A stretch of 64,000 nt of DNA from the NCBI GenBank assembly GCA_030841085.1, contig JAVEDP010000042.1, positions 1 through 64,000 of the forward strand, given 5' to 3'. The notes under the pieces are model-generated. The model did no database searches and was not told the DNA's origin. It worked only from the letters and a program-made list of their open reading frames with translations. Positions within the stretch are counted from its first letter, which is position 1. The number at the start of each line of letters is the position of its first letter. Below, in pieces: positions 1 to 64,000 of this stretch. This stretch comes from Pyrinomonadaceae bacterium. Its GTDB lineage: Bacteria; Acidobacteriota; Blastocatellia; Pyrinomonadales; Pyrinomonadaceae. Both the position numbers and the translations under genes were made by a program.

Positions 1-42
1 TTGTCGTGCATGAAAGTCAACGCCGATATATATTCTGTCCAT
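1..42 (-). CDS. IS110-family transposase, N-terminal 14 codons, cut by window edge
   Basis: The minus strand reads MDRIYIGVDFHARQ from an ATG at 42 to base 1 without a stop. An I-G-V/I-D-F-H start is characteristic of IS110/IS1111 DEDD transposases, where this Asp is the first catalytic acidic residue of the RuvC-like domain. A strong Shine-Dalgarno (aaaggagg) lies just upstream, so this is a true start. The rest of the element is outside the window. The family call rests on 14 residues and could not be checked further. Confidence 0.6.
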   Translation of the reverse strand, partial: MDRIYIGVDFHARQ

Positions 43-108
43 AGCGCCTCCTTTCAGTCTCATGACTGTGAGCAACGTGAGTGTAACAACTCGCGTAAAG
101 GAGGCGCT
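43..108 (-). promoter_or_regulatory. Hairpin that would sequester the transposase ribosome-binding site
   Basis: Bases 43-54 and 97-108 form a perfect 12-bp inverted repeat (agcgcctccttt / aaaggaggcgct). The downstream arm on the minus transcript is the Shine-Dalgarno region and abuts the ATG. The loop holds a second short palindrome (cagtc-tcat-gactg). In the RNA the ribosome site would be paired. This could limit translation, or be part of the non-coding left-end RNA (bridge RNA) that IS110-group elements carry upstream of the transposase. Confidence 0.5.
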
Positions 109-119
109 GCTTCATAACA

Positions 120-268
120 TCAGTACCGTCCGCGGTAGCGGATGGGTGCATTGATTGCCGGTTAACGATTGCCGATTTTCGATTGGCGTCTGGCGATCGG
201 GTCGATTGGCAATGGGCAATTGAAAATTGGCAATGTCGGCATCCATCCGCTACCGCGGACGGTACTGA
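120..268. repeat. Long inverted repeat, 26-bp perfect arms
   Basis: Arms at 120-145 and 243-268 are perfect reverse complements (core ccgtccgcggtagcgga). The ~97-bp interior is itself made of degenerate words of the type attggcaat / gattgccg, partly palindromic. It has no ORF worth calling. It may be a small non-autonomous element or the REP-like site next to which the IS110 copy inserted. Confidence 0.7.
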
Positions 269-298
269 CCTCACGACACTCAGTCGCCTCAAATCAAA

Positions 299-1042
299 CT
301 AGAATTTTTGTGCGGTAGGTACGAGTGGGTTCTTGTTGCCTTTATCCGCAAAGCCGCCGGCGAAAGTAATGACGCACATCGGCGGCATTTTCGAAGTCGG
401 GCTCAACGCCAGACCTATCACATGAAAGTCTGACTTGAAAATGTTTTTGCGGTGGCCGCGCGACTTCACTCCATCGTCGATGATCAAAGCGATCACATCT
501 TCGCGCGCCTTACGACTGCGGTACACAATGTCTTCGCCCACCGAAACACTCCAGCTGCCATAGCGGTTCAATCGATCTTCGAGGATGCTGCCGTCTGAAC
601 CGCGGTGACCGCTCTGTCCGGTCTTAACCAGATCGTTTACGTGGTCCTTCGCTCCGAGAATGAGACCCTGGCGAAGTTCGAGCGGCGGCAAAGGCTGCAG
701 CGCGCGCACAAAATTAATAGCTTCCTCAAGCGCGCCGATTCCTTCGTTTGTTACCAGCGTTGAACCGTCGGAATACTTCAGTTCTTTGCCGCGATAGGAG
801 GCCTTGAAATCTTCCAGGTAGCGAAGGTATAGCGTCGGATTGGTTCTGGCCAGATTGATCTCGGCAAGAATTTCTCTTTCCTGCGGAGAGCCAAGCAGTT
901 CGACCTTTGCAACGATGGGTGTGCTCGCTTTCGGTAGTTGCGAGGTTGAACGTGCTGTCAATTTTGTTTGAGCATTCACCGCCTGGCCGACGAAAGCCGT
1001 GGCGACGAGCAGCAGCAGGACGTGGATGATAGCGCTCTTCAT
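299..1042 (-). CDS. Secreted CAP-domain (SCP/PR1-like) protein
   Basis: A 247-aa protein starting MKSAIIHVLLLLVATAFVG, a signal peptide ending near VNAQ. I prefer this ATG (1042) to the upstream one, which would prepend about 23 residues before the signal peptide. The body (about residues 55-225) is a CAP domain: INLARTNP helix start, a central DHVNDL-GQSGHRGSDGS segment carrying the CAP His, GEDI, and SRGHRKNIF before the last strand, the usual order of CAP motifs. CAP proteins are extracellular, often of unknown ligand. It is monocistronic between an IR-rich spacer and a small basic-protein gene. No exact role can be assigned. Confidence 0.85.
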   Translation of the reverse strand: MKSAIIHVLLLLVATAFVGQAVNAQTKLTARSTSQLPKASTPIVAKVELLGSPQEREILAEINLARTNPTLYLRYLEDFKASYRGKELKYSDGSTLVTNEGIGALEEAINFVRALQPLPPLELRQGLILGAKDHVNDLVKTGQSGHRGSDGSILEDRLNRYGSWSVSVGEDIVYRSRKAREDVIALIIDDGVKSRGHRKNIFKSDFHVIGLALSPTSKMPPMCVITFAGGFADKGNKNPLVPTAQKF

Positions 1043-1138
1043 AGCGCGCAAAGCTATTCGATTAGGGCTGTGTTCGTCAACGCAAAAGCAGGCAGCAAAA
1101 ACTGCGGCCACCGGAACAGCACAATATAATTGGAGGAG

Positions 1139-1384
1139 TTAGTTGGTTTCCAGGGATCTTGAAGCGAGCAGTTCGTTCCTGATGCGGTCGTGCGCTTCGT
1201 TCATGCTCATGAATCGCTGCGCTACAACTTCCCGCAGATCGTAGTCGGGAGTGGCTCCTCCGCTCTTGAACCAGGTTTTTCCTGGCGACGCGCTTGAGGC
1301 TTTTCGCCGCCGGGTGGAACGAGAGCGCGCGCGAGTGTTTGGAGTGACGCTGCTGCGGCGCGAAAAAGCATTGCGGACGTTCAT
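1139..1384 (-). CDS. Small basic hypothetical protein (81 aa)
   Basis: The longer frame extends upstream, but the ATG at 1384 has a good Shine-Dalgarno (gggagg, 8 nt upstream), so I call an 81-residue protein. Its first half is rich in Arg/Ser/Lys (TRARSRSTRRRKASSAS), resembling nucleic-acid-binding tails. The second half (YDLREVVAQRFMSMNEAHDR) looks like a short amphipathic helix. No family recognised. An overlapping plus-strand frame (1251-1514) exists but has no comparable ribosome site. Moderate confidence that it is real. Confidence 0.5.
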   Translation of the reverse strand: MNVRNAFSRRSSVTPNTRARSRSTRRRKASSASPGKTWFKSGGATPDYDLREVVAQRFMSMNEAHDRIRNELLASRSLETN

Positions 1385-1655
1385 GGCCGTAACCTCCCGG
1401 TTGTTCGAACTATCCCTCTTCACAAACAGAATGGCCTTATTGCCCGGGCTCAGTGCAACGCCCGTACCGTTAGCCGCCTCGATCGTCGTGCCCGCTTTTG
1501 TCCATTTTTTCTGAGGTTTTAAACGATTGCTCAAGGCGAGGACTGCATGAGAATGCATCGTTGCAAAGGCACAATCACGGCTGTCTGTGCGGAAATAAAT
1601 CAGTGGAAAAAATGCGGCGGGGGGACGTGCCATGGCCGGGGATAGATCAGCGGGC

Positions 1656-2318
1656 CTAATTACGATTCCAAAAGTAATAGAGGCCGGTCAAGCTCAACGC
1701 GATCCAGGCAAAGCCTTCGGCCATCGCGCCAAGCACGTCGCTGAGGTAATGCGCGCCGAGATAAATTCGGCTGAACGCAACCAACATAATCACCGTCAGC
1801 GCGAGCGCAACAGAAAATATTCTCAGCGGCCAACTTTTGCTATTCGCAATTACGAACGCGGCGAGCGAGCCGTAGAAGACGGTCGAGATCATCGTGTGCC
1901 CGCTCGGGAAGCTGTAAGTGGTTAGCGACTGAACGGCGTCGAGAAAGTGTGGGCGAGCCCGATGGAAAACTAGTTTAAGGATATTGTTTAGCAGCAAGCC
2001 GCCAAAAACCGAAAGCCACAACGCCACCACCCAGTAACGCTGCCGCCGCCGCCAGAGATACAAACCGACCAACACTGCGACAGTGCATACAATGACTGAT
2101 CCGTGCAGCTTAGTAATTATCCACATCGCTTTCGTAAACGGCGGCGAACCATTCGTATGGAGCCAGTTACTGAAACGCACATCGGTGAGAGTGAGCGGTT
2201 CGCCGTCGCGCACATCTTCGGCAATTTCGCCCAACGTCAACGTCATCACCAGGAAGACAAGCAGTCCGGCAATTAGATGAAGAGCGCGAACTTGATTTGA
2301 TGAAAGTTTACTCGTCAC
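1656..2318 (-). CDS. PAP2-family membrane phosphatase
   Basis: A 220-aa integral membrane protein with about six TM segments and the complete PAP2 signature: KLVFHRARP (motif 1), YSFPSGHT (motif 2, catalytic acid His) and SRIYLGAHYLSDV (motif 3, nucleophile His plus Asp). Family members dephosphorylate lipid phosphates such as undecaprenyl diphosphate or phosphatidate on the outer face of the inner membrane. The start is GTG at 2318 behind a gaggcgagcc stretch. Which lipid it acts on cannot be told. It is followed by a long repeat-rich spacer with no gene. Confidence 0.9.
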   Translation of the reverse strand: MTSKLSSNQVRALHLIAGLLVFLVMTLTLGEIAEDVRDGEPLTLTDVRFSNWLHTNGSPPFTKAMWIITKLHGSVIVCTVAVLVGLYLWRRRQRYWVVALWLSVFGGLLLNNILKLVFHRARPHFLDAVQSLTTYSFPSGHTMISTVFYGSLAAFVIANSKSWPLRIFSVALALTVIMLVAFSRIYLGAHYLSDVLGAMAEGFAWIALSLTGLYYFWNRN

Positions 2319-2878
2319 GGAAGGCTCGCCTCAAAAGTCATGGGCCATAGCCGAAGGCCAACTTTCAAGTGCAGCAGTCAGTTGGCTTTCGCTCCAGCGG
2401 AGCGAGATGTTTATAGAACGCGCCACCGCCGAAGATTCTCCTCGCTCCAGCGGAGCGAAACATGAGTCGGTCTCCCTGCCAACGTGCGAAACATTGCGCT
2501 CCGCTGGAGCGCGAATCATCGGGTTCCGAGCCTTATCTATAAATATCTCGCCCCGCTGGGGCGAAGAGGCAGACAATGCTCTTTTGCACTCCGAAGTTGA
2601 ATCTGCGGAAGCCAAACCCGCTCCCTTCTTCGTTCTCGGGGCTTCTTGTGCTTCGCGGCTCCGCCGGCTTCCGTGCGGTAAGGCTCTGCCTTACCGATAA
2701 CCTGCCCTAAAGAACCTTCGCGAGGCTGAGCCTCGCGAAGGCTTTTAGTAAAGCTCGCCGGAAAGGCAGAGCCTTTCCGCAGGGGAGGCAGCATAGCTGC
2801 TCGGGTTTCTCTAAACTCATCTCAGATACGATTCACTTCCGATGGGAAGTATCTTGGGCCATAGCATAAAGATGTTTC
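2319..2878. repeat. REP-like palindrome cluster in a 560-bp gene-free spacer
   Basis: No gene seen. The spacer holds seven near-perfect palindromes of two kinds. Type 1 (2390-2404, 2443-2457, 2496-2512, 2548-2564) is cgctcc-agc-ggagcg or its gc-rich variant; the first and last copies are extended inverted copies sharing gagatRtttataga. Type 2 (2676-2696, 2715-2741, 2759-2779) is N-aaGGC-tct-GCCtt-N with arms of 9-12 bp. Such arrays usually mark dispersed REP elements. Confidence 0.8.
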
Positions 2879-3697
2879 CTAACTTTCCTCAACTCGGATC
2901 CAGCCATCGGCCGTGTGGCGAAAGTTTTCAATCTCAGCCCGGAAAAACGCGCCGCGCTCGGGCAGCCACTCCAATCGTTCGACAGAAATATTTGGACGCT
3001 CAACGCGGATGACATTGAACGAGTTCGCCTCACCCCGTCCGCGATCGGATGTTGCCGTTCCCGCCTGGACCACCAGCGCCGAGTGTCCCTTAATTTTGTA
3101 GCGTCTGGCGCTATGCGTCGTATGGCTGACGTGCAGGTGACCCGCGAGAAAAACGTCGGCGCCGCAATCCGCCAATCGCTCCATCGCCATGCGCGCGCGC
3201 CCGACGAGGTTGCGTTCGTCGTGTCCTTCGGGAATATCAAAAGGATGATGAGTGACTACGATCTTGACGACCTTAGGATCAAAAGCACAGAGCCGGTCGC
3301 GCATCCAATCAACCTGTTCCTGGTTGATTCGCCCACCCTTAATTGTGAACGAGCGCGCGGTATTGACTCCGAGCATCGCGATCTCATCGTCATAATATAA
3401 AGGTCTCAAGTTGCTGGTGATGTAGCGGCGATATTTGTGCAGTGGCTGAGCAAAACGCGTGAACACATTGTGCAACGGAACATCATGATTGCCGGGCACA
3501 ACAATTTGCGGTTGAGGCAACGCATCAAGAAATGCGCGCGCGGCTTTGAACTGATGAGTGCGCGCGCGTTGTGTCAGGTCCCCGGACACGGCAACAACGT
3601 CGGGCGCAACCTGACTAACGGTTTCAATCAGTGGGCCAACGACAGCCTCATCAACGCGACCGAAGTGAATATCAGAAAGGTGAACTATGGATCGCAT
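2879..3697 (-). CDS. Calcineurin-like metallophosphoesterase
   Basis: A 272-aa cytoplasmic protein with every metallophosphoesterase block in order: LSDIHFG, VSGDLTQ, VPGNHDVP, VVTHHPFD and AGHLHVSH. These supply the two-metal site residues (D, H, D, N, H, H, H). Related proteins hydrolyse cyclic nucleotides or other phosphodiesters (CpdA/Icc-like size and layout), but the substrate cannot be deduced. It lies downstream of and co-oriented with the diacylglycerol-kinase-like gene, 52 bp away across a long hairpin, so the two may be co-transcribed. Confidence 0.88.
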   Translation of the reverse strand: MRSIVHLSDIHFGRVDEAVVGPLIETVSQVAPDVVAVSGDLTQRARTHQFKAARAFLDALPQPQIVVPGNHDVPLHNVFTRFAQPLHKYRRYITSNLRPLYYDDEIAMLGVNTARSFTIKGGRINQEQVDWMRDRLCAFDPKVVKIVVTHHPFDIPEGHDERNLVGRARMAMERLADCGADVFLAGHLHVSHTTHSARRYKIKGHSALVVQAGTATSDRGRGEANSFNVIRVERPNISVERLEWLPERGAFFRAEIENFRHTADGWIRVEES

Positions 3698-3707
3698 GTT
3701 TTTCTAC

Positions 3708-3766
3708 TGTCCGATAAGCTTCAGCTTGTCGCTTCTCGTCAGCGACAAACTAAAGTTTATCGGACA
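3708..3766. repeat. 59-bp hairpin element (26-bp arms)
   Basis: Arms 3708-3733 and 3741-3766 are inverted copies with three mismatches (tgtccgataa... / ...ttatcggaca). A further half-copy (tgtcggaca) follows. The right arm runs into the 3' end of the diacylglycerol-kinase-like gene, so the last few codons (ending MSDKL) are element-derived. The shape suggests a small mobile palindrome or a bidirectional transcription stop. Confidence 0.7.
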
Positions 3767-4673
3767 TCTGAGGTTTGTCGGACAACGCCGGCGCCGTGAC
3801 TCGCAGTCTACCCGGCAGAACTCGATAGTGAAGCGGCGGCTCCATGATTGTTACCTCGCCATCCAGCGCCACCCGAATGCGTTTGTGTTTACTGTCAATC
3901 CAAATCTCTTTCGTGCACATTGCCAGGAAATCTTTTTCCTGATGCAGCCCGCCAAACAACGCGCGCCATGCCAGCCGAACGAGACCAATGCGGCCCGTTC
4001 GATTCGTCACGTACAGACTAAGATCGCCGGCGTCAAGACAGGTGCGCCCGCCAATGTTCAGCGTCTCCATCTGGTATTCATTGTTGCCGATAAAGACGAA
4101 CGGGGTGCGGCTGGCGAATTCTTTCCCGTCGACCTCCAGGCGAATATTGAGAAACGGATAGCGTCGCAGCACGGCAATCGCAGCCCAAACGTAAGCCGGC
4201 CACTTGCCCCAGCCCAGTCGCTGCTGTTTCTCGCGTTCGCGAATAATGCTTGGATAGAGCCCAAGGCTGGAGTTGTTAACGAACACGTGATCGTTGACTT
4301 CGCCGAGATCGACGTTGGCGACGTGACCCTTGATGATGGTGTCGACCGCTGCCTCAAGCTCGAGCGGAATGTGCAGGTCCTTGGCGAAATGGTTCATCGT
4401 CCCCAAAGGCAGAACGCCCAGCGTCTTTTTTCTATTGAGAAGTTGTGACGTGACCGAGTTGATTGTGCCGTCACCACCACCCGCGACAACGATGTCCGCA
4501 TCGCCAAGCGCAGCGCGTTTAGCAAGTTCGTTTATTTCGTGTCCGGTTTGCGCCAGCGCCACATTTGCGACCACACCGTCGCGCGCGAACAGTTCGCTGA
4601 GACGCTCGGCGAACGCGCTATCGGCTCCGGCGCCTGAGGTAGCATTGACGATCACTTCAATCTTCACGGGCAC
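3750..4673 (-). CDS. Diacylglycerol kinase / lipid kinase family (DagK-YegS type)
   Basis: A 307-aa protein with the DAGK catalytic domain: a Rossmann-like start (VIVNATSGAG), the nucleotide loop GGGDGTIN near residue 65, PLGTMNHFAKD near residue 100, and the C-terminal beta-sandwich half ending in GEVTIMEPP. Members phosphorylate diacylglycerol or related lipids at the inner membrane. The start is GTG at 4673. The extreme C-terminus reads into a hairpin repeat, so the natural stop may have been altered. Substrate uncertain (diacylglycerol, sphingoid or other lipid). Confidence 0.88.
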   Translation of the reverse strand: MPVKIEVIVNATSGAGADSAFAERLSELFARDGVVANVALAQTGHEINELAKRAALGDADIVVAGGGDGTINSVTSQLLNRKKTLGVLPLGTMNHFAKDLHIPLELEAAVDTIIKGHVANVDLGEVNDHVFVNNSSLGLYPSIIREREKQQRLGWGKWPAYVWAAIAVLRRYPFLNIRLEVDGKEFASRTPFVFIGNNEYQMETLNIGGRTCLDAGDLSLYVTNRTGRIGLVRLAWRALFGGLHQEKDFLAMCTKEIWIDSKHKRIRVALDGEVTIMEPPLHYRVLPGRLRVTAPALSDKPQMSDKL

Positions 4674-4829
4674 TTATCGTAAACGAAAAGCGTCGCAAAC
4701 AAGTAACGGTCGATTGGGTGACTTCCTGGCGAATGCCTTTCATCGTCGCGGCGGGCGAACTGTCAGAAGTACTCTTTGAGAAAGCCCATACGCTTTCACA
4801 ATATCTTTCGGCTATACTCCCGCAATCCC

Positions 4830-6308
4830 ATGAGCAAACAACCAAAGCATAATCACACAGATTTATATGCAATCGCTCGGCAAACGATGATCGATGCCGG
4901 CTTTGAACCTGACTTCAACCATGCAGTGTTGGAGGAGGTTCAAGTCGCGAGCGCGAAAACGCGGGACCTCGGTGGCGGTTCCAACAACAAAGACCTGCGC
5001 GATCTGCTGTGGTCGTCAATCGACAATACAACGTCGCGCGACCTGGATCAGCTGGAGTATGCCGAGGCCATGCCTACCGGCGAGGTGCGATTATTGATCG
5101 GAATCGCTGACGTTGATGCCTTCGTGGCAAAAGGTTCGGCCATCGATCAGCGAGCGGAACAAAACTGCACTTCGGTTTACACCGGCGTGAAGACGTTCGC
5201 CATGCTTCCCGAGGAATTGTCAACGGACTTGACGTCGTTGGTGGCGAACGAAGACCGGCGCGCCATCGTGACCGAGATGGTTGTCGCATCCGATGGTACA
5301 GCGAACAGTGCGGCCATCTATCCCGCGAACATAAGAAGCCACGCCAAACTTTCTTATGAAGTTATTGGCGACTGGCTTGACGGCAAGACTCCGACGCCCG
5401 AGGTGGTCAAGTCAGTGCCTGGGCTTGAAGAGCAGCTAAAGCTTCAGCACCAAACTGCAGGACATCTCGGCGAGTTTCGTAAGGAACATGGTTCGATTGA
5501 GTTGGGAACAATTGAGTCCACGCCTGTAGTTGACGACAGCGGCCGCGTTGTGGAACTTGCGGTTACTGAACAAAACGCGGCGCGCGATCTGATTGCAAAT
5601 TTTATGATCGGCGCAAACGTGGCGATGGCGAAGTTTTTGGAAGACAAAGGTGTGCCATCGCTGCGCCGTGTGGTTCGCACTCCAAAATACTGGTCGCGCA
5701 TCGTTGAGATTGCGGCTGAGGTTGGCGAGCAGTTGCCGGCGACGCCGGATTCGCGCGCGCTGGCGGAGTTTCTGCAACGGCGCAAGACAGCGGATCCGGT
5801 TCACTTTCCGGACCTGTCGCTGGCCGTTGTTAAGTCACTTGGACCAGGCGAGTATGAAGTGCAAATGCCGGGCGAGGAGGGCGAGGGCCATTTTGGTTTG
5901 GCGGTTGATGACTACACGCATGCAACTGCCCCGAACCGGCGTTACGCGGATCTGGTAACGCAGCGATTGGTAAAGGCAGCGCTCGCGAACGAGCCGCCGC
6001 CGTACCAGGGGAATGAGTTAAAAGAGATTGCCAAACGCTGCACCGAGCGCGAGGACGCGGCGCGAAAGGTGCAGCGTAAGATGCGCAAGGTTGCGGCTGC
6101 ATTGTTGTTGCGCAATCAAATCGGGCAACAGTTTGAAGCAATCGTTACGGGCGTATCAGAGAAGGGAACTTACGCGCGCATCATTAGCCCGCCCGTCGAT
6201 GGCCGCGTGATGCGCGGCGAACAAGGCTTACGCGTTGGCGAAAAGACGCGCGTCCGATTGTTGTCGACAGATCCCGAACGCGGCTTCATCGATTTCGCCC
6301 GCGCGTAA
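4830..6308 (+). CDS. RNB-domain exoribonuclease (RNase II/R-like)
   Basis: I take the ATG at 4830 (MSKQPKHN), giving 492 aa, rather than the TTG at 4776. The RNB domain fills about residues 30-400. The catalytic acidic cluster reads IDNTTSRDLDQL: the Asp equivalents of E. coli RNase II D201, D207 and D209 are kept but the fourth (D210) is Gln. The RNA-binding RRYADLVTQR box and an S1-like C-terminus (IVTGVSEKGTYARI) are present. It is shorter than RNase II/R and lacks clear cold-shock domains. It likely degrades RNA 3'-5'. A TATACT box at 4814-4819 lies close to the ATG, so the mRNA leader may be very short. Confidence 0.85.
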   Translation: MSKQPKHNHTDLYAIARQTMIDAGFEPDFNHAVLEEVQVASAKTRDLGGGSNNKDLRDLLWSSIDNTTSRDLDQLEYAEAMPTGEVRLLIGIADVDAFVAKGSAIDQRAEQNCTSVYTGVKTFAMLPEELSTDLTSLVANEDRRAIVTEMVVASDGTANSAAIYPANIRSHAKLSYEVIGDWLDGKTPTPEVVKSVPGLEEQLKLQHQTAGHLGEFRKEHGSIELGTIESTPVVDDSGRVVELAVTEQNAARDLIANFMIGANVAMAKFLEDKGVPSLRRVVRTPKYWSRIVEIAAEVGEQLPATPDSRALAEFLQRRKTADPVHFPDLSLAVVKSLGPGEYEVQMPGEEGEGHFGLAVDDYTHATAPNRRYADLVTQRLVKAALANEPPPYQGNELKEIAKRCTEREDAARKVQRKMRKVAAALLLRNQIGQQFEAIVTGVSEKGTYARIISPPVDGRVMRGEQGLRVGEKTRVRLLSTDPERGFIDFARA

Positions 6309-6440
6309 GGAAGCAGAAGTTAGAAGTCAGAGGTCGGAAGTCAGAGGTCGGAAGTCAGAGGTCAGAGGTCAGAGGTCAGAAGTCAGAGGTCAGAAGTCAG
6401 AGGGCGGAATTCAGAGGGGCGGAAATCGGAATTCAGAGGT
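6309..6440. repeat. Degenerate ~7-10 bp tandem repeat (gaagtcagaggtc words)
   Basis: Immediately after the RNB gene stop, words such as agaagtcagaggtc recur about ten times. Further on (6519-6604) are similar low-complexity words (gaaatgagaaatgg, gactgccgactgcc). No protein, RNA gene or spacer-repeat regularity of a CRISPR array is seen between 6309 and the tRNA at 6661. Confidence 0.75.
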
Positions 6441-6660
6441 TAGCGAAAGCAAACTTGGTTGCTGGGTCGCCAGCGATTGCGCTGAGCGGCGCAAGATACG
6501 CTCTGGAAATAAAAAATGAGAAATGAGAAATGGTAAATGGCAAATCGTCCTTTTCAATTTACCGCTCATCCTTTACTGCCGACTGCCGACTGCCGACTGC
6601 CCACTGCTCACGGCCCACCCTTCTTGACCTCTAGTTAGCTAACTCTATAATGACTCGCGT

Positions 6661-6737
6661 GGCGGGGTAGCTCAGGTGGTGAGAGCGCGGGATTCATAAC
6701 CCCGAGGTCGGCAGTTCGATCCTGCCCCCCGCTACCA
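6661..6737 (+). tRNA. tRNA-Met (anticodon CAT), CCA encoded
   Basis: Full cloverleaf: acceptor ggcgggg/ccccgct (G-U first pair), D-arm gctc..gagc, anticodon loop ttCATaa, T-arm ggcag-ttcgatc-ctgcc, discriminator A and genome-encoded CCA (6735-6737). The anticodon stem has an A-C mismatch next to the loop. The D-arm looks elongator-like, but three G-C pairs in the anticodon stem recall initiators, so initiator versus elongator is left open. Confidence 0.93.
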
Positions 6738-6865
6738 CTAATCCTTCGCCTCTGGAATAACTTACAAGCTGCTCGCCTCAGGCCGTTTTTGCTTTGCCGA
6801 AATTTTGCCGAGTAACCATTCCCACTCAGCAACAACTTAGGGCCGCCAAGTCTACCGCACAAATC

Positions 6866-6891
6866 AGGGTAGTGCTTCGCAGCACTACCCT
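6866..6891. terminator. Strong hairpin between tRNA and convergent GH18 gene
   Basis: agggtagtgct / agcactaccct, 11-bp perfect stem with a 4-base loop, in the gap between the plus-strand tRNA and the minus-strand glycosidase gene. No long T-run follows, so it is either a factor-assisted terminator or another REP-like palindrome. Confidence 0.45.
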
Positions 6892-6974
6892 AATTACGTT
6901 TCAGTTCACCAATCAATGTGCCAACAGATGATCGATACTTGCCCACCGCGGGTTTCAATCACAGCCGTTAGCGG

Positions 6975-8105
6975 TCAGCTCTGGCGCAGTGGCCCCATTG
7001 GTATTGGAACATTGTACGTTTGCGCGCCAACCCCAACGCCGCCTTCGCAGGTATTTGGCGGTGTGGTGCAAACGCGCCTTGTCGCAGGACACTCCGCGGC
7101 CCAAAACATGTAGCCCAACATCCCACTGGTCGACCCAGCGCCATTGGGAATTACTGACTGAACATAATTTCCCGTCGAGCTTGTCAATGAAGTGCTGAAG
7201 CTATTGCACTCCGGACATGGTCTTGATCCCGTAACGATATAGAGTCCGCCGGTGAACTTTGCCGGCGCGAGCGGCAATATCGGCGGAGCGAATTGTGGCT
7301 TTCCGTCTACATGCTCCTGCCAATCAGCCTGGGCCGCGGCGGCACTGCTAGGTTGTCTGCTGGGCACCATCGCATTAGCGTAATCAAGCACCGGCGTCGT
7401 GGTGTTCAACCAGTCCGCTGTGGCCTTCCGAGTCAGGTCAATCAGCCAACGATCCCCCGCCGCGAGATCGATAGTTAACCTTGCCGCGTGATTGCTTCCG
7501 GAGGCGTCGTACGGCAAGACTGACCGGTAGGCATTAATAAACGCTTGCAGTCCGGTTAGATTTGGATTCGTGCTTTCTTCATAATCGATCTCCATGCCGA
7601 CTCCCAAACGTTTAGCCGCCGCGGCTGCGTTTAATCCAAACTGAGTGGGGTTGGTAGCCAGTGCCTGGTTCCAGGCGTCTGTATAAGTAATGCCGCCAAT
7701 TGACAGCATGACCCGCACCCCTCTGCTTTTGAAGTAATCCACCACAGCCTGGTTCATGCCTATGGGTATGCCTTGAGAGGTCGAAGCATCAGTTGTGTTA
7801 TTGAGCAGTCTCATTGGCTCAACAAAACTAAGGACGACCAGGTTCACGGATGGTTGGCCGCTGCCGCGATTTACGAGCCAGCGGTTTTTGGTGTCGAAGT
7901 CCGTCATATTGCGCACAGTGGACCAGGTACAAAAATCACTTCCACAGTGCCATGCTCCATAGATAGATATAGGAGTGTTCGCGGGAACGGCGAGTGCGGG
8001 TGGTTTGATTGACTTTGGCTTTGCAAACAGAGTTGGCTTTGCAAAAAGCCCACTGATGACCAAAGAAAGAACAACGATAATTAACGACAGAATGTGTCTT
8101 GGCAT
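6975..8105 (-). CDS. Secreted glycoside hydrolase family 18 (chitinase-like) protein
   Basis: A 376-aa protein with a signal peptide (MPRHILSLIIVVLSLVISG). The GH18 TIM-barrel landmarks are present: LVVLSFVEP strand, GVRVMLSIGG (the SxGG motif, residues ~130-140) and GVGMEIDYEE, matching the DxxDxDxE active-site strand with the catalytic Glu kept and the first Asp of the motif replaced. The C-terminus has a cysteine pair cluster (CPECN; ECPATRRVC). Likely acts on chitin or another beta-1,4-GlcNAc polymer outside the cell, or is a degenerate binding relative. Monocistronic. Confidence 0.8.
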   Translation of the reverse strand: MPRHILSLIIVVLSLVISGLFAKPTLFAKPKSIKPPALAVPANTPISIYGAWHCGSDFCTWSTVRNMTDFDTKNRWLVNRGSGQPSVNLVVLSFVEPMRLLNNTTDASTSQGIPIGMNQAVVDYFKSRGVRVMLSIGGITYTDAWNQALATNPTQFGLNAAAAAKRLGVGMEIDYEESTNPNLTGLQAFINAYRSVLPYDASGSNHAARLTIDLAAGDRWLIDLTRKATADWLNTTTPVLDYANAMVPSRQPSSAAAAQADWQEHVDGKPQFAPPILPLAPAKFTGGLYIVTGSRPCPECNSFSTSLTSSTGNYVQSVIPNGAGSTSGMLGYMFWAAECPATRRVCTTPPNTCEGGVGVGAQTYNVPIPMGPLRQS

Positions 8106-8313
8106 TCACGCCTCCTTAACGTATTTTGATTTCTTTGGGAGGGTGCTCACAATATCATTTAATGACACACTTGGAAATAGTTTCATGCTGGGTAACTGAG
8201 ATGGATGAAACTTAGGCTCACGTTGGGCTCAAGGTTTTGTCTTCGCTCACAAAATTGAAATGAAAACTGGCGTGATTATCGAAGAGTGGAAACAAAAGGG
8301 AAGAGACCACCCA

Positions 8314-8400
8314 ATGTCCGTGAAAGTACGAGATGAGTTCTCGGCATCGACCAAGAAGTTGTTGGCCGGACGCGCTGGGCATCTTTGCTCAAAGCCTGAA
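8314..8400 (+). pseudogene. Fragment of an HNH-endonuclease-like gene
   Basis: A short frame reads EFSASTKKLLAGRAGHLCS-KPE, which resembles the first ~30 residues of many HNH nucleases (the ATKxxLAxRAGxxCSNPxC start). The reading then breaks into an unrelated hairpin terminator at 8418 and no downstream HNH core is present. I read it as a decayed remnant whose body has been deleted. The rest of 8106-8562 holds only this and two hairpins. Confidence 0.4.
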
Positions 8401-8417
8401 GCGTTGCCCTTTAGCGC

Positions 8418-8452
8418 AAAAGTGCCCTTCCGAAAGGAAGGGCACTTTTTTT
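8418..8452 (+). terminator. Rho-independent terminator
   Basis: gtgcccttcc-gaaa-ggaagggcac followed by a run of seven T; preceded by A-rich sequence, so it may act on both strands. It sits just after the HNH-like fragment. Confidence 0.8.
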
Positions 8453-8562
8453 GAGTGGGTCGAATTTGGTTTCGCGATTGTTAATAACGACCCTCTGTAT
8501 TTTCGGGGCCCGATAGCTAACCCCGACGGGTCGGGGTTCAGTATTTGTCGACCCATAAAAGC

Positions 8563-10605
8563 TCAACGAGCAGGTTGCTTCAGGATTTCCGCCAGGGCCT
8601 GCAATCTGGTTGAGTCCGCCGCGCTCTGAGTCGTGGCGGCAGTCTTTTCCAGCGACAAAGCGAGGCTTTTCAGTTTTGTGAACTCTGATTGTTTCATGTT
8701 TGAAGTCTCGGCGCTTCCGATAGCTTGCCGCAGGGCGGCAATACGATCAGCAGGCAGAGCTTGCGATCTTTCTAACTGGTCCACGTACGCCTTCGCCACG
8801 CTCAACGTGCGCGGCCATTCTATTCTTTCCTGGTTCTGCACATTGAGTTCAGCCACCTGAACCGCTTTCGCGGCATCGATCTCGTTCTGAGTTAGAAATT
8901 TCGTCGGCGTCAGCTCAAAGATGTCCAGCCCGCGGGCGATCTCCGAAGCGTAGACGTGTCCGTTGTACCAGTAGGCGGACCAATCGCCGCCCAGCACGAG
9001 CGACTTCGGATCAATCGGTCCTCGATCGAAATAGGCGATCTCAACCGGATGCACCGCGTCGGTGAAGTCCATGACGGAGATGCCGCCCTGGTACCAGGCC
9101 TGCACTTCAATGTCACGGCCGGGAACCGGAATGAGCGAGCCGTTGTGTGCAACGCAGTTTTCGCTATCGCCCTGAGCAGCCGGCAACTTGTAATAGCTCG
9201 CGAAGCTCAGCTTGTTGTCTTTCAGATTGAACAGCGCATCAGCGCCCCATTTGTTTGGATCGTTCGCACGGCAGCGCGCGCCCAATCCGCCGCCCCACTC
9301 ATCGGTGAACACGACTTTTTTCCCATCGTTCGAAAACGAGGCCGAGTGCCAATACGAATAGTTTGGATCGTTTACCGCGTCCACGCGTTTCGGATGCACC
9401 GGATCTTTGATGTCCAGCAGGATTCCGTTGCCCGAGCAAGCGCCGGCAGCCAACCCGATCGCTGCGTACACGGTGATGTCGTGGCACTGGTTGGTGTCCG
9501 ACGGCTTCTGAAGGCCATCATTACCATGCGTGCCGCCGTTATTCAGACCGTTGAGCGCACCCGTTCGCGGATCGATAAACACTCGCGGACTGGATACAAC
9601 CTGCGCGTCTTGCGGCGCCGCCAACGGCACCTTAATCACATCAATGCGAAACAGTGCCGTATTCGGATCCTTGTCCGGTGCTTCACCTGAGCAGCCGGAC
9701 AACTCTTCGCTTTGGCGGACGAAAGACGTTCCGGAAACGTAGATGTATACGTTGTCCTTATCATTCGGATCGACTACCAGCGTATGCGTGTGCGAGCCGC
9801 GACAAGTTTGCACCGCGGCCACCTGCTTCGGATTCTTGACGTCCGAAATATCGAAAATCCTTACACCGCGGAAACGATCTTTTTGCGCTGCAGGTAAGCT
9901 CGGCTTTTTTTCTTCGCCGACTGGAGGTGGAGGCGCCGGCGGAAACCCCTGCGCGCCGCAATCGATCCGACCGTTGGGCATCTCCACTGACATGAAGAGA
10001 AGGTTTTTGTAAACCGACAGATCACCCTGCCCACCCGGACATACCAGCGAAGTCAGCAAGGTTGTCTTCGCTGGATTGGCGATGTCATAGATACTGATGC
10101 CATAAAAGTTTCCCTGAAACAGGTGATTGCCCTGAAACGCAAGATCCGAGTTCGCAAAAGCGAGCTGAGCCAGGACCAACTTTAGCGGCTTGGGCATCTT
10201 CGCGGGCTCACCAATGCCGATTAGACCCAGCGTCTTGTCAACCTTCGGATTATCAGGATCGTCGGAACCGAGTTGAAATGCGTCAGGCTTTTTGATGAGC
10301 ATGATGTGCTTGAGGCCCAGCGATGTTTCGGCTGCGTCGTACATTCCGGGCGCGAGTTTGGCGCGTGGGTCATTGGCATCTGAACCCGTCATCCCAGCCG
10401 GTAGTGGCGGCGCCGGCTGCGGAGCAAATGGATTCGCCGCGCCTACCTGGGTCGGTTTTGTTTCTGCCGGCTTCGCGGCCTCCGGAGACGGAGATAGAGA
10501 TGGAGATGGAGATGGCGTTTGCGCTTGGGTTCTCATCGTCAAACACGAGCAGAACAAAAGGGAAGCTACGAACAAACGGAAAGCCATAGTGTGTACTCGA
10601 TTCAT
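8563..10605 (-). CDS. Secreted LVIVD-repeat beta-propeller protein
   Basis: A 680-aa protein with a signal peptide (AFRLFVASLLFCSCL...TQAQ), a Pro/Ser-rich linker, then a propeller region (about residues 130-570) with LVIVD-type blades, e.g. GISIYDIANPAKTTLL, VRIFDISDVKNPKQV and ISVMDFTDAVHPVEIAYFD. The C-terminal ~100 residues are helical. The start at 10605 overlaps the stop of the DUF305 gene by ATGA, with gaggag 7 nt upstream, so the two are translationally coupled. LVIVD proteins are cell-surface proteins of unknown ligand. Cys-rich loops (ACCRGN-like CRANDP, NQCHD) may form disulfides. Confidence 0.85.
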   Translation of the reverse strand: MNRVHTMAFRLFVASLLFCSCLTMRTQAQTPSPSPSLSPSPEAAKPAETKPTQVGAANPFAPQPAPPLPAGMTGSDANDPRAKLAPGMYDAAETSLGLKHIMLIKKPDAFQLGSDDPDNPKVDKTLGLIGIGEPAKMPKPLKLVLAQLAFANSDLAFQGNHLFQGNFYGISIYDIANPAKTTLLTSLVCPGGQGDLSVYKNLLFMSVEMPNGRIDCGAQGFPPAPPPPVGEEKKPSLPAAQKDRFRGVRIFDISDVKNPKQVAAVQTCRGSHTHTLVVDPNDKDNVYIYVSGTSFVRQSEELSGCSGEAPDKDPNTALFRIDVIKVPLAAPQDAQVVSSPRVFIDPRTGALNGLNNGGTHGNDGLQKPSDTNQCHDITVYAAIGLAAGACSGNGILLDIKDPVHPKRVDAVNDPNYSYWHSASFSNDGKKVVFTDEWGGGLGARCRANDPNKWGADALFNLKDNKLSFASYYKLPAAQGDSENCVAHNGSLIPVPGRDIEVQAWYQGGISVMDFTDAVHPVEIAYFDRGPIDPKSLVLGGDWSAYWYNGHVYASEIARGLDIFELTPTKFLTQNEIDAAKAVQVAELNVQNQERIEWPRTLSVAKAYVDQLERSQALPADRIAALRQAIGSAETSNMKQSEFTKLKSLALSLEKTAATTQSAADSTRLQALAEILKQPAR

Positions 10606-11306
10606 CGTTTCTCCTCCAGAGGTTTTTTCCCGAGCATTGTTTGCATAATCCTGATCTCGGCGCGTTGGCCACTGTCGACATCGGTCGCGAAATTGAACAG
10701 TTCAGCGTCCTGCCCCGCCCCCGCAGTGTCGAACAAGTCCTTTACCATAATCAACGCGCCGCCGTGGTGCTGAATCATCCCAGTCAAAAATAGCCGGTCG
10801 AACTGCTCGCGCTTCGCTTTTTTGAGAGCTTGCATCTGCGTTGCCGTAAGCATCCCCGGCATGAGCGGCATAACCATATGACTCGACATATCCATGCCCG
10901 GCATATTCATCCCTGCCATTTCCGGCATCGCAGTCTCAACCGGCTCTCCCCGCGCTGTCAGCCATCGTTTCATAAACTCGATTTCGTCGGACTGTGATTT
11001 GCTGATGCGTGCGCCAAGCAGACGCAACTGTTGGTTCTGAGTGTGCGATCCGATGAGCGCGGTCATCTCAACCGCTTGCGCATGATGCATGATCATGCCC
11101 TGCATGAACTGCACATCCGCCGGTGAACGTGGCGGCAGCGTGGCCCTCGTCGCGGGTGGCAGCGTCCGGGTTGGCTGGCCTGGCGCACCCGGTTGCACCA
11201 CGACCGGCGTCACAGGTGTAGCTTGCTGAGCGCAGACCGGCAGCGAGAGCAAGCCCGCGAGAGTAACGGCAACCATCAGGTTGCTTCGCCACGCTGAGAC
11301 TTTCAT
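10602..11306 (-). CDS. DUF305 ferritin-like exported protein
   Basis: Start chosen at MKVSAWRSNLMVAVTLAGLL, which gives a clean signal peptide; ATGs at 11336 and 11363 are also possible. A Pro/Thr-rich linker leads into a DUF305 domain with the two paired His motifs FMQGMIMHHAQAVEM and FLTGMIQHHGGALIM, linked by a Met-rich stretch (MAGMNMPGMDMSSHM). DUF305 proteins are four-helix periplasmic proteins often found with copper-handling genes, and the Met-rich segment fits copper binding. Coupled to the LVIVD gene. Confidence 0.85.
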   Translation of the reverse strand: MKVSAWRSNLMVAVTLAGLLSLPVCAQQATPVTPVVVQPGAPGQPTRTLPPATRATLPPRSPADVQFMQGMIMHHAQAVEMTALIGSHTQNQQLRLLGARISKSQSDEIEFMKRWLTARGEPVETAMPEMAGMNMPGMDMSSHMVMPLMPGMLTATQMQALKKAKREQFDRLFLTGMIQHHGGALIMVKDLFDTAGAGQDAELFNFATDVDSGQRAEIRIMQTMLGKKPLEEKR

Positions 11307-11551
11307 TACTGACCGGAGTTTACGCACTCTTACCATGAAAGGTTTTGATCGTTGAATGGTCAAGCACTGGGGTGGCTCACTTTATCATAGAGCAGCACCC
11401 GGGTCATTGGGGGGTTAGGTAGTCGACCGCTGGCGTGTAGTCATCGGGCCCGAACACCGGTTGGGAGGGCGAGGCGGAAGTCCGTCAGGGCCTCGATAAA
11501 TTTTGGGGGCGTAGGGGGGCCAAGCGAGGCCGATGTTTTGCGGGATCGATG

Positions 11552-13462
11552 CTAGCGGCCAATGCTCGATTGCAACTGAACTAACTGAGGAACCAGAGTC
11601 TCTACCTCAGATTTCGGTCTCTCGTCAGCTGGTGTGTTTTCCACTTGCTCGAAGTCAGACCTGTAGGTCATCACAGCAAGGCTAAGATAACGGTTTCCTT
11701 CCTGGACCATCAGTTTTCTGCTGATGAAGTCATCAAGAATGCGGCTTACGTCGTCCTCACTCATCTCCGCGTCCGACTGCTTCATAACATCCACGATTCT
11801 GGCGAGACTCTGCGCCTTGTCACAATACTCATAAATGCGAGCCGCCGTTCCGGTCACGATCCACTCCGGCCAAGTGGCGACGGCCCGGCTGTCGCGAATC
11901 AGGATTTCGCCATTCCGTCGTTCCGAAGTGAGGCCGTCCTTCCGTGTCTTCCACTCGCGCACGATGTCCTCCAAAACAGGCACGCAATCATCATTATCAA
12001 TCTCGTTCCTGTAATCGAAATCGAAATAGTAGATCAGGTCCGAGAGGGTCTGTTCATCAAAAGGATACACGTATTTGTAAAACTTGAACGGCCGCACATT
12101 GATAAGCCCCTTCTCTTCGGCGCGGTTGAAGTTAGGGCTGAAACGGTCCAGGCGAATTGGGCCACAGCCAGACGGCGGATCGAGATGGGTTATGATTTTT
12201 GCCGTCTCCAGATTCTGTCGGTAATCTTCCGGGCCTTCGCCGGGGAAGCCGTAGATGAGGTTCCAGTCCGCCAGCACGCCGAATTGCTTGCACCACTTCA
12301 GCGTTTGAATATTCATTAAGGAGTTGCTTCCCTTGGCCATTAGATCCAGAACGTGCGTACTCAGGTTCTCGATGCCGGCCTGGACGGTGACTCCTGCATC
12401 CGCCATTACTTTGATTTGATTCTTCTTCAGATTGGACTTCACTTCGCAGATGTAGTTAGCCTTCAGTCCCTGGCGGACAATTTCGGGTAGCAAATCTCTG
12501 AAATAACTAGGACTGAGAATATTATCTACGAACCGGACGATCCTGGTGCGATAACGCGCCAGCAGGCTGGAAATCTCATCGATGGTTCGCTCGACACTCT
12601 TGGTCCTGAATTCCATGGTCAAGCCGTTCAATCCGCAAAAGGTGCAGTGCGATTTCTCGCCCCACCAACAGCCTCTGGCGCTCTCCAACAGAATGGCTGG
12701 CTCTATCGTGGATTGCAACGGACTTCTCTGCACACGATCAAAGTAGTCGTCGTAGTCGGGAATCGGCAGCTCGTCGAGATCTTCCAGCAGCCGCGCAGAG
12801 CCGGCGTACACCGCGGCTCCATTCTCCCTGTGGACCACCCCGGGCAGTCCCTTCACCGGATGGTGATACTTCAGACGCTTCACCAATTCCGGGAAGGAGT
12901 CGTCCGCCTCGCCCGCGCAAACAAAATCGACGAAGGGAAAACAACGGAGCAGAGTGATTCCCATAATGTCTTCACAGTTTGCCCCGCCGAAGACAATTGC
13001 CTTATCCGGGAACTGCTGCTTGACCAGACGGGCCATCGCCAGGCTGGCCAGATTTTGCTCGAAGAGCGAAGTGAAGCCGATGATGTCATAGGTTTGCCAG
13101 GAAATAGTGTCGAGGCAAAACTGCAGGAAAACCGGTACCGAACTTCTAAGCTGTTCGAGTCTGGCTGAGGTATCAGGAGCGGCGCAATTGGAGGCAGCAA
13201 TCTCCCGGTAGTATTCTTCGTCGGATGGCAAGGCGGCGCCGAAGACCGACCTCGCAAATAATTGCTCACCTCCAAGAATTCCGGACGTGCGGAGCATGAA
13301 TTGGTAATTCTCGGACCCGATCATTTCCGCAAAGGTGAAGTTTAGATTTTGAACGTCACAGGGGATACCGTCTTGCTGCAGTCGACTCTTGAAAAGCCCT
13401 AACGCGAGTGAGGGAGAATCGAGCGCGGCAAACGGCATGTTGATGAGCAAAACTCGAGTCAT
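11552..13462 (-). CDS. RiPP-maturation radical SAM protein (B12-type, rSAM_ocin_1-like)
   Basis: A 636-aa enzyme. The N-terminal ~190 residues form a cobalamin-binding-like fold (VLLINMPF, SLALGLFKSRL, IIGFTSLFEQN). The radical SAM core begins near residue 260 with ESARGCWWGEKSHCTFCGLN, the CxxxxxxxCxxC variant typical of RiPP radical SAM C-methyltransferase-like proteins, followed by VRFVDNIL and IYGFPGEGPEDY. A C-terminal winged-helix-like region follows. Start has ggagg six nt upstream. It is third in a precursor-ATP-grasp-rSAM operon (28-bp gap), so its substrate is presumably the Asp-Pro-Lys repeat peptide encoded upstream. Confidence 0.85.
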   Translation of the reverse strand: MTRVLLINMPFAALDSPSLALGLFKSRLQQDGIPCDVQNLNFTFAEMIGSENYQFMLRTSGILGGEQLFARSVFGAALPSDEEYYREIAASNCAAPDTSARLEQLRSSVPVFLQFCLDTISWQTYDIIGFTSLFEQNLASLAMARLVKQQFPDKAIVFGGANCEDIMGITLLRCFPFVDFVCAGEADDSFPELVKRLKYHHPVKGLPGVVHRENGAAVYAGSARLLEDLDELPIPDYDDYFDRVQRSPLQSTIEPAILLESARGCWWGEKSHCTFCGLNGLTMEFRTKSVERTIDEISSLLARYRTRIVRFVDNILSPSYFRDLLPEIVRQGLKANYICEVKSNLKKNQIKVMADAGVTVQAGIENLSTHVLDLMAKGSNSLMNIQTLKWCKQFGVLADWNLIYGFPGEGPEDYRQNLETAKIITHLDPPSGCGPIRLDRFSPNFNRAEEKGLINVRPFKFYKYVYPFDEQTLSDLIYYFDFDYRNEIDNDDCVPVLEDIVREWKTRKDGLTSERRNGEILIRDSRAVATWPEWIVTGTAARIYEYCDKAQSLARIVDVMKQSDAEMSEDDVSRILDDFISRKLMVQEGNRYLSLAVMTYRSDFEQVENTPADERPKSEVETLVPQLVQLQSSIGR

Positions 13463-13490
13463 GCCGAACCTCCATTTCCAGCACCGCTTT

Positions 13491-14453
13491 CTACCGCATC
13501 GCCTTAGCTTGACGCGACGGTTTGGCGGTCCTCAGATGGTCAGCCATAGCCTCGGCGATCGGCTGACCTGTCCGATCCTCGAGGTAGATGAACTCTCCAT
13601 CCGGATTGATTTCAAAAAACACGTACTCTCCATCCGGAGTCACGCGAAAATCAATGCCTCCGAACTCGAGCCCGAGTCTCTCCATGAAGGTGAGGATTTT
13701 TGTCTCCAACGCCGGCGGCAGGTCATGTGGACGGCAAGGGATTTCGGTCATCCTAAACCTGTAGTCAACACCCTCAAGATGCTCGATGTCGAACTCAGTA
13801 GCGAAAACTTTCTCCCCGATCACCGTTACTCGTACGTCGCTTAGGCCCGGCACCAGGGTCTGAAAGATCACCGGCGCATGCCGCAGGTTGGGTAGCATCG
13901 TGAGATCTTCATCTCGCAAGATTCTCGTCGGACGCCAAACCAGGGCCCGCTGATTGAATGCCTTGTAAATTACTCGGTGATCGTGTTTCTCCCAGAACTG
14001 CAATAGATCAGCGGGCGAGTTGGTGATCAAGGTTTCTGGAATGCTGAAACCTTCTTCTCCGGCGAGCTTCAGCTGGAGCGCTTTATATTCAGCTGCTGAA
14101 TCGTTATGAATGTCGTTTACCCATAAAGTCTCACAACATTCCAACATGCCATATAAAGCACTGATGCATTCCTGAAACGCAAACCCCCGCGCCTGCGGAT
14201 CCGCGATGCGAGGATCGATCTCCATTGGCTGAGGGCGTCGCCACCAGAAACTCTTGATGTCCTGCAAATGGATGCGCCGGCTGTCCTGTGTCAGCCGCAG
14301 GTCAGTAGCACCATTGCCAAAGCTCCCGGTTAGGGACACTGAGGTCGGAAAGGTCGACGTATCAAAGACGAAAAACTCTTCCGCATGACGTCTCAGAATA
14401 TCGGCGACCTTTACGGTGTGCGCATCATCTTCTTTGGCGCAGATCAGGATCAT
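13491..14453 (-). CDS. MvdD-like ATP-grasp RiPP ligase
   Basis: A 320-aa ATP-grasp protein. The N-terminal pre-grasp domain includes FWWRRPQP; the ATP-binding half shows VIYKAFNQ, APVIFQTLVPGLSDVRVTVIG, GLEFGGIDFRV and the metal-binding FFEINPDGEFIYLE. This order is that of MvdD/microviridin-type ligases, which join Asp/Glu side chains to Lys, Ser or Thr as omega-amides or omega-esters. It lies 20 bp after the precursor gene and 28 bp before the rSAM gene. Its family chemistry matches a substrate made of Asp and Lys. Confidence 0.88.
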   Translation of the reverse strand: MILICAKEDDAHTVKVADILRRHAEEFFVFDTSTFPTSVSLTGSFGNGATDLRLTQDSRRIHLQDIKSFWWRRPQPMEIDPRIADPQARGFAFQECISALYGMLECCETLWVNDIHNDSAAEYKALQLKLAGEEGFSIPETLITNSPADLLQFWEKHDHRVIYKAFNQRALVWRPTRILRDEDLTMLPNLRHAPVIFQTLVPGLSDVRVTVIGEKVFATEFDIEHLEGVDYRFRMTEIPCRPHDLPPALETKILTFMERLGLEFGGIDFRVTPDGEYVFFEINPDGEFIYLEDRTGQPIAEAMADHLRTAKPSRQAKAMR

Positions 14454-14472
14454 AAGCTCAAGAATCCGCGTC

Positions 14473-15600
14473 CTAATACGGCCAATTGGTAGTCAGAATG
14501 AAAGGTCCCCACGGTCCGGGATCCTCGCCCTTGGGATCGTATTTCGGGTCCCATTTGGGATCAGCCTTTGGATCGGTATGCTTCGGATCCGTGTACTTAG
14601 GATCCGAGTTCTTCGGGTCATACTTTGGATCCTTATACTTGGGATCCGCATACTTCGGATCCGCCTGTTTGGGATCGTACTTTGGATCGTTAAACTTAGG
14701 ATCCGAGTTCTTCGGGTCATATTTTGGATCCCTATACTTAGGATCCGAATACTTTGGATCCGCTTGCTTGGGATCGTACTTAGGATCCGAATACTTCGGA
14801 TCGGCTTGCTTAGGGTCATACTTAGGATCCGAATACTTCGGATCCGCTTGCTTGGGATCAAACTTAGGATCGATCTGTTTCGGCTGCTGGCCAGCCCCTC
14901 GCTCAAACCCTTCAATTGGTCCGGGTCCGGGTCCGGGATCGCCCTTCGGATCGCCCTTCGGATCGAACTTCGGATCGGAAGTCTTCGGATCGAACTGCTT
15001 GGGGTCGAACTTCGGGTCAGAAGTCTTGGGATCAAATTGCTTCGGGTCAGAGATTTTTGGATCGAACTGCTTGGGATCAGAAGTCTTGGGATCGAATTGC
15101 TTCGGGTCAGAGATCTTGGGATCGAACTGCTTCGGATCAGAAGTTTTGGGATCGAACTGCTTCGGATCAGAGATCTTGGGATCGAATTGTTTCGGATCAA
15201 ATTTCGGATCGGAAACCTTGGGATCGAATTGCTTCGGATCAAACTTCGGATCGAACCGTTTCTGATCCACCCTCTTCAAGGCCGAGGCCTGGAGTATCAA
15301 CTTGACGGGCGAATCGGGTGCCAGCCTGACACTGTAGCTGCTCTCGCCGGACGTGTCCTCGAATACCTGCGAGTGCTCGGCTACGTCGGCGGCTCTAAGC
15401 TCGATGGCCTGCTCGATTCCGGGTGTGTCGGAAGGAATCAGCAAAATCAACTTTCCGGCTTCGTCGGATTTTCTGATTCTCCCGACTAACTCAACATCGG
15501 GGGCCTCGGTTTTTCGAGGCTCGAAAGGTTTACTTTCGCTGAGGACCTCTTCAAATGTTTTGGGTTTCGGTTCTGATGGCTCTTCGGGTTTCTTGGCCAT
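14473..15600 (-). CDS. Giant Asp-Pro-Lys repeat RiPP precursor (candidate graspetide)
   Basis: A 375-aa protein with start supported by aaaggag 8 nt upstream. Residues ~1-105 are a leader: an acidic/Pro-rich tag, then PDVELVGRIRKSDEAGKLIL and a helix-strand segment. The remainder is almost wholly repeats: about 22 copies in block 1 (QFDPK/TSDPK alternation), a PGPGPGP hinge with an Arg/Gly stretch, then about 25 copies in block 2 (QADPKYSDPKYDPK type), ending GPWGPFILTTNWPY. Each unit offers one Asp carboxylate and one Lys amine. Directly upstream of an MvdD-like ligase and a RiPP rSAM enzyme, it is best read as their substrate. A non-RiPP structural repeat protein is the alternative. Confidence 0.8.
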   Translation of the reverse strand: MAKKPEEPSEPKPKTFEEVLSESKPFEPRKTEAPDVELVGRIRKSDEAGKLILLIPSDTPGIEQAIELRAADVAEHSQVFEDTSGESSYSVRLAPDSPVKLILQASALKRVDQKRFDPKFDPKQFDPKVSDPKFDPKQFDPKISDPKQFDPKTSDPKQFDPKISDPKQFDPKTSDPKQFDPKISDPKQFDPKTSDPKFDPKQFDPKTSDPKFDPKGDPKGDPGPGPGPIEGFERGAGQQPKQIDPKFDPKQADPKYSDPKYDPKQADPKYSDPKYDPKQADPKYSDPKYRDPKYDPKNSDPKFNDPKYDPKQADPKYADPKYKDPKYDPKNSDPKYTDPKHTDPKADPKWDPKYDPKGEDPGPWGPFILTTNWPY

Positions 15601-15956
15601 GAGCTACTCCTTTCCTGCGGGTGCGGATGTTGTGCGGACTATTGAATCTTCTCCGAACCGGAAGGGAAGCTCGATTGAGCCCACTGTGAAATGGTTTAGA
15701 GAGGATCAGTCAAACGAACCCTTGCCTCGATGACAGCGAGTCGCGAGGATCTGCTGGTGAGACTCTGTCATTCAGGTGAACGGCGAGAAGAATAATTCCG
15801 TGCTGGTAAAAAGTCAAATGCTTGGCCGGAATTTGTAAACTCCAGGCGCTGATTTTGCTTGCCGCCCAACGATCGAAAGGTGTATTAGCTTCCCGCAGCG
15901 TTTGTCGTTAGTTCTCGAGCACAACTGAATATGGATAATCACTCTGGAGCATAACA
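15601..15956. other. Divergent intergenic region between RiPP cluster and beta-helix gene
   Basis: About 356 bp with no gene. It must contain the promoters of both divergent units. I see no clear consensus promoter, repeat or riboswitch. Confidence 0.5.
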
Positions 15957-18542
15957 ATGAAAAGTAAACTCACCTGGTTGTTATTGACGCCCGTCGTTTT
16001 GGTCGGCGCCTCTCTCAATTTCACTCAAAGCGCATCGTCCAGTTCATACGAAGAATCTATCGCAGTTTCGCGCACGCAGGAAAATCTCAATTTAGTAATG
16101 CCGCCTGCCACAACGTTCGATGTCGATCGAACGGACGATGCTGTCGCGGCCACAGCGTGTACGGCTGCAGCCAACGATTGCAGTTTGCGCGGCGCGATCA
16201 TCGCCGCAAACGCGAATGTCAGCGCGAACCCGGTGATCATCAACCTGCAACCGTCGACCAACTACTTCCTGACACGGACCAACGCTACGCAGGAGAACGC
16301 CGCGGCGACGGGTGACCTGGACATAACCACGAGTCTGCACACAGTGACCATCGTTGGCGGCGGCTCGTCCGGTCCAAATGCGAGCATCATCGATGCGGCC
16401 GGATTGAATACCGGCACTCTGCGCGACCGCGCATTTCATCTCACCAGTTCCGGCGTCAATGTCGTCTTCCAGAACCTGATCATTCAGAACGGCAAGGCCG
16501 CCGACGACGGCACCAGCGGCACGAGCACTAACCCGACGGCACAAAACACGAACCGCATCGGCGGCGGCATTCTCAACAACGGCGGTCGCGTTACGCTGAC
16601 GAACGTTACCCTGCAATCGTGCCAGGCGGTGGGTAAAGGCGACAGCGTCATCAACGATCACACCACACTTGATGCGATGGGCGGTGGGCTCGCGAGTCTC
16701 ACAGCGAGCGGCAACGTGAACATTTCGAATAGCAAGTTAACAGGCAACACCGCTGCAGGCGGCAATGGCGGCAATTTCAACAACGGCGCTGGATCCAATG
16801 CCAAGGGTGGCGCGATCTATTTCGAAGGCGGCACGCTCAACATCAGCGGGTCGCGCATCGACAACAGTGCTGCGAACGGCGGCAACGGCGGGAACCAGGA
16901 TCAGAATGGTCAGACTAACGGCGGCTTCGGCGGATTCGCCCAGGGCGGCGGCGTGTATGTTGGCGGTGGCGTGGCAACGATCGATAAAACCACGTTTGAG
17001 AGCACTGTCGCTAAGGGTGGTAATTCAGGCACGGGTGGAAATGGCAGCGAACCCGCCGGTCCCGCTGACGGTGGCGGTTTGTATAGTCTCGGTAACGTGA
17101 CGGTGCGCAACTCAACGTTCCATCTTGCAGGAGCGACCGGCGGTAACAGCGGCAATACCTTCGGCTCGACCTGCCTCGGCGGTCACACCTCGCTTGACGC
17201 CGGCGGCGCCCGAGGCGGCGCGATCTTCGCTGATGGTGGCAGCCTAATCGTCGATACCGCGACGTTTGCCAACAACTTCGCCCTTGGTGGTAACGGCGGC
17301 AATGGCGGACAGATTGGAGGTGGCTGTGGCGCACACGGCAAGGGCGGCTTCGCGTTGGGCGGCGCTATCGCGAACAACAATGCGGCCACTATCAATATGA
17401 AGCACACTACGCTCAGCCTTAACAACGCTCAGGCTGGCAACACCGGTGTCAATCAGGGCGGAGCGAACAAGCCACCGCAACTCGTGGCCGAAGGTGCAGG
17501 CGGCGGTATCCGCGTAGGTCCCGGCAGCATTACTTTGGAGAACACAATCATCGCTAAGAATACCGCCGCCAATGGTCTGGGTGACACAACAGGCGCTCCA
17601 ACTCCCGGACCTAATGTTGACGGAACGATTATAAGCAATGGCCACAACCTGCTCGGTGTTACGACTGATGCAGTCGGCTTTAGTGGCACCGGCGATAAGA
17701 CAGGCGCCAACCCCATGCTGGCGGCGCTGGCAGACAACGGTGGTCCAACCCACACGATGGCGCTTTCGGCCGGCAGTGCGGCGATCGATGCAGGCATAGC
17801 CGCGGGCGCTACATTGGACCAGCGTGGACTGGCGCGCACCGTCAACGACCCTGCCGTTCCCAATGCTGCGACCAGCGACGGCACTGACATCGGCGCCTTT
17901 GAAGCGGCGCCGAGCTGCAGCCTCTCGTGTCCGGCCGACATAGTCGTATCGAATGACGCGAATAAATGCGGCGCGATTGTCAATTTCAGGAATCGTCCCG
18001 GCATAGGTTGCGGCACAGTGACATGCGATCATCCTTCGGGATCTTTCTTCAACGTCGGATCCACCAAGGTCATCTGCACTAGCTCGAATGGTCCAACTTG
18101 TAACTTCAAAATCACCGTCAAGGACACGCAGGCACCCGTAATTACGACCAAGCCGACCATTACGGTTTGGCCTCCTAATCACAAATACAGGACCTTCAAC
18201 CTGGTGGATCTCATTGCGAGCGTAAAAGATAATTGTCGTTCCAAGGTTGGCATCGGCGCCGTGAGGATTGTGAAAGTAACCAGCGATGAACTTAATAACA
18301 GCGCTGGAAGCGGCAACACAACTAATGACATTGTGATTGCGGCCGACTGCAAATCTGTCCAACTGCGCGCTGAACGGCTGGGCAATGGTAACGGCAGGGT
18401 TTACACCATCACGTTCAAGGTGACTGACGCTGCCGGCAACGTCGGAACTGCAACCGCAAAAGTCACCGTGCCTCATTCACAAAACGGAGCGGCCGCAGTG
18501 GATGATGGACCGAATTATGCAGTGTTGAGCAATTGCCCGTAA
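15957..18542 (+). CDS. Secreted beta-helix protein with CSLREA, choice-of-anchor Q and HYR-like domains
   Basis: An 861-aa protein. Signal peptide MKSKLTWLLLTPVVLVGASL; a CSLREA-type motif (DDAVAATACTAAANDCSLRGA, residues ~45-70); then ~500 residues of Gly/Asn-rich right-handed beta-helix with many GGGI/NGG turns; a choice-of-anchor Q region (NGGPTHTMALSAGSAAIDAG...GTDIGAFE) near 590-650; and a Cys-containing HYR/Ig-like C-terminus starting CSLSCPADIVV. The ATG follows ctggag. Such proteins are displayed or secreted surface proteins of unknown function. Divergent from the RiPP operon. Confidence 0.88.
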   Translation: MKSKLTWLLLTPVVLVGASLNFTQSASSSSYEESIAVSRTQENLNLVMPPATTFDVDRTDDAVAATACTAAANDCSLRGAIIAANANVSANPVIINLQPSTNYFLTRTNATQENAAATGDLDITTSLHTVTIVGGGSSGPNASIIDAAGLNTGTLRDRAFHLTSSGVNVVFQNLIIQNGKAADDGTSGTSTNPTAQNTNRIGGGILNNGGRVTLTNVTLQSCQAVGKGDSVINDHTTLDAMGGGLASLTASGNVNISNSKLTGNTAAGGNGGNFNNGAGSNAKGGAIYFEGGTLNISGSRIDNSAANGGNGGNQDQNGQTNGGFGGFAQGGGVYVGGGVATIDKTTFESTVAKGGNSGTGGNGSEPAGPADGGGLYSLGNVTVRNSTFHLAGATGGNSGNTFGSTCLGGHTSLDAGGARGGAIFADGGSLIVDTATFANNFALGGNGGNGGQIGGGCGAHGKGGFALGGAIANNNAATINMKHTTLSLNNAQAGNTGVNQGGANKPPQLVAEGAGGGIRVGPGSITLENTIIAKNTAANGLGDTTGAPTPGPNVDGTIISNGHNLLGVTTDAVGFSGTGDKTGANPMLAALADNGGPTHTMALSAGSAAIDAGIAAGATLDQRGLARTVNDPAVPNAATSDGTDIGAFEAAPSCSLSCPADIVVSNDANKCGAIVNFRNRPGIGCGTVTCDHPSGSFFNVGSTKVICTSSNGPTCNFKITVKDTQAPVITTKPTITVWPPNHKYRTFNLVDLIASVKDNCRSKVGIGAVRIVKVTSDELNNSAGSGNTTNDIVIAADCKSVQLRAERLGNGNGRVYTITFKVTDAAGNVGTATAKVTVPHSQNGAAAVDDGPNYAVLSNCP

Positions 18543-18629
18543 CGACAGTTTCAGGTTTCGAGTTGAGGGGAATTGAAATAAGAGTCAGGTGACAGCGGGA
18601 TCTGACTCAACCCTCCGCTACATATCAGG

Positions 18630-18758
18630 TTGGGAAGGGTGGCTTGCCCCCGCTTGAGCGCGGACGGCGCGACGAGCCATTGATAATATCTCAACTTGAA
18701 GGTGCTGAAATCAGTTCGCGCCCTCGGCGCTCGAGCGGGGGCAAGCCACCCTTCCCAA
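18630..18758. repeat. 129-bp MITE-like element with 32-bp terminal inverted repeats
   Basis: Arms 18630-18661 and 18727-18758 are inverted copies with one mismatch (core ggtggcttgcccccgct). The interior has no ORF. It lies between the convergent beta-helix and TonB-receptor genes, where it could also stop transcription. Confidence 0.75.
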
Positions 18759-18799
18759 GCTGAAAACTAACCGTAGCACTTGGGATGCCCTTCGTTTGT

Positions 18800-21112
18800 T
18801 CAATAGTTGAATTTCAAGCCCACTCGAACCAATCTCGGGGAACCAATGGTGACCACCGGCGTGCGGCCAACTTCATAACGCGAATTCAAGAGATTCTCTC
18901 CGGCCACAAACACCTGCCAATGAGCGCCGAAGGAGCGCGCGGCATAAGCGTCGATCGTAAAAAAGCTTCGCAAGGGAAGCAGATTCTGATCATCTTCAAA
19001 CTGTGGTCCGGACGCCCGACCCTGTAAACCAAATTTGTAAGGTTTTGAACTCGCATAACTTACTTGAAAAGTCAGACTGTGCCGCGGCGTCTGCGGAATC
19101 AACAAGCCCTCAAGCAAACTATTAGCCCGGAAGTTAACCACGCGCGCGTCGGAGAAAAGGTAACCAAGATTGATGTTCCAGGATGGGTTCAAACGAAGAT
19201 TCGAATCAACTTCAAACCCTAACGAACGAGTGCGGCCAAGATTTTGACGTTGTCTCGTGATCAAAGTCGGCGAACTTGAAAGCGTCACATTCGCGATTGG
19301 ATCCGTGATCGAAGTCGAAAAGAAACTCGCGCGGAGATCGAAACGATCTTTCCACAAGCTCAATCTCGCTCCGGCCTCCACTCCGGTCGCCCGTTCTCGT
19401 TTCAGGTTTTCGTTTGCCAGCGTCAATGCGTTGCCGAGCCGAAAGGACCGGTAAAGTTCATTCAGCGTCGGCGCCCTAAACGCGCGATTAAAAGAGCCGA
19501 ACATCGATAACTCGGAATTCGCGTGGTAAACGATCGAGACCTGTGGGCTGAATGTCGTATCCGCGACGTCTGCAAATCGTGTGACGTTCTGAAGCGCTCC
19601 AGGTGAGATCCCGCGACTAACACTAAGGCCGTTAAAGTTCCTGAAAAAGTCTACCCGAGTCCCGCCAGAGATCGAGACTTTCGAACTGAACTGTAGCGTG
19701 TCTCTGAAAAACAATGCATACGATCGCTGCCTGCCGCCGGCGCCGACCAGCGATGAGGCGTTCCCACGATCGTAAACAATTTCGTCGCTGGCGCCACGGA
19801 CTTCGCGGGCTTCAAATCCCGCAACCAAACTTTGCCGTTCGCCCAACAAGCGTGACCATTGAAACATTAGGCCCGCGGCTTGCGCCGGGACGCGCTGAAC
19901 TCTCGTCAACGTTTCCGTATTCCTGTTAGTCGCGAGGGCCGAAAAGATTTGATCGTAAGTTTGAGTGCTTAGATAACCCCGCAAAGACAAACGGCCTACT
20001 CGATGAGGGTTCCAATTGGCGCCGCCATCTATTTCAGCAACATGAGTTCGATTTGTTTGCAGTGGGGTTCCGTTATTACGGCTTTCGGCGAAATAAGATG
20101 GCCGTAGAAATAATCGGCTGCTTTTGCTTGGGCTGTAACCGAGCTCGAAATAAAGCGATCGGTGACGCGAAGCCACAGGCGTATCGACGGCACCGCGATC
20201 GTTCTTGCTCACATTTATGTAACCAGCAGTTTGAAAGATTTCGCCGGCAAGACTCGCGGTGAATTTCTTTATTCGCGTCCCGGCATAAAGCGAAGCGTTC
20301 GGCGTGTTCTGGTTTCCGTAAGAAGATTCAAATGATACTCGGGGCCCATTGTTAGGCTGAGTAAGAATGTTAATGACGCCGCCGAGGGCGTTGCTTCCGT
20401 AGAGATCTGAAATGCCGCCGCGCACCACTTCCACCTGACTCACCGCCGCGCGCGGTAAGCGGTCCCAATAAATCCAGCCGCCGAAAGGATCTGCGAAAGG
20501 GATCCCGTCCGCCAAAACCAAAGCACGACTGGCGCCCGTGGCGCCCACGCCGCGAAGACTGACACCTTGTGAAGTTGGGTTGGCAGCGCGGCTTCCGGTG
20601 CGTCGAAACAATTGAAAGCCCGGCACCTGGCGCAAGGCGTCGTCAATTGTAATGGCGGCGGTCGTCGACAAATCCGCGGATGAAAGCAAACGAACGCTGG
20701 CCGCTGTCGAGATTAACGGCGCCTCAATCCGCGTGGCGGTGATAGTGATCTGCTCGCGAATGGAAGCAGGCGACAGAACCACCTCAATTGTTGACAGTGC
20801 TCCTTCCTTTTTGAGCAATCGCGAAAAGACAGCGAAGCCCGGCGCCTCGACGGTTAATCGCCCGCCACCTTTTACTCCGGTGAAACTGAAGCTCCCGTCC
20901 GCCGAGGTTGTGGTATGGACCACGCGAGATTCCCCGCGCAGTTCGACGCGCGCTCCGGCGACGGCGGCCCCTGACTCGTCACGCACATACCCTGCGATTT
21001 CAGCGTTTGGAGTTTGCGCGAAAGTATTAACAGCGCCGGCAATTGCGATGAGCGGAAGGCAAACAAGTAAGATGCGGAACTGAAAGCGAGAGTTATGCAT
21101 AACCGAATGCAT
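18800..21112 (-). CDS. TonB-dependent outer-membrane receptor with carboxypeptidase-regulatory N-domain
   Basis: A 770-aa protein. Signal peptide (RILLVCLPLIAIAGAVNTFAQ); CarboxypepD_reg-like beta-sandwich at ~30-105 (AEIAGYVRDESGAAVAGARVEL); plug domain ~125-250 with DDALRQVPGFQLFRR and VEVVRGGISDLYGSNALGGVINI; then a 22-strand-type barrel ending in an aromatic residue (LVRVGLKFNY). The plug looks BtuB/FepA-like but the ligand is not determinable. Such receptors import siderophores, cobalamin or glycans. It stands alone, with no adjacent TonB or ABC genes. The start could also be the Met four codons on. Confidence 0.92.
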   Translation of the reverse strand: MHSVMHNSRFQFRILLVCLPLIAIAGAVNTFAQTPNAEIAGYVRDESGAAVAGARVELRGESRVVHTTTSADGSFSFTGVKGGGRLTVEAPGFAVFSRLLKKEGALSTIEVVLSPASIREQITITATRIEAPLISTAASVRLLSSADLSTTAAITIDDALRQVPGFQLFRRTGSRAANPTSQGVSLRGVGATGASRALVLADGIPFADPFGGWIYWDRLPRAAVSQVEVVRGGISDLYGSNALGGVINILTQPNNGPRVSFESSYGNQNTPNASLYAGTRIKKFTASLAGEIFQTAGYINVSKNDRGAVDTPVASRHRSLYFELGYSPSKSSRLFLRPSYFAESRNNGTPLQTNRTHVAEIDGGANWNPHRVGRLSLRGYLSTQTYDQIFSALATNRNTETLTRVQRVPAQAAGLMFQWSRLLGERQSLVAGFEAREVRGASDEIVYDRGNASSLVGAGGRQRSYALFFRDTLQFSSKVSISGGTRVDFFRNFNGLSVSRGISPGALQNVTRFADVADTTFSPQVSIVYHANSELSMFGSFNRAFRAPTLNELYRSFRLGNALTLANENLKRERATGVEAGARLSLWKDRFDLRASFFSTSITDPIANVTLSSSPTLITRQRQNLGRTRSLGFEVDSNLRLNPSWNINLGYLFSDARVVNFRANSLLEGLLIPQTPRHSLTFQVSYASSKPYKFGLQGRASGPQFEDDQNLLPLRSFFTIDAYAARSFGAHWQVFVAGENLLNSRYEVGRTPVVTIGSPRLVRVGLKFNY

Positions 21113-21471
21113 CGCTAATATATGTTTGCCGGTCCTTAACGATTCTTAGTTTGCGGCCTTCTCTCTGAAAGGCTTTGCCTCAAAGGTTAAGGGCCATGTT
21201 TAGGTACGGCTTTGCCGCCCGATGTGCGGCGGTGGCTATGCCCCGCCGTAAAGGCTCCTTTACATCTTGGGCTAGGCCCGTCATGCGCCTTTTGGCCCAA
21301 CGAATTTATTGAGTTAAGCCCCAACAAGGGCATAGCCCCAAATTAATCCCGCTGCTTTCGGCGGGGCAAAGCCGCCGCCGCACATCAGGCGGCAAAGCCG
21401 AAGCGGAGGGACGCCATGACTTTTGGGGCAAAGCCTGGGCGTACAAAGAAATCGAATCGGCGCAACCGAGT
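21113..21471. repeat. Gene-free spacer with GGC-aaa-GCC palindromes
   Basis: About 360 bp without a gene. It repeats short palindromes of the ggcaaagcc / ggctttgcc kind, e.g. near 21168-21185 and 21355-21400, related to type 2 in the 2.3-2.9 kb spacer. Confidence 0.6.
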
Positions 21472-22479
21472 TTAGGGCTTGATTGCAATTCCCCACGGCC
21501 CATCGCCCGCTTTGATTGTGGCCACAACCCTATTGGCGTCGACATCAATTACGGAAACGTCGTTTGATAGTCCGTTGGCGGTGTAGAGCTTCTTGCCGTC
21601 TGCCGAGATCGCGATTCCCCACGGCCTTTGACCCACCCTGATCAGTTGCAACAGTTTCTGATTCTCAGCATCCAGGATCGCAACGCTGTTTCCGCGTCCG
21701 GTGGCTACGTAGATTCGCTTTCCGTCAGCGGACAATACGATGCCTTTAGGTTTCAATAATAAGCCTTCGTTGTCGCGCGGCAGAGCAATCGTGCCGATCA
21801 CTTTGTGGTCGGAAGTCTGGACGACTGAAACGGTGTCGCCATTTTCCGCGGTGACGTAAGCTCGGGAGCCGTCGCGGTAAAAAGTCGCTTCGCGCGGGCG
21901 AGCGCCAACGAGAAAAGTTGTGACAACCTGATTAGTACCGGTGTCGATTACGGCAACAGTGCTACTGCTTTCCGATGTGACATAGACCCAGCGTCCGTCC
22001 GGACTGAGTGCAACCCCTTCCGGTTCCAGTCCCACCGGCATCGATGCGATTACGCGGTTGGTTTTGACGTCAGTAACCGAAGCAGTGCCGGCATCTTCGT
22101 TGGCGATGTAGAGGCGCGTTCCATCGTGATTGACAACGAATTGCTCAGGGTCGGTTCCGGCATCGTACTTCCCGACTATCCCTTCCGAATCACAGTCTAT
22201 TACCGCAATTTTATCTTCACCCTGTGATTGATTGGTCGGGTAGCTGAGCGCCACCCAAATTGTTTTTCCGTCTGGCCCAAGTTGAATACCACGCGGCCGG
22301 GCGCCAACCTTGATTGTAGAAATCGTGCGATTACTATTTAGATCGATTACGGAAATCGTTCCGTCGCGCTCATTCGTTACATAAGCGAGCGGACCAGTCG
22401 GTTTTCTGCCGCAGGTGGTTAATGTCAGCACGGCAACGAGACAAAAAAACCTTAAGGATGCGTAGCGCATTGCCGGCAT
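21472..22479 (-). CDS. YVTN-type beta-propeller lipoprotein
   Basis: A 335-aa protein beginning with a lipoprotein signal (FFCLVAVLTLTTCG, lipobox Cys about residue 23). The rest is seven ~42-residue blades with the YVTN signature: LAYVTNERDGTISVIDL, WVYVTSESSSTVAVIDT, RIYVATGRGNSVAILD, with repeated VGxRPxG turns. Ligand unknown. It follows the PRC-barrel gene by 2 bp, and is last of a four-gene unit with the NRAMP-like transporter. Confidence 0.88.
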   Translation of the reverse strand: MPAMRYASLRFFCLVAVLTLTTCGRKPTGPLAYVTNERDGTISVIDLNSNRTISTIKVGARPRGIQLGPDGKTIWVALSYPTNQSQGEDKIAVIDCDSEGIVGKYDAGTDPEQFVVNHDGTRLYIANEDAGTASVTDVKTNRVIASMPVGLEPEGVALSPDGRWVYVTSESSSTVAVIDTGTNQVVTTFLVGARPREATFYRDGSRAYVTAENGDTVSVVQTSDHKVIGTIALPRDNEGLLLKPKGIVLSADGKRIYVATGRGNSVAILDAENQKLLQLIRVGQRPWGIAISADGKKLYTANGLSNDVSVIDVDANRVVATIKAGDGPWGIAIKP

Positions 22480-22481
22480 GA

Positions 22482-22802
22482 CTAATCTAGTTTCAGTGGT
22501 GCGAGTTCGTTGACTGAGCAGGTTAATTTCGGGCGTTCCGCGTCGCTAAGATCAAGTTGATTCCACTTAACGCTGTAGCCACTTTTGATTATTGACCCGA
22601 ACAGTCCCAGAATCGCGCGTCCTATTTGCCAGGCCGAAAGGCGTTCAAACAGCGCGTAAGTCCCGACCTCAAACTCGTTCACCGCCGCGGCGCCTTCATG
22701 AACTTGAACGCATACCTCTTCCAGACGTCCGATTGACCGGCCGTTTAGCGCGTAAACTCTCTTGCCGAGCAGCAGCTCGAGATGTATTTTCTGTCTAGCC
22801 AT
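22482..22802 (-). CDS. PRC-barrel-like small protein
   Basis: Start at MARQKIHLELLLGKRVYALN (22802), one base after the stop of the preceding gene, giving 106 aa. The LLGKRVYALNGRSIGRLEEV stretch is a PRC-barrel-like beta motif (a strand, then GxxIGxVxD-like turn). The second half is helical. Probably a small sensor or scaffold paired with the next gene and the transporter. The upstream in-frame extension overlaps the previous gene and is unlikely. Confidence 0.65.
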   Translation of the reverse strand: MARQKIHLELLLGKRVYALNGRSIGRLEEVCVQVHEGAAAVNEFEVGTYALFERLSAWQIGRAILGLFGSIIKSGYSVKWNQLDLSDAERPKLTCSVNELAPLKLD

Positions 22803-22803
22803 T

Positions 22804-23169
22804 TTACGTAAGCGGAAACCGGGCAATAACGTTTTTGCGAAGCCACAACTCCCAGGCAAGAGCTGGAGTCTTCTCGGCCTCGACGCCGGCAATCACTTCG
22901 ATTTCCGCGCAAACAATTTTGGACCAGGGAAGCCGAAACGGATCATGGTTAACCACGCCGCACCATTTCGAGATCGATTTGACCATTTTGACCAGGCGCG
23001 AATGCAAACGGCTGGCCTGACAAGCAGACCCCACTTCAATAGCCAAAACGTTGGGCTGCCGGCCGTCGCCCACTTCTATGACAATGCCGTCAACGCGACC
23101 CATCTTATGCCCATGGCGATCGACGACCTGCTTATCGAGACAATCACGGACCAGATCCACGTTAGCCAC
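22804..23169 (-). CDS. PRC-barrel-like protein
   Basis: A 121-aa protein. CLDKQVVDRHGHKMGRVDGI is the characteristic PRC-barrel strand-turn-strand; the middle (FRLPWSKI) and acidic-basic C-terminal helix resemble proteins placed with Mg/metal transporters. It overlaps the transporter gene end by 8 bp and is coupled to the second PRC-barrel gene by 1 bp, so the set is one operon. Function inferred only from context. Confidence 0.7.
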   Translation of the reverse strand: MANVDLVRDCLDKQVVDRHGHKMGRVDGIVIEVGDGRQPNVLAIEVGSACQASRLHSRLVKMVKSISKWCGVVNHDPFRLPWSKIVCAEIEVIAGVEAEKTPALAWELWLRKNVIARFPLT

Positions 23170-24379
23170 CTCCCAGGATTTGAAGGGGAATGCTCACCAC
23201 GGCTAAAACAAACGCGATCAGAATGATCAGTATTACAACTCCATTTGATAGCCAGCCATTCGTGTACTCCTCCAGGTAGTTGCGATCGTTCATCAGAATC
23301 AGAAAAGGAACGATTGACAGCGGCAGCGTGGCCGCGGTTAACGCCATCGACATTATGGTTATTTTCAGCGGATCAATTCCGGTTAGCACGATTAGCGCTC
23401 CGAGCAGGATTACCACCGTATAGGTCAGGCTAAAACGCGCCTCCTTTTTTGGCGGCTGGTTTTCACTCCAGTTCCAACCAAAACCCTGGGCCGCAAAATA
23501 GGCGACCTCGAGCGTGATCTCCAGCGCCGCTCCCAGACAAGCTATGCCCAGCGATAAGACGAAGAGAATAAAACCCCAGTGGCCCAAAGCATCCTGCAGC
23601 AGCAAGGCTAGTTGTGAATAGTGATCCGCATGCAGTCCCCTCGGCGGAAACACCAGCGCTCCCAGCACCAGCACGGCTACGGAGATCAAACTTCCAAAGC
23701 TCATTCCCGTCGATGCTATGACGCGGTTTACTCCAATGTAGTCTTCAGTCCAATGGTCCTCGATTGCCCCCGCCGAATAGAAAAAGAACAGATAAGGCGA
23801 AATGGACGCGCCGAGAATTGAGACCGCAACGAACCAATAATGACTCTTGTCGTGAGCAGGGAGACTTGGGACGGCGCCGCCTATCACACTATGCCAGTTT
23901 GGTTTCATCATGAACGCGCCGACGATGAAAGACAGTGTGACCAGTCCGAGAATAGAAACGCCTTTCTCGATAAATCCAAACGTGCCCTTCCAAATGAGAA
24001 GCCAAACCAGCAGAGCGACGGGCACGGCCCACCATTGAAATCCAATGCCGCTAGACAACTCGAGCGCAACGCAAACGCCTCCGAGCTCGGCGCCCAGCAC
24101 CAGCAGAGTGACCAGGTTCAGGACGATGAAGAGAATAAAGAAATAGTTAAACCCAAAACGTTCGCGGATGGCGCTGGTCAGAGTGTGTCCGCTTACGGCC
24201 GCTAAACGTCCTGCTTGTTCAACCAAAAAAATTATGCAGAGTCCGCCCAGTAAAATCGCCCAGATCAATTGAAAACCAAAATCCGCGCCGGCCTGCGCGG
24301 CAGTGGAGATCGATCCAATCTCCAGGAAGCCGCCGACACTGGTCACGATTCCGAGACTGATTTCCAGCAGCTTTTTCAT
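23162..24379 (-). CDS. NRAMP-superfamily transporter with altered metal-site motifs
   Basis: A 405-aa membrane protein with 10-11 TM segments and NRAMP layout. In TM1 the canonical DPGN is replaced (SVGGFLEIGS), and in TM6 the MPH motif reads SISPYLFFFYSAG. The residues that coordinate transition metals in MntH/DMT1 (Asp, Asn, Met) are thus not conserved. It may carry Mg2+ or another ion, or work by a different site. The family assignment comes from the overall TM pattern, and the partner PRC-barrel proteins support an ion-transport role. Confidence 0.75.
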   Translation of the reverse strand: MKKLLEISLGIVTSVGGFLEIGSISTAAQAGADFGFQLIWAILLGGLCIIFLVEQAGRLAAVSGHTLTSAIRERFGFNYFFILFIVLNLVTLLVLGAELGGVCVALELSSGIGFQWWAVPVALLVWLLIWKGTFGFIEKGVSILGLVTLSFIVGAFMMKPNWHSVIGGAVPSLPAHDKSHYWFVAVSILGASISPYLFFFYSAGAIEDHWTEDYIGVNRVIASTGMSFGSLISVAVLVLGALVFPPRGLHADHYSQLALLLQDALGHWGFILFVLSLGIACLGAALEITLEVAYFAAQGFGWNWSENQPPKKEARFSLTYTVVILLGALIVLTGIDPLKITIMSMALTAATLPLSIVPFLILMNDRNYLEEYTNGWLSNGVVILIILIAFVLAVVSIPLQILGGG

Positions 24380-24430
24380 TAACTGACCTTCCCGATTCTC
24401 GTATGTCTGCGCTTTCCTTGGCTGTACTTA

Positions 24431-24488
24431 GTGGCACAGACTTCAGTCTGTGGTTTCGTTAGCCGCCACAGACTAAGGTCTGTCCCAC
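24431..24488. repeat. Inverted repeat, 23-bp imperfect arms
   Basis: Arms 24431-24453 and 24466-24488 pair with three mismatches (gtggcacagac... / ...gtctgtcccac); the arms are themselves partly palindromic. Resembles the cagacattcctgtctg element at 45.0-45.2 kb. Confidence 0.65.
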
Positions 24489-24491
24489 TTA

Positions 24492-25472
24492 TCACGTCCT
24501 GGCCCAGCTTTCTTGTCGCTTAAGTGAGCGCGCTTCAGCCTCGCGCAGCCAACCCGCAACCAGTGCCAGGCCGGCAAAGGCGTACAGCACTCCCGCCGGG
24601 ATCCACATAATTAATCCGCCCAGCTGTTGATCTTCGAGCGGCGACATTCCCCACGAGTTTGTCAGTCCGATGTACGACGGATACCAAACCGTGCGAGAGA
24701 ACGTCAGCAACGCGCCGAGCAGCCCGCTGTGAAGGGAAGTGGTAAAGACGTAGAGCGCCGCCGCGCCGTAGCCCATCCAACCCTGCCGGCCATGAATCAA
24801 CGCCCACCAGAAGAGAAGAGCTGACAGCAAGAAACTTAAATGCTGTGCGGTGTGCACCCACTCGTTGTGCAGCACGGCCTCAAAGAGCACCGGCACATGC
24901 CAACTCCAAAGCGCAACGGCATGAATCAGCCAGGCCACGACGGGAATAGTCAAAATTCTCCAGGTCTTTTGCAACCAACCAATCTTGCCGACCGCGCCCA
25001 CTCGCCTGGACCACTCGAGCGGAAGTGCCCACATGAAAGCGATCAACGGTCGTCCTAAAACAAGTAACGGCGCAGCCATCAGCATCAGTATTTCGTGTTG
25101 CGTCATATGGGCTGAAAACAAAACTCGGCCCCACGCATGCACCGGCGAGACCAGCGCGACGAACAACGCGAACCAACCTCCAGCAAACGCCAGTGCCTCC
25201 CAGCGGCGGATTCCTTTTCCAGTTCCCGAATGTCGCCACACTTTTCGCAGTCCCCAAATGAATAACCAGGCTGTCAGGATTAATGACACAACAACGAGCG
25301 GCTCAAAGCTCCAGGTGCGCCACAGATCGTGCCATGTATGCGGCTTGCCTCCGTGTGCGAAGACCGCGTTTGCGTTCCCCAACAGCAAAATGACAAAGAC
25401 CCAACGCAAAGCTCCAAGCGGTCTGGGACTGGTCCGCGCAACTCGCACAACGCTATCACCCTGAGCTCTCAT
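24492..25472 (-). CDS. ctaG: Cytochrome c oxidase assembly protein, CtaG (caa3 type)
   Basis: A 326-aa membrane protein with about seven TM segments. HMTQHEILMLMAAPLLVLG, WSWHVPVLFEAVL, WVHTAQHLSFLLSALLFWW and a conserved His set define caa3_CtaG (the Bacillus-type, not the Cox11-type CtaG). It is needed for building the caa3 oxidase encoded upstream. The start at 25472 overlaps the preceding stop as ATGA, so the longer in-frame ORF start is rejected. Confidence 0.85.
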   Translation of the reverse strand: MRAQGDSVVRVARTSPRPLGALRWVFVILLLGNANAVFAHGGKPHTWHDLWRTWSFEPLVVVSLILTAWLFIWGLRKVWRHSGTGKGIRRWEALAFAGGWFALFVALVSPVHAWGRVLFSAHMTQHEILMLMAAPLLVLGRPLIAFMWALPLEWSRRVGAVGKIGWLQKTWRILTIPVVAWLIHAVALWSWHVPVLFEAVLHNEWVHTAQHLSFLLSALLFWWALIHGRQGWMGYGAAALYVFTTSLHSGLLGALLTFSRTVWYPSYIGLTNSWGMSPLEDQQLGGLIMWIPAGVLYAFAGLALVAGWLREAEARSLKRQESWART

Positions 25473-25855
25473 AACTGACATGGATGCAAAATAATTGCGG
25501 GGATGCCCTGGGCCAGGACAGCGATAAAGAAAACTGCGCCTGACAAAAGTCCCAACGCCAACATGAATCGTGAATTGGAAACCAGCGCGCCCCATTCAAC
25601 TCTTTCGCCGGCGCCCGATCTGCGCGCGCCGATCCAGGCGCACAATTCGCTGAAAGCGATCAACAGCAGAGCGATTACTGTCACCGAGTAGAGCCTTGCG
25701 TTGCTGCCGCGGACGCAGGCCCCGCGCACCGCCCAGTAGTTGAGCTGCATCTGGACAGCCCAGATGACCGCCGGCATCAGTACACCAATCCACAAACCGG
25801 GGTGGACGCCCATGTTCGGCCGCGCGTTACCCTCTTCTGTCAATTCATCGCTCAT
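25469..25855 (-). CDS. Hypothetical four-TM protein in caa3 operon
   Basis: A 128-aa protein with four predicted TM segments (LWIGVLMPAVIWAVQ; VTVIALLLIAFSELCAWIG; FMLALGLLSGAVFFIAVLA; the last with GIPAIILHPC). It sits between coxC and ctaG, coupled to ctaG by ATGA overlap. Small membrane proteins in this position are common in caa3 loci and thought to be assembly or stability factors. No family recognised with certainty. Confidence 0.7.
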   Translation of the reverse strand: MSDELTEEGNARPNMGVHPGLWIGVLMPAVIWAVQMQLNYWAVRGACVRGSNARLYSVTVIALLLIAFSELCAWIGARRSGAGERVEWGALVSNSRFMLALGLLSGAVFFIAVLAQGIPAIILHPCQL

Positions 25856-25864
25856 CGCTTCAAC

Positions 25865-26491
25865 TCAACTCACCCGCGGTGCAAAATAGACGACGGCATA
25901 AAGGACCATCCAGATTCCTACAACCCAATACCAATAAACCGCGAGGGCCGTGATATCCACTCGATGCTTCATGTCAAACTCGCGCACAAAGCTCCACCCG
26001 GTCAGCAGCAACGTTTCACATGTCACCGTAAGCAGGTGGAGCATATGCATGCCAAGAATGAACCACACGATCGAGCCGTAAGCATTGCTGTCCCAGCGAA
26101 ACTTAACCGCTCTAAATTCAAAGCCGCGCAACACCATTGCGACGAACCCGATGAGTAAACAAATAAGCAGGCCGCGTTGCGTGCCTGACTGTGAACCGCG
26201 TCGCGCGGATACGTCGGCCCAGATCATTGGGGCGCAACTGATAAGCAAAAGAATTGCGTTCGCTGTGCCAAATCCCAAATCCGGCAGCGGATCGAGTGGA
26301 GCGGTTAGTTGCGCGAGCGGCGGCGGCCAGAGCTCAAAATTTTGGCGTAGATAAAAATAGGTGGCTATCAAGAGGACAAACATCGACGTTTCGATCGCGA
26401 GCAGAAGGTTATTGCCCCACCAGATCGTGTCAAGGGTATCGAACCCATGATGCGGCAATTCCGAAACGTCGATGACTGGTCGTGTGCTCAT
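25865..26491 (-). CDS. coxC: Cytochrome c oxidase subunit III
   Basis: A 208-aa membrane protein with five TM segments. TSMFVLLIATYFYLRQNFELW, FRAVKFRWDSNAYGSIVW, GMHMLHLLTVTCE and the C-terminal YWYWVVGIWMVLYAVVYF are the COX3 landmarks. Non-catalytic subunit that stabilises the active site and dioxygen path. ATGA overlap with coxA. Confidence 0.92.
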   Translation of the reverse strand: MSTRPVIDVSELPHHGFDTLDTIWWGNNLLLAIETSMFVLLIATYFYLRQNFELWPPPLAQLTAPLDPLPDLGFGTANAILLLISCAPMIWADVSARRGSQSGTQRGLLICLLIGFVAMVLRGFEFRAVKFRWDSNAYGSIVWFILGMHMLHLLTVTCETLLLTGWSFVREFDMKHRVDITALAVYWYWVVGIWMVLYAVVYFAPRVS

Positions 26492-28563
26492 GCTTCCTCA
26501 GCTCGCAAATCTTCGGACGCAAAGTTTGTTTCGTCTGGAGGCTGTTTCGCGTCGACGTTTTCATAGTTAGGATTGCCAAAGAACCAGCCGACGAATACTG
26601 CAAACGTCAATACCGCGCCGACCAGGAACGCCCACGGAGTAAAAATGCCGACGATGAATGTTTCCGCGGTGGCGAGCGCCAGCAACAACGGCCAAATTGA
26701 TGGTCCAGGCAACTCGTAGCGAAGCTCAGGCACGGCATCGACAACACTGCTGACCAAAGTCTCGCGCTTGGTTGAACTAAGACCGACCACGACCGGCGCT
26801 TCTGTTGACTGGTCCCACAACGCGTTTCTGCCTTCAACAACCGGAATGCGTTGAAAGTTGTAAGCCGGCGGCGGCGAAGTAAGGCTCCACTCAAGCGTGT
26901 CGGCGCCCCATGGGTTCGGACCGGCAACAGCTCCGAATCGCCGCGCCCAAAAAAAGTTCACAATGAAAATCAACACGCCTATCCCCAGAACGAGCGCGCC
27001 CAACGACGCCAACAGGTTCAGCGATGCCCAACCAGTTTCGGGTAAGTAGGTGTACACCCGCCGCGGCATACCCTTTAGTCCGAGTTGATGCATGGGAAAG
27101 AAGACGAGATTGAAACCGATGAACATCAACCAAAAATTCCATTTTCCCAGCCGCTCGCTCAACATCCGCCCGGTCCACTTCGGAAACCAGAAATAGAACG
27201 CGCCGAAGAGCGGAAACACTGCTCCGCCAATGAGCACGTAATGAAGATGGGCCACCACGAAAAACGTATCGTGAATCTGCAAATCAAGCGGGACCGAAGC
27301 CAGCATCACGCCCGTCAATCCGCCAAGAACAAAAATCGCGACAAACCCGAGTACGAAGAGTAACGGCGTTTTGATGTTCAACTTTGCGCCCCACATCGTG
27401 GCGATCCAACAAAAGATTTGCACGCCGCTCGGAATCGCGATCATCATGCTGGCCGCGGTAAAGAAACTTTGGCCCAGTTGCGGCAGCGGAGTGGCGAACA
27501 TGTGGTGTACCCAGAGGCCAAAGCCGAGAAAGGCCGTGGCGATCAGTGACAGCACCATCGCGGTGTAGCCGAAGATCCGCCGTCGTGAAAACGTAATCAC
27601 AATCGACGAAACGAACCCCAGCGCCGGAATAAAAATTATGTAAACCTCGGGATGACCAAAAAACCAGAACATGTGTTGATAGAGAATTGCGTCGCCGCCT
27701 TCAGCGGGGTTGAAGAAATGAGTATCGATCAAGCGGTCGGAAGCGAGCAGGCTGCTGGCCAACATTACCGCGGGCATCGCAAAGATGATCATGAAAGACG
27801 TGACGAGTTGTGCCCAAACGAATAACGGCAGGCGATGAAGCGACATTCCCGGCGCGCGCATCTTGAAAACCGTGCCGATGACCACGACCGCTCCCGACAA
27901 TGCCGAAATCTCCGTGAACGAAATCATCTGCGCCCAAATATCGACGCGCTTTCCCGGCGAATAACCCGGACCAGACAATGGCACATAAGCAAACCAGCCG
28001 GCGTCGGGACCGGTGTTAAGAAAGAAACTTACGTAAAGCAATATTCCGCCGATTAAATAAACGAAGTAGCCGTAATTATTGAGTCGCGGAAAAGCGACGT
28101 CGCGAGTGCCTACCATCAGCGGAACCAGATAGATCCCGACGGCCGTCATGATCGGCACGGCGAAGAGAAACATCATGGTCGTGCCATGCACAGTGAAGAC
28201 CTGGTTATATAAATCCGGACTAAGAAAATGACTTTCCGGCCGTGCCAATTGAATTCGCATCAACAGCGCTTCTATTCCTCCGAAAAGAAAAAACACAAAG
28301 GCGGTGACGACGTAACGCAGCGCGATCGCTTTGTGGTCCGTATCGGTAAACCAACCGTAAATGCCGGGCGGGCATGCCCAAACACGTTCGAGCTCTTTAA
28401 TCTCGCGCTCGTCTTCACTGGGATCGCGGCCGTCTCGCCCGACTTCGTGGAATGCCGAGTTGCTGGGTTTAGCCGTTACTTCGGTGGAGGCGTTGCGTGA
28501 GGCGGGCGGGACGCCCGCGGTCCCAGTGATCTCGGTCATAGTAATTTGAGTTCGATCCTCCAT
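26488..28563 (-). CDS. coxA: Cytochrome c oxidase subunit I
   Basis: A 691-aa protein. Residues ~60-560 are a 12-TM haem-copper oxidase core with the low-spin haem His region (TVHGTTMMFLFAVPI), the cross-linked His-Tyr motif HPEVY, CuB/haem a3 ligands (VHHMFATP; VAHLHYVLIGG), and YVPLSGPGYSPGKRVD. The C-terminal ~130 residues add two extra TM segments and a hydrophilic tail, typical of caa3 fusions with part of subunit III/IV. The N-terminal ~70 residues are a cytoplasmic extension partly from repeat sequence (AGVPPASRN). It follows coxB by 10 bp. Confidence 0.95.
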   Translation of the reverse strand: MEDRTQITMTEITGTAGVPPASRNASTEVTAKPSNSAFHEVGRDGRDPSEDEREIKELERVWACPPGIYGWFTDTDHKAIALRYVVTAFVFFLFGGIEALLMRIQLARPESHFLSPDLYNQVFTVHGTTMMFLFAVPIMTAVGIYLVPLMVGTRDVAFPRLNNYGYFVYLIGGILLYVSFFLNTGPDAGWFAYVPLSGPGYSPGKRVDIWAQMISFTEISALSGAVVVIGTVFKMRAPGMSLHRLPLFVWAQLVTSFMIIFAMPAVMLASSLLASDRLIDTHFFNPAEGGDAILYQHMFWFFGHPEVYIIFIPALGFVSSIVITFSRRRIFGYTAMVLSLIATAFLGFGLWVHHMFATPLPQLGQSFFTAASMMIAIPSGVQIFCWIATMWGAKLNIKTPLLFVLGFVAIFVLGGLTGVMLASVPLDLQIHDTFFVVAHLHYVLIGGAVFPLFGAFYFWFPKWTGRMLSERLGKWNFWLMFIGFNLVFFPMHQLGLKGMPRRVYTYLPETGWASLNLLASLGALVLGIGVLIFIVNFFWARRFGAVAGPNPWGADTLEWSLTSPPPAYNFQRIPVVEGRNALWDQSTEAPVVVGLSSTKRETLVSSVVDAVPELRYELPGPSIWPLLLALATAETFIVGIFTPWAFLVGAVLTFAVFVGWFFGNPNYENVDAKQPPDETNFASEDLRAEEA

Positions 28564-28573
28564 ACTTAAGCTT

Positions 28574-29659
28574 TCATTTCAAACTCTGCAGGTAGTCGAG
28601 CAGGGCCTGCATGTCTTCCGGGCTAAATTTGTTTGGGGGCATGCGATTTCCAGGTTTGATTTGCTGCGAATCATCGACCCACTGCGCCAGGTGCTGGCGA
28701 TCGTTTGGCAGAGTCGCCGCGGCAATAGTCTTGCGGCTCGCGAGGTGTGTGAGATTTGGACCGAAGTTGGAACCAGCCGGCGTTCCGTTTATCGCATGAC
28801 ACATTACGCAAGCAGATGAGAGAAATACTTGCTGCCCTCTTTGCTCTGAGGCTGTAGCGGGCGAAGCCGCTGACTGAATTTGCGCGCGGCGCCACGCATC
28901 AAACTGCTCGCGCGGTTCCGCAAAAATCCAGAGAGCCATGTGTGCGTGTTGGTGGCCACAATATTCGGCGCACTGTCCGCGATAGATTCCGGGTTTGTCC
29001 GCCTGCAACCAGATGGTAGAAATCTTTCCGGGAATGAGATCCTTCTTGCCGTGGAGATTCGGCACCCAGAAACTATGGATCACGTCATTAGCCTTTAAGC
29101 TAAAAGTGACCGGCACGCCGACTGGGATATGAATCTCGTTAGCGGTTGTGAAAATGCTGCTCGCGTCGACGTCCTGGTAGCGCACTTCCCACCACCATTG
29201 ATGGCCGGTCACTTCTATGTTGATACCCTGCTTTCGATCCAACTCGGCGGTCATACCTCTGCCGACAAAAAAGCTGTCAACTATGAAGACAAACAAAATC
29301 GCAATCGTGATAGCGGTCGCAACAGCCACGACCACTCCTCTTCGTCTTTCTGATTCTCGTGTTTCTTTCTCCGGCGGCGCAATCGGATCCGGGAATCCTT
29401 TCCTTCCTTTCACCACGGCAGCGAAAAGTAAAATCATCACTAAGACAAAAACTATCGTGCAGGTGATCAGCATGAACCACCACAGCCCGCTGATGTGTTC
29501 CGACTGTGGACCTGAGGGATTGAGCACCGACTGCAATCCGCCGCCGCAACCAGTCAAGAGCAAAGCCGTTAGGGTAGGGAAGAGAACGAACCGAGCGCGA
29601 CGCACAGCGCAACACCAAAAACGACGAGCAACTGCGATGTGAAGTTTGTTACTCATCAC
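28574..29659 (-). CDS. coxB: Cytochrome c oxidase subunit II fused to cytochrome c (caa3 type)
   Basis: A 361-aa lipoprotein (LLLTGCGGG lipobox). Two TM segments, then a cupredoxin domain with CuA ligands (VTGHQWWWEVRY; GQCAEYCGHQHAHM) and a C-terminal cytochrome c domain with SACVMCHAIN and a Met ligand near RMPPNKF. It takes electrons from the neighbouring periplasmic cytochrome. ATGA-type overlap with the upstream cytochrome c gene. Confidence 0.94.
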   Translation of the reverse strand: MMSNKLHIAVARRFWCCAVRRARFVLFPTLTALLLTGCGGGLQSVLNPSGPQSEHISGLWWFMLITCTIVFVLVMILLFAAVVKGRKGFPDPIAPPEKETRESERRRGVVVAVATAITIAILFVFIVDSFFVGRGMTAELDRKQGINIEVTGHQWWWEVRYQDVDASSIFTTANEIHIPVGVPVTFSLKANDVIHSFWVPNLHGKKDLIPGKISTIWLQADKPGIYRGQCAEYCGHQHAHMALWIFAEPREQFDAWRRAQIQSAASPATASEQRGQQVFLSSACVMCHAINGTPAGSNFGPNLTHLASRKTIAAATLPNDRQHLAQWVDDSQQIKPGNRMPPNKFSPEDMQALLDYLQSLK

Positions 29660-30225
29660 GGTTGTTCAGCGGCTTTTGGAATTGTGGATTGCTGCGGCGT
29701 TTTCCGTTCCACGCGCTGCTCTGATCGGTGCACGTTCATATCGTCGCTACGTCCGGGCGCGACATCCTTTCGTAACTGGCCGCTCAGCGACCGCACATAA
29801 GCGGAAAGCTCCCAGACCTGGTAGTCCGAAATCTTGCCGCGAAACGACGGCATTCCATTCGGACGTCCTTCGACAATTGTTGAATGAATACTTGCCGGGT
29901 CGCTGCCATAGATCCACGTCTCGTCCATCAATGCCGGGCCGATGGCGCCGCCGCCGTTTGCATGACAGCCGGTGCAGTTGTACAGCGAAAATAAACGCTT
30001 GCCGTCGGACAAGGCATTCGCATTTTCTTCAACTGGACTTTTCGTCGACGTCTGAGGCTGGGGCGCGCCACCAGGTTGAAGTTCGCTTTGGACGATCGCG
30101 GGATTCGTCGTCGTTGGTGGCGGGTCAAACTGTCTCTGCTCGCGTTTGCATGCACTCACAACGACAATGAGCATTAGCAGCGCCCGGCCATTGCGGGAAA
30201 CGAATTTTGCCTTCTTTGAATGCAT
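29656..30225 (-). CDS. c-type cytochrome lipoprotein (XoxG-like position)
   Basis: A 189-aa monohaem cytochrome c: lipobox-like Cys (LIVVVSAC), a flexible Pro/Gln linker, haem motif NCTGCHANG near residue 100 and a probable distal Met in NGMPSFRG. It lies between the XoxJ-like gene and coxB. By position it would accept electrons from the PQQ dehydrogenase and pass them to the caa3 oxidase. The xoxG role is inferred from order only. Confidence 0.85.
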   Translation of the reverse strand: MHSKKAKFVSRNGRALLMLIVVVSACKREQRQFDPPPTTTNPAIVQSELQPGGAPQPQTSTKSPVEENANALSDGKRLFSLYNCTGCHANGGGAIGPALMDETWIYGSDPASIHSTIVEGRPNGMPSFRGKISDYQVWELSAYVRSLSGQLRKDVAPGRSDDMNVHRSEQRVERKTPQQSTIPKAAEQP

Positions 30226-30227
30226 CT

Positions 30228-31163
30228 CTAATTTCCAGCACGATTGACGGCGACAGTCGTTGCGTCAACCCGCGGCACGCCGTACTGCTCGAGCAGTCGA
30301 TCAATATCCGCGCGTCTCTTATCCAGAATTTGTTCGAGTTGGTCCTTGAGCTCCTGATCTCCGCGCCGGACACCCATAGAGATGTCGTAAACAAACGGTA
30401 GAAATGGTTGGTCCACCTGCGGCGATACGGGGACAACTTTCAACGGCACTTTGCTTTTCCGCGCGAAGTAACCGGCTAATGGTCCCCAGGCGATCGCGAC
30501 GTCCACTTCTTTCGCGGCTACCGCATCGATGATTCGCGCCGGCGGATTAGGTTGAGAGTAGTCGCCGTAGAGCGTGTAACCGCGAACGTTCTGAATGATG
30601 TTTCGGCGCGAGAGCGCATGCGCGGGAGGCGTATTGCTAAAGTCGTCACCCACCATCTGCACGCCTATTCTGAGCTTTCGCAGCAGAGGATCGTCGAGGG
30701 ATCTAATATCGAGGCTACGGTCCTTGCGAGTAATGAAAACGTAACTCGATCGATAATACGGTTTCGTGGTCGCGGCCATTTCAAAACCCGACGGGACACC
30801 CATCACAACGTCGCAGTCGCCCGCTTTGAGCGTGTTGCGAAAGAAGCCGCGCCGTTGCGCCCACCAGGTGTACTCGAGTTTTTCTTTCGTCTCGCTGGCG
30901 ATCATGTCCGCGAGTTTGTTTTCAAACCCTTCGAGTTGCTGATTCGAAAAAGGCAGGTTGTTTGGATCGGCGCACACGCGCAAGACCCCGGCGACGCGGG
31001 CCGGTTGCTGCGCCGTTACCGGTGACACAACCGTTTGATGGGAACATGCGGAAAGAAAACAAAGCGCGAGCGATGCAAAAAATAAGACGGGCACGGAGCG
31101 TTCCAATAGGAAGTCTTCTCTGTTCGACCCCTCGCGCGCCTGAGCCACGCGGAGCGATCTCAT
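30228..31163 (-). CDS. xoxJ: XoxJ-like quinoprotein-dehydrogenase-associated substrate-binding protein
   Basis: The open frame reaches 31505 but its first ~115 codons run through a repeat element, so I take the ATG at 31163 (311 aa) before the signal (VPVLFFASLALCFLSACS). It has the periplasmic binding fold of the quinoprotein-associated family: VLRVCADPNNLPFSN, GDCDVVMGVPSGF, a TTKPYYRSSYVF hinge, and DISMGVRRGD. XoxJ proteins help activate XoxF. The start is unsettled: the ATG lies inside the element's terminal repeat. Confidence 0.82.
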   Translation of the reverse strand: MRSLRVAQAREGSNREDFLLERSVPVLFFASLALCFLSACSHQTVVSPVTAQQPARVAGVLRVCADPNNLPFSNQQLEGFENKLADMIASETKEKLEYTWWAQRRGFFRNTLKAGDCDVVMGVPSGFEMAATTKPYYRSSYVFITRKDRSLDIRSLDDPLLRKLRIGVQMVGDDFSNTPPAHALSRRNIIQNVRGYTLYGDYSQPNPPARIIDAVAAKEVDVAIAWGPLAGYFARKSKVPLKVVPVSPQVDQPFLPFVYDISMGVRRGDQELKDQLEQILDKRRADIDRLLEQYGVPRVDATTVAVNRAGN

Positions 31164-31329
31164 TAGCACCGTGGCTTTAGCCCGGTGAAAAAGGTTCAGG
31201 ACCTGGATCCGGAACCGTTTCAAACGGTTTCGTTGCGCGAGGTCAAAGAGAAACCGTTGGAAACGGTTAAGAGCATCGCATTGCGTATTTTGGTCACCGG
31301 GCTGAAGCCACGGTGCTAATGAAATCGCT
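31153..31329. repeat. 177-bp MITE-like element with 36-bp terminal inverted repeats
   Basis: Arms 31153-31188 and 31294-31329 are inverted copies with two mismatches (core attagcaccgtggct). The interior holds two further palindromes built on aaccgtttcaaacggtt and aaccgttggaaacggtt. It lies at the xoxF-xoxJ junction and supplies the ATG I assign to xoxJ. Confidence 0.8.
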
Positions 31330-31485
31330 TCGCGTACGGTTACGTTATTCCTGCGGCTCGAGGGCTTTGTTTTCTTGCGGCGAAGGAAGCTCCGCGACTC
31401 CATGGTGGATTGCTTCGGAGGTTCACTCACCACAGAGACACAAAGAGCACGGAGTACGCACAGAGAATTCGGACTTAAGGAAACT

Positions 31486-33330
31486 TTATGGCAAGGCGAA
31501 GACATAAAGCATGCCTCCCTTCGTCGTCGCGTCAGGCAAGTCCGTCATGGCATTAACAAACCCGAGCGCGCCGGTTGGATCGCGCGGATCAAGACCGGCG
31601 GCAACAATCGCGCCTGACCATCCGCCGACCCCGGCCAGCACTGCCACGTACTGCTTGCCGTCGGGTCCGCGATAACTAATCGGTTGTCCGATAATTCCGG
31701 AACCGCATTTGAACTGCCAAACAAGTTGGCCACTGTGCGCATCGACTGCCTTAAACCAACCATCCATCGTGCCGTAGAAGACAAGATCGCCAGCCGTCGC
31801 AACCGCGCCGCTCCAGACCGGAAACTTTTCCTGAATGGCCCACACCTTCTCGCCTTTCACCGGATCCCAAGCCAGAAACTCGCCGCGATTTCCTCCCGGG
31901 CCGGCGTACATTTTTACGTTGGCGCCGACGTACGGCGTGCCGGCGATGTAGTTCGCCTCGAGGCCTTCCATATCCATGCAGAGATTTTGATGAGGGATGT
32001 AGAGCAAACCCGTGCGCGGTGAAAATGCCGAAGGCTGCCAGTCCTTGGCGCCTGGTGCAGCCGGACAAATTTCTCTAATAACTTTTCCTGCCTGTGGATT
32101 TTTCGTTTCGTTGTAAAGAAATTGTCCGGAGTTGAGATCGACGCCTTTCGAGGACGTGATGTACGCATAAGGATTCGCGGACAGCACCTGTCCGTTCGTG
32201 CGATCGAGGACGTAGACGTAACCGTTTCGTTCCGGTCGAACCAGAACCTTCCGCGTTTGACCGTTCACCGGCAGATCGAGAAGTATTTGTTCATTGACGC
32301 CGTCGTAGTCATGCAGATCGTGTGGACTAAACTGGTAATACCAAACTGCCTCGCCATTCTCCGGCTTACGCGCAAAAATTCCGCAGGTCCATTTGTTGTC
32401 GCCCGGACGTTGCTCGGGATTCCACGGTCCCGGATTTCCGGTGCCATAAAAGATCAGGTCCTGATCCGGATCATAAGAAATCCAACCCCATGTCGTGCCC
32501 CCGCCAATTCGCCAGGCGTCTGCCGGCCAGGAAGAGATACCGAGATCTTTTCCTTTGTCTTGTGTATAGAAGGGGTGAAAATTCTGACCGATAAGCACGT
32601 CCGCGTCCGGACCGGTGTGATAAGCGCGCCAGGCAATCTTGCCCGAAGTCGCGTCAAGAGCGGTGAGCCAGCCACGTACGCCAAATTCGCCACCACTGTT
32701 CCCGATCAGCACCTTGTCCTTGACGACGAGCGGCGCCATCGTCATCGTTTCGCCTTTGTTAATATCGCCTACGTGCGTTTTCCAAAGCTCTTTGCCGCTG
32801 GCCGCGTCGAGACCAATGGTGTAGTCATCGAGCGTGTTGAAAAAAATCTTGCCATCGGCGTAGACCACGCCGCGATTTATGACGTCGCAGCAGGCAACTC
32901 CCTGTGACGCGGACGCCGGTTTCGATTCATATTTCCATTTGACAGGCCCGCCCGGTTGCGTGAGGTCAAGTGCATAAACGATGTTGGGATAGGGCGTGAC
33001 AACGTACATCGTGTTGTTGGCCACGATTGGGGCCGCCTCGTGGCCCCGCAACACGCTGGTCGAGAAACTCCAGGCAAGCTTTAGGCTGGCAACGTTGCTG
33101 GAATTGATCTGATCGAGACTGCTGAAACGTGTGCTCGCGTAGTCCTTCGCAGGCATGGTCCACTGCCCATCATCTGTTTCGACTCCGGTTTGTTGCGCGC
33201 CTGTGGGTTGGTTTTGAACGCGATTCGGAAGCCCGGAAGGTTGTGAGTTTTCCCGACGCGCGCAAGCCGCGAAGGCCAGGTTCAGACTAATAATGAGCAA
33301 GAGAAAGCCGGGGGCGTTTCTTCCAGTCAT
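31486..33330 (-). CDS. xoxF: PQQ-dependent alcohol dehydrogenase, lanthanide-type (XoxF-like)
   Basis: A 614-aa eight-bladed propeller with a lipoprotein-like signal (LAFAACARR). Family marks: vicinal Cys pair in GVACCDVINRG, WNPEQRPGDNKWT, tryptophan docking repeats (WRIGGGTTWGW). The catalytic Asp is followed two residues later by a second Asp (HDYDGVNE), the pair that marks lanthanide-dependent enzymes; calcium MxaF has Ala there. Oxidises methanol or other alcohols in the periplasm with PQQ. First gene of a unit running xoxF-xoxJ-cytochrome c-caa3 oxidase. No PQQ biosynthesis genes in the window. Substrate unproven. Confidence 0.9.
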   Translation of the reverse strand: MTGRNAPGFLLLIISLNLAFAACARRENSQPSGLPNRVQNQPTGAQQTGVETDDGQWTMPAKDYASTRFSSLDQINSSNVASLKLAWSFSTSVLRGHEAAPIVANNTMYVVTPYPNIVYALDLTQPGGPVKWKYESKPASASQGVACCDVINRGVVYADGKIFFNTLDDYTIGLDAASGKELWKTHVGDINKGETMTMAPLVVKDKVLIGNSGGEFGVRGWLTALDATSGKIAWRAYHTGPDADVLIGQNFHPFYTQDKGKDLGISSWPADAWRIGGGTTWGWISYDPDQDLIFYGTGNPGPWNPEQRPGDNKWTCGIFARKPENGEAVWYYQFSPHDLHDYDGVNEQILLDLPVNGQTRKVLVRPERNGYVYVLDRTNGQVLSANPYAYITSSKGVDLNSGQFLYNETKNPQAGKVIREICPAAPGAKDWQPSAFSPRTGLLYIPHQNLCMDMEGLEANYIAGTPYVGANVKMYAGPGGNRGEFLAWDPVKGEKVWAIQEKFPVWSGAVATAGDLVFYGTMDGWFKAVDAHSGQLVWQFKCGSGIIGQPISYRGPDGKQYVAVLAGVGGWSGAIVAAGLDPRDPTGALGFVNAMTDLPDATTKGGMLYVFALP

Positions 33331-33588
33331 TTTCTCTCCAACGCCAGCTCAAGCTTTTTTTACAACGTGATCGGCGCAAGCGAGTTTCGTACCAATGTGG
33401 TCCGTCACTCGAGAAGCGCTCGCTGCTGCGGAGAATCCAGGACTCGAATGACATTTGGCCCGGATGGTTTGTACCAAAATGCCCGATGCGAATTCTCTAT
33501 TCGGCTTGTTTTAATACGAAGGAGAAGCGTCAAGACTTGAGGACGACACTGGCTCGATTTGGTATAAGCTTTTACTTGAGTTCACTGA
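33331..33588. other. Divergent spacer between xoxF and flippase genes
   Basis: 258 bp with no gene. It must carry promoters for the xoxF unit and for the flippase gene. No clear operator or riboswitch seen. Confidence 0.5.
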
Positions 33589-35097
33589 ATGAAAATATTT
33601 CGCCTAACCGAAACCGCGCCGGTTGAAATGGTAGTTGAGTCAGCAGACGGCGCAAGCGTGCCGCTGGCAAAAAGGATTCGTTCCGGCTTTAGCTGGCTCG
33701 TATCGTCGTCACTGATCGGGGAATCGATCCGTTTCACCCGCTCAGTTGTTCTTGCGCGGCTACTGCTGCCGGAAGATTTCGGGCTGTTCGGCATGGCCTT
33801 AACAATCGTGGCCGCATTGAACGCCGTGACGATGCTTGGCCTGGACCGCACAATTGTCGCAAACAAATTCGACAGCAGAGATGAACTGAAAGCACACCTG
33901 GACACGGTGTGGTCGGCGGGACTCGTTAGAAGTCTGGTCATTACGCTGCTAGTCGCGGCGTCCGCTTTTCCGATTTCGCGGTTCTATGCCCAACCACAAC
34001 TCAACATCATTATTCCGATTCTCGGGTTGGTCAGCTGCGTTCAGGGACTGCAAAACATCGGCCTGGTGCTTCTGCGCAAGGAGATTAGCTTCGCCAGGAT
34101 TTTCTGGTATGAACTTGCGACTAACGCCGGCGGCATAGCATTAACTGTTGCGCTGGCTTTGTTCTTGCGAAACGTGTGGGCGCTGGTGATTGGTTTGTTG
34201 CTGACCACTGCGCTGGGGACCGTGCTCTCTTACGTTTTTCATTCGTACCGCCCGCGCCTGGCGTTCGAAAAAGTTGCGCTGCGCCGCGTCATTAGCCTGG
34301 GAAAGTTTACGCTGGTGATCGCGGTCGCGTCGTACGTAATGAACATGGCGGACAATGTGATGGTTGGGCGGTTTCTGGGAACGGGCGCGCTGGGCAACTA
34401 TTCCCTGGCTTTCAACATTGCCAGCGCTCCGATTAGCGTACTTGTGTTCTCGCTGGTTGCGGTGCTCTTTCCCGCCTACGCCGAACTTAACGCGCAGGAT
34501 CCAAGACGGCTGGAGCTGGCCGTTACCAAAGTCTTCACCATCGCTTCGATGATCATGTTCACGATCGCAGCGCCGTTTTTTCTGCTTGCCGGCGATGTTG
34601 TTGAACTTCTCTTTGGTGGCAGATGGACCAGCGCCGGAAAAGTCTTACGCGTGCTGGCGTTGGTCATCCCGTTGCGCGGGCTGAGTGTGCTCATGGCTAC
34701 CGTTTTCTGGGGTTTGAACCGGCCCAAACAAGTAGCCATAGGACAAGCTCTGGAAGCGGTGGTCTTTCTGGTTGCACTCTATCCGTTGATAACGGCCTTT
34801 GGATTAACTGGCGCAGCCTGGGCCGGCGTGATCGCTTATGCGTTCGCATGCATAAATCGGCTGATGGCGATGAATGAGATTGTCCCCGGCATCAGGTCGA
34901 AACTGCTGCGAATTTCACTGGCGCCCCTCTTGGCGGCGGGGGCCGGGGTACTGGTTGCCGGCGCTAGCTTGAGCTGGCCCGCCTCACCGCTGCCGCGAGT
35001 GATCTTGGCTGGGTTGCTTTCGACGTTTATTCCGGGTGCGATCTTATTGCTGCTCAGTGCGGATTTGAGAAAATGGCTTGTTGAGTGGTTTTCTTGA
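33589..35097 (+). CDS. Polysaccharide/lipid-linked oligosaccharide flippase (Wzx-like)
   Basis: A 502-aa membrane protein with about 14 TM segments and the MVF/Wzx pattern: GFSWLVSSSLIGESIRFTRSVVLARLLLPEDFGLFG near residue 25-65, and ALGNYSLAFNIASAPISV in the middle. Such proteins flip undecaprenyl-linked glycans across the inner membrane during O-antigen or exopolysaccharide synthesis. A glycosyltransferase gene lies convergent and adjacent, which fits an envelope-glycan region. Confidence 0.85.
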   Translation: MKIFRLTETAPVEMVVESADGASVPLAKRIRSGFSWLVSSSLIGESIRFTRSVVLARLLLPEDFGLFGMALTIVAALNAVTMLGLDRTIVANKFDSRDELKAHLDTVWSAGLVRSLVITLLVAASAFPISRFYAQPQLNIIIPILGLVSCVQGLQNIGLVLLRKEISFARIFWYELATNAGGIALTVALALFLRNVWALVIGLLLTTALGTVLSYVFHSYRPRLAFEKVALRRVISLGKFTLVIAVASYVMNMADNVMVGRFLGTGALGNYSLAFNIASAPISVLVFSLVAVLFPAYAELNAQDPRRLELAVTKVFTIASMIMFTIAAPFFLLAGDVVELLFGGRWTSAGKVLRVLALVIPLRGLSVLMATVFWGLNRPKQVAIGQALEAVVFLVALYPLITAFGLTGAAWAGVIAYAFACINRLMAMNEIVPGIRSKLLRISLAPLLAAGAGVLVAGASLSWPASPLPRVILAGLLSTFIPGAILLLLSADLRKWLVEWFS

Positions 35098-35121
35098 GCT
35101 GGAAAATTTTTGATTGGTTTC

Positions 35122-36423
35122 CTATTCCAACGCCTGAGAAGATGACTGCCTGCCAAACCTTGCGCGAGCGTGATTGTCCTCCAGGATTTCGCGGTAGTAG
35201 TTTAAGAGTGGCTCGATCGTCCTGCCTGGTGAGAATTCCAGAATTCTTTGCCGCGCCGCTGCGCCTATCTGCTCCAGCTTCGGATCTATCCACGACGAGA
35301 TAATTTTTTCCGCCAGGGCTTCCGGATTGTCGGGCGGAACGAGAAACCCCGTTGCTCCATCGCTAATCAGTTCCTCGAAACTCGTGCCCGTCGTCCCGAT
35401 CAATACCTTCCCGAGACCCATCGCTTCCATGCCGGCATTTGATAAGTTCTCGATCAAAGAAGGCAAGACTACCAGGTGCGCGCCGGCGATCACCGGGTAG
35501 AGCTGAGAGTGGGGAAGTTTTTCCAGCAGCACGAGTCGGTCGGCGTAATTGCCACACTGCGTGCGCGCATAATCCGCCATCGACGGCGCGAGAATGGATT
35601 TCATGTCGCGACCGACGAGTACCGCATAAGCCTCCGGGTATTGTTCCAGAACGCGAGGCAAAGCCTGGGCGAGTGTGTGAAAGCCTTTGTGTAGTTGGAA
35701 GCGGCCAAAGAACAGTAGATATTTTTTGCCCTTCAAGAATCGATCATAAACCGAGCTATCGCAATTCTCCGTTTCCAGATAGAACGGCGGGCGAATCACA
35801 CGCACGTCACGCAGTCGCGCTTCGTTCGTCAACATTTGTTGGAGTGCATGGCTGGGTGCGTAAACAAAACGGCTCCGTCGGAATTGGAGACCTTCCAAAC
35901 TCTTCACCAATCTGGAGTCGAGCGTTCGTTTTACTCCAGCTGCGCTATTCCAAGCTGGTAGGTAAGACGAAGCCCGCAGCGCATGCGGGACTCGAAGGCG
36001 ATACATCGACACCAAACCACAACACGAATAATTCGGAAACTGAACGAGATGAATAGGCTGTTGCGCGTTTAGCCGCTTCAGCTTTCGGTAGACCTGAGCG
36101 CTGAAGTCCAGAAGTTGAACCGTGGGCGGCAAGTGGTGGCGACTCAAGCGATCTAAATGAGACCAGCCGGCGCTATTGGGAATGCGGTGGACCTTAACGC
36201 CATCGTGCTCGAATTCGGCGTTATCAATCTCCGATAAGGTCAGCACGTGAATGTCATGGCCCATGCGGGCCAGCGCCGCCGCAACTCTATGAGTATAGTT
36301 GGCCAATCCACCGTCAAAATATTTTTCCGTCACATGTTCTGGAGTCGCAAAGGCAATTCTTAGAGATTCCGGATGCATGTGCGCAACCTCTGACGCGGCT
36401 GATTGTTCCTTTGCCTGAAACAT
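35122..36423 (-). CDS. GT4-family glycosyltransferase
   Basis: A 433-aa GT-B protein. N-domain begins IAFATPEHVTEKYFDGGLANYTHRVAA; C-domain has YLLFFGRFQLHKGFHTL and VLPSLIENLSNAGMEAMGLG, whose E-x7-E motif binds the nucleotide sugar. Transfers a sugar to a lipid or glycan acceptor in the cytoplasm. The start may be the Met at 36378. Convergent with the flippase gene (24 bp apart). Confidence 0.88.
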   Translation of the reverse strand: MFQAKEQSAASEVAHMHPESLRIAFATPEHVTEKYFDGGLANYTHRVAAALARMGHDIHVLTLSEIDNAEFEHDGVKVHRIPNSAGWSHLDRLSRHHLPPTVQLLDFSAQVYRKLKRLNAQQPIHLVQFPNYSCCGLVSMYRLRVPHALRASSYLPAWNSAAGVKRTLDSRLVKSLEGLQFRRSRFVYAPSHALQQMLTNEARLRDVRVIRPPFYLETENCDSSVYDRFLKGKKYLLFFGRFQLHKGFHTLAQALPRVLEQYPEAYAVLVGRDMKSILAPSMADYARTQCGNYADRLVLLEKLPHSQLYPVIAGAHLVVLPSLIENLSNAGMEAMGLGKVLIGTTGTSFEELISDGATGFLVPPDNPEALAEKIISSWIDPKLEQIGAAARQRILEFSPGRTIEPLLNYYREILEDNHARARFGRQSSSQALE

Positions 36424-36565
36424 CGCTCGTGCTGGTCTTGTTTCTTCCGCATCGATTGGCGTGTTATTACGACAGGCTTGCGTGAGACATTTTCCTGGGA
36501 GTGTTACGCGACGGTTAAGTTAGCGGCAGATCGCCTGTTGGCAAATAGATCTTAGCAGCGCGTCG

Positions 36566-37438
36566 TTATGAAGCGGGATCAACAAGTCGTGGCAGGGAAG
36601 CCAGCTTGACTGACTTGGCCAGTCCTAACAACTGCAGCACGCGAATGCCCCACCAGTTGAAATCAATCTCATACCACTTCAAACCATGACGAGCCGAAGT
36701 TGGATAGGCATGATGATTGTTATGCCAGCCTTCGCCAAAAGTAAGCATGGCGACCCACCAGCTATTGCGCGAGTCTTCGCCAGTCTCGAAACGTTTCGTT
36801 CCCCACAAGTGAGTCGCTGAGTTAACGAGCCAGGTGGCTTGCAGCCCGAGCGTTACGCGCAGGAAAACACTCCACATCATTACGCCCCAGCCGCCAACAA
36901 AAAGCAGCACCACCGCCAGGCAGATCAATGGCACCGGGTAATAGCGACTAAGCCAAACGTAGAATCGATCTTTACTGAGATCAGGAGCGTAGCGCGCGAT
37001 CACGTGCGCTTCATGGTTCTGCGCAGTGCCGCGCAGAATCCAGCCGACGTGCGACCACAAGCGGCCGTCGCGCGGCGTGTGCGGGTCGCCGCTGCGATCA
37101 GTGTGCGCATGATGAATGCGATGCGTGGTGGTCCATTCGATTGGACCACCCTGTAAAGCGAGTGAGCCGCAAAGCACCAGAAAATATTCAAGCGCCTTGG
37201 GGACTTTATAACCGCGGTGCGTTATCAGGCGGTGGTAACCCATGCCGATGCCGAGGCTGCCCGCAATCCAATACAGCACAACCGCGCAAACAATCGCCTG
37301 CCAATTCCACATGAAAAGAGCGGCAACCGCAGCGAGGTGGAATGCAGTCAGAAAAGAGCCCAGCCCCCAATTGATAGCCTGGCGTTCGGGCTGTATTACT
37401 TCACTTTCCTGAATGTTTTCCAACTCACTCCTCCGCAC
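36566..37438 (-). CDS. Fatty acid (acyl) desaturase, delta-9 type
   Basis: A 290-aa membrane di-iron enzyme with all three histidine boxes: HRLITH, HRIHHAH and HNNHHAYP, and four TM segments around them. Introduces a double bond into acyl chains of membrane lipids. Stearoyl-CoA-desaturase-like length and order. Adjacent to but not clearly in operon with the DEAD helicase upstream (50 bp). Confidence 0.93.
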   Translation of the reverse strand: MRRSELENIQESEVIQPERQAINWGLGSFLTAFHLAAVAALFMWNWQAIVCAVVLYWIAGSLGIGMGYHRLITHRGYKVPKALEYFLVLCGSLALQGGPIEWTTTHRIHHAHTDRSGDPHTPRDGRLWSHVGWILRGTAQNHEAHVIARYAPDLSKDRFYVWLSRYYPVPLICLAVVLLFVGGWGVMMWSVFLRVTLGLQATWLVNSATHLWGTKRFETGEDSRNSWWVAMLTFGEGWHNNHHAYPTSARHGLKWYEIDFNWWGIRVLQLLGLAKSVKLASLPRLVDPAS

Positions 37439-37488
37439 AATTGGACCACCCGCCCGCTTTCGCCAGCGGGTCCGATAAGCTCGCCGCG

Positions 37489-38715
<1,227 letters not shown>

Positions 38716-39328
38716 CTGTTCTTTCCGCGCGCACACACATTGGCGCGCCATTAGTTGACAAAAATTGTTTGATTGAACCGCGGGATGCTTCTCAAAGCAT
38801 CGCCGATAAGAAACAACTTACCAGCGTGGCTCGCGCTCGTCGCGACTTCAAGAGTCGCAGTTGCCGCTGCCTCCACCACCACGATTGTATGCAGATATAC
38901 CTTTCCCATATAGGGAATGAAAAGAAGCGGCGAAACGGATGGGCTTCGGTGAAACGGTAGCAGTCGAAGGACCAGGATCGGATGCTCAAATGAGCGGCTT
39001 CGTAAGTGAAATCAGCCTGCTCTCGAACTATCCAAACGCCGGCGCGGATTGTGTTTTTTGCGCGGGGCGCATCACCGTCGATGCGCGAGAGAAGGATTAA
39101 CTGCCAGCTAAGATGCCCTATTCATGGTCTAAGTTGCAAGCCGCGCGGACCCATACGGCTGCTTTGCCTTTATAAGTGGCCAAAAACTTACTGCTAACAC
39201 TCAGGATTATTGGCATTGCTAATTCAATTGTGGCAGAACCCCGTCGTACCAGTGACTTCCTGAACTGCTCGTCTCCCCATGCAATTGGAAACTCTGCTGG
39301 CATCGGCAATTGGCCGCAGATGAATTGA
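38716..39328. other. Gene-poor spacer
   Basis: About 610 bp after the helicase start. Only short open frames with no recognisable product. A small remnant in 39250-39330 (LAADELNGDVRRLVERQKSA in one frame, MQLETLLASAIGRR in another) hints at a decayed gene leading into the next entry. Confidence 0.4.
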
Positions 39329-39547
39329 ATGGCGACGTGCGGCGGCTGGTTGAACGCCAGAAATCCGCCGGGCTCAGTACTCGATAAGCCGCTCCATAGC
39401 TTTCTGCATAACTCCGTTTTCACAGATACGGGCGCGGTCGATTTGCAACTGGCAGCTAAAGCACGAAAGGATCTGGATGATATTATTGTTGTCAGCGAAA
39501 AGGTCAGGAAGACCGCCGAAAAGCTTAGCAAGAGCAAGAACCCATAA
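39329..39547 (+). CDS. Short hypothetical protein or 3' remnant of a decayed gene
   Basis: A 72-aa frame whose last ~40 residues (VDLQLAAKARKDLDDIIVVS) look like a charged helix of a real protein. A good Rho-independent terminator follows 47 bp later on the same strand, so transcription here is likely plus-strand. Coding-looking stretches in other frames just upstream suggest frameshifts, so this may be the end of a pseudogene. The opposite-strand frame (39118-39600) is rejected. Confidence 0.35.
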   Translation: MATCGGWLNARNPPGSVLDKPLHSFLHNSVFTDTGAVDLQLAAKARKDLDDIIVVSEKVRKTAEKLSKSKNP

Positions 39548-39593
39548 ATTATTTCCTCAAGCGTTCCAACAACGACGCGAATAATTACTAATG

Positions 39594-39629
39594 AAGGCAA
39601 AAGGCTGTGCTCCTTTTGCCTTTGTTTTT
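39594..39629 (+). terminator. Rho-independent terminator
   Basis: aaggcaaaagg-ctgtgct-ccttttgcctt (11-bp perfect stem) followed by tgttttt. Confidence 0.85.
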
Positions 39630-39829
39630 GAACTGCACGGATACCTGCGGTTGCCTTTACCCCAAAACGCCCAGTTCAGCACACGTAATCGTCGTTCGCT
39701 TCATGCCACCTTGCAAGCCTGGTTGTAAAACTCGCAAAAACGCTTCGCGAAAAACGACCCGTTGCGCGGAGAGAATCAATCCCGCTGCATGGCACGGTCA
39801 TTGCCAAAGAAGCGCGTGGAGACGCATCA

Positions 39830-40225
39830 ATGAAAAAACTTCTCGCCGTAATAATTGTCCTGGTCGTTCTCAGCATGACAGCTTTGCCTGTTGCTGCCCA
39901 GACACGGCGCCGAAGCGTAACTAATCAGACCACCTATTCGCGTTATGGCGATCGTTACAATCGCAACACCAGTTACGATCCGCGTTATGACAGGAGCGTC
40001 TATCGAAATAATCAGACGGTTTACGACAACATTTATGGTTATGACAACCGTTCAGTCTGGCAAAAACACCAGGACAAGCTCACTACTGCGGGGGGCGCAG
40101 TGGCCGGAGCACTTCTTGGCGGCATGATTGGCGGAAAAAAGGGCGCGATAATTGGCGCAGTTACCGGTGGCGCCGGCGCGGCTGTTTACACGTACAAAAT
40201 TCGCGACCGATATCGTCGTTACTAA
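39830..40225 (+). CDS. Exported glycine-zipper protein
   Basis: A 131-aa protein: signal peptide (LLAVIIVLVVLSMTALPVAAQ), a Tyr/Arg/Asn-rich middle (residues ~25-80, many YxxR/DxR), a glycine-zipper membrane segment (GGAVAGALLGGMIGGKKGAIIGAVTGGAGAA) near 88-120 and an Arg/Tyr tail. Start has ggag 9 nt upstream. Such proteins insert in or line the outer membrane or periplasm; role unknown. Its own terminator follows. Confidence 0.8.
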   Translation: MKKLLAVIIVLVVLSMTALPVAAQTRRRSVTNQTTYSRYGDRYNRNTSYDPRYDRSVYRNNQTVYDNIYGYDNRSVWQKHQDKLTTAGGAVAGALLGGMIGGKKGAIIGAVTGGAGAAVYTYKIRDRYRRY

Positions 40226-40278
40226 GATTGCTTTAATGAGCTCGGTTGCTGGTTGAAAAATTAGCGACCTTGTTTGAG

Positions 40279-40325
40279 GCCCGGATGTGAAGGGGAGAGC
40301 ACATCCGGGCTTCGGCATTTTTTTC
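40279..40325 (+). terminator. Rho-independent terminator of Gly-zipper gene
   Basis: gcccggatgtg / cacatccgggc stem with a 10-base loop, then ttcggcattttttt. The rest of 40226-40551 holds no gene. Confidence 0.8.
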
Positions 40326-40551
40326 ACGTCCGCCTGACCGTTGCTGCTGGAGTTTGAGGCTAGCAGTTCAGAGTCCAGCCTTAGGCACGCCCGTTTTGAC
40401 TTTCAACCAAAAACGCAAGCTAAAGCTTGTACTCTAAAACTGCTTGAGTGCCGGCCCAGCCAGATCGTTTGCACCAAAACGCAGAGTTCGCTTAACGTAG
40501 TCACTCTTGAAAGTTCAGAGTGCAGCCACGATTCCTTCCAGCGAACCCTTG

Positions 40552-41802
40552 ATGAAGCACCAGTCCCGCCGCGTCCGAAAATTCTTACCCAAACTCTTAC
40601 TGATTGTCGTTGGATTGTTGCTCGGCGCCGGCATCGCCGAGATCGCGTTGCGCGTAGTCGGCTACACCTATCCGGAGTTTTACGAACTGGATCAAACTCG
40701 TGGTTATGGTCTACGTCCCGGCGCTGCTGGTTTGTATCGTAAAGAAGGCCGCTCGTATGTGCGCATCAATTCCGACGGTCTGCGCGATCAGGAACACCCG
40801 TTAACAAAACCCGCCAACACTTTGCGCATCGCCCTGCTCGGCGACTCTTATGCTGAAGGTCTTCCAGTTCCGCCGGAGCAGACTTTCTGGTGGTTGATGA
40901 AAGACAAACTCGCTGAATGTGATGCCGGTTCCGGCAAAGCTATCGAGATTATCAATTTTGGCGTCTCGGGATACGGTACGGCCCAGGAGCTTCTGACGCT
41001 TCGCGATAAGGTCTGGCGATATTCTCCGGACGTCGTGATGCTGACGGTGACTACGAACAACGATGTGTTGGACAATTCACGAGCACTGAAAAAGGTTGAT
41101 GAAATACCTTACTTCATTAATCGCGACAACCAACTGACGCTCGATAATTCATTTCAAAGCTCGCGAACATTTCTTTGGCGGCAGTCCCGCATCAATCGGT
41201 TTGGGCGCTGGTTGCGCGACCACTCGCGCGTAGTGCAGGTCGTAATCGAAGGGCACCACGCATTGAAAAACGTAAGTGCGTCCTGGCGCGCTCGCTGGTC
41301 GCAACCCGAACCCCAGGCAGCTCCATCAACATCGCCGCATCAAGAGCCCAACGATTCATTGAGCGAGGCGGAATTGGGAACTGATAATCTTATCTATCGC
41401 GAACCACAAACAACCGTTTGGACTGATGCCTGGCAAGTAACGGAAAGCTTAATTACGGAAATGCGTAACGAAGTTCAGGCGCGAGGCGCAAAGTTTTTGC
41501 TGGTCACGCTCAGCAATGGTCCGCAGGTGTTGCCCGACCGCAACGTGCGCGAGCAGTTACAGAAGCGGCTGGGTGTTACCGATCTGTTTTATCCCGACAA
41601 CCGCATTCGCACGCTTAGCGAGCGCGAAAACATTTCCCTGATAACTCTTGCGCCCGAGTTGCAGCAGTTTGCCGAACACAATCAGGTTTACTTGCACGGG
41701 TTCGATAAAAACATCGGCAACGGCCATTGGAATGTCGTCGGCAATCGCGTGGCCGGCGAATTGATCGCGAAAAAAATCTGTGAAGGTGCGCTTCTCAAAT
41801 AG
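40552..41802 (+). CDS. SGNH/GDSL-type hydrolase, membrane anchored
   Basis: A 416-aa protein (start at MKHQSRR) with an N-terminal TM segment (FLPKLLLIVVGLLLGAGIAEI). The SGNH core has block I LLGDSYAEG, block II GVSGYGTAQE, block III TTNNDVLDN and a late NGHWNVVGN His block. Typical of acyl- or carbohydrate-esterases acting on envelope glycans (compare AlgX/DltD-like relatives). No obvious operon partners. Confidence 0.8.
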   Translation: MKHQSRRVRKFLPKLLLIVVGLLLGAGIAEIALRVVGYTYPEFYELDQTRGYGLRPGAAGLYRKEGRSYVRINSDGLRDQEHPLTKPANTLRIALLGDSYAEGLPVPPEQTFWWLMKDKLAECDAGSGKAIEIINFGVSGYGTAQELLTLRDKVWRYSPDVVMLTVTTNNDVLDNSRALKKVDEIPYFINRDNQLTLDNSFQSSRTFLWRQSRINRFGRWLRDHSRVVQVVIEGHHALKNVSASWRARWSQPEPQAAPSTSPHQEPNDSLSEAELGTDNLIYREPQTTVWTDAWQVTESLITEMRNEVQARGAKFLLVTLSNGPQVLPDRNVREQLQKRLGVTDLFYPDNRIRTLSERENISLITLAPELQQFAEHNQVYLHGFDKNIGNGHWNVVGNRVAGELIAKKICEGALLK

Positions 41803-41849
41803 CGCGGGAGGCGAAGTTTCTGCTAGAAATAGACCAATCAACTGCAGGT

Positions 41850-41934
41850 GTAAAGCAAACTGTTAGTTTGCTGGTGGTGGGTTATTACCAACTTGAGAGG
41901 GTGCGCGCGAACGCAAACTAACAGTTTGCTTTAC
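41850..41934. repeat. Inverted repeat with 22-bp perfect arms
   Basis: Arms 41850-41871 and 41913-41934 (core gcaaactgttagtttgc); each arm is itself palindromic. Located 34 bp before the cystathionine-synthase start, so it could lie in its mRNA leader. Confidence 0.75.
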
Positions 41935-41967
41935 GGGGAAGGCATCACAACTTTGCCGGAGATCCGA

Positions 41968-43350
41968 ATGCAATATTACGAGAACGTACTTGCGCTTATT
42001 GGCCACACGCCGCTGGTCAAGCTAAACCGATTGACACGTGGAATAAAGGCCACGTTGTTGGCGAAAATGGAAAACCTGAACCCTGGTTTTTCGGTCAAGG
42101 ATCGGATCGGCGTGTCGATGATCGCGGCAGCCGAACGCGAAGGCAAACTAAAGCCGGGCGGAACAATCGTTGAAGCAACTTCGGGCAATACCGGAATCGG
42201 ATTGGCGCTGGCAGCTGCTGTCAAAGGCTACAAATGTATTTTTGTGATGACTGACAAAGCCTCGGTCGAGAAGGCGCGTTACTTGAAAGCGCTTGGCGCG
42301 GACGTGGTGATCACGCCTGTTTCCGCTAAACCCGGGACGCCGGATCATTACGTTTCGACCGCTCAGCGAATTGCGAAAGAAACGCCGAACTCCTTCTATC
42401 CCGATCAATATTCGCATCCGGCAAATCCCGAAGCTCATTACCGCACCACTGGTCCAGAGATTTGGGAACAGACGGAAGGCAAAATCACACATTTCGTCGC
42501 CGGTATCGGCACCGGCGGCACGATTTCCGGGACCGGTCGCTTTCTGAAAGAAAAGAATCCCAACATTAAGATTGTGGGCGCGGATCCATTCGGTTCGATT
42601 TTCAAGACCTACAAAGAAACGGGAAAAATTATAGAAACCACGCCTTATCTGGTTGAAGGAATCGGCCAGGAAGTCGTGCCGCCGAATGTGCACATGCAGT
42701 ACATCGACGAGGTGATCAATATAAGCGACGGCGATTCGTTTGAGATGTCGCGGCAGTTGGGACGCGTTGAGGGAATCTTTTGTGGCGGCTCAAGCGGTAC
42801 AAATCTCGCAGCGGCGCTTCAGGTCGCTCGCGATTTGGATGAAGACGCAATCGTTGTTTTCATTATTTGCGACACGGGCGAACACTATCTGAGTAAACAC
42901 CATTCAGACGAATGGTTGAAAGAGAAGCGTCTGCTCGAGCCGCAGAAGATGACTGCCGGTCTCATCAGCGGCACCAAAGGCGATCATGCACCGCGCTCGT
43001 TGGTCTGGGTTGGGCCGGCCGACAAGGTATCTGATGCGCTTACAAAGATGAATGACTTGGGACTAACCCAGCTTCCGGTACTTGAAGAAGGCAAACCGGT
43101 TGGTTCTTTGCGAGAGAATCGTGCGCTGGCAAAGGTGGTACGCAACCGGCATCTGCTGGAATCGCCTGTCAGCGAAGTTATGGAAGAAAGTTTTCCCACG
43201 GTTGACGTCGATGCCAGCGCGTACGACGTCACACACCACTTGCAATCCAGTCCCGCAGTGCTGGTTGAAGAGTACGGCCGCATCACCGGAATCATCACCA
43301 GGCATGACGTGTTGGATTTGAAAATGAATACGACCGGGCCGTTGAGTTGA
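41968..43350 (+). CDS. Cystathionine beta-synthase / cysteine synthase with CBS domain pair
   Basis: A 460-aa PLP enzyme. Start at [20 protein letters not shown] with ggag 8 nt upstream. PLP lysine in [11 protein letters not shown] (residue ~45), TSGNTGIG phosphate loop, [13 protein letters not shown], and [10 protein letters not shown]. The C-terminal ~110 residues form a CBS pair ([42 protein letters not shown]). Condenses homocysteine (or O-acetylserine/sulfide) to sulfur amino acids; CBS domains likely regulate. CBS versus CysK cannot be settled from sequence alone. Confidence 0.92.
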
Positions 43351-43383
43351 GTATATAGCGAGTTGTGTTAGGCTTAATGCAGT

Positions 43384-43566
43384 ATGGAAAACCCACACAG
43401 AAAAGATGAAATGGTTCGTGCCGTTCAGGACCTCCCTGAAGATGCGACAGTAGAAGACGCTATCGAGCGGCTCTATTTTCTCTCAAAAATCGAACGCGGC
43501 CTTGAGCAGGCTGAGGCCGGCAACACCATCGCTCATGATGATGTTATGGCCCGGTTTGTAAAGTGA
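43384..43566 (+). CDS. Antitoxin of a ParE-type toxin-antitoxin pair
   Basis: A 60-aa acidic protein with a helical C-terminal part (DATVEDAIERLYFLSKIERGLEQAE) like the toxin-binding segment of many RelB/ParD-like antitoxins. Its stop overlaps the toxin start (GTGA). N-terminal DNA-binding motif not obvious. Confidence 0.75.
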   Translation: MENPHRKDEMVRAVQDLPEDATVEDAIERLYFLSKIERGLEQAEAGNTIAHDDVMARFVK

Positions 43567-43847
43567 CTTCGGTACGTTGGACTCCTCAGGCAGCCGACGA
43601 TCTGCAGGCTATTTACGACTTTATCGCGCGCGATTCACGTCATTATGCCCAGCTTGTGGTTGAAGATATTTTGGGGACTGTAAATCGACTGCCGCAATTC
43701 CCATTAATGGGTCGCCTTGTGCCAGAACGCCGTAGGGCAGATGTACGGGAAGTGATCAAACGGCCGTATCGGATTGTCTATCGAGTTGGAGAATTCATTT
43801 ACATTCTTACGATTTTCCGCGCGTCTCGATTGTTTCCCTCCGGGTGA
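43563..43847 (+). CDS. RelE/ParE-superfamily toxin
   Basis: A 94-aa protein, GTG start overlapping the antitoxin stop. The fold pattern is ParE-like: VRWTPQAADDLQAIYDFIA, a central FPLMGRLVPE, VREVIKRPYRIVYRV and a C-terminal IYILTIFRASR. ParE members poison gyrase; RelE members cut mRNA. The basic active-site set favours ParE, not proved. Confidence 0.85.
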   Translation: MTSVRWTPQAADDLQAIYDFIARDSRHYAQLVVEDILGTVNRLPQFPLMGRLVPERRRADVREVIKRPYRIVYRVGEFIYILTIFRASRLFPSG

Positions 43848-43901
43848 AATGAAGCTGACTCGGAAGTTTGAATGGCTGATTTGCGTAATGGAGAAAGCAT
43901 G

Positions 43902-44537
43902 AAGATTGGCATCCTTGGATCAGGCGAAGTAGCCCAGGCGCTCGGCGATGGTTTCGTCAAGCACCGTCATGAGGTAATGCTTGGCACCCGCGATCAGGCG
44001 AAACTGGCGGACTGGGCGGCGCGCAATCCCGCGGCTCGCGTCGGTAGTTTTGCCGAAGCCGCAGAGTTTGGTGAACTGATTGTCCTGGCAGTGAACGGCA
44101 AGGCGTCGCCAGCGGCGCTGGGTTTGGCCGGCACCGAAAATCTTTCAGGAAAAACAATTATCGACGCGACCAACCCGATATCGGACGCTCCGCCAGTCAA
44201 TGGCGTGTTAAGTTTCTTCACAAAACAAAACGAATCGTTGCTGGAACAACTGCAACAGGAGTTCGCGGATGCTCATTTTGTGAAAGCTTTCAATTCAGTT
44301 GGTAGTGATTTGATGGTAAATCCCCGGCTTAAAGACGGGCGGCCGAGCATGTTCATCTGCGGGAATGACGCGCCGGCAAAGAAAGCAGTAACGGAAATAC
44401 TCGATCAGTTTGGCTGGGAAACTTTGGATATGGGAGCCGCTGAAGCCGCGCGAGCAATCGAGCCACTGGCGATACTGTGGTGCATCCCCGGATTTCTCCG
44501 CAACGAATGGACGCACGCCTTTAAGCTGTTGCGCTAG
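43902..44537 (+). CDS. NADPH-dependent F420/NADP reductase-like oxidoreductase
   Basis: A 211-aa Rossmann protein from MKIGILGSGEVAQALGDGF (ggagaa site upstream; the earlier frame start is ignored). GxGxxA dinucleotide motif, then ATNPISDAPP and HFVKAFNSVGS, typical of the NPD/F420-NADP oxidoreductase-like family. Predicted to exchange hydride between NADP and a flavin-like or keto substrate. The precise substrate is unclear. Confidence 0.8.
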   Translation, partial: KIGILGSGEVAQALGDGFVKHRHEVMLGTRDQAKLADWAARNPAARVGSFAEAAEFGELIVLAVNGKASPAALGLAGTENLSGKTIIDATNPISDAPPVNGVLSFFTKQNESLLEQLQQEFADAHFVKAFNSVGSDLMVNPRLKDGRPSMFICGNDAPAKKAVTEILDQFGWETLDMGAAEAARAIEPLAILWCIPGFLRNEWTHAFKLLR

Positions 44538-44542
44538 ACGAT

Positions 44543-45028
44543 TCACTCCGTCGCTTGACCGCGATCGTAAGAAGTCACGATCAGATCCTCATCTAACTGT
44601 TGCGAGCCAGAGGCGACGAATCCTTCGAGATAGTTCTTTGGTACGAACGTATCCGCTGCCTCAACCGTCAACGGAACCTCAGTGACGATCCACTTGTCGA
44701 TATAAGGCAGGAACGATTCGTAAACGCTCGCCCCGCCAATCACGAAAAGATCTGTTGTCAATACTTTCGCCATCGCGAGCACAGAATCGACGTCGCGCAT
44801 CACGACGAGTGAATCCTGAGGCGGAATTTCTGCTTGCCGGCTCAGAACAATATTCAGACGGTTAGGTAGCGGTTTTTTTAGAGTTAGCCACGTGTTGTAA
44901 CCCATCACGCAGGCGTTGCCGATCGTCGCTTGCTTGAAAAACTTCATGTCAGCAGAGTAGTGCCAGGGCAGCCTGCCGCCCTTACCGATTGCGCCATTCC
45001 GATCAACTGCAACTATTCCAATGATCAT
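44543..45028 (-). CDS. folA: Dihydrofolate reductase
   Basis: A 161-aa enzyme from MIIGIVAVDRNGAIG; the in-frame extension to 45061 is encoded by a repeat and discounted. LPWHYSADMKFFKQAT carries the substrate Asp. CVMGYNTW is the NADPH loop (Tyr in place of the usual Arg/Lys). Reduces dihydrofolate produced by thymidylate synthase. It is the natural downstream partner of the thyA gene now split at 45.2 and 58.6 kb. Confidence 0.92.
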   Translation of the reverse strand: MIIGIVAVDRNGAIGKGGRLPWHYSADMKFFKQATIGNACVMGYNTWLTLKKPLPNRLNIVLSRQAEIPPQDSLVVMRDVDSVLAMAKVLTTDLFVIGGASVYESFLPYIDKWIVTEVPLTVEAADTFVPKNYLEGFVASGSQQLDEDLIVTSYDRGQATE

Positions 45029-45030
45029 AA

Positions 45031-45571
<541 letters not shown>

Positions 45572-45685
45572 TTATGCTCTCTCCTCCGAAACTGAACTGG
45601 ACTTTGCGGGCGCGGAAAACCTTTAAGTTGACTTCGACTCTTGTACGCGATTCGTTGGATGGCGATTGCGAACCCCCTTCTTGCC

Positions 45686-46702
45686 TTACGATTTGGCTGA
45701 ACTCATGAGCGCCTCTGCCAGTTTCAGAACACTGCTACGATAACTGCTTCCGTTTCGCCATCCTCTGAAGTCTGCGACATGACGAGTGCGTCTGATGTGT
45801 GACACCCATCCTTTCTCTGCGTTGAAAACCGCTGAGTCTAGAGTTAGTGGAACAATGATCGTGGCACGTTCCTCGCGTTCGCGCTCAAGAGCCTTTTCAA
45901 CTTCTGCCTCAACCCAACTACTTTCGATGGCTGCTTCCGACAGAAGGAGAACGACCTTTTGGTGAGATTGTATGGCACGATCGATGGTTTCACGGATTCG
46001 GTCACCGGCATTCATATCGTCTGGCGCGATAAAACAAGTGACTCGATGTCCCTGCAAGTCACGACGCAACTTGTCAGCAAAAGTGTAATCAACATTAGCA
46101 TAACTAATGAAGCAGGAAGCTGCCGGCGCAAAAACGCTCGCTCCTGCTGTGGAAAACTTCGGTAACTGTCCTGTCTCTTTCAACTGCAGTAGTGTGGGAT
46201 TATGTTTGTCTCTTTCGGAGATTATTGGGTTAGTTATCGGCCACTGTATATTGAGATCCGGATCATTCCAAGCGATAGCCCGAGCAAATTCAGGAGAATA
46301 GCGGGCTGACATTTTGATCATGACGGTCGTATAATCTTCCAGGACCTCAAATCCATGCGCGATTCCTGGCGGCAGGAATATTTGGTTAGACGCGGTTGCC
46401 GAAAGAACTACCGATGCCCAATTGCCGAAAGTTGGTGATCCTACGCGAAGATCTACAGCTACATCATAAACTTCACCTCTTGTGACTTCCACGAGACGGG
46501 CTTGCGGTTCTTGCAACTGAAAATGTAAACCCCTAAGAACTTCTCGCTTTGACATCGTTCTACTTTCCGTCACCATATGGAATTTCAAGCTGTGCATCAA
46601 CAGAACGTCGTCATCGTATGAGCTAAGGAAATAGCCTCGTTCATCTTCGAACCTTTGCGGCTCAATGATCACGACCCCAAGAATTTTTGTCTCCTTAATC
46701 AT
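45686..46702 (-). CDS. RmlC-type epimerase cupin fused to a TIR domain
   Basis: A 338-aa two-domain protein. Residues 1-~180 are a complete dTDP-4-dehydrorhamnose 3,5-epimerase cupin: VLRGLHFQ (catalytic His60), QARLVEVTRGEVYDVAVDLR, FLPPGIAHGFEVL, ARYSPEF (Tyr135) and WNDPDLNIQWP. Residues ~195-335 are a TIR domain: CFISYANVDYTFADKLRRDL, VVLLLSEAAIESSWVEAEVE, where Glu267 occupies the NADase catalytic position (W+4). Both active sites look intact. Last gene of the operon PD-DExK-B, PD-DExK-A, thyA, rmlC-TIR, 51 bp after thyA. TIR proteins in bacteria commonly act as NAD+-cleaving immune effectors; the cupin may be the sensor. Function inferred. Confidence 0.85.
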   Translation of the reverse strand: MIKETKILGVVIIEPQRFEDERGYFLSSYDDDVLLMHSLKFHMVTESRTMSKREVLRGLHFQLQEPQARLVEVTRGEVYDVAVDLRVGSPTFGNWASVVLSATASNQIFLPPGIAHGFEVLEDYTTVMIKMSARYSPEFARAIAWNDPDLNIQWPITNPIISERDKHNPTLLQLKETGQLPKFSTAGASVFAPAASCFISYANVDYTFADKLRRDLQGHRVTCFIAPDDMNAGDRIRETIDRAIQSHQKVVLLLSEAAIESSWVEAEVEKALEREREERATIIVPLTLDSAVFNAEKGWVSHIRRTRHVADFRGWRNGSSYRSSVLKLAEALMSSAKS

Positions 46703-46753
46703 AGCGTTCTACGCCGACAAGAGGATTAGGGTTCCGATTGGCTCGATCGTCCG

Positions 46754-47548
46754 CTATACGGCAATCGCCGCCGCTATGTGTGGGTGGGCCTTATAGTTGA
46801 GTATCTCAAAGTCTTCGAACTTGTAATCGAAGATCGAATCAGGTTTTCGTTTGATGATGAGTTGTGGCAATGGATACGGCTCTCGAGTCAGTTGCAGTTT
46901 TACCTGTTCAATGTGATTAAGGTAAATGTGACAGTCGCCTCCGGTCCATACAAGATCTCCGACATCTAAGTCACATTGCTGGGCCATCATGTGAGTTAGC
47001 AAGGAATAACTCGTCAAATTATACGGGAGCCCGATCAGCGAGTCAGCCGACCTCTGCAACAACAAACAAGATAATGCTCCCTTACTTACATAGAATTGAA
47101 AGAATGCGTGACAGGGCGCCAGAGCCATCTTGTCGAGCTCGCCGACATTCCAGGCCGAAACGATTAGCCGGCGAGAATCAGGATTGGTTTTGATCTGGTT
47201 TATGACTTCAGTTATTTGGTCGATCACGCGACCATCAGGAGTCTCCCACTTTCTCCATTGTTTCCCATAAACGGGTCCCAGATTTCCATCAGGATTAGCC
47301 CACTCATCCCAGATACTGACTCCGCGATCCTTGAGATATTTGATGTTTGTGTCACCTGTTAGGAACCAAAGAAGTTCATGGATAATTGAGCGGAGATGAA
47401 TCTTCTTAGTCGTAATAACTGGAAAACCTTCTTTCAGATCAAAGCGCATCTGATAACCGAAAGTACTTATTGTGCCCGTACCAGTTCGATCCGTCTTCTG
47501 AGAGCCATGGTTGAGAATGTGAGTCAGTAGATCTAGGTATTGTTTCAT
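46754..47548 (-). CDS. thyA: Intact thymidylate synthase carried by the island
   Basis: A 264-aa, E. coli-like length Thy[33 protein letters not shown], catalytic [39 protein letters not shown] and C-terminal [10 protein letters not shown]. Converts dUMP to dTMP with methylenetetrahydrofolate. Its subtype differs from the split resident gene. It sits 19 bp after the second large nuclease-containing gene, so it is part of the operon and would restore thymidylate synthesis after insertion. Confidence 0.95.
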
Positions 47549-47567
47549 CTTTGTAATCGTGCAGGCT

Positions 47568-50500
47568 TTACCCCCAGCGTTCTTTCTCCTTCATGAGTTC
47601 CTCGTAAGAGAGCACGGGCATGGGCGACTTGTGAAGATACGGCGTCATCAATTCTCGGCTCACTACTATTAGAGGCTCTATCTTCCATCTCTTTGCCGAG
47701 TTTATGCCAAAACTGAGTAAGACGTCATCAATATTTACTTTCAACCACGAGACTCTGCGTTCGTGTTTTTCCACATAGGATTTTTTTCGTCCATGTCCGT
47801 GAAAGAAACTTTGGATTTCATTCGCCATGTCGTGAGCTGTACGAGCTATCGACAGGTCTTTGCATTCAATCGCAATCAGCTTCTTTCGTCTTGAATCGAT
47901 TACCAGAACGTCAACGTCGCCGAGTTCCGGAGGCATTTGGCTGCTTCCGAATCGTGTGACCTTTTTGTCTACAATTAGTTTTTCATTCTTCGCGAGTTGT
48001 TCCGCCACGAACTGGTTAAATGCTTCACCACTCTCGTCGTTTGCTTCACCCATCAACTTGCGCATTTGTGGTGTCTTGCATTCGAGTCTTCCGTTAAGGG
48101 TGAGACTGAGTAGATTAATCCAGGCGTCGTACACATGTCTGAACCCCCACAGAACCTCGGTTCTCGTTCCTCTTCGGCGAAGCAAGAAAGGACGACGTAC
48201 GTAAGAGTATGACCTGTTAAAGCGCCACGGCAATACCGACCATTTTGAATGTGGCGAGGGAGGCGTCAAGAAATCCGGCCGCGCGCTGAGCGAAAGGATC
48301 TCTACGATTCTTGCAACGTTTTCCTTTGGGTAATCCAAGTTGGCTGCAATTACTGAGTGAAATTCTTGGAGATCCATAGATAGGAATCGTGATTCTGAGT
48401 CTTGCCCAATTCTTACCGCCTGCATCATAACTTTGCCAATGTCTGTGAGTGCATAACCAAATTCTGCTACCCCAGCTTCATCCAACCGAATCGCCCAGTC
48501 TGGTTTCTCGGAAGGCTCTCGAGTTCCGCGAGTCATCATTTCGTCGATGTCGCTAGCAAACCGGCGAGCTGATCTTGCAAGCCTGCCGGCGGCAAACGCA
48601 TTCAAATACTGCTCACGCGCTTTCGTATACAAGTCTCTCTCAACGCCTAAACGACCTGATGGCAAAACCGAGAGTTTCATGTCAGCAAGGTTGAAGAAGA
48701 TGAGATCGCTCTCAACACCAAAGTTCACAAGGTGGTTTGCAATGGCCTGTAATCGGTCGTAAAAGTCCATGCTTAATGGACGAACTCCGTTGGGCGGGCG
48801 AGCTACAACGTATTCGATCACGAATCGACTCGCGAGCGAGGCGTTGGCATCATCTGGCAGTTCCTGCCTGAGGATTGCTAGCATTTCCGGCGCATTCTCA
48901 AAGGCAGCGAGCCTCGTAGGCATCTGCAGTTTATGCATAGCGGTCGAATTGACGATCGCTTCGTGTTGCACGACCAAACGCTCGAGCAACTCTTTAGGAT
49001 CCAAGGTAGCAACAAGCTTTTGAAGTTTGCAGTAGTAGAAGTCAACGACTTCGCGCAGCACTGCAGTTCGCTGCCCGTCTTCGATCGGTCCTATGGGATG
49101 TTTGAGGTCCCGTCGCACATGCTCACCAAGCTGATCCAAAAGCTCGCTCGTCTCAGCCGTTTGTAATCTGCGAAATGAAGGAAGGTTTTTTGGATCTAAA
49201 GGTGGCTCGCCCTCTGGAACAAGCAGCAACATTTTCTTCTTAAGACCCAGAGGCGCGTGAGTTTCGATCATTGCCGATATCGCCCCGTCGGTAAGTGGTT
49301 CACGATTACCGCTTGTAAGCTGGGCAATGTGGCGAAGAACCGTCCTCATGAATTCGCGTTCACCTGCATTGTCCGCCGAGTAGAATTGATTGAGAATGCC
49401 TGGTTGAGGTTCCAAGTCTAGCGTAGCCTCATCAGCATTCCAGGTAGAGAGAATCTCACGCGGCAAATTCGATTCCGTCGACGTTCTTTTGACCCACTGT
49501 TCATCTGGCGTGATATTCATTCGAATCACGATGTGGTGATACTGCTCAGATAAGGGCTTCAGGAAAGTTGCCAGGGAAGGTGTAAATTGCCAAAGCCAAT
49601 AAGCAATAAGTTCAATGAAATTGCTCCCTACAGTAAAAGAAATGCTGCCCCTTTCAATATCCTCGGCGTTGACGAGCCAAATTGGGAGGGGCAACCCTTC
49701 GAGAATGACCTCGAACCTTTCTTTCAGAATTGACCTAGGACCATAAAGAGGAACTGTGACGGTATCATGCATAGTTCCCACTTCGACTGCTTCATTGGGT
49801 TTGTACGATTCGACAGCATGCCAATTACGCTTAGGCACGAGTTCTCGCCGCAATTCGCCCGCTCCACCTTCACCTAATACGATCGTAGTTGGTGGAGCAT
49901 CATCTGAGAGATAGTATGAATAATGATTCGAACGATAATAAGAATATTCGTTTAAGGTGCTTGTCGGGCCGATTCGAGTTTTCTCACGCACGCTATGAGC
50001 AGCCTTTGCGAATTTCCATAATGCGAGTCTCTCGCCGCTCTCAAGGTGCGCGATCGTTTCCAAGTCAGAAGCTGCAAATCCGACTAGCGGAGCGTCAACT
50101 GCTCTATCGCCACCGTTTGAACCTACCATCACGGCACGCCCGAAGCCCGCGGATAGAAAAACAGAAAGAACTTCGTTTGGAGCATTGCGCGAGGTCAGCA
50201 CATGATGCTGGATGCTTGTGAGACGAGCGTTCATCGCCTTCTCAACTCCCGCCGCTGGCCAATACCCAAATACTTCGTTCACATCGTAATCATCGAGCGG
50301 GTCGGTTATTAGTGCCACATATGCAGCCTTGTCGCTGTCAAACGTAAACAAACCCTCAGAAAGCCAAGGAGGACCAGAGGCGTCGTCGACGTACAACTCG
50401 AGTTCGTGGCGCATGAAATCGAACGTATCTATGACGGTTTCCCAAATCACGTCGTGATATCGGCGAGCTAATTCCTCTTGGACAGCAGATTCCATCGCCA

Positions 50501-51284
50501 AACAAACTATCTGATGTCGGAGGGCCGAGATGACGTTTTGCGGATTTGAAACGACATATCTGTCGCCCGAGAAGAATATGGGACGCGCTGCGGCCGGGCC
50601 ATCACCAACCGCATAGCTGTCACTGGTTATGCTTCCGAATGGAAGGACGACCCTTTCGATTGCGGAGATGTCCAACTGCCTGTTTTGAAGGAGAATGCTT
50701 AGTTCGGATACGGAGAACGTCACAGCCTGCTTAAGCTCGGAGAGGACTGATCCTTTCGGAACTTGGACGGATTCTCTGAATTCTGATGTTGGCTCAAGAC
50801 CGTACGTTAGTTGAGCGCGCCGGGCGACAGCGTCTACGATTAAGAGAGCAGCATGGCTTAAGGATTGGGCCTGTTCGCAAAACCGTCCATATCGACTGTT
50901 CTCATTCGAGTCGAGCGCTTTGAAGATGTGTCTAAGGGTAAAAGTGGAGGATTCGGTTGCGTTGCCAGGAAATACGGTGTAGGCGCCGTCCTTAAATGCA
51001 ATTGACTCTGTAAATGAGAACTCAAAAGGATCTTCAGCCGCAGCCAAGAAGCCCTTGCCGAGCGGTTCGACACGAAAGAGTCCTCTTAAACGTCCAGCAC
51101 TAATCCTCGGTTTATTGTCAGCGGGTTCAAGCGTAGCTATCGCATGCGCCAAAGCAGGAAGAACGAGGTACCGCCCAGCATTCTCCGGAACCAATTGGAG
51201 CGCTCCTACAGTTGCAGCCAGATCGACGGCGTCGAATCGAGTTAGCGACTCGGCTATAGCTGAAAGAGGACTAGGCTCTGACAT
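47568..51284 (-). CDS. Large protein A with C-terminal PD-(D/E)XK nuclease domain
   Basis: A 1238-aa cytoplasmic protein, paralogous over its full length to the upstream gene (shared blocks: [61 protein letters not shown]). Not recognised beyond the last ~180 residues, where [22 protein letters not shown] and LIAIECKDL (about residues 1075-1142) give the E, D, ExK set of a PD-(D/E)XK nuclease. No helicase, ATPase or methylase motif seen. Start at 51284, with ribosome site (aggaag) inside the end of gene B, 5 bp gap. Defence-related nuclease function is inferred. Confidence 0.75.
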
Positions 51285-51289
51285 TGCAG

Positions 51290-54200
51290 CTACTTCCTCA
51301 TGCGGTGGTTCACAAACTCGTCTCTTAATTTCTCGATGGCAACGATGGGGACCGGGGTGTTCTCTAAGTATGGAGTGAAAAGCTCGCGGTCAACAACAAT
51401 TAGCGGAGCTACCTTCCAGCCTTTAGTGACTTTAATGTCCAGCCACAGCAGTAACTCTGTCAGATGTCCTCGAACCCATTCGGTTCGACGTTGATGAAGC
51501 TGAACAATTGGCTTTTTGTCTTGAGTGCCGCGAAACAAATTTGTGATCTCACTTGACATCTCATGTGGTGTGCGAGCTTGAGCGAGATCCTTACACTCCA
51601 CTACCGACAGTTGTTTCTTTTTGCAGTCGACAACTAGTACATCTATATCTCCTAAGTCGCCGTCATTATCCCGAAACTTCAACGAACCCATCTTCTTGAC
51701 ACCGGTACGAATCAAAAGTTTCGGATTGTGCCTAAAGACCTCGGCGACGCTCTCGTTGAACCGTTTACCACGCTCCCGATTAAGGGTGCCCATAAGCCGA
51801 ACCATCTCTTCGCTCTTGGCTCTCAGACGCCCTTGAGTACAAAGTCCCACTGTATGTTTCCAAAAGCCTTCAAGGTGCCTTACACCCCAGAGAACTTCAA
51901 CGTCGTGCTGGTGGCCGCTGCTTAGTTGGCGGATTAAGAATGGTAGCCTGAGATATGAAAGTTCTCGGTTAAAACGCCAAGGGTAAACATCTTCGGCGCG
52001 ATATCTTCCACCTGGGTTCAAAAAGTTGATGCGCGAACCAAAGCTGAGCATTTCAAGGATTTTGCCGACCCTCTGTGCGGGTTGATTCAATGCTGTCGAC
52101 ATCCTGGCAACAAATTCTGTCCGAGCTAGGCACGCTACCCCCGGATTTACATCTCGGCCGAGGGTGATCGCAGCCATAACGAAATCGAGTTGTTCTGACA
52201 TGGAGAACCCGAACTCTGCGACCGCGGCGGCATTCAGTGAGGCCAAGCGCTCGTCTGCTGATTGATCGTTCAAGGGCTGCCTATCCCACAGCGCATCAAA
52301 CGCCCTTTTTGAGCGTCGAATATCTCCAAACATGACGGAGGGCATATATTCTGCATACGCCTTTTGATACTGGGTTCGATCCGCACCTAGTCTTCCTGAT
52401 TGGAGTATTTCCAGTGGATAGTCGACCAATCCGAAGTGGATCAAATCACTCTCGCTGCCCCATTCGATTATCTGCGACGCCAGCGCTAGGAGACGGTCAT
52501 AAACGCTCATGCTGATGGGGCGGAGGCCCTGTGGCGGCTGCGCGGTGACGTATTCGATGATGAATCGGCTAGCGACGACTGTAAGGTTGTGTCGCGGTGT
52601 TTCCTTGTTCAACTTCTCAATCATTTCTTGCTCAGAACTAAAACATGCGAGCCGGGTGGGTATGGTCAATTGGTGAAAAACTTGATCCCGAATGGCCGCC
52701 TCTTGATGTGATACAAGCCATTCAAGAAGGCGTTCTGGGCTCAGGGTAGCCACGAGTTGTCGCAGTTCCTTGTAGAAGAATCCAACTACCTTTTGCAAAA
52801 CTAGTGTTCGTTGGTCGGACGATATCGGACCAAGCTGTAAGCCTTCGTTAGTCAAATAGGCGCCGAGTTCATCTAACAATTCATTTTCATCAGCTTTCTG
52901 CAAAGTACGATAAAGCGGTAACCCATCGCGTACGAGTTCTGGGACTGAATCAGCATCGAAAAGGAGAATCTTCTTCTTTACACCGAGAGGTGCGTGACGA
53001 TTCAGAATTGCTTGAATCGTGTGCTCAGACAAACGGGTGATTGAATGGGGCGGCAAGAGACTCGCGAGTCCTCGCAATAAGTGTCGCATCATTTCGCGTT
53101 CACCGTTGTTGTCCGCGCTTTGTAGCAAGAAATGCATGCCCGCTGTTAGTGAGACAAGAATCTTGCCATTGGCCGCATCTAGTTGAGTGTCAATCGCCGG
53201 ACCATCTCCAATCTCAGTAACTCGCGTCTCCCAACTTGTTGGATCCTGCAAGCCGACCTCGATCAGAATTCGCGGATACTTGTCAGACAGTGAGGACAAA
53301 GGGTGTCTTAGGGATGGTGTAAACTGCCATAACCAATAGCCAATTGCTTCGGCGAGCTGAGCGTAGATGCTCCTCAGGTTCGCTTGGGCTTCCGATTTAA
53401 ACGGAACGTTGGTTATCCACACCGGTATTGGCAGACCCTCGACCAATACTTCCAGAGCTCCCTCAAATAGACATGCCTTGGTAATGTAAATTGGAATGTC
53501 GCTATCGCTGTGAAGAAGGGTGACGTTCAACAGTTCGATCATTCGGCCCAGGCTGTAGGATCTTACCCAGTGCCAGTCACGTTCGTGCCGCAGCTGTTGG
53601 CGCAAATCGCCGGCGTATCCCGGCATGACTGAAATGAAGTTGTATCTCTCTGTGTCTGAAAGGTAATAGCTATAACCATGCTTCCGATACAGAAAGAATT
53701 CGTCGAGTAGGCTGGCAGTAGAGATCCCCACTTCTTGCCTAATACGTGTGGAAGCGCGTGCGTATTTCCACAGCATCAATTTGTTCCCTCCTTCCAGCTG
53801 CGCAACGGTATTGAGGTCGGCTGCGCCCATGTATAGAAAAGGCATTGATCTCAACCCGCGAATCGCGAGTTCGTAACTGCGGCCACTGCTCTGTGTTAGT
53901 TCAAGAACCAGAATGTCATTTGGAGGTTCCGGTAACTGCAGTAGGTGCGAAACTGCGGCATCAACGGCACTCTCGATTCGTTGTTGCAAACCCCCAGTGT
54001 TCCATTTACTAAAAGTGTGGTCGCTGTCGTAGTCAAGCAAGGGATCGGTTGCCAGAATGACGTATACAGCTTTGTCATTGTCCAGTTGGAAGACACCTTC
54101 TGCGATATGAGGAACCCTAGGAAGGTCTTCCCCTTGTAGAGTGGCCGGGTGGATCTCGAGATAATATAGCGATTCGAGCACTGTAAGCCAGACGGCTTGG

Positions 54201-55033
54201 GTGTATCGGGCGACCACATCATCTCTTAGTCCGGCCTCGAGTGTTTTGGTGATCAGGGCGTGACGAAGCGCGCTCAGCAGTCGGCTAGGGAGTGCGACCA
54301 CATATCGACCTCTATCTCTCACGATTGGCCGTTGAAACAGTTCTCCCTGGTGAAGTCGGTGCGAATCGGGATCGATAAGTCCAAAACTAGTTGTCAGAGT
54401 GTCCAGCGATGATGGATCAATGCCTCGCCTCGCTAAGAGTTGATCGATCTCTGATTGTTCAAAGACCACGGCATTCTTTAGTAGGGCAAAGCGATTGTTC
54501 TTGGGAATAACAACATTCTGCCCCGGCGCGTACACAGGATCGACGCCACGATTCAAACCAGCTCGTCGAGCGATCTCATTGCTCACAAGCAAAACCGCAG
54601 AAGCTAAGTGAAACGCTTCGTTGAGGTAAGTTTCATTTTGTATCTGCTGGCGATGTCGAAAGATGGCGTTAAGGAGCTGCTGTACGATGAAAACGGAATC
54701 GTCTTCAATGCCAGGGAGAACTGTGAACGGACCATCAAGAAAAGCGATCGAATCCGTAAAGGCAAACTCGTGCGGATCCTCGTCTCTTACAATTGAGCCT
54801 GCGGCGAGCGCTCCTGCATTGAGGACTTTCCCAAGGTGTTTTGAAGTGATGCGATTTCCGCCCTTATCGGGCGCTATGGATGCGGCAACATGAGCTGCAG
54901 CCTCAAGCCGCACAATTCTGCCGGAATTCTCCGGCATCAACTGCAAGGCAGCTATAGAAGCAAGTAGGTCTACAGGATCGTAGACTTCGAGGGAGTCACG
55001 AGCAGACGTAAGAGGGTTTTCATTTATTGCAAT
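51290..55033 (-). CDS. Large protein B with C-terminal PD-(D/E)XK nuclease domain
   Basis: About 1247 aa, paralogue of protein A. Nuclease set near the end: RFNESVAEVF, GDIDVLVVD and LSVVECKDL. No ATG/GTG/TTG start matches protein A; the first TTG (54946) would delete ~29 homologous residues. In frame upstream, a gaggag site (55044-55049) precedes an ATT codon at 55031-55033, and the extension ENPLTSARDSLEV...DLLASIAALQL aligns with A. I therefore propose an AUU start. A TATAAT promoter lies at 55069-55074. First gene of the operon. Confidence 0.72.
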   Translation of the reverse strand: MAINENPLTSARDSLEVYDPVDLLASIAALQLMPENSGRIVRLEAAAHVAASIAPDKGGNRITSKHLGKVLNAGALAAGSIVRDEDPHEFAFTDSIAFLDGPFTVLPGIEDDSVFIVQQLLNAIFRHRQQIQNETYLNEAFHLASAVLLVSNEIARRAGLNRGVDPVYAPGQNVVIPKNNRFALLKNAVVFEQSEIDQLLARRGIDPSSLDTLTTSFGLIDPDSHRLHQGELFQRPIVRDRGRYVVALPSRLLSALRHALITKTLEAGLRDDVVARYTQAVWLTVLESLYYLEIHPATLQGEDLPRVPHIAEGVFQLDNDKAVYVILATDPLLDYDSDHTFSKWNTGGLQQRIESAVDAAVSHLLQLPEPPNDILVLELTQSSGRSYELAIRGLRSMPFLYMGAADLNTVAQLEGGNKLMLWKYARASTRIRQEVGISTASLLDEFFLYRKHGYSYYLSDTERYNFISVMPGYAGDLRQQLRHERDWHWVRSYSLGRMIELLNVTLLHSDSDIPIYITKACLFEGALEVLVEGLPIPVWITNVPFKSEAQANLRSIYAQLAEAIGYWLWQFTPSLRHPLSSLSDKYPRILIEVGLQDPTSWETRVTEIGDGPAIDTQLDAANGKILVSLTAGMHFLLQSADNNGEREMMRHLLRGLASLLPPHSITRLSEHTIQAILNRHAPLGVKKKILLFDADSVPELVRDGLPLYRTLQKADENELLDELGAYLTNEGLQLGPISSDQRTLVLQKVVGFFYKELRQLVATLSPERLLEWLVSHQEAAIRDQVFHQLTIPTRLACFSSEQEMIEKLNKETPRHNLTVVASRFIIEYVTAQPPQGLRPISMSVYDRLLALASQIIEWGSESDLIHFGLVDYPLEILQSGRLGADRTQYQKAYAEYMPSVMFGDIRRSKRAFDALWDRQPLNDQSADERLASLNAAAVAEFGFSMSEQLDFVMAAITLGRDVNPGVACLARTEFVARMSTALNQPAQRVGKILEMLSFGSRINFLNPGGRYRAEDVYPWRFNRELSYLRLPFLIRQLSSGHQHDVEVLWGVRHLEGFWKHTVGLCTQGRLRAKSEEMVRLMGTLNRERGKRFNESVAEVFRHNPKLLIRTGVKKMGSLKFRDNDGDLGDIDVLVVDCKKKQLSVVECKDLAQARTPHEMSSEITNLFRGTQDKKPIVQLHQRRTEWVRGHLTELLLWLDIKVTKGWKVAPLIVVDRELFTPYLENTPVPIVAIEKLRDEFVNHRMRK

Positions 55034-55061
55034 GTATGACTTTCTCCTCGTGCGACGATAA

Positions 55062-55097
55062 TGGTGGGATTATATTACGGCTCGAACGCTGGAACAA
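55062..55097 (-). promoter_or_regulatory. Promoter of the island operon
   Basis: Perfect -10 TATAAT (minus strand, 55069-55074) with a 17-bp spacer to TTGTTC (55092-55097). Transcription would start near 55062, giving a leader of about 30 nt that contains the gaggag ribosome site of protein B. Confidence 0.7.
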
Positions 55098-55204
55098 ACC
55101 GACTTGCGCCACGTTGCGTAACCACTTTGTTCCGTTTCTTGAGAGTTTCGCTTACACCTAAAACTGAGGTTCGGGATATTCACTGCAAAACCCACTAAGT
55201 TTTA

Positions 55205-55945
55205 CTAGCGACGAGGAGTCAGTTGTTTTTGCTTAACGAGTTCGGCCACAGTTTTGCCCACGGCCTTTACGAAAGGAGAAGAATGAGGGAGCCACATCCC
55301 GTCGTAGAGTTTTTCCAATACGTCTCTTACAACCCAGTTGGGAACACCATGGAATAAAAGAACGGTTGCGCTGCTAAGCGCACGCTCGACGAGCGTGTTT
55401 AATTTATCAAACTCGGGCGATTGGTCGACGCCTGGTCGCGCTTCGTACTTCTCAAACCACTTCAATCGCTCAAGTATCTGCTCTTTTGTCAGATGCACAT
55501 ACGCAGATGCCTCACCATATACTCTGCCTACTTCGTTAAGGAATGGTCGTCTTTGTCCAACGGGGAGCAGCGACAGATCCAGTCTCCCTTTCAAAGAAAT
55601 CGACGCGTTATTCAAAAGCGATTTGAATAAGTCGAGTTTTCGATTCACCGTAGAATTGGGATTGGTTTGCTGGATGTATGTAATCTTCAACGATGTCTCG
55701 ACCACAAACCGAAGTTCGCGTCGAACACCGCCCAATAGGCTTTGCTGAGCCATCAGAGAAATCGCCTGAGCCGTCTCCCAAAGGTCAAGCCAGAGTACAG
55801 AAAGTAGGTGGCGTTCATGGAACCAAGGATCTTCTTTAGCGCACAAGGACAACACTGTAACGAATCGCATGAATGATGAGCTAAGTAGATCGGTATAGGC
55901 GGGTTCGTGGTGGTGGATAGAATGGGTGTAAATATCTTTCTTCAT
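55205..55945 (-). CDS. Hypothetical protein (246 aa) in the island
   Basis: Not recognised. Mostly helical, no TM segments: hydrophobic-helix blocks (LLSVLWLDLWETAQAISLMA; SATVLLFHGVPNWVVRDVLE), a VYGEASAYVHLTKEQI stretch loosely like DUF5677/HEPN-type helical proteins, and a positively charged tail (QKQLTPRR). Its ATG lies 5 bp past a tRNA 3'-end remnant. Separated from the nuclease operon by the promoter region. Function unknown. Confidence 0.65.
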   Translation of the reverse strand: MKKDIYTHSIHHHEPAYTDLLSSSFMRFVTVLSLCAKEDPWFHERHLLSVLWLDLWETAQAISLMAQQSLLGGVRRELRFVVETSLKITYIQQTNPNSTVNRKLDLFKSLLNNASISLKGRLDLSLLPVGQRRPFLNEVGRVYGEASAYVHLTKEQILERLKWFEKYEARPGVDQSPEFDKLNTLVERALSSATVLLFHGVPNWVVRDVLEKLYDGMWLPHSSPFVKAVGKTVAELVKQKQLTPRR

Positions 55946-55950
55946 TTCAG

Positions 55951-55978
55951 TGTCCCATACGGGAGTCGAACCTGTGTC
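55951..55978 (-). repeat. tRNA 3'-end remnant (candidate attachment-site half)
   Basis: Minus strand reads gacacaggttcgactcccgt then atgggaca, i.e. a T-arm (ttcgact loop) and 3' acceptor strand. The 5' half does not form a tRNA: no matching acceptor strand occurs at the right distance. Sequence further on (gtccaacagtcc words) is typical of phage-integrase attachment flanks. Suggests an older tRNA-targeting integration. Confidence 0.5.
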
Positions 55979-56110
55979 GTCGCGGTGAAGGAGAAGCGAT
56001 CTACTGTAATTCAGCGGAACTTAGCGGCCATGGATAGCACTTTACCGCTGTAAGGACTGTTGGACGTTGTTGGACCCGCAAGATGGTATGGGAACTCGCG
56101 ATCTTAGCTA

Positions 56111-56524
56111 CTATTCTCCGGACCCTTTTGAATCGTTGATGAGTCGTTCAATGTTGTCTCTGACTTTGCCGCGGTCTCGAATCGCATTGACTCCAAAGAA
56201 TGCTCCGAAGACTAGTGAAACGAGGGTCAACCCACAGAAAGCCATTAGTGTCCGGTTTGATAACACCTGATGTGAAGTAAGGAGAACGGTCGCAAACGCC
56301 GAAAACAAACCTACCATTAGACTAAAGAACGCTAAGTTCGTGTTTAGCGCGATTTGGGCTGAACCCAAGTCTCGCAACTCCGATTCTTGAATGCGGTGCA
56401 TGATTATGGTTCTGGGCCTTTCGACAACGGTTACGCAGGCATTCGAGTTGCCCGCGCTTACTGCTGAAGGCGAGATTTCTTGAACAGAAAGTGCGCGTGC
56501 TTTGGTCAAGATCTCACGTGCCAT
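56111..56524 (-). CDS. Hypothetical two-TM protein in the island
   Basis: A 137-aa protein. About 60 hydrophilic N-terminal residues, then two TM segments (LAFFSLMVGLFSAFATVLL; LMAFCGLTLVSLVFGAFFG) and a charged tail (DRGKVRDNIERLINDSKG). Start follows an aaggttaagg site. Two-TM proteins next to sigma factors are often anti-sigma or sensor partners; here that is only a suggestion. No family recognised. Confidence 0.7.
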   Translation of the reverse strand: MAREILTKARALSVQEISPSAVSAGNSNACVTVVERPRTIIMHRIQESELRDLGSAQIALNTNLAFFSLMVGLFSAFATVLLTSHQVLSNRTLMAFCGLTLVSLVFGAFFGVNAIRDRGKVRDNIERLINDSKGSGE

Positions 56525-56606
56525 AGCCTTAACCTTTCGGCTCTCCTAACTGAAGTTTCACAAAATCCAATCGAAATCGACGTCGAAGACTCTCGGCCAA
56601 CTGAAT

Positions 56607-57161
56607 TCATTTCGCGGTCTTCCCCTTGATTTTCTGTTGTATGCGGTACCGTATCTTAGCCATCAGCGCGTTCGAGTTGCATCGGGTGACGCGAACATCC
56701 TCGCGAAGCAACGATGCGATCTCATCATGTGTGTAGCCCTCCAAGCGCAACCGGAGTAACCGGATCTCATAGGTTGTCAAAGGACCCTGATTCAGCATGA
56801 GATTCTCCCTGAGTTGTTCGTTTTCCAAGAGTCGCAATATATTGGGCTCCTCTGACGGCATCGCAGTCTCTGGTAATGCGCTAATGGAAGGATCGTCGAG
56901 GCTAATCTCGTTGTGTTTACGGACACTGTCGATCCAAGTGTTACGCATTAGTCGACGTAAGTAGCTCGTAGGCTCTGCAATTCTCGCTAAATCGGGGGCG
57001 TATTTCAGGCATCGCAGAATAGTCTGTTGCACCAAGTCCTCGGTAAAGTCCACGTCATTCCTCGTTAAGGAACGTGCCATTGCAAATAGGCGAGGATACA
57101 AATCAACCGACAGTTTCGCCCATGCATCGCGCCGCTGACTTTCTGTAAGTTCAACACTCAT
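56607..57161 (-). CDS. Sigma-70-family (ECF-like) sigma factor
   Basis: A 184-aa protein with sigma region 2 (DFTEDLVQQTILRCLKYAPD, core-RNAP and -10 binding) and region 4 HTH (LTTYEIRLLRLRLEGYTHDE). No long region 3 or sensor domain. It could direct transcription of island genes, although the operon promoter seen matches the housekeeping consensus. Ten bp after the preceding small gene. Confidence 0.85.
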   Translation of the reverse strand: MSVELTESQRRDAWAKLSVDLYPRLFAMARSLTRNDVDFTEDLVQQTILRCLKYAPDLARIAEPTSYLRRLMRNTWIDSVRKHNEISLDDPSISALPETAMPSEEPNILRLLENEQLRENLMLNQGPLTTYEIRLLRLRLEGYTHDEIASLLREDVRVTRCNSNALMAKIRYRIQQKIKGKTAK

Positions 57162-57171
57162 GGTTCCAAAA

Positions 57172-57510
57172 CTAGTGAAGATCTCTCCTTAGATTGCTCT
57201 CTACCGTTATGATCTGCATTAGACGAACGCCGACCGTTTTTGAGGACCTCCAAGGCGGATTCAAAACTTGATCCACGACACGAGTTTGCGCGCCTGTGCT
57301 ACTGTCGCTTAACTCTATATTGTTTGGATTGGGGATCTGAGAAAACCTGACTGAATCGCCGTGAGCGGGACGATCAGTGATGAATGTGATCGCTAATGCG
57401 AACTGAGTTGCAGAGGTCAGGATGCCTTGGCAATCGAACCGCGCGCTAAGATTATTGACCAAGACAAACTTGCGCCCGGAGTCGAGGAGACACCTCAATC
57501 TAACAGCCAT
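57172..57510 (-). CDS. Small hypothetical protein (112 aa)
   Basis: Start at the ATG at 57510 preceded by ggaagggg. No known domain; beta-rich with a basic N-terminus (MAVRLRCLLDSGRKFVL). Same strand and directly upstream of the sigma factor gene, so perhaps co-transcribed. Real-gene status uncertain. Confidence 0.45.
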   Translation of the reverse strand: MAVRLRCLLDSGRKFVLVNNLSARFDCQGILTSATQFALAITFITDRPAHGDSVRFSQIPNPNNIELSDSSTGAQTRVVDQVLNPPWRSSKTVGVRLMQIITVESNLRRDLH

Positions 57511-57603
57511 CACTTCTAACCCCTTCCGTTCACGGCAAGGCCAAGGCCCATGCCATCTCCAGCTCTTCTGAGTAGCGCGGACACAAAAAGACCTTGCTAC
57601 CAA

Positions 57604-58165
57604 CTAACAGAACATTCTCCATCTATCGCGCCTCAGGTTTAGCGGACTCGGTACGCAATAGATTGCAAAATCGTACTCCTAACCTACGCGGACTGCAAGA
57701 AATTTCAGGAGAAAATATTCGAGGTTATTCTAGATTGCATTTTTGAACGCTGGAAAACATTCTGAAATAGATGCGAGGCCAGATTTGGTGGGAGAATAAA
57801 AGAAAAATGACGCGCCCGAGTCCGCTAGAACCTGACGCGTCACCCTTTGAATGCTCCGTTTCGTGGCACAAGGTCCCTTTAACGGAAGAGGAACTTACCT
57901 AAAAGTGGCATCTCCTCACTATTAAGACCTGATTACGGCGACCGCTAAAAAAATTAGTTGTCAATGAAGCAAAATCGTAATGTCAGAGCGCCGAGACTGA
58001 CGCCACGAAGGTTGCTAGTGAGATTATCCCTACTTCGCATCGAGTCCGCCCCGCCCGAAGTCTCCTTTGTTTTCAAATTCCTAGAGCGAGCCAGAAGTCG
58101 TTCCTACCTCAACGTAAATTAAGGACTACCTTGAATCCTCTGACTCCTGGATCAGTTAGCACTCC
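57604..58165. other. A/T-richer gene-free end of the island
   Basis: About 560 bp without a credible gene. By eye it is more A/T-rich than flanking chromosome. Confidence 0.45.
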
Positions 58166-58630
58166 TTAGCCGGCTGCCACATTGAAGTTGCGTGGCCCTC
58201 TTTTCTTGAGAAACTCTTTCTGAACATTATGAATAACGTTCACATAGCTGTTTTTCTGCTTTATTCTAATTTTCCTCGAGTTTTCTGACACCTTCCTATT
58301 CATAACAATTCTAATCTCGTAAAACGGTGGACCAAGATCGCCCGCCTCGCGTTTGAACGCCCGCGTATGATCTTCATCCGCCCATTCAGCCCAGATATCG
58401 ACGCCTTTTGCTCGCAAATTCGCTTCATTGGTGTCGCCGGACAGAAACCAAAATAGTTCTTCAGCGACCCAGCGAAAGGGAATTTTTTTCGTCGTTACGA
58501 TCGGAAAGCCGGCGCGCAAATCAAAACGCGTTTGATAACCGAAGTGAGAAATCGTGCCAACGCCGGTGCGGTCTTGGTGCTCGCTTCCGTTTTCCAGAAT
58601 CGATCGCAGCAGATCGTGATATTGTTTCAT
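58166..58630 (-). pseudogene. thyA: Split resident thyA, N-terminal part
   Basis: Start at [20 protein letters not shown]. ThyA homology runs to GDLGP (about codon 101, 58328), then switches to unrelated residues ([12 protein letters not shown]) to a stop at 58166. This is the 5' part of the gene whose end lies at 45155-45466. Confidence 0.9.
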
Positions 58631-58817
58631 GAACTTTTTCTTGACAGGATTTACAAGATGCACAAGATTGCAAAAAAGGTCCAAAGCAAATTAGGACAGG
58701 GTTAAGAGGGAAGAAACAAGCTTAGTGCCGATCATTTTTCCATCCTGTACATCACGTTAATCCTGTCCAGCAGTCTTGTCGGTTTAGTATAACTTTGCTC
58801 AAGCTGAATAAGTAAGC

Positions 58818-59828
58818 ATGAAACAATACAATTTGTGTTTCCTTGGCTTTGGAAAAGTTGGTCGCGCGCTGGCTCGCTTGCTGACAGCAAAGGCGGAAGA
58901 CCTGCGCGAGGCGTACGGTATTGAATATCGAATCACCGGCGTCGCCAGCCGTACTATCGGTTGGCAAGCAAAGGCTGACGGATTTGATCTCGCAACCCTG
59001 GGCACAAACAACAGTCTCAAAACCGGTTCCACGTCGCAGGGCATCAGCGAGTGGTTGAAGGAGTCAAAGGCTGATGTTGTTTTTGAAACCACTTCACTAA
59101 ATCCCGATTCAGGACAGCCGGCGATTGATTATCTGCGTGCGGTGCTGCAATCAGGGGCGCACGCAATAACGGCGAATAAAGGTGTGCTGGTTTATGGCTT
59201 TCAAGAGTTGGACCAACTGGCGCGGGCCGGCGGCAAACAATTTCTTTTTGAGTCTGCGGTGCTGGACAGTGCGCCGGTGTTTTCACTTTTTCGCGAAACA
59301 CTGCCGGCAGTGAAGCTGCGCAGCTTCAGCGGTATCTTTAGTTCGACTACAAATATCATCATCGAAACCATGGAAGCCGGCCGCACGTTTGCCGAAGGAT
59401 TGAAAACCGCCCAGGAGTTAGGCGTTACGGAAACTGATCCGAGTCATGACATCGATGGTTGGGATGCGACGGTGAAAGTTTGCGCGCTGGCGAATGTGCT
59501 GATGAATGTTCCCTTGAAGCCAGCCGAGGTGGCGCGTTCCGGGATTCGCGAGTTGAATCCAAACCAGTTGCAACGTGCCCGCGCGGAAGGGAAGCCGTTC
59601 AAACTTGTCGCGCGAGCCAGCCGCCAGCAGGATGGAAAAATTTCAGCCATCGTGCGTCCGGAACAAATTGGACCACTAGAGCCGCTAGGAAATGTAAGGG
59701 GCACCTCGCTCGCGATTCACTTTGAACTCGACATGATGCCGGGCCTGACTGTCACTTCGCACCGGCCAAATCTGCAAAGCACCGCCTATGGGTTGTTGGC
59801 AGACTTTATAAATGCTGTTCGAGAATAA
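58818..59828 (+). CDS. hom: Homoserine dehydrogenase
   Basis: A 336-aa enzyme. NAD(P) motif CFLGFGKVGRALARLL, VFETTSLNPDSG, TANKGVLV (conserved Lys), SGIFSSTTNIIIETM, and the signature ETDPSHDIDGWDATVK. Reduces aspartate semialdehyde to homoserine in Thr/Met synthesis. Single catalytic unit without ACT domain, so probably not allosteric. Confidence 0.95.
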   Translation: MKQYNLCFLGFGKVGRALARLLTAKAEDLREAYGIEYRITGVASRTIGWQAKADGFDLATLGTNNSLKTGSTSQGISEWLKESKADVVFETTSLNPDSGQPAIDYLRAVLQSGAHAITANKGVLVYGFQELDQLARAGGKQFLFESAVLDSAPVFSLFRETLPAVKLRSFSGIFSSTTNIIIETMEAGRTFAEGLKTAQELGVTETDPSHDIDGWDATVKVCALANVLMNVPLKPAEVARSGIRELNPNQLQRARAEGKPFKLVARASRQQDGKISAIVRPEQIGPLEPLGNVRGTSLAIHFELDMMPGLTVTSHRPNLQSTAYGLLADFINAVRE

Positions 59829-59913
59829 GTCCAAAGTCCAAAGTCCAATGTCTGCCTATCCAATCGCAGTTTTGGGGGTTTCGACTTTGGACTTTGGACT
59901 TTGGACTTTGGAC
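59829..59913. repeat. Inverted runs of tccaaag / ctttgga
   Basis: Three copies of tccaaag on one side and four of ctttgga on the other lie between convergent genes. Forms a long hairpin, likely a bidirectional terminator. Confidence 0.6.
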
Positions 59914-61148
59914 TAACTCAAAGCGACCTCTTCGACTCCTGCAATCAGTCGATCGATTTCGTCTTCCGTCGTATAGCAGGCGCAACCGGCGCGCACCAAA
60001 CCTTCCGCACCAAGCCCAAGGCGTTCCACGACAGTCGCCGCGTAAAAGTCTCCGTGCGAAAGAAACAGCCCGCGTGTTGCCAACCGGCGAGAAACTTCAG
60101 TTGAAGCGACACCGTCAACGGTGAAAGCGACGGTTGGTGTTCGCGGCAAGTCCGGCGGTGGTCCATAAAGGCGAACGCCATTTATCGGCGCCAACCCATT
60201 CCACAGTCTTTCTGTCAACGCCGCACTGCGCCGATGCAATTCGTCATAAGCATTCGTCAATCGTTCGCGCCTTGTGCCCGCTGTCGAGCTTGCTGTCGCG
60301 AGTGATGCCAGGAAATCGATAGCCGCGGCCGTGCCTACGATCCCTTCATGATTCTGCGTTCCCGTCTCAACACTTTCCGGCGCGGTGTCGGGCGCGGGGA
60401 TTAGTTTGGGGAAGTCGATCGATTCGAGCAAACGGACTTTGCCAAACAGCACACCTTCGTGTGGGCCATAAAATTTGTATGCCGACATGCCGAGAAAGTC
60501 GCAGTCGAGGGCCTGAACGTCGACGAGCGCGTGCGGCACGTAATGAACAGCATCCACAAAAACGAGCGCGCCGACAGAACGCGCGAGGTTAATTGCGCGC
60601 GCGAGGTCATTAATTGTACCCAGCGCGTTTGAGGCGGCGCCGATTGCAATCAGCTTCGTGCGTTTTGTTACTGACTGCTCAAAACTTTGCCAGTCGAGCT
60701 GTCCGGTCTGCGGCTCCATTCTCACAATTTCCAAATTGATTCCGCGTTCACTCTTCAAATAATGCCAGGGCGCCACGTTCGCGTGATGATCCAGTTCAGT
60801 CACAACGATTTCATCGCCAGGCTGCAACGTCTTTCCCAACGCACGTGCCAGGTTAAATACCAGCGTCGTCATGTTGGCGCCAAAGGCGATTTCTTTTGGC
60901 GAAGCGTTCAAAAACTCGGCACAGGTTTCGCGCGCAATCTCAATCGCGGCGTCAGTTTCCTCGCTGGTCGGGTAAGCCCAGTGCGTGTTCGCGTTTTGGT
61001 TGTAGAGATAATCAGACATTGCCGCAACAACCTGATGCGGAACCTGTGTGCCGCCGGGTCCGTCGAAATATGCGACCGGATGGTTGTTGTGCGTGCGTTT
61101 GAGCGCGGGAAAGTTTGCGCGGATGTCGGCGATTGAAGCTGTTGTCAT
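59913..61148 (-). CDS. Class-V PLP aminotransferase, cysteine-desulfurase-like (VC1184-type)
   Basis: A 411-aa PLP enzyme: YFDGPGGTQVP, DHHANVAPW, FVDAVHYVPH, PLP lysine in GMSAYKFYGPHEG and C-terminal RAGCACYTTEDEID. The catalytic Cys loop of SufS/IscS is absent from its usual position, so it may be a lyase/desulfurase-like enzyme of different specificity. Convergent with hom. Confidence 0.88.
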   Translation of the reverse strand: MTTASIADIRANFPALKRTHNNHPVAYFDGPGGTQVPHQVVAAMSDYLYNQNANTHWAYPTSEETDAAIEIARETCAEFLNASPKEIAFGANMTTLVFNLARALGKTLQPGDEIVVTELDHHANVAPWHYLKSERGINLEIVRMEPQTGQLDWQSFEQSVTKRTKLIAIGAASNALGTINDLARAINLARSVGALVFVDAVHYVPHALVDVQALDCDFLGMSAYKFYGPHEGVLFGKVRLLESIDFPKLIPAPDTAPESVETGTQNHEGIVGTAAAIDFLASLATASSTAGTRRERLTNAYDELHRRSAALTERLWNGLAPINGVRLYGPPPDLPRTPTVAFTVDGVASTEVSRRLATRGLFLSHGDFYAATVVERLGLGAEGLVRAGCACYTTEDEIDRLIAGVEEVALS

Positions 61149-61230
61149 GACCTCGGTTCACGAGCTGGACGGATTTGAAAAATTAATCCACAGATTACGC
61201 AGATTACGCAGAAGGCAGCAAGCGTGGAGT

Positions 61231-61380
61231 GCGGCGGCTTGACGCCGCTTTGCAGCACGGCGGCTTGACGCCGTTATTAACGATGCGAAGGCGTCGCGGG
61301 TTTTCTTTTATGAAGTCGTAAGGCTGGCTTGAAAGGCGGCGTCAAGCCGCCGCGTCCAAAAGCGGCGTCAAGCCGCCGTA
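61231..61380. repeat. Inverted cluster of gcggcttgacgccgc words
   Basis: Two copies in one orientation (61231-61252, 61257-61279) and two in the other (61336-61355, 61361-61380). Gene-free. Confidence 0.75.
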
Positions 61381-61456
61381 GTCCAAAAAAGGGAGAAGGT
61401 TTCGATTGACAGTCTTCCTGATACTACGGACTGTCTGTCGAAACTCTATTTCTGTA

Positions 61457-62728
61457 ATGAGATCAATTGTCTGCATATGTCTGCTTGCTTTGGTGTTTTC
61501 CAGTTGTGCGTTAAGCGCGCACCCGACCGAGCCGTGGCCCAGTGACACGTCAGCGCCTGCCATTCCGGGCGCGCTCGGAGTCAATATTCATTTCACCGAT
61601 CCCAAGCCGGGTGAACTGGCGATGTTAACCGCAGCCGGATTCAGTTGGGTGCGCATGGATTTTGTTTGGCAGAGCACCGAAACCGGAAAAGGCATTTACG
61701 ATTTTTCCGCTTACGACCGTTTGCTCAGCGCGCTGGACGAACATCACTTGCGGCCACTCTTCATTCTCGATTACACAAACACATTGTACGACGGTGATCA
61801 CGCACCCTTCACAAGTGAAGGCAGACTGGCCTTTGCGAGTTGGGCGGCGGCGGCGGTGAAACGTTATCGCGGGCGCGGCATCGTTTGGGAGATTTACAAC
61901 GAACCTAACACCGGTTTTTGGACGCCGGCGCCAAACGTTTCGGACTACGCGAAGCTGGCCCTGGAGACCAGTAAGGCGATCCATCAAGTGGCGCCGAACG
62001 AACAGTTGATCGGTCCAGGAGTTTGGGGATTCGATTTTCCGTTTGTTGAAGAGTGTTTGCGGGCAGGGCTGTTGGATTACTGGTCCGCGGTTTCAGTTCA
62101 TCCATATCGCAAGTCGGATCCGGAAAGTGTAGTTGACGACTACGCGCGCTTGCGAAAGCTCATTCAGAAGTACGCGCCCAACAAACGCCTGCCGATTATT
62201 TCGAGCGAGTGGGGCTATTCTTCCGCCTCATTCAATATTGGCGAAGAGAAGCAAGCGTCACTGCTGGCCCGCCAGATTTTGATAAATCAATCCCAGGGGA
62301 TTCCACTTTCAATTTGGTATGACTGGCGCGACGATGGCCGCAATGCGAACGAACTCGAGCATCACTTCGGGACCGTGTTTGCCTCGGCATATCCCGACCG
62401 CGATCCGCTTTACGATCCAAAGCCGGCCTATCGAGCCACGCAAACGCTAACGAGATTTTTGACGGGCTGTGGATTTGGCGAACGCATTGCCGGCCCCCAG
62501 TTGGGCAGTGAGGATTATGTGCTGGCGTTTCGTTGTAACGGCGCGACAAAATTTGCCGCGTGGAGCACCTCGTGGTTGGGCCGAAACGTAATCCTGCCGC
62601 TCGGCCCGGGCACCTATCGCTTGACCTCGGTGACCGGTGACTCCGCCGGCGAAAAAATAAGCAATGCTTCCGGTTTGCCACTCAAGCTCAGCAGCGCACC
62701 GCAATACCTCGAAATGCGAAGCCGTTGA
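61457..62728 (+). CDS. GH39/GH5-like glycosidase lipoprotein
   Basis: A 423-aa protein; start at MRSIVCICLLALVFSSC gives a lipoprotein signal. TIM-barrel glycosidase: FSWVRMDFVWQ, then GIVWEIYNEPN with the acid/base Glu and PIISSEWGYSS with the nucleophile Glu, plus a C-terminal beta-sandwich. Acts on a polysaccharide or glycoconjugate outside the membrane. Substrate not determinable. Confidence 0.85.
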   Translation: MRSIVCICLLALVFSSCALSAHPTEPWPSDTSAPAIPGALGVNIHFTDPKPGELAMLTAAGFSWVRMDFVWQSTETGKGIYDFSAYDRLLSALDEHHLRPLFILDYTNTLYDGDHAPFTSEGRLAFASWAAAAVKRYRGRGIVWEIYNEPNTGFWTPAPNVSDYAKLALETSKAIHQVAPNEQLIGPGVWGFDFPFVEECLRAGLLDYWSAVSVHPYRKSDPESVVDDYARLRKLIQKYAPNKRLPIISSEWGYSSASFNIGEEKQASLLARQILINQSQGIPLSIWYDWRDDGRNANELEHHFGTVFASAYPDRDPLYDPKPAYRATQTLTRFLTGCGFGERIAGPQLGSEDYVLAFRCNGATKFAAWSTSWLGRNVILPLGPGTYRLTSVTGDSAGEKISNASGLPLKLSSAPQYLEMRSR

Positions 62729-62892
62729 AAGCGCTGACGGCCCCACCTATCGGCGACCTCAACCGCCCCAGAAGCGCAGTCTTTCCGGTTTTCCTAAAGT
62801 TTTTGAAGATACCATGCTTCGCGCAGGTCACTTCCAGAAATTGCGGAACTAGCCCTTCATTCCCCGTTTAAATCATTTGCAGAACTTTACTT

Positions 62893-64000
62893 ATGAACAA
62901 TTTCACCCCGAACAAATCGGAGCAAGCACAATTCTCTGTGCGCGATATCGCCGGCGTTCTGTTTCGCCACAAGGCGCTGATCCTTACGACGTTTTTGACC
63001 GTAGCGATCGGCACCGCGGTGCTGACCTTTCTAATGCCGAACGAGTACGAGTCGCGCATGAAGATTCTGGTGAAGAATGCGCGCTCAGACGTTCCTATTA
63101 CGCCGGAACGCACCACCGGAACCGCTGGCACATATTTCGACAACGAAGTTTCCGAGAATCAGATCAACTCCGAAATTGAGTTGTTGACTAGCGACGACTT
63201 GCTGAAGCAAGTGGTAACTGAATGCGGTTTGTACCAACCGCGGGCTTCACTTTCGGTGATGCTGGGATTGCGACAGGCGCCGTCGACGCAAGCTGCGCAG
63301 ATAGAGGAAGCGAGTCAGCGACTGGCAAAAGATCTGGTTATCACTCCCGTCAAAAAAGCTAACATCATCGAAGTCAAATACACTTCCGGTTCTCCACAGA
63401 TGGCCGCGACGGTGCTGCGGAAGGTCCAGGATCTTTATCTGGAAAAACATCTCAAGCTCCACCGACCGCCCGGCACGTACGATTTCTTCAAAAACCAGGC
63501 CACGCAGTCTGAAGATCAACTGCGCGATGCACAGCAACAGCTTTCGACTTTTCAGCAGTCGATGAACGTTGTTTCGTTGACTCAACAAAAAGAGCAGACG
63601 GTGCAGAAACTGACCGATGCAAAATCGCGTTTGATGGAAACGAAGGCCACGCTGCGCGAACTAAACGAGCGCATCGCCAAACTCGAACAGCAGTTGCGAA
63701 CCATTCATCCGCGCATTGTGACGCAAAGCCGCGCGCTGCCGAACCAATACTCGGCCGAGCATCTGAACACGATGATCGTGGAATTGCAGAACAAGCGGAC
63801 GCAGTTGCTGACAAAGTTTCGTGCCGACGATCGCCTGGTGCGCGAAGTCGATCAGCAGATTAGAACTACGCGTGCAGCGCTGGACAAAGCTACCGGCGAG
63901 ACGGCGACTGAACAGTCAACCGATCTTAATCCGTTGCGACAAACGCTTGAGACCGAACAGGCGCGCGCGCGTGTGGACCAGGCCGGCGCCCAGGGGCGGC
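62893..64000 (+). CDS. Wzz-type exopolysaccharide chain-length/autokinase protein, cut by window edge
   Basis: At least 369 aa, no stop before the edge. Wzz domain at ~15-110 with a first TM (LILTTFLTVAIGTAVLTFL), then NEVSENQINSEIELLTSDD; coiled coils ~200-280 and 310-350 (QQKEQTVQKLTDAKSRLMET). This is the periplasmic part of Wzc-like proteins; a tyrosine kinase domain may follow beyond the window. Works with glycan polymerase/export. Confidence 0.85.
   Translation, partial: MNNFTPNKSEQAQFSVRDIAGVLFRHKALILTTFLTVAIGTAVLTFLMPNEYESRMKILVKNARSDVPITPERTTGTAGTYFDNEVSENQINSEIELLTSDDLLKQVVTECGLYQPRASLSVMLGLRQAPSTQAAQIEEASQRLAKDLVITPVKKANIIEVKYTSGSPQMAATVLRKVQDLYLEKHLKLHRPPGTYDFFKNQATQSEDQLRDAQQQLSTFQQSMNVVSLTQQKEQTVQKLTDAKSRLMETKATLRELNERIAKLEQQLRTIHPRIVTQSRALPNQYSAEHLNTMIVELQNKRTQLLTKFRADDRLVREVDQQIRTTRAALDKATGETATEQSTDLNPLRQTLETEQARARVDQAGAQGR

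Follow-up and report, generated by a model that had tools for sequence, protein, structure and literature searches.

What might a graspetide-type ligase and a radical SAM enzyme make from a protein built largely of repeated Asp-Pro-Lys (DPK) units? This question is raised by a three-gene operon on the minus strand of a 64,000-nucleotide stretch of DNA from a soil bacterium of the Pyrinomonadaceae (contig JAVEDP010000042.1, positions 1 to 64,000; hereafter the window). The genes follow one another in the order P0001, P0002 and P0003, separated by 19 and 28 nt. P0001 (14473..15600, minus strand) encodes a 375-aa DPK-repeat protein, the proposed substrate, and its open reading frame has a GGAG-type ribosome-binding site just upstream. 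P0002 (13491..14453, minus strand) encodes a 320-aa ATP-grasp ligase of the graspetide-synthetase type, and P0003 (11552..13462, minus strand) encodes a 636-aa B12-binding radical SAM protein. A sequence-only reading of this DNA had already placed a ligase, a 375-aa repeat ORF and a radical SAM gene side by side at 11552-15600; these coordinates were exact and the operon is tight. The source genome contains a single ligase of the P0002 type and a single radical SAM enzyme of the P0003 type. Promoter- and terminator-like sites around the operon occurred at no more than chance level. Heptamer tandem repeats were also seen right after or near gene ends at 6310-6417 (GAAGTCA, 13 copies) and 59879-59914 (TTTGGAC, five copies) of the window.

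P0001 carries exactly 47 DPK units, in agreement with the earlier estimate of about 47, together with two DPG units. The step from one unit to the next is five residues in 31 cases and four residues in 14, with one 27-residue step over a linker; shuffled versions of the protein contained a mean of 1.6 DPK and a maximum of 7. Spacing and composition delimit two blocks, both on the minus strand. Block 1 (14944..15252) comprises 22 units, mostly DPKQF, DPKTS or DPKIS, and block 2 (14530..14871) comprises 25 units, mostly DPKQA, DPKYS or DPKY; between them lies a 24-residue Gly/Pro-rich linker, GDPGPGPGPIEGFERGAGQQPKQI (14872..14943, minus strand). The 47 units are written in 11 different 9-nt codings that use all four Pro codons, which argues that the motif is maintained at the level of protein rather than reflecting just a recent DNA expansion. 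Simple DNA expansion as the sole origin of the array was ruled out, as the codons vary between units. The array residues include 49 Lys, 50 acidic residues and 19 Ser/Thr, and thus show a graspetide trait, namely a protein adjoining the ligase whose repeated motif contains both donor and acceptor residues. Its register is KxxD/KxD, offering Lys-to-acid spacings of +2, +3, +7 and +8, and KxxxD is absent (acid at +4 from 0 of 49 Lys, z = -4.5).

Residues 1-116 (15253..15600, minus strand) are non-repetitive and probably form a recognition or leader domain; the product is therefore better termed a protein than a peptide, the word used in the sequence-only reading. A weak single-sequence AlphaFold model (mean pLDDT 57.5) predicted a beta-rich fold for this region, with strands at 36-44, 51-56, 63-68, 77-81 and 87-93. 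By eye, the region has no PFFARFL; the leader motif of the Phhx(1,2)h / PFFARFL-like type is missing from about half of known graspetide precursors. No homologues of the N-terminal region were found in 162 genomes of the class, and a DNA pattern search (DPK-x2-DPK-x2-DPK) of the same 162 genomes gave 22 matches in the window, one elsewhere (in G100, outside any listed ORF) and no further DPK array. A search of plasmids with P0001 returned partial, compositional DP-rich matches only, the best of which had no such enzymes nearby. DP-rich proteins without ligase or radical SAM enzymes do exist, for example on a Dietzia plasmid. The earlier reading had proposed that DPK proteins lacking these neighbours would count against it; this check gave no disproof, with outside matches that were weak (mostly partial alignments of approximately 34% identity) and no second DPK array in the class.

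The assignment of P0002 draws on profile matches, structural relatives and invariant residues. It matched PF21068, the MvdD pre-ATP-grasp domain, with 57.9 bits (cut-off 27). The best NCBIfam model was TIGR04187, with 243.8 bits against a cut-off of 350, followed by TIGR04184 (196.1 against 475) and TIGR04185 (188.9 against 425); the score for TIGR04192, the grasp-with-SPASM ligase, was 66.7 against 230. P0002 is a relative of the TIGR04187, TIGR04184 and TIGR04185 families and not a named member. The former label of MvdD was loose for the enzyme, at 196 bits against the MvdD equivalog cut-off of 475. Its relatives in the PDB by sequence are the graspetide-type ligases 7m4s, 5ig8 and 9bou, and the catalytic residues are intact, with K124, K164, R208, D268, E281 and N283 invariant across nine homologues.

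The company kept by relatives of P0002 was informative. Nearest to P0002 in the ligase tree are two enzymes, from the same genus (L027, genome G004) and the same family (L223). The L027 ligase is 37% identical to P0002 and starts 26 nt after the gene for an astacin-type protease whose C-terminus consists of about ten TLKF[RS]DDP repeats; at L223, a subtilase with KRKxxDD repeats in its tail precedes the ligase by 78 nt. The L027 protease (2740-4134) also scored 324.7 bits with the NCBIfam model for LegP-type zinc metalloproteases (cut-off 300). Within the tree set, the ligase with the highest plain identity to P0002 is that of L028 (38%), which adjoins ordinary short GG-leader peptides. In a neighbouring clade (L038, L039, L040, L041, L042, L130 and L222) the partners are long Lys/Glu/Asp proteins or tails, some standing alone and others joined to M6, M43 or kelch-type domains. 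These ligases usually occur with a truncated ATP-grasp partner, and several of the partner proteins share the C-terminal motif HFIxxxxRPDL, a follower that is absent from P0001. In all, ten loci of ligase relatives have a Lys/acid-rich partner, the remainder of the partner protein being unrelated from case to case (protease, kelch-type or none). An unrooted ligase tree separated the 11 rows from Lys/acid-repeat loci, the window included, from 33 others with support of 97/99.

When matched Lys/acid density was scored as the lesser of Lys and acidic residues per 60 aa, 1114 background ORFs had a 99th percentile of approximately 11; the window array reached 12, and the top four proteins were all ligase-linked. 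If the lowest-entropy window is chosen instead, other low-complexity stretches take precedence and the arrays of L223, L041 and L042 go undetected. The arrays of L130, L027, L222, L040 and L038 showed enrichment of KxxxD/E spacing, as did that of L223 to a lesser degree; the DPK array has none. A phylum-wide profile search revealed no additional locus with a Lys/acid array. Among other ATP-grasp loci, the short precursors at L126, L128, L129 and L224 contain repeats of TETxT..SDxD or of the related motif YGETxxTxTREGADQ, and a 136-aa protein with duplicated DTGRPPDNKxKSGSDHDKREPGD segments adjoins the ligase at L132 (5142-5552).

P0003 is a full-length member of TIGR03975 (rSAM_ocin_1), with 646.3 bits over model positions 1-606 (cut-off 281.85). 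Pfam gave a Radical_SAM match and a weak B12-binding match, and the cluster motif C265-X7-C273-X2-C276 (12635..12670, minus strand) has its CX7CX2C pattern in 70 of 71 homologues. Its role as a RiPP C-methyltransferase is predicted from the TIGR03975 family name. In the tree, P0003 falls in a 12-row clade (support 99) in which every member with identified neighbours has repeat or tail proteins alongside, including subtilases with Pro-rich tails (L095, L161 and L073) and Gly/Tyr/DPY repeat proteins (L096). Relatives without a ligase likewise adjoin repeat proteins, many of them Pro-rich, such as S8 proteases with KPI, PPI or RGPSI tails and proteins with PEVAP or EVGRR..P repeats; more distant relatives adjoin PEVAP, EVGRR and CTIRACT repeat proteins. 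Repetitive same-strand ORFs made up 10 of 109 within 400 nt of radical SAM genes compared with 8 of 502 farther away (odds ratio 6.2, P = 2.7e-4). An identical locus on a 27,187-base contig in two genomes (G016:C31 and G094:C22), probably shared or contaminating, was counted once. Several neighbourhoods of TIGR03975 enzymes had features of their own. L102, L104 and L098 combine a common leader (MAD..KTLEMRVAELEDKL) with CTIRACT or QQPC repeats and are probably a distinct RiPP family. Repeat proteins of the PIPEVAP / PEVVVEVAPEIKP type lie near the enzyme at L111, L112, L180, L181 and L080, and at the first three of these loci a homologous gene of approximately 190-200 aa, 2OG-oxygenase-like in appearance, lies upstream.

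Besides the window, a single further locus was found to pair the ligase with the radical SAM enzyme. This is L130 in genome G291, from another family of the same phylum, where an M43 protease with a tail of ten or more IKKxEPD units is followed by a truncated ATP-grasp, an ATP-grasp and a radical SAM gene. The L130 radical SAM enzyme is 48-50% identical to P0003 and its sister in the tree (SH-aLRT 98). Ligase-linked arrays have matched Lys and acidic residues, whereas the radical SAM-only arrays of the P0003 clade do not and several are Pro-rich; at the window and L130, which have both enzymes, the arrays are Pro-containing as well as Lys/acid-matched, a pattern seen on few loci. The core of the sequence-only reading, a RiPP-type ATP-grasp/radical SAM operon whose probable substrate is the repeat protein, thus gained comparative support from the operon logic of G291 and the recurrence of analogous substrates.

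Among known systems the closest parallel is corallotide (graspetide group 15; Corallococcus CorA/CorB/CorC/CorD), reported in 2026, in which a TIGR04187-type ligase forms five Lys-Asp lactams in KxxxD motifs of a repeat precursor of approximately 22 kDa (PMC13097080). A second enzyme, a 2OG-Fe oxygenase, acts on the same repeat unit by Lys 5-hydroxylation, and the core aggregated once the N-terminal domain was removed (PMC13097080). The window likewise has a large putative precursor with an N-terminal domain and C-terminal repeats, a ligase closest to TIGR04187 and a predicted second tailoring enzyme, although its lactams are a prediction. It differs in its 47 DPK units with zero KxxxD, in having a radical SAM enzyme in place of the 2OG-Fe oxygenase and beta-lactamase-like neighbours, and in its leader, which is weakly predicted to be beta-rich and is unrelated to the helical domain of corallotide. 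The earlier statement that the graspetide cores known so far are much shorter and of lower regularity is out of date because corallotide and the long repeating precursors of groups 34 and 35 have since been reported, along with protease-neighbour groups (PMC13097080). Microviridin/plesiocin-type systems (MvdD, MvdC and PsnB) have a homologous ligase with the catalytic residues conserved, and plesiocin and AMdnA resemble P0001 in their tandem repeated cores. Their precursors, however, are short with a PFFARFL-type leader, and P0002 scores far under the MvdD/MvdC equivalog cut-offs and lies outside the clade of microviridin-type loci. Grasp-with-SPASM loci also join an ATP-grasp (TIGR04192) to a radical SAM enzyme, but P0003 is of the B12-binding class rather than SPASM; for TIGR03975 systems, ATP-grasp pairing was seen in just one other genome here.

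The relatives of P0002 also recall two peptidase-linked ATP-grasp branches, 7 and 8, in the survey of Makarova et al. 2022. For these, neighbours such as YscW, truncated ATP-grasps and peptidases of unrelated families were described, but no precursors; the peptidases were suggested to release peptides from other proteins (PMC8939145). L027, with its YscW neighbour, is like branch 7, and the Lys/Glu clade with its truncated partner is like branch 8; branch-type neighbours were seen at L027, L130 and L041, and unrelated peptidase families are common to both sets. Where the survey lists no precursor, the peptidases of the relatives here themselves bear repeat tails. The window locus, unlike branches 7 and 8, has no peptidase, YscW or truncated ATP-grasp. 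A literature search for peptidase-fused graspetide precursors returned nothing on point.

Taken together, these data make it probable that the operon yields a multiply modified repeat protein, with Lys-Asp lactams installed by P0002 and C-methylation by P0003 on the DPK array. The N-terminal region of P0001 would be bound by the enzymes and the two blocks, with their equal Lys and Asp, would be the substrate. By analogy with family chemistry and corallotide, P0002 would activate Asp side chains with ATP and join them to nearby Lys side chains, giving a ladder-like series of isopeptide lactams along the array. Each ring would probably link Lys(i) to Asp(i+3) or (i+2), or else span further, to i+7 or i+8; because graspetide donors usually precede acceptors (PMC12291112), Lys(i)-Asp(i+3) would be the preferred first choice. 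P0003 may methylate unreactive carbons of the array, the Pro-containing motif being the most likely site. Rather than a small antibiotic, this would give a tail or rod that is long, rigid and resistant to proteases; a fibre-like polymer, as once suggested, is speculation, for which the aggregation of the corallotide core is at most suggestive. Several points speak against this reading: the array has no KxxxD, which is the spacing of the proven corallotide ring and is enriched in the other ligase-linked arrays; the N-terminal region of P0001 has no detectable homologue and lacks the HFIxxxxRPDL follower; the L028 ligase serves short peptides; one further locus alone was found to have both enzymes; and promoter- and terminator-like sites do not exceed chance.

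Several other explanations were weighed. The one to which we give most room, while still holding it unlikely, is that P0002 acts on the array and P0003 acts on another residue or substrate or installs a non-methyl change such as a crosslink or epimerisation. TIGR03975 members adjoin very unlike repeats (Cys-, Pro- and Gly/Tyr-rich), and a literature search on their function returned nothing on point and no characterised member; against this stand the repeat or tail proteins beside those members of the 12-member clade whose neighbours were identified, and the sister locus L130, which keeps ligase and radical SAM together. It is also improbable that the array stays unmodified, as a disordered linker or a metal- or surface-binding tail, with the enzymes modifying the N-terminal region or something else. 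Low-complexity D/P/K would suit such a tail, the N-terminal region lacked homologues in the 162 class genomes, and DP-rich proteins such as that on the Dietzia plasmid do without these enzymes, yet Lys/acid-rich partners recur at ten loci of ligase relatives in otherwise unrelated proteins.

Microviridin-type ligases form both esters and amides, and block 1 offers TSDPK and ISDPK spacers. Even so, we regard it as quite improbable that P0002 forms ester rings through spacer Ser/Thr (TS, YS) instead of Lys-Asp lactams, as the 19 Ser/Thr are outnumbered by Lys and acidic residues, in block 2 the spacers consist mainly of Tyr, Gln and Ala, and L130, L223, L040 and L222 have related arrays that are built on lysine. 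That a repeat gene lies beside two RiPP enzymes by chance would fit a DPK array seen in just one genome of the class, but the same three-part logic with an unrelated repeat in G291 and the enrichment of repeats around radical SAM relatives leave it very little credence.

Beyond the lactam-bridged, methylated array favoured here for the operon, we lean towards a wider reading in which this ligase clade, in some cases with a B12 radical SAM enzyme, staples long Lys/Asp-Glu tails on or beside whole proteins (astacin, subtilase, M43/M6 metalloproteases and a kelch-type protein) and not small peptides. These tails would be the precursors that the survey lacks for branches 7 and 8, and the DPK operon the most regular stand-alone case. 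Shared neighbours suggest this mapping, by which peptidase-fused tails may be the precursors missing from the survey (PMC8939145), and it may already overlap with the protease-neighbour groups of PMC13097080. As a simple alternative to the survey's proposal of peptide release from other proteins by the peptidases (PMC8939145), the substrate would be a tail of the peptidase or repeat protein itself. That a graspetide-type ligase acts on a repeated precursor is already known, and the idea is not wholly new; what is new is the 47-unit DPK array, its register, its B12 radical SAM partner and the suggestion of peptidase-fused tails as branch 7/8 precursors. If this is true, RiPP enzymes build crosslinked protein tails or rods, possibly with dozens of staples per chain, and the ligase/radical SAM pair would supply protein materials and tags that are rigid and protease-resistant. 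The repeated occurrence of these enzyme relatives beside proteins with differing repeat tails thus suggests a little-known way to decorate proteins with crosslinked repeat tails.
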